DNA of 9,535 nucleotides. Source: Nautiliaceae bacterium (GTDB lineage Bacteria; Campylobacterota; Campylobacteria; Campylobacterales; Nautiliaceae). Below the pieces are notes generated by a model, which worked only from the letters and a program-made list of their open reading frames with translations, was not told the origin of the DNA and made no database searches. Shown here piece after piece: positions 1-9,535 of the stretch. Position 1 is the first letter of the stretch; each line of letters starts with the position of its first letter. The stretch lies in the NCBI GenBank assembly GCA_027063075.1, contig JAMOSM010000109.1:1-9535 (forward strand). The letters run 5' to 3'. A program made the translations under genes and the position numbers.

Positions 1-1
1 T

Positions 2-904
2 GATGTAAATGAACCCGGGATTTATCAGGAGCTTTTTGAAAAAGTGTATCTTATGCCTTTTCCTTCTCTTGGGTGGGAAGATACAAAAACAAGACTTCTT
101 GAAATAAAAGAAAAAAGCAATATTGAAGCAGTTGTTCCAAATTTGGATGCAGAACTTCCTCTTTATATTAAAAATCAGGATAAACTTCATAAACTTGGAA
201 TAAAAACGTTTTTGCCAACGTTAGAAAATTTTGAAATGAGAGAAAAAAGGCATCTGCCTGATTTTGCTAAAAAACTTGGTGTAAAACATCCAAAAACAAT
301 TGAAGTTATTTCGCTTGATGATTTAATTAAAGCTGTAAAAGAGATAGGATTTCCTGTAATGATAAAAGGAAATTATTATAAAGCTTACAAGGCTTATAAT
401 CTGGATGAAGCGATTGAATATTTTTATAAAATTTCTAATGAATGGGGATTTCCTCTTTTGGTTCAGGAGGTTGTTAGTGGGGTTGAGATAAATTATGTTG
501 GGCTTTCAAATAAAAAGCTTTTAGGTGGAGTTGGTATAAAAAAACTAACAACAACCGAACTTGGAAAAGTATGGAGTGCTCTTAGTATAAAAAATGAAAA
601 ACTTTTTGAGCTTGCAAAAAAGTTTGTTGATATTACAGGTTGGAGAGGAGCTTTTGAGCTTGAGGCTATTGCAAACGGGGATGATATTTATTTAATTGAA
701 ATTAATCCGAGGTTTCCTGCATGGGTTTATTTTGCGACGATGCTTGGAATTAATCTTCCAAAAATGATGGTTGATATTATGGAAGGAAAAGAAGTAAAAG
801 AGCAGTTTGAGTATCCTGTTGAAAAGATGTATGTAAGGTATGTTGAAGAGACAATGACAAATTTTAAAGATTTTACAAAACTTTTAACGCAAAAAGAATT
901 ATAA
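2..904 (+). CDS. ATP-grasp ligase (carboxylate-amine ligase type), 5' truncated by window edge
   Basis: The frame is open from nt 2, so the gene begins upstream; the GTG at 44 is an internal Val codon. Residues are counted from nt 2 (300 visible). The first ~65 are the end of a Rossmann-like pre-ATP-grasp domain (NEPGIY and LMPFPSLGW motifs), as in CarB-like stand-alone ATP-grasp proteins. The ATP-grasp domain follows: Lys122 in FPVMIKGNYY is the likely ATP-phosphate lysine, QEVVSGVEINYVG spans the central strand, and the metal-binding motif is EINPRFPAW (Glu233, Asn235, Arg237). Known for the family: an acyl-phosphate made with ATP is attacked by an amine or other nucleophile. The substrate cannot be read from sequence. 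From comparison with such proteins, roughly 40-60 N-terminal residues are missing (estimate). Nine bases separate it from the decarboxylase gene, suggesting the two enzymes act in one pathway. Its last helix-rich ~40 residues have no recognised motif. Confidence 0.9.
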   Translation, partial: DVNEPGIYQELFEKVYLMPFPSLGWEDTKTRLLEIKEKSNIEAVVPNLDAELPLYIKNQDKLHKLGIKTFLPTLENFEMREKRHLPDFAKKLGVKHPKTIEVISLDDLIKAVKEIGFPVMIKGNYYKAYKAYNLDEAIEYFYKISNEWGFPLLVQEVVSGVEINYVGLSNKKLLGGVGIKKLTTTELGKVWSALSIKNEKLFELAKKFVDITGWRGAFELEAIANGDDIYLIEINPRFPAWVYFATMLGINLPKMMVDIMEGKEVKEQFEYPVEKMYVRYVEETMTNFKDFTKLLTQKEL

Positions 905-913
905 GGAGAGGTT

Positions 914-2248
914 ATGAAATATGTAAAGCCTATGATAAACAGAATAGATTTTAATTTGGCAAGTAAATACGGCAGTCCGTATAAAGTTCAAAGAATAAAG
1001 AGTGAAATTGAGGGTGTTAGTGTAAATGATTTGGCTAATGAATATGGAAGTCCTCTTTTTGTATTTTCTCAAAGACAGATTGAAGAAAAATATAATGAAT
1101 TTAAAGAGGCTTTTTCGAGCAGATATCCAAAAGTTCAGTTTTGGTGGAGCTATAAAACCAATTATCTTGATGCGATTTGTAAAATTTTTCATAAACTTGG
1201 AAGCAAGGCTGAGGTTGTAAGTGAGTTTGAATATCAAAAGGCAAGACATCTTGGAGTCGATGGAAAAGATATTATATTCAATGGACCTTATAAACCAAAA
1301 GAGGCATTAAGAGTTGCTGTAAAAGAGGGGGCAAAGATTCATATTGACCATTGGTATGAGATAAACGACCTTGAAGAGATAGCCGATGAGCTTGGAGTTG
1401 AAATTCCTGTAGCTATTAGATGTAATATGGATACGGGGGTTTATCCTGCTTGGAGTAGGTTTGGTTTTAATATTGACAATGGTGAAGCATATGATGCAAT
1501 AAAGAGAATTTATGAAGGAAAAAAACTTATATTAACCGGTCTTCACTCGCATATTGGTACTTTTATGTTAAGCACTGAAGCTTATAAAAACGAAACAATA
1601 AAATTAGTTCAGCTTAAAAACAGAGTTGAAGAGGATTTTGGATATAAAATTGAATATATTGATGTTGGCGGAGGTTTTGCAAGTAAAAACAGGTTAAAAG
1701 GGGTTTATCAATCGCCTGAAGTTATTGTGCCAAGTCCAGATGAGTATGCTGAGGCTATAGTAAATGCTATTTATGAAAATAATAAAGGTGATTTACCAAA
1801 ACTTTATCTTGAAACCGGAAGAGCTTTGATTGATGAGGCTGGGTATTTGCTCACAAGCGTATTTGCAAGCAAAAGACTGCCTGATGGTAAAAAGAGTTAT
1901 ATTGTGGATGCCGGGGTAAATCTTTTATATACGGCATTTTGGTATAACTTTGAGATTTTTCTTGATAAAAGGTATGAAGGTCTTAATGAACCAAGTCAGA
2001 TAAATGGTCCTCTTTGTATGAATATTGATATTATTTCAGAAAATATTATGCTCCCTCCTCTTGATAGGGGAAGTGTTTTGACTATCTGGCCTGTTGGAGC
2101 ATATAATGTAACTCAATGGATGCAGTTTATTAGATACAGACCAAGAGTGCTTTTAATAGATAAAGATTCAAATGTACATATTATAAGAGAGGCTGAAAAT
2201 TTAGAAGATATTATAAAAAGAGAACAAATTCCAGATTTTTTAAAGTAG
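914..2248 (+). CDS. Fold-type III PLP-dependent decarboxylase, LysA-like but with altered substrate site
   Basis: This 444-aa cytoplasmic enzyme has the alanine-racemase-like barrel plus beta-domain layout of diaminopimelate/ornithine/arginine-type decarboxylases. Lys81 in WWSYKTN is the Schiff-base lysine. HSHIG (211-215) stacks on the cofactor, VGGGF (251-255) and ETGR (300-303) bind its phosphate, and Cys368 in GPLCMNID is the catalytic cysteine donated across the dimer. GAYNVTQW (395-402) closes the site. Against remembered diaminopimelate decarboxylases, the Glu after the catalytic Cys is Met369, and the Arg of the usual IRPxxY motif is Thr340, while Tyr344, Tyr397 and Arg303 remain. The cofactor machinery looks intact but the carboxylate-recognition residues do not, so I do not call it lysA. 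The substrate is probably another basic or conjugated amino acid (inference). The start follows a strong AAGGAGAGG ribosome site 9 nt after the ligase stop. It could be LysA of unusual sequence, but the neighbours argue against that. Confidence 0.88.
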   Translation: MKYVKPMINRIDFNLASKYGSPYKVQRIKSEIEGVSVNDLANEYGSPLFVFSQRQIEEKYNEFKEAFSSRYPKVQFWWSYKTNYLDAICKIFHKLGSKAEVVSEFEYQKARHLGVDGKDIIFNGPYKPKEALRVAVKEGAKIHIDHWYEINDLEEIADELGVEIPVAIRCNMDTGVYPAWSRFGFNIDNGEAYDAIKRIYEGKKLILTGLHSHIGTFMLSTEAYKNETIKLVQLKNRVEEDFGYKIEYIDVGGGFASKNRLKGVYQSPEVIVPSPDEYAEAIVNAIYENNKGDLPKLYLETGRALIDEAGYLLTSVFASKRLPDGKKSYIVDAGVNLLYTAFWYNFEIFLDKRYEGLNEPSQINGPLCMNIDIISENIMLPPLDRGSVLTIWPVGAYNVTQWMQFIRYRPRVLLIDKDSNVHIIREAENLEDIIKREQIPDFLK

Positions 2249-2252
2249 GTAA

Positions 2253-4277
2253 ATGAACTTAAAAGTATTTTTTAAGCCCTTTGCGGCTATTTTGTTTTTA
2301 AGGGATTACAGGCTTGGAATTTTTATTTTTCTTCTTTCTTTTTTACTTCCAAGCGTTGCTCTTTTGGGAGTTGTCGGACTTGTTTCTACTATACTTTTTG
2401 CTGAGTTTGTAGATATTAGAGATGAATATTTAAAATACGGTTTTTATCTTTATAACTCTTTACTTGTTGGAATGGGTGTTGGGTATTTTTATGATGTAAG
2501 TTTAACAACGGTGTTTTTAACCTCATTTTTGGCGGTTTTTACTTTTTTGTTGTCTTTTGGAATGAATAAAATTTTTGAGTTTTTTGCAATTCCCATTTTA
2601 TCTTTACCTTTTGCACTTGTAAGTATGCTTTTTTACCTTGCAAGTTTAAAATATACCAATCTTTTAAGCAATATTTTACATAGATTGCCTTTTTTTGACG
2701 TTAATATTAATTTTTTAATAAGTGCTTATCTAAAATCGTTTGGAACAATTGTTTTTTTGCCTTTTAATATTGCCGGGCTTATAATTGCTTTTATTGTGTT
2801 TTATTATTCAAGAATAATGTTTTTTATGAGTGTAATAGGTTTTTTTGTAGGAGTCTGGGTTCATTCGTTTTTTGTTCCTTTTTATCAGGCATTAAATTCT
2901 CCTTATAATTTTAATTTTATTTTAATTGCAATGTCTTTAGGGGGAATTTTTTTAATTCCGAATTTAAAAAACTATTTTTTAGCTCTTATTGGAGTTGTTG
3001 TAAGTGTTGTTTTAATAGATGCTTTGGAAGTATTTTTTAATATTTACTCTTTACCTGTTTATACCTTGCCTTTTAATATCGTGGTAATTTTGTTTTTACT
3101 TCTTTTATATTGGATTGGTTATGAGTATTATAACTTTAATATTAAAGAAACACCGGAAAAAAGTCTTAGTTATTATTTAAGCAATATCTTACGTTTTGGA
3201 GGAAAAGATATAAAAATTTATCTTCCTTTTACTGGAAAGTGGAGTGTTTATCAGGCTTTTGATGGAGAGTGGACTCATAAGGGTAAGTGGAGATATGCTT
3301 ATGATTTTGTAATTAAAAAAAATGGAAAAACTTATGAAAACGATGGGCTTTTTTTGACTGATTATTATGCTTTTGGAAAGCCTGTGATAGCTCCTGTTAA
3401 TGGATATGTTGTAGCTCTTCGCTCAGACCTTCCTGATAATTATATAGGAGTTGTGGATAGGGAGAATAACTGGGGAAATTATGTAATTATTAAAAGCGAT
3501 GCCGGATTTTATGTAGAGATTTCCCATCTTATGCAGCATTCTGTTACTGTAAAAGTTGGAGATTATGTAAAATTTGGTGATATTATAGGAAAGTGTGGAA
3601 ACAGTGGATATTCACCTGAACCACATATTCATATACAAGTCCAAAAATATCCTTATCTTGGAAGTGAAACACTTCCTTTTAAATTTGTAGATTATATAAA
3701 AGAAAATAGACTTTTTTTTTATTCTCTTCCGAAAAAAGATGAAGAGATTGAACATTTAGTGCCGGATAAATCGCTAAAATCAAAACTTACTTTTATTTTA
3801 GATGATAAATTTAGGTATGAAGTTATTGAAAATGGTGAGAAGAAAGAAGAAATTGAAATAGTTGTAAATATGAATGAAAAAGGGGAGTTTTATTTTTTTG
3901 ACGGGAATAATAAACTTTATTTTTATTTTGTAGAAAAACTATTTTATTTTTATGATTATGAAGGTACGGATGGATATTTAAAGGAGCTGTTTAAATTGGC
4001 TCCTAAAGTTCCAATGATTAATAAAAATGTAGTTTATCAAGATGTTTTACCTCTTTTTATTAACTATTCTGGCTTAAAACGCAGTTTTGTAGAGTTTTTA
4101 AGCTCTTTTAATTATAAGATTTTCAGCAAAGAAGTTACATATGAAAAAGAGTACTTAAAAATAAAATCTGAATATGGAGAAGTTTATTTTTCATTTTATG
4201 AAAAGGGATTTGATAAAATTAAATTTAAAAATATTGAGCTTAGGAGAATAGATGAAAAAAATTATTTTAATTCTTAG
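2253..4277 (+). CDS. Urea-transporter-fold membrane domain fused to M23/LytM metallopeptidase domain
   Basis: A 674-aa fusion. Residues ~20-290 are about ten membrane segments with the internal duplication of the UT (urea transporter) family: LYNSLLVGMG (66-75) then LSLPFALVSMLF (116-127), repeated as the ALNSPYNFNF region (213-222) then LPVYTLPFNIVVILFL (267-282). Known UT proteins pass urea-like small neutral amides passively. Residues ~320-480 are an M23 (lysostaphin/LytM) domain: His342 and Asp351 (HKG...YAYDF variant), PVIAPVNGYVV (377-387), His425 in ISHLMQH, and zinc/catalytic His458-x-His460 in PHIHIQVQ. M23 enzymes cut peptidoglycan cross-bridges or act as LytM regulators; all key residues seem present. 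Residues ~500-674 look beta-rich and match nothing I recognise. No separate signal peptide is needed because the first membrane segment would insert it. Its ribosome site is weak (AGG 3 nt from ATG), so translation is probably coupled to the gene ending 4 nt upstream. The next gene starts inside its end. Confidence 0.87.
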   Translation: MNLKVFFKPFAAILFLRDYRLGIFIFLLSFLLPSVALLGVVGLVSTILFAEFVDIRDEYLKYGFYLYNSLLVGMGVGYFYDVSLTTVFLTSFLAVFTFLLSFGMNKIFEFFAIPILSLPFALVSMLFYLASLKYTNLLSNILHRLPFFDVNINFLISAYLKSFGTIVFLPFNIAGLIIAFIVFYYSRIMFFMSVIGFFVGVWVHSFFVPFYQALNSPYNFNFILIAMSLGGIFLIPNLKNYFLALIGVVVSVVLIDALEVFFNIYSLPVYTLPFNIVVILFLLLLYWIGYEYYNFNIKETPEKSLSYYLSNILRFGGKDIKIYLPFTGKWSVYQAFDGEWTHKGKWRYAYDFVIKKNGKTYENDGLFLTDYYAFGKPVIAPVNGYVVALRSDLPDNYIGVVDRENNWGNYVIIKSDAGFYVEISHLMQHSVTVKVGDYVKFGDIIGKCGNSGYSPEPHIHIQVQKYPYLGSETLPFKFVDYIKENRLFFYSLPKKDEEIEHLVPDKSLKSKLTFILDDKFRYEVIENGEKKEEIEIVVNMNEKGEFYFFDGNNKLYFYFVEKLFYFYDYEGTDGYLKELFKLAPKVPMINKNVVYQDVLPLFINYSGLKRSFVEFLSSFNYKIFSKEVTYEKEYLKIKSEYGEVYFSFYEKGFDKIKFKNIELRRIDEKNYFNS

Positions 4278-4869
4278 CAGTGTTTTTTTATTTGCTTTAA
4301 GTAAAGATGAAATAAGAAAAATATATTATGAGTCTTATAACTATGAAAAAATGGGGGATTATAAAGATGCTATTAAGGTTTTAATTCCTCTTTATAAAGA
4401 ATTTCCAAACGGATATACTCTTAATTTAAGGCTTGGATGGCTTTTTTATCTGAATAAAAATTATGAAAATGCAATAAAACACTATAATATAGCTTCTAAA
4501 ATTCATTCATATTCTCTTGAGCCAAAGCTTGGACTTATGAGGGTTTTTAATTTTTTAGGAAAGTATGATAAAAGTATAAAAATCGGCAATACTGTTTTAA
4601 GAAGCGATTATTATAATTATTATGGAAATTATTATTATGGAAATGCTCTTTTAGGAATTAAGGATTATAAGAATGCTATTTTATTAGCAAATAAAATACT
4701 AACCCTTTATCCAACAAGCATTTTATTTTTAAATCTTTTAGGAAAAAGTTATTTTTATAATAAAGATTTTAAAAAAGCAAAAGATATTTTTGAAAATGTG
4801 TTAATACTAGACCCAAACAATGTAGTTGCAAAAGAGTTTTTAAAAAGAATAAAAGGAAAAAATAGATGA
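4252..4869 (+). CDS. Secreted tetratricopeptide-repeat (TPR) protein
   Basis: A 205-aa protein with a short Sec-type signal (MKK, hydrophobic 4-16, likely cleavage near A15-L-S17) and no lipobox cysteine, so probably a soluble periplasmic protein. The rest is helical TPR-like repeats: ~27-58 (YEKMGDYKDAIKVLIPLYKEFP), ~60-93 (LGWLFYLNKNYENAIKHYNIA), ~95-125, ~128-157 and ~161-193 (LGKSYFYNKDFKKAKDIFENVLILDP). TPR arrays bind other proteins; the obvious partners are the UT-M23 protein and the beta-barrel encoded on either side. It overlaps the UT-M23 gene by 26 nt and has its own good AGGAG (4242-4246) 5 nt before ATG. It overlaps the barrel gene by 4 nt (ATGA). The TPR-then-barrel order recalls YaiO-like and BcsC/PgaA-like outer-membrane proteins in which both parts sit in one chain (inference). 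Confidence 0.85.
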   Translation: MKKIILILSSVFLFALSKDEIRKIYYESYNYEKMGDYKDAIKVLIPLYKEFPNGYTLNLRLGWLFYLNKNYENAIKHYNIASKIHSYSLEPKLGLMRVFNFLGKYDKSIKIGNTVLRSDYYNYYGNYYYGNALLGIKDYKNAILLANKILTLYPTSILFLNLLGKSYFYNKDFKKAKDIFENVLILDPNNVVAKEFLKRIKGKNR

Positions 4870-5687
4870 AGTTTTTAAATATTATGGCTGTAGCGAGTAT
4901 AAGTTTTGCTTTTAATATAATGCCTTATGGTGCTTATGTAAATTATAGTAATAAAGCTTTAAAAGACAATGCTTATGTGGCGGGAATATATGCTTCTTTT
5001 TTTAAAAGTCCTTTTAAGTTTGAATTTGATGCAGAAGCTACAAAGATTACTTATAAAGATAATACGCCTGAGTGGAATCAGCAGGATTTAACAGCTGTTG
5101 TTAATTACTATAAAGGATATAATTTTGCTTATAAAATAGGTATTCACAATATTTTTATAAATCAAAACGGAAATAAAGATGATTATGACAAGGTGTTTTT
5201 TTTAGGAATGCTTTATTATAAATATTTAAAATACAATGTTGGAATAGATATTTTTTATTCCATGTATGACGGATTTAATGTAACTCAGTTATCTCCTAAA
5301 ATAGGATTTAATTTTGGAAATTACTATTCACCTGAGGGAAGTTTTTATTTTGAAGCAAGACTTAATCAAATTCATATTTCAAACTCAAATCAAACTCCTC
5401 ATCAGGATTACACCAACTTAGATTTTAAACTTCAAAATTTTAAAGGACCTTGGGTAACTACACTTAAAGGAAATTTTGGAAGAAATGCTTATAAAGTTGA
5501 TAATGGAGGATTTGTTGTTTATAATTTAGGGAATGAGTATAAATACAGCGTGGGTTTAAAAGTTAATTACAGTTTAAATACTTACAGTTCTGTTGGAATT
5601 GGATATTCTGTTTCAAATTATAAATTAAATATAGGAGGAAACGCTCATTCTTCCACTGTAGTAGTAGAATACTCAAGAGCTTTTTAA
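4866..5687 (+). CDS. Predicted outer-membrane beta-barrel protein
   Basis: A 273-aa protein with an N-terminal signal (residues 1-15, cleavage after ISFA). It then has long runs of alternating polar and aromatic or aliphatic residues typical of transmembrane strands, e.g. PFKFEFDAEATKITY, YNVGIDIFYSMYDGF, YYSPEGSFYFEARLNQIHI, KYSVGLKVNYSLN, SSVGIGYSV. It ends in VVVEYSRAF: a C-terminal Phe preceded by alternating hydrophobics is the usual BamA-recognised signal of outer-membrane proteins. About 10-12 strands would fit the length (estimate). No family motif is certain; a YaiO-like or other small barrel is possible. It is last in the operon, with an AAGGA (4853-4857) 8 nt before the ATG and a 4-nt overlap with the TPR gene, so the two are probably made together. 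Its stop codon lies within the convergent hairpin. The cargo or function is unknown. Confidence 0.77.
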   Translation: MKFLNIMAVASISFAFNIMPYGAYVNYSNKALKDNAYVAGIYASFFKSPFKFEFDAEATKITYKDNTPEWNQQDLTAVVNYYKGYNFAYKIGIHNIFINQNGNKDDYDKVFFLGMLYYKYLKYNVGIDIFYSMYDGFNVTQLSPKIGFNFGNYYSPEGSFYFEARLNQIHISNSNQTPHQDYTNLDFKLQNFKGPWVTTLKGNFGRNAYKVDNGGFVVYNLGNEYKYSVGLKVNYSLNTYSSVGIGYSVSNYKLNIGGNAHSSTVVVEYSRAF

Positions 5688-5697
5688 AAAAGCTCTT
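5675..5697. terminator. Bidirectional terminator hairpin between convergent genes
   Basis: AAGAGCTTTTT (5675-5685) and AAAAAGCTCTT (5687-5697) are perfect inverted arms around one base. Either strand forms a GAGC/GCTC-cored hairpin preceded by A and followed by T residues, so it can stop both the operon and metF. The operon's last stop (5685-5687) and the metF stop (5684-5686 on -) both lie inside it, so it is also coding. The tail on the + side is only TTTTA, so efficiency is uncertain. Confidence 0.7.
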
Positions 5698-6586
5698 TTA
5701 CTATTTCAAACCTGTTAGCAGTCATTATATGAATTTTTGGATGTTTTTTAAGTATATTTTTAAATAGACTTTTACTAAGTGTAAGCCCTGTTTTATACTC
5801 TTCTTCTTCACTTATTTTATGTGCTTTTATCAGTTTTTCTATCCAAGAGTCTGGAACATAGATTCCGGGAACATGTGAGTGTAGAAACTGGGCAGTTTTA
5901 AGTTTTGTAATAGGAAAAAAGCCAAAAATTATTTCAAACTCTTTTCTTTCATCATTAAATTCACTTCTTACTTTGTCCCTTATTTCAAGCATTTTATCGA
6001 CAATTTCCATATCATATACAGGCTGGGTGATAATTGCAGCGGCATAGTTTTTTACTTTTTTATAAATTTTTCTCTCAATTGTTGAAAAATTTTTTGCATA
6101 TGAATTGCTAACAGCAAAGGGGGTAATTGGTTTTGGTTTTATTTTAAATTCTTTTCCGCTGTAGTCCATTCCATTATTAAAAGCTCTTATAATTTCAAGT
6201 AATAAATTACTGTTTCCTTCTACTACTCCTTTTACTTTCGGCTGGTCTGACATACTTGCAGGATCGCCCGTTAAGGCTAAGATATGGGTTACATCTAAGT
6301 CATTTGCTCCAAGCAGGTCGCTTTGAAGGGCAATTTTGTTTCTGTCTCTCATACTCATTGTTGCAATTACAGGTTTTTTAAATTTTTCTTGAATTTTAAA
6401 AGCTGCTATGATTGAATTATATTTTAGCTTACTTAATGGACAGTCTGTTGTTGAGAATCCGTCTATATATTTATATGCTTCACTTTTTTCAATTTTTTCT
6501 AGCATTGGGTTTATAGTTGGCAGTTTTGGAGGAGTGGTTTCAAGGGTTATTATTCTTTCTTTTAATTTTTCTTTTAAATTTATCAT
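5684..6586 (-). CDS. metF: Methylenetetrahydrofolate reductase family protein
   Basis: A 300-aa cytoplasmic flavoenzyme close to the ~296-aa length of E. coli MetF. It reduces 5,10-methylene-THF to 5-methyl-THF for methionine synthesis and C1 metabolism. LETTPPK (15-21) matches the FEFFPP strand and puts Glu16 where the proton-donor Glu of MetF sits. MSMRDRNKIALQSDLLGA (77-94) and ALTGDP (104-109, with the flavin-contacting Asp108) are typical. FGFFPITKLKTAQFL (221-235) is the conserved C-terminal barrel motif. The RDRNxIALQSDLLGA wording is nearer to acetogen, archaeal and actinobacterial versions than to enteric MetF. The electron donor cannot be deduced; no MetV-like partner is visible. 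The start has AGGGA (6595-6591 on -) 4 nt before ATG. It is transcribed convergently to the envelope operon and divergently from the pabA-like gene. Confidence 0.92.
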   Translation of the reverse strand: MINLKEKLKERIITLETTPPKLPTINPMLEKIEKSEAYKYIDGFSTTDCPLSKLKYNSIIAAFKIQEKFKKPVIATMSMRDRNKIALQSDLLGANDLDVTHILALTGDPASMSDQPKVKGVVEGNSNLLLEIIRAFNNGMDYSGKEFKIKPKPITPFAVSNSYAKNFSTIERKIYKKVKNYAAAIITQPVYDMEIVDKMLEIRDKVRSEFNDERKEFEIIFGFFPITKLKTAQFLHSHVPGIYVPDSWIEKLIKAHKISEEEEYKTGLTLSKSLFKNILKKHPKIHIMTANRFEIVKELF

Positions 6587-6610
6587 AAATTCCCTTTTTG
6601 TTGAAATTTT

Positions 6611-6616
6611 AATATA
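6611..6616 (-). promoter_or_regulatory. Likely -10 element for metF
   Basis: On the minus strand this reads TATATT, which predicts a transcript start near 6604 and a leader of about 18 nt carrying the AGGGA site. No convincing -35 is seen, as is common in Campylobacterota promoters. It overlaps the -10 of the divergent gene. Confidence 0.45.
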
Positions 6617-6618
6617 AT
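6613..6618 (+). promoter_or_regulatory. Consensus -10 (TATAAT) for the pabA-like gene
   Basis: A perfect TATAAT follows a T-rich stretch, with no good -35 at 17 bp. The predicted transcript start near 6625 is downstream of the TTG at 6621, which excludes that codon as the translation start and supports the ATG at 6639. Confidence 0.6.
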
Positions 6619-6638
6619 TTTTGAAAAAAAGGCAGTTG

Positions 6639-7202
6639 ATGATTTTAATGATTGATAACTATGACAGTTTTACATATAATATTGTCCAGTATTGCCTGGA
6701 ACTTGGAGCAAATTTAAAAGTAATAAGAAATGATGAATTAAATGTTAAAGAGATAAAAAAACTTAATCCTGAAAAAGTTATTATCTCTCCCGGTCCTTCT
6801 ACTCCAAAAGAAGCTGGAGTAAGTGTTGATGTTATAAAAAGAATTAATAGACCTATTCTTGGTGTGTGTCTTGGTCATCAGTCTATAGCTTATGCATTTG
6901 GAGGAAAAATTATTAGAGCCAAAAATTTAATGCATGGAAAGACCAGTAAAATTGAAGTTACAATAAAAGACGATATTTATAAAGATTTGCCTAATGAATT
7001 TAGAGTTACAAGATATCATTCATTAGTAGTTAATCCTGAGAATCTGCCTAAAAATATAATACCTACTTCTTTTAGTTTAGATGATAATGAAATAATGAGT
7101 TTAAGAGTAAAGGATAAACCGATTTTTGGGGTTCAATTTCATCCTGAATCTATTATGAGTGAATATGGTAAAGAAATTATTAAAAACTTTTTAGAGTTAT
7201 GA
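6639..7202 (+). CDS. pabA: Class I glutamine amidotransferase, PabA/TrpG type
   Basis: A 187-aa glutaminase subunit that supplies ammonia to a chorismate-using synthase (aminodeoxychorismate synthase PabB for folate, or anthranilate synthase TrpE for tryptophan). IDNYDSFTYNIVQY (5-18) is the signature N-terminus. SPGPSTPKEAG (50-60) forms the oxyanion region, GVCLGHQSIAYAFGG (75-89) holds nucleophile Cys77, and FGVQFHPESIMSEYG (163-177) supplies His168 and Glu170 of the triad. All catalytic residues are present. ATG 6639 is preferred because AAAGG (6628-6632) lies 6 nt upstream and a TATAAT overlaps the region just before; a longer in-frame TTG at 6621 would begin upstream of the transcript start. 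No pabB or trpE is next to it, so the PabA versus TrpG choice is open; folate use would fit the neighbouring metF only loosely. The stop overlaps the next gene by 4 nt (ATGA). Confidence 0.9.
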   Translation: MILMIDNYDSFTYNIVQYCLELGANLKVIRNDELNVKEIKKLNPEKVIISPGPSTPKEAGVSVDVIKRINRPILGVCLGHQSIAYAFGGKIIRAKNLMHGKTSKIEVTIKDDIYKDLPNEFRVTRYHSLVVNPENLPKNIIPTSFSLDDNEIMSLRVKDKPIFGVQFHPESIMSEYGKEIIKNFLEL

Positions 7203-8341
7203 TAGTTTTTTTTCTTTTTTATTATCTTTTTTTGCTTTGGTATAGCGTTAATTTTTTATCGTTTTCTGTTATAGAAATACAGAGTATAGAAAAATTTTGG
7301 CCTTTGAGGTATATTATTGATTTTTCTGTTTTTTTGTTTGGAAAAAATGATTTTGCTTTGCGTTTTCCTCAGCTTTTTTTTAGTGTTTTAAGTGTTGTGT
7401 TGTTTTATAATCTTTCTAAATATATTTTTGATAAAAGAAAAGATATTTATTTTGCAAGTGTTATTTTTTCTTTGATACCGGGATTTATAATTTCTTCTTT
7501 AATTATCAATAAATCTATATATATAATTTTTTTAATTCTTCTATTTTTGTATTTTTATTTAGTTAATAAAAAAATTTCTTATTTTTTATTGTTAATTTTT
7601 GTTTTTGTTGATTATAGCTTTATTTCTTTATATATAGCTTTGATTTTTTATTCTATCTATAAACAGAATAATAGATTGTTACTTTATTCTTTATTACTTT
7701 TATCTTTAAATGCAAACTATTTTGAATATTCTATAGGAGGAAAACCAAGAGGTTATTTTTTAGATATTTTTGGGACATATATTTTAATTTTTTCCCCTTT
7801 AGTTTTTATCTATTTTTTATATACTCTTTATAAAGGCTTTTTTTATAGAAAAGGAATTGTGTTTTTTATATCAGTTACAGCTTTTATACTTTCTATTTTA
7901 TTTTCATTTAGACAAAGGATAAAGATAGATGATTATGCTCCTTTTGTTTTACCATATGTGCTTTATATGGTAAAAATTTTTTTAAATTCTTATAGAGTTA
8001 GACTTCCTGTTTTTAGAAAAGGCTATAAAATATTATTTACACTTTTATTTTCTTCTTTAATAATTTTTGATATTATGCTTTTTTTAAATAAATATACTCC
8101 TGCAAGAAATTTAACTCAAAGTTTTTATTTTATAAAACCCCTTTCAAATTTTTTAAGACAAAACAATATTAATTTTATTAACTGTAATAACGATTCTTTG
8201 TGTAAAGTTCTTATATTTTATGGTATGAAAACTGGGAATAAATATAAGTTAAATTATTCTAAAAGAAATAAAAAAGTTTCAATTTTTCACAAAAACAAAA
8301 AAATTTTAGATATTGATGTTTCAAAATTAAACACATTATAA
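7199..8341 (+). CDS. Polytopic membrane protein, reduced GT39/ArnT-like glycosyltransferase
   Basis: A 380-aa integral membrane protein with about nine to ten hydrophobic segments up to ~residue 295, then an ~85-residue Lys/Asn-rich tail. The stretch FWPLRYIIDFSVFLFGKNDFALRFP (about 33-57) followed by a hydrophobic helix resembles the conserved PPL..w....lFG.nefa.RlP region after the first loop of PMT/ArnT-type (GT39/GT83) transferases. These use polyprenyl-phosphate sugars to modify lipid A or proteins at the inner membrane. The acidic loop motif expected just before it (Asp-Glu) is Ile25-Glu26 here, and the protein is shorter than the usual 450-550 aa, so activity is uncertain. Base composition is extremely T-rich (one 60-nt line, 7501-7560, has 5 G/C). 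It starts inside the end of the amidotransferase gene, suggesting one transcript without an obvious metabolic link. It might instead be an unrelated Campylobacterota-specific membrane protein. Confidence 0.55.
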   Translation: MIVFFLFYYLFLLWYSVNFLSFSVIEIQSIEKFWPLRYIIDFSVFLFGKNDFALRFPQLFFSVLSVVLFYNLSKYIFDKRKDIYFASVIFSLIPGFIISSLIINKSIYIIFLILLFLYFYLVNKKISYFLLLIFVFVDYSFISLYIALIFYSIYKQNNRLLLYSLLLLSLNANYFEYSIGGKPRGYFLDIFGTYILIFSPLVFIYFLYTLYKGFFYRKGIVFFISVTAFILSILFSFRQRIKIDDYAPFVLPYVLYMVKIFLNSYRVRLPVFRKGYKILFTLLFSSLIIFDIMLFLNKYTPARNLTQSFYFIKPLSNFLRQNNINFINCNNDSLCKVLIFYGMKTGNKYKLNYSKRNKKVSIFHKNKKILDIDVSKLNTL

Positions 8342-8347
8342 AAAATT

Positions 8348-8377
8348 TTGACTATCTAATTAAAATTTTCTTATAAC
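8348..8377 (+). promoter_or_regulatory. Probable sigma70 promoter for aclB
   Basis: TTGACT (8348-8353) and TATAAC (8372-8377) are separated by 18 bp, each one mismatch from consensus. The predicted start is near 8384, leaving a leader of about 40 nt before aclB. The -35 lies only 6 nt past the stop of the membrane-protein gene, so aclB can be transcribed on its own. Confidence 0.55.
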
Positions 8378-8391
8378 TAAAAATTTAAATG

Positions 8392-8404
8392 TTAGAATTT
8401 CTAA
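8392..8404. promoter_or_regulatory. 13-bp palindrome in aclB leader (possible operator)
   Basis: TTAGAA-T-TTCTAA is a perfect inverted repeat about 8 nt after the predicted transcript start and 11 nt before the Shine-Dalgarno. Its position fits a repressor site or a weak 5' hairpin for aclB. With so much A+T, chance is possible; the regulator is unknown. Confidence 0.3.
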
Positions 8405-8425
8405 AATAAAATTGAAGGAGTATTA

Positions 8426-9535
8426 ATGGCTCAAAAACCGATACGTGAATATGACGGAAAAAGACTTTTTGCAGAAAATTGGGATAATTATTTTAAAGGA
8501 TTAAAATACCCTTTTGAAAGCGTACTTGTAACAAGCGGAGAAGAACTTCTAAAAAAAGCTGAAGAACCTGGATATGAATGGTTAAAACAAAAACCTCTTG
8601 TAGCAAAACCTGATATGCTTTTTGGTAAAAGAGGTAAAAATAATTTAGTTCTTTTTAAAGTAAATAAACCTGGTGATGTTACTTTAGAAGATGCAGCTAA
8701 ATGGATTGATGAAAAAAGAAAAGAAAAACAAAAAGTATATTTTAAATTTGAAGGTGATAAACCTGTTGGCGAACCAAAAGAAGATTATCTGACTTATTTT
8801 ATAGTGGAACCATTTACGCCTCACAGCGAAGATGAAGAGTACTATATTGCGGCTGCAAGCTTAGATGAAAATTATGACGTACTTTATATGTCAGCTCACG
8901 GTGGTATGGAAGTAGAAGAGAATTGGGATAAAGTAACTGAGGTTAAAATTCCAATTGATGCAACTGATGAAGAAGTTGAAAAATTAATTTCAGAAAATAT
9001 CCCTGCAGATATTCCTGAAGATAAAAAAGAAGTTTATAAAAACTTTGCTGTTAATTTTTATAAATTTTTTAGAGACTTAAACTTTGCTTATCTTGAAATA
9101 AATCCTGTTGTTATTGTTGATGATAAAGTATATCTTCTTGACCTGGTTGCAAGACTTGATGATACAGCTGGATTTTTAATGAAAGATAAATGGGGAGATA
9201 TTGAATTCCCAACACCATTTGGTATGCCTGAAAAATCGCCAGAAGAAAAAGCAATTGCTGAAGCTGATGCAAAAAGCGGTGCTTCATTAAAACTTACAGT
9301 TCTTAATCCAAAAGGTAGAATCTGGACACTTGTAGCAGGTGGTGGTGCATCAGTAGTTTATGCTGATACAATTGCGGACCTTGCTGGAGGAGTTGAAGAT
9401 TTAGCAAACTATGGAGAATACTCTGGTGGTCCTACAACCGATGAGACAAGATTTTATGCTGAAACAGTACTTGACTTAATGACCAGGGATAAAGACCCTC
9501 AAGGCAGAGATAAAATATTAATTATCGGTGGGGCG
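8426..9535 (+). CDS. aclB: ATP citrate lyase, small (ATP-grasp/citrate-binding) subunit, 3' truncated by window edge
   Basis: 370 codons are visible and the frame is open at the edge. ATP citrate lyase cleaves citrate with CoA and ATP to acetyl-CoA and oxaloacetate, closing the reductive TCA cycle. This chain matches the N-terminal third of human ACLY: KPDMLFGKRGK (61-71) and YLEINPVVI (222-230) are the ATP-grasp motifs, and LVAGGGASVVYADTI (302-316), EYSGGPTTDET (331-341) and MTRDKDPQG...ILIIGGA (352-370) are citrate-domain signatures. The catalytic-His/CoA half should be on AclA, expected just downstream and out of view. AAGGAG (8415-8420) sits 5 nt before the ATG and a promoter lies in the 84-bp spacer. 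A few dozen C-terminal residues are missing (estimate). This gene is the best marker that the host fixes CO2 by the reductive TCA cycle. Confidence 0.96.
   Translation, partial: MAQKPIREYDGKRLFAENWDNYFKGLKYPFESVLVTSGEELLKKAEEPGYEWLKQKPLVAKPDMLFGKRGKNNLVLFKVNKPGDVTLEDAAKWIDEKRKEKQKVYFKFEGDKPVGEPKEDYLTYFIVEPFTPHSEDEEYYIAAASLDENYDVLYMSAHGGMEVEENWDKVTEVKIPIDATDEEVEKLISENIPADIPEDKKEVYKNFAVNFYKFFRDLNFAYLEINPVVIVDDKVYLLDLVARLDDTAGFLMKDKWGDIEFPTPFGMPEKSPEEKAIAEADAKSGASLKLTVLNPKGRIWTLVAGGGASVVYADTIADLAGGVEDLANYGEYSGGPTTDETRFYAETVLDLMTRDKDPQGRDKILIIGGA

What the first reader, a model, noticed from the sequence alone, without database searches (positions are those of the whole stretch)
2..5687. Five-gene ligase / decarboxylase / UT-M23 / TPR / beta-barrel operon with no named pathway
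Seen: five + strand genes with junctions of +9, +4, -26 and -4 nt, ending at a terminator. Two are cytoplasmic enzymes of amide-bond and amine chemistry, one is an inner-membrane channel fused to a peptidase, one a secreted TPR protein and one an outer-membrane barrel. Known: each family alone. Inference: the ligase and decarboxylase make a small amide or amine that passes through the UT-like channel, while the M23, TPR and barrel parts connect it to the cell wall and outer membrane. Alternatively the set tailors a wall peptide. I recall no characterised system with this membership.
Basis: partly seen in the sequence, partly recalled or inferred. Interest (0 to 1): 0.78.

Follow-up and report, generated by a model that had tools for sequence, protein, structure and literature searches.

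The report
Leader-tagged decarboxylase operon with channel-peptidase
Bacteria of at least three phyla carry the same undescribed gene set, in which a decarboxylase bears an N-terminal tail shaped like the leader of a lasso peptide and sits with a peptide-recognition protein, a ligase and a channel-peptidase fusion; the recognition protein likely grips that tail, and the set is predicted to make and export a small amide or amine that is still unidentified.

Summary
The five genes, junctions and terminator are real, but the contig cuts the first gene. Relatives have one more gene upstream, a PqqD-family recognition protein (RRE). The core PqqD/ATP-grasp/decarboxylase/UT-M23 is no local accident: at 38 UT-M23 loci in three phyla the decarboxylase lies upstream in 37, ATP-grasp in 35, PqqD in 34; one genome keeps the trio on another contig, the other misses are contig ends. 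Decarboxylase and UT-M23 occur in the same 16 of 298 Campylobacterota genomes. The decarboxylase is not LysA: its disordered N-terminal tail carries YxxPx[IVL] (36 of 36 readable), with Lys at 16 and Gly/Ala at 18 in 24 of 27 each, the lasso-leader motif and spacing. PqqD's best solved relative is the lasso RRE TbiB1. Only decarboxylases among 7,823 nearby ORFs have the full spaced motif. M23 is predicted cytosolic, so the wall-linking idea is not supported; urea use is unlikely. Best reading: an RRE docks decarboxylase to ligase to make a small amide or amine, leaving through the fused channel. Binding, substrate and product are untested.

The parts
2..904 (+). ATP-grasp ligase, 5' end cut by the contig start; carbamoyl-phosphate-synthase-like / PylC-like group
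   Evidence: Pfam and NCBIfam; nearest solved CPSase large chain 1a9x and 2pn1
914..2248 (+). Type III PLP decarboxylase, nearest to N-citrylornithine decarboxylase FslC and to LysA but below both curated cut-offs
920..973 (+). Leader-like tail of the decarboxylase: Y3..P6..I8..K18..G20 (Y-x2-P-x-I-x9-K-x-G), predicted disordered
   Evidence: 36 of 36 readable operon decarboxylases have YxxPx[IVL]; invariant in A3; pLDDT under 50 at residues 1-21
2253..4277 (+). UT-M23 fusion: UT-like channel (residues 1-287), M23 metallopeptidase (about 329-490), C-terminal beta domain (about 500-674)
   Evidence: Pfam; model pLDDT 88; Foldseek dvUT and lysostaphin/EnpA-type M23; H342 D351 H425 H458 H460 invariant in 20 of 20
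4252..4869 (+). TPR protein with an N-terminal signal-like segment (by eye), predicted periplasmic
4866..5687 (+). Predicted outer-membrane beta-barrel (no Pfam hit); ends in Phe like 9 of 10 relatives (the other ends in Trp)
   Evidence: one relative hits PF13505 at E 5.5e-4, below its cut-off
5675..5697 (+). Terminator-like palindrome shared with the convergent gene

Best explanation
A gene set conserved in at least three phyla (a PqqD-type recognition protein, an ATP-grasp ligase, a decarboxylase with a lasso-leader-like tail and a UT-like channel fused to an M23 peptidase, usually with a TPR protein and in Campylobacterota a predicted outer-membrane barrel) likely makes a small amide or amine in the cytoplasm, with the recognition protein predicted to hold the decarboxylase to the ligase by its tail, and would send the product out through the channel. 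Shown by calls: the gene set, its order and co-occurrence, the tail motif, its restriction to the decarboxylase among ORFs at the loci, a second decarboxylase homologue without the tail in the same genomes, and the conserved M23 residues. Predicted: M23 on the cytoplasmic face, TPR in the periplasm, barrel in the outer membrane. Inferred: PqqD binds the tail; ATP-grasp forms an amide on an amino acid whose alpha-amine and carboxylate stay free for the PLP enzyme (as N-citrylornithine does for FslC, or carrier-bound glutamate for BtrK); the decarboxylase then yields an amine; the M23 domain trims a peptide or cuts an amide next to the channel mouth, a layout that works like a peptidase-containing transporter; the product leaves by the channel and the TPR/barrel.
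For: Linkage: at 38 UT-M23 loci (18 Campylobacterota, 6 Bdellovibrionota, 14 Cloacimonadota) the decarboxylase lies upstream on the same strand in 37, ATP-grasp in 35, PqqD in 34. Co-occurrence: UT-M23 and this decarboxylase are in the same 16 of 298 genomes and the same 11 of 60. Co-decay: in G247 every gene from decarboxylase to barrel is in pieces while the four neighbouring genes are whole; in G090 decarboxylase and UT-M23 are broken. RRE: PF05402 over cut-off in 3 of 3 tested; best solved relative TbiB1, E 1.5e-9; in 19 of 22 genomes it is the only PF05402 hit. Tail: YxxPx[IVL] in 36 of 36 readable decarboxylases, in 119 of 120 listed database relatives (the other starts inside the tail; mostly close relatives); 32 of 32 ORFs with the full spaced motif at 39 loci are decarboxylases; disordered in the model. 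YxxP is the recognition sequence of this RRE group (PMC12710340, section 7). Topology: K+R higher on the N/C-terminal side in 20 of 20. Not urea use.
Against: No binding, product or expression data exist. The tail could serve the decarboxylase itself. The loose motif Y..P.[ILV] in the first 40 aa also occurs in 57 non-decarboxylase ORFs of 7,823 (53 under 120 aa), so a nearby or distant precursor peptide is not excluded; the whole-genome tail search found even the decarboxylase's own tail in only 17 of 23 genomes. The UT pore is narrow; export is assumed. In two Bdellovibrionota loci with room downstream (L059, L060) no TPR or barrel was recognised, and no barrel relative was recognised in 14 of 14 Cloacimonadota loci. 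M23 location rests on charge counts; H342 lies in a low-confidence stretch.
Confidence: 0.42

Rival explanations
1. An RRE-dependent RiPP pathway with a distant precursor: PqqD and ATP-grasp modify a peptide encoded elsewhere, M23 removes its leader, and the decarboxylase copies the leader motif only to join the complex.
For: PqqD-family RRE and ATP-grasp are RiPP enzymes in other systems; M23 is predicted to face the cytoplasm.
Against: No other ORF with the full spaced motif at 39 loci; no other protein with a clearly similar tail in 23 genomes (insensitive; one 24%-identical match at E 0.67 in G079 was not followed).
Confidence: 0.2
2. Wall-peptide tailoring: M23 works in the periplasm on peptidoglycan, and the decarboxylase and ligase alter stem-peptide parts.
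For: M23 is mostly a wall-peptidase family; the M23 best matches are lysostaphin, EnpA and LytM; the decarboxylase is a LysA relative.
Against: Predicted cytoplasmic M23 in 20 of 20; the PqqD-type RRE has no place in it.
Confidence: 0.13
3. A carboxylate-siderophore-like metabolite: ATP-grasp joins an organic acid to a diamino acid and the FslC-like enzyme decarboxylates it.
For: FslC of rhizoferrin biosynthesis is the nearest characterised decarboxylase by sequence and fold.
Against: Score far below the FslC cut-off (220 against 500). No siderophore uptake or export gene was recognised at the loci, but most neighbours were not scanned. A UT pore is narrow for a siderophore.
Confidence: 0.07
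4. Urea or amide uptake for nitrogen.
For: UT fold and family.
Against: Urease alpha over cut-off in 1 of 23 carriers, by a partial hit. The positions aligned to dvUT's slot Gln and Glu (numbers recalled) are Gln in 0 of 20 and Glu in 1 of 20. N. profundicola, a carrier, does not grow on urea as sole nitrogen source (PMC2628731, passage).
Confidence: 0.04

Closest known systems
Lasso peptide biosynthesis with split B1 RRE (TbiB1, TfuB1) and YxxPxL leader
   Same: PqqD-family RRE whose best solved relatives are TbiB1 and TfuB1; Tyr, Pro, Ile/Leu at 1, 4, 6 and a Gly at 18, the spacing described in PMC10368454 (passages)
   Different: The motif is on an enzyme, with Lys in place of Thr(-2); no separate precursor with the full motif at the loci
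Butirosin side-chain enzymes BtrJ (ATP-grasp) and BtrK (decarboxylase)
   Same: An ATP-grasp ligase paired with a type III PLP decarboxylase; BtrK is among the fold matches. BtrJ and the pathway order are recalled
   Different: No acyl carrier protein gene was recognised in the conserved core; a PqqD-type RRE takes the first place
FslC, N-citrylornithine decarboxylase of rhizoferrin synthesis
   Same: Nearest solved sequence and fold; shared GPxCM motif
   Different: Below the FslC cut-off; ATP-grasp partner; N-terminal tail
LysA, diaminopimelate decarboxylase
   Same: Same fold and family
   Different: Below the LysA cut-off (234 against 297.9); 18 of 23 carriers have a second, LysA-type homologue, without the tail in 7 of 7 loci
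Urea transporters (dvUT, UT-A/B)
   Same: Fold: 3k3g, target TM 0.80
   Different: Slot residues not kept, fused M23, below the NCBIfam urea-transporter cut-off (87 against 274.6)
Peptidase-containing ABC transporters (recalled)
   Same: Peptidase on the cytoplasmic face fused to a membrane passage (working analogy from the predicted topology)
   Different: UT channel instead of ABC transporter, M23 instead of C39; export is inferred

Membership tests
RRE-dependent RiPP (lasso-type) cluster | PqqD-family RRE in the cluster | tested here: met
   PF05402 over cut-off, in 34 of 38 loci; not in the window itself, whose contig is cut
RRE-dependent RiPP (lasso-type) cluster | Separate precursor peptide with the leader motif | tested here: inconclusive
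   None with the full spaced motif at 39 loci; 53 short non-decarboxylase ORFs carry the loose motif, as chance would also give; distant genes not excluded
RRE-dependent RiPP (lasso-type) cluster | Lasso cyclase and B2 protease | not tested
   No search for these families was made
LysA | NCBIfam equivalog cut-off | tested here: not met
   234.2 against 297.9 bits
FslC | NCBIfam cut-off | tested here: not met
   220.2 against 500 bits
Urea transporter | UT fold and Pfam family | tested here: met
Urea transporter | Slot Gln and Glu (recalled from dvUT) | tested here: not met
   Gln 0 of 20, Glu 1 of 20
M23 peptidase | His/Asp metal and catalytic residues | tested here: met
   H342, D351, H425, H458, H460 in 20 of 20; H-to-D spacing is longer than the usual H-x3-D (recalled)
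M23 peptidoglycan hydrolase | Periplasmic or extracellular location | tested here: not met
   Predicted cytoplasmic in 20 of 20 by charge; prediction only
Butirosin-type BtrJ/BtrK pathway | Dedicated acyl carrier protein | tested here: not met
   The small conserved first gene is PqqD family, not ACP
Known anti-phage defence system | Match to a PADLOC model | tested here: not met
   One marginal hit, E 0.0086, for PqqD, in 7 proteins

The most novel reading that the evidence does not exclude
The decarboxylase is its own RiPP-style precursor. PqqD presents its lasso-leader-like tail to ATP-grasp, which charges the conserved tail lysine with an amino acid; the decarboxylase processes that cargo on its own arm; the cytosolic M23 domain cuts it free at the mouth of the fused UT-like channel, and the TPR/barrel pair lets the small amine out: leader, carrier and enzyme in one polypeptide.
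Probability: 0.15. Interest if true: 0.9.

Novelty: categorically new. Interest (0 to 1): 0.72.

Why it matters
A four-gene core kept together in at least three phyla, with UT-M23 fusions named by databases from several more, points to an important function that has no name. If the RRE docks on an enzyme, leader recognition is not confined to precursor peptides, and mining tools that look for short precursors would miss such pathways. A cytosolic M23 domain fused to a UT-like channel would be a new export layout. Cultured carriers (Nautilia profundicola, Nitratifractor salsuginis) make it testable.

Tried and rejected
Rejected: 'only a local neighbourhood'; 'the decarboxylase is the cell's LysA'; 'urea use'; 'known defence system'; 'viral' (12 pattern matches, no relative among viral contigs). 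A PqqD/ATP-grasp fusion seemed present in L060, but the two hits lie in different frames, so I dropped it. Annexin and designed-protein hits (some at E 3.5e-5) are short helix matches and were ignored.

Literature: eight searches listed no description of this set; a ninth was for urea-transporter topology. Seen: section 7 of PMC12710340; passages only of PMC12710340, PMC7470986, PMC8939145, PMC2922099, PMC2628731, PMC10092268, PMC5067487, PMC10368454 and PMC10541013. The 2009 amidoligase survey that I recalled is not held, so it may already mention part of this set.

Rows left out of counts: three decarboxylases (L064, L083, L085) have no readable N-terminus and are not among the 36 (39 examined); L025 and L034 are the same genome there. 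Of 33 Cloacimonadota genomes with UT-M23, 14 were examined with wide flanks; of 15 short-flank loci the decarboxylase was seen in 13, the two misses lying at contig starts. In one search the script picked wrong frames for six decarboxylase loci; its LysA part was redone. TPR matches of 22-31% in Cloacimonadota may be generic repeat similarity.
Full report
OBSERVATION. The five + strand genes and their junctions are as described, and a terminator-like palindrome lies at 5675-5697. The window is a complete contig of a metagenome assembly that is 70% complete. Named close relatives are Nautiliaceae. The first gene is cut by the contig start.

THE FULL SET. I fetched wide neighbourhoods of UT-M23 relatives. 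Upstream of ATP-grasp lies a gene of about 78 aa whose product belongs to PqqD (PF05402, E 6.6e-10, 2.3e-11 and 4.4e-10 in one member of each of three phyla, all over cut-off). Its closest solved relative is TbiB1, the recognition protein of a lasso peptide pathway (E 1.5e-9), then TfuB1 (2.3e-5). In Campylobacterota a response-regulator-like gene lies between TPR and barrel in 10 of 18 loci (one in fragments) and elsewhere within 9 kb in 5 more, one of them a weak match; the window lacks it. Accessory parts vary: TPR relatives were recognised in 17 of 18, 3 of 6 and 14 of 14 loci, barrel relatives in 15 of 18, 2 of 6 and 0 of 14 (Campylobacterota, Bdellovibrionota, Cloacimonadota). In L026 the barrel protein has an extra N-terminal part, and in several Cloacimonadota a protein of about 400 aa with what I read as TPR-like and barrel-like parts follows the TPR gene (reading by eye, not modelled).

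LINKAGE. At 38 loci (18 Campylobacterota, 6 Bdellovibrionota, 14 Cloacimonadota) the decarboxylase lies upstream on the same strand in 37, ATP-grasp in 35 and PqqD in 34. In G030 the trio sits together on another contig; the other misses are contig ends. UT-M23 was found in 16 of 298 genomes of the window's phylum, 6 of 144 of the phylum of G320 and 33 of 117 of that of G321. Over the 298 genomes this decarboxylase is in exactly the same 16, and over 60 of the order in exactly the same 11. Families f6 and f18 hold genomes with both and genomes with neither. Related genomes are not independent events. In G247 all genes from decarboxylase to barrel are in pieces while PqqD, ATP-grasp and the four genes beyond the barrel are whole; in G090 decarboxylase and UT-M23 are broken and the others whole. 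UT-M23 fusions are also named by databases from Magnetomorum, Syntrophobacteraceae, Delongbacteria, Fibrobacter, Calditrichia, Aquificae and Desulfurobacterium; their neighbours were not seen.

DECARBOXYLASE. It scores below the LysA and FslC cut-offs and is nearest to FslC by sequence (E 2e-53) and fold (Foldseek ranks 1-4). Homology to FslC and LysA starts at residues 28 and 32. The tail before that carries Y-x-x-P-x-[I/V/L] in 36 of 36 decarboxylases with a readable N-terminus, out of 39 examined (35 genomes). In 27 aligned sequences position 6 is I (26) or V (1), position 16 is K in 24, and position 18 is G (19) or A (5). Of 120 listed database relatives 119 have the motif; the other starts inside the tail (mostly close relatives). 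The model gives pLDDT under 50 for residues 1-21, although Y3, P6, I8, K18 and G20 are invariant in its 25-sequence alignment: a conserved, disordered linear motif. [quoted passage not shown] With Tyr as 1 these are positions 1, 4, 6, 16 and 18, the spacing of the tail, with Lys for Thr. YxxP is listed as a characterised RRE recognition sequence, and W/Y/LxxP/L/I is shared by PqqD- and lasso-type RREs (PMC12710340, section 7). Of 7,823 ORFs of 20 aa or more at 39 loci, 32 have the full spaced pattern and all 32 are this decarboxylase. Against: the loose motif Y..P.[ILV] within the first 40 aa is in 91 ORFs, 57 of them not the decarboxylase. LysA-type homologues lack the motif (0 of 7 loci) and are present in 18 of 23 carriers (the five without are G320, G321, G466, G472, G485). 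In 19 of 22 genomes with a PF05402 hit the operon's is the only one. So the decarboxylase tail is the best candidate ligand of PqqD; the binding is inferred.

UT-M23. The model (pLDDT 88, pTM 0.83) has the UT fold (3k3g, target TM 0.80), then M23, then a beta domain for which the listed matches show no relative. H342, D351, H425, C448, H458 and H460 are invariant in 20 of 20 sequences. With loops from the model widened by three residues, K+R is higher on the side of the N- and C-termini in 20 of 20 (7-18 against 2-7). By the positive-inside rule, and by the known topology of urea transporters (recalled), M23 is predicted to face the cytoplasm. Positions aligned to dvUT's slot Gln and Glu (numbers recalled) are Gln in 0 of 20 and Glu in 1 of 20. 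Urease alpha is over cut-off in 1 of 23 genomes, by a hit to 36 of 121 positions. N. profundicola does not grow on urea as sole nitrogen source (PMC2628731, passage); I equate it with G078 because P0274, named N. profundicola AmH, lies on a contig of the same length, 1,676,444.

MECHANISM. Most likely ligase and decarboxylase act in one complex that PqqD holds by the decarboxylase tail. PLP decarboxylation needs a free alpha-amine and carboxylate, so ATP-grasp would join the amino acid through its side chain (established chemistry; its use here is inferred). M23 on the same face as these enzymes would trim the tail or cut the product loose at the channel; channel, TPR and barrel give a path out. 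The compound is unknown. My odds for the steps: unit of genes, near certain; PqqD-tail docking about 0.6; cytosolic M23 about 0.75; export of a small amide or amine about 0.35.

NOVELTY. The held literature gave no description; most subscription papers are not held, and one survey that I recalled was not available. I rate it categorically new because no known kind that I tested accepts it: no recognised separate precursor at the loci, no carrier protein as first gene, and equivalog cut-offs missed for LysA, FslC and the urea transporter. If a distant precursor is found it becomes a new variant of RRE-guided pathways.

Noticed in passing
L063 (G247) and L064 (G090): Broken copies of the operon: in G247 the genes from decarboxylase to barrel are frameshifted while flanking genes are whole; in G090 only decarboxylase and UT-M23 are broken.
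   Followed up: partly
L148 (G030:C20) and L036: One genome has split the set: PqqD, ATP-grasp and decarboxylase on one contig, UT-M23, TPR and the regulator-like gene on another.
   Followed up: partly
L028:12505-13101 and homologues: Response-regulator-like protein with a Trans_reg_C domain and a poorly recognised N-terminal half, next to TPR and barrel in many Campylobacterota but absent from the window.
   Followed up: no
window 7199-8341: Very A+T-rich gene (about 20% G+C) for a PMT_2-type membrane protein behind a trpG/pabA-type glutamine amidotransferase; the pair recurs beside the operon in L024, L028, L029 and L030.
   Followed up: no
L030:4333-7479, L024:2296-5351, L023:276-3417: A TAXI-type binding protein and a large fused TRAP-type permease (by eye) lie directly upstream of PqqD in some Nautiliaceae.
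   Followed up: no
L093, about 12503-15217: A lipoprotein-like protein of about 900 aa (c5) without a known family in my calls follows the set in 11 of 22 loci compared, mainly Cloacimonadota.
   Followed up: no
UT-M23 residues about 500-674 (window about 3750-4274): A conserved, confidently modelled beta domain after M23 with no relative among the 50 listed PDB matches.
   Followed up: no
window 5684-6586: A short MTHFR-like gene, convergent with the operon, whose best NCBIfam model is the MTHFR half of a homocysteine methyltransferase/MTHFR fusion, below cut-off.
   Followed up: no
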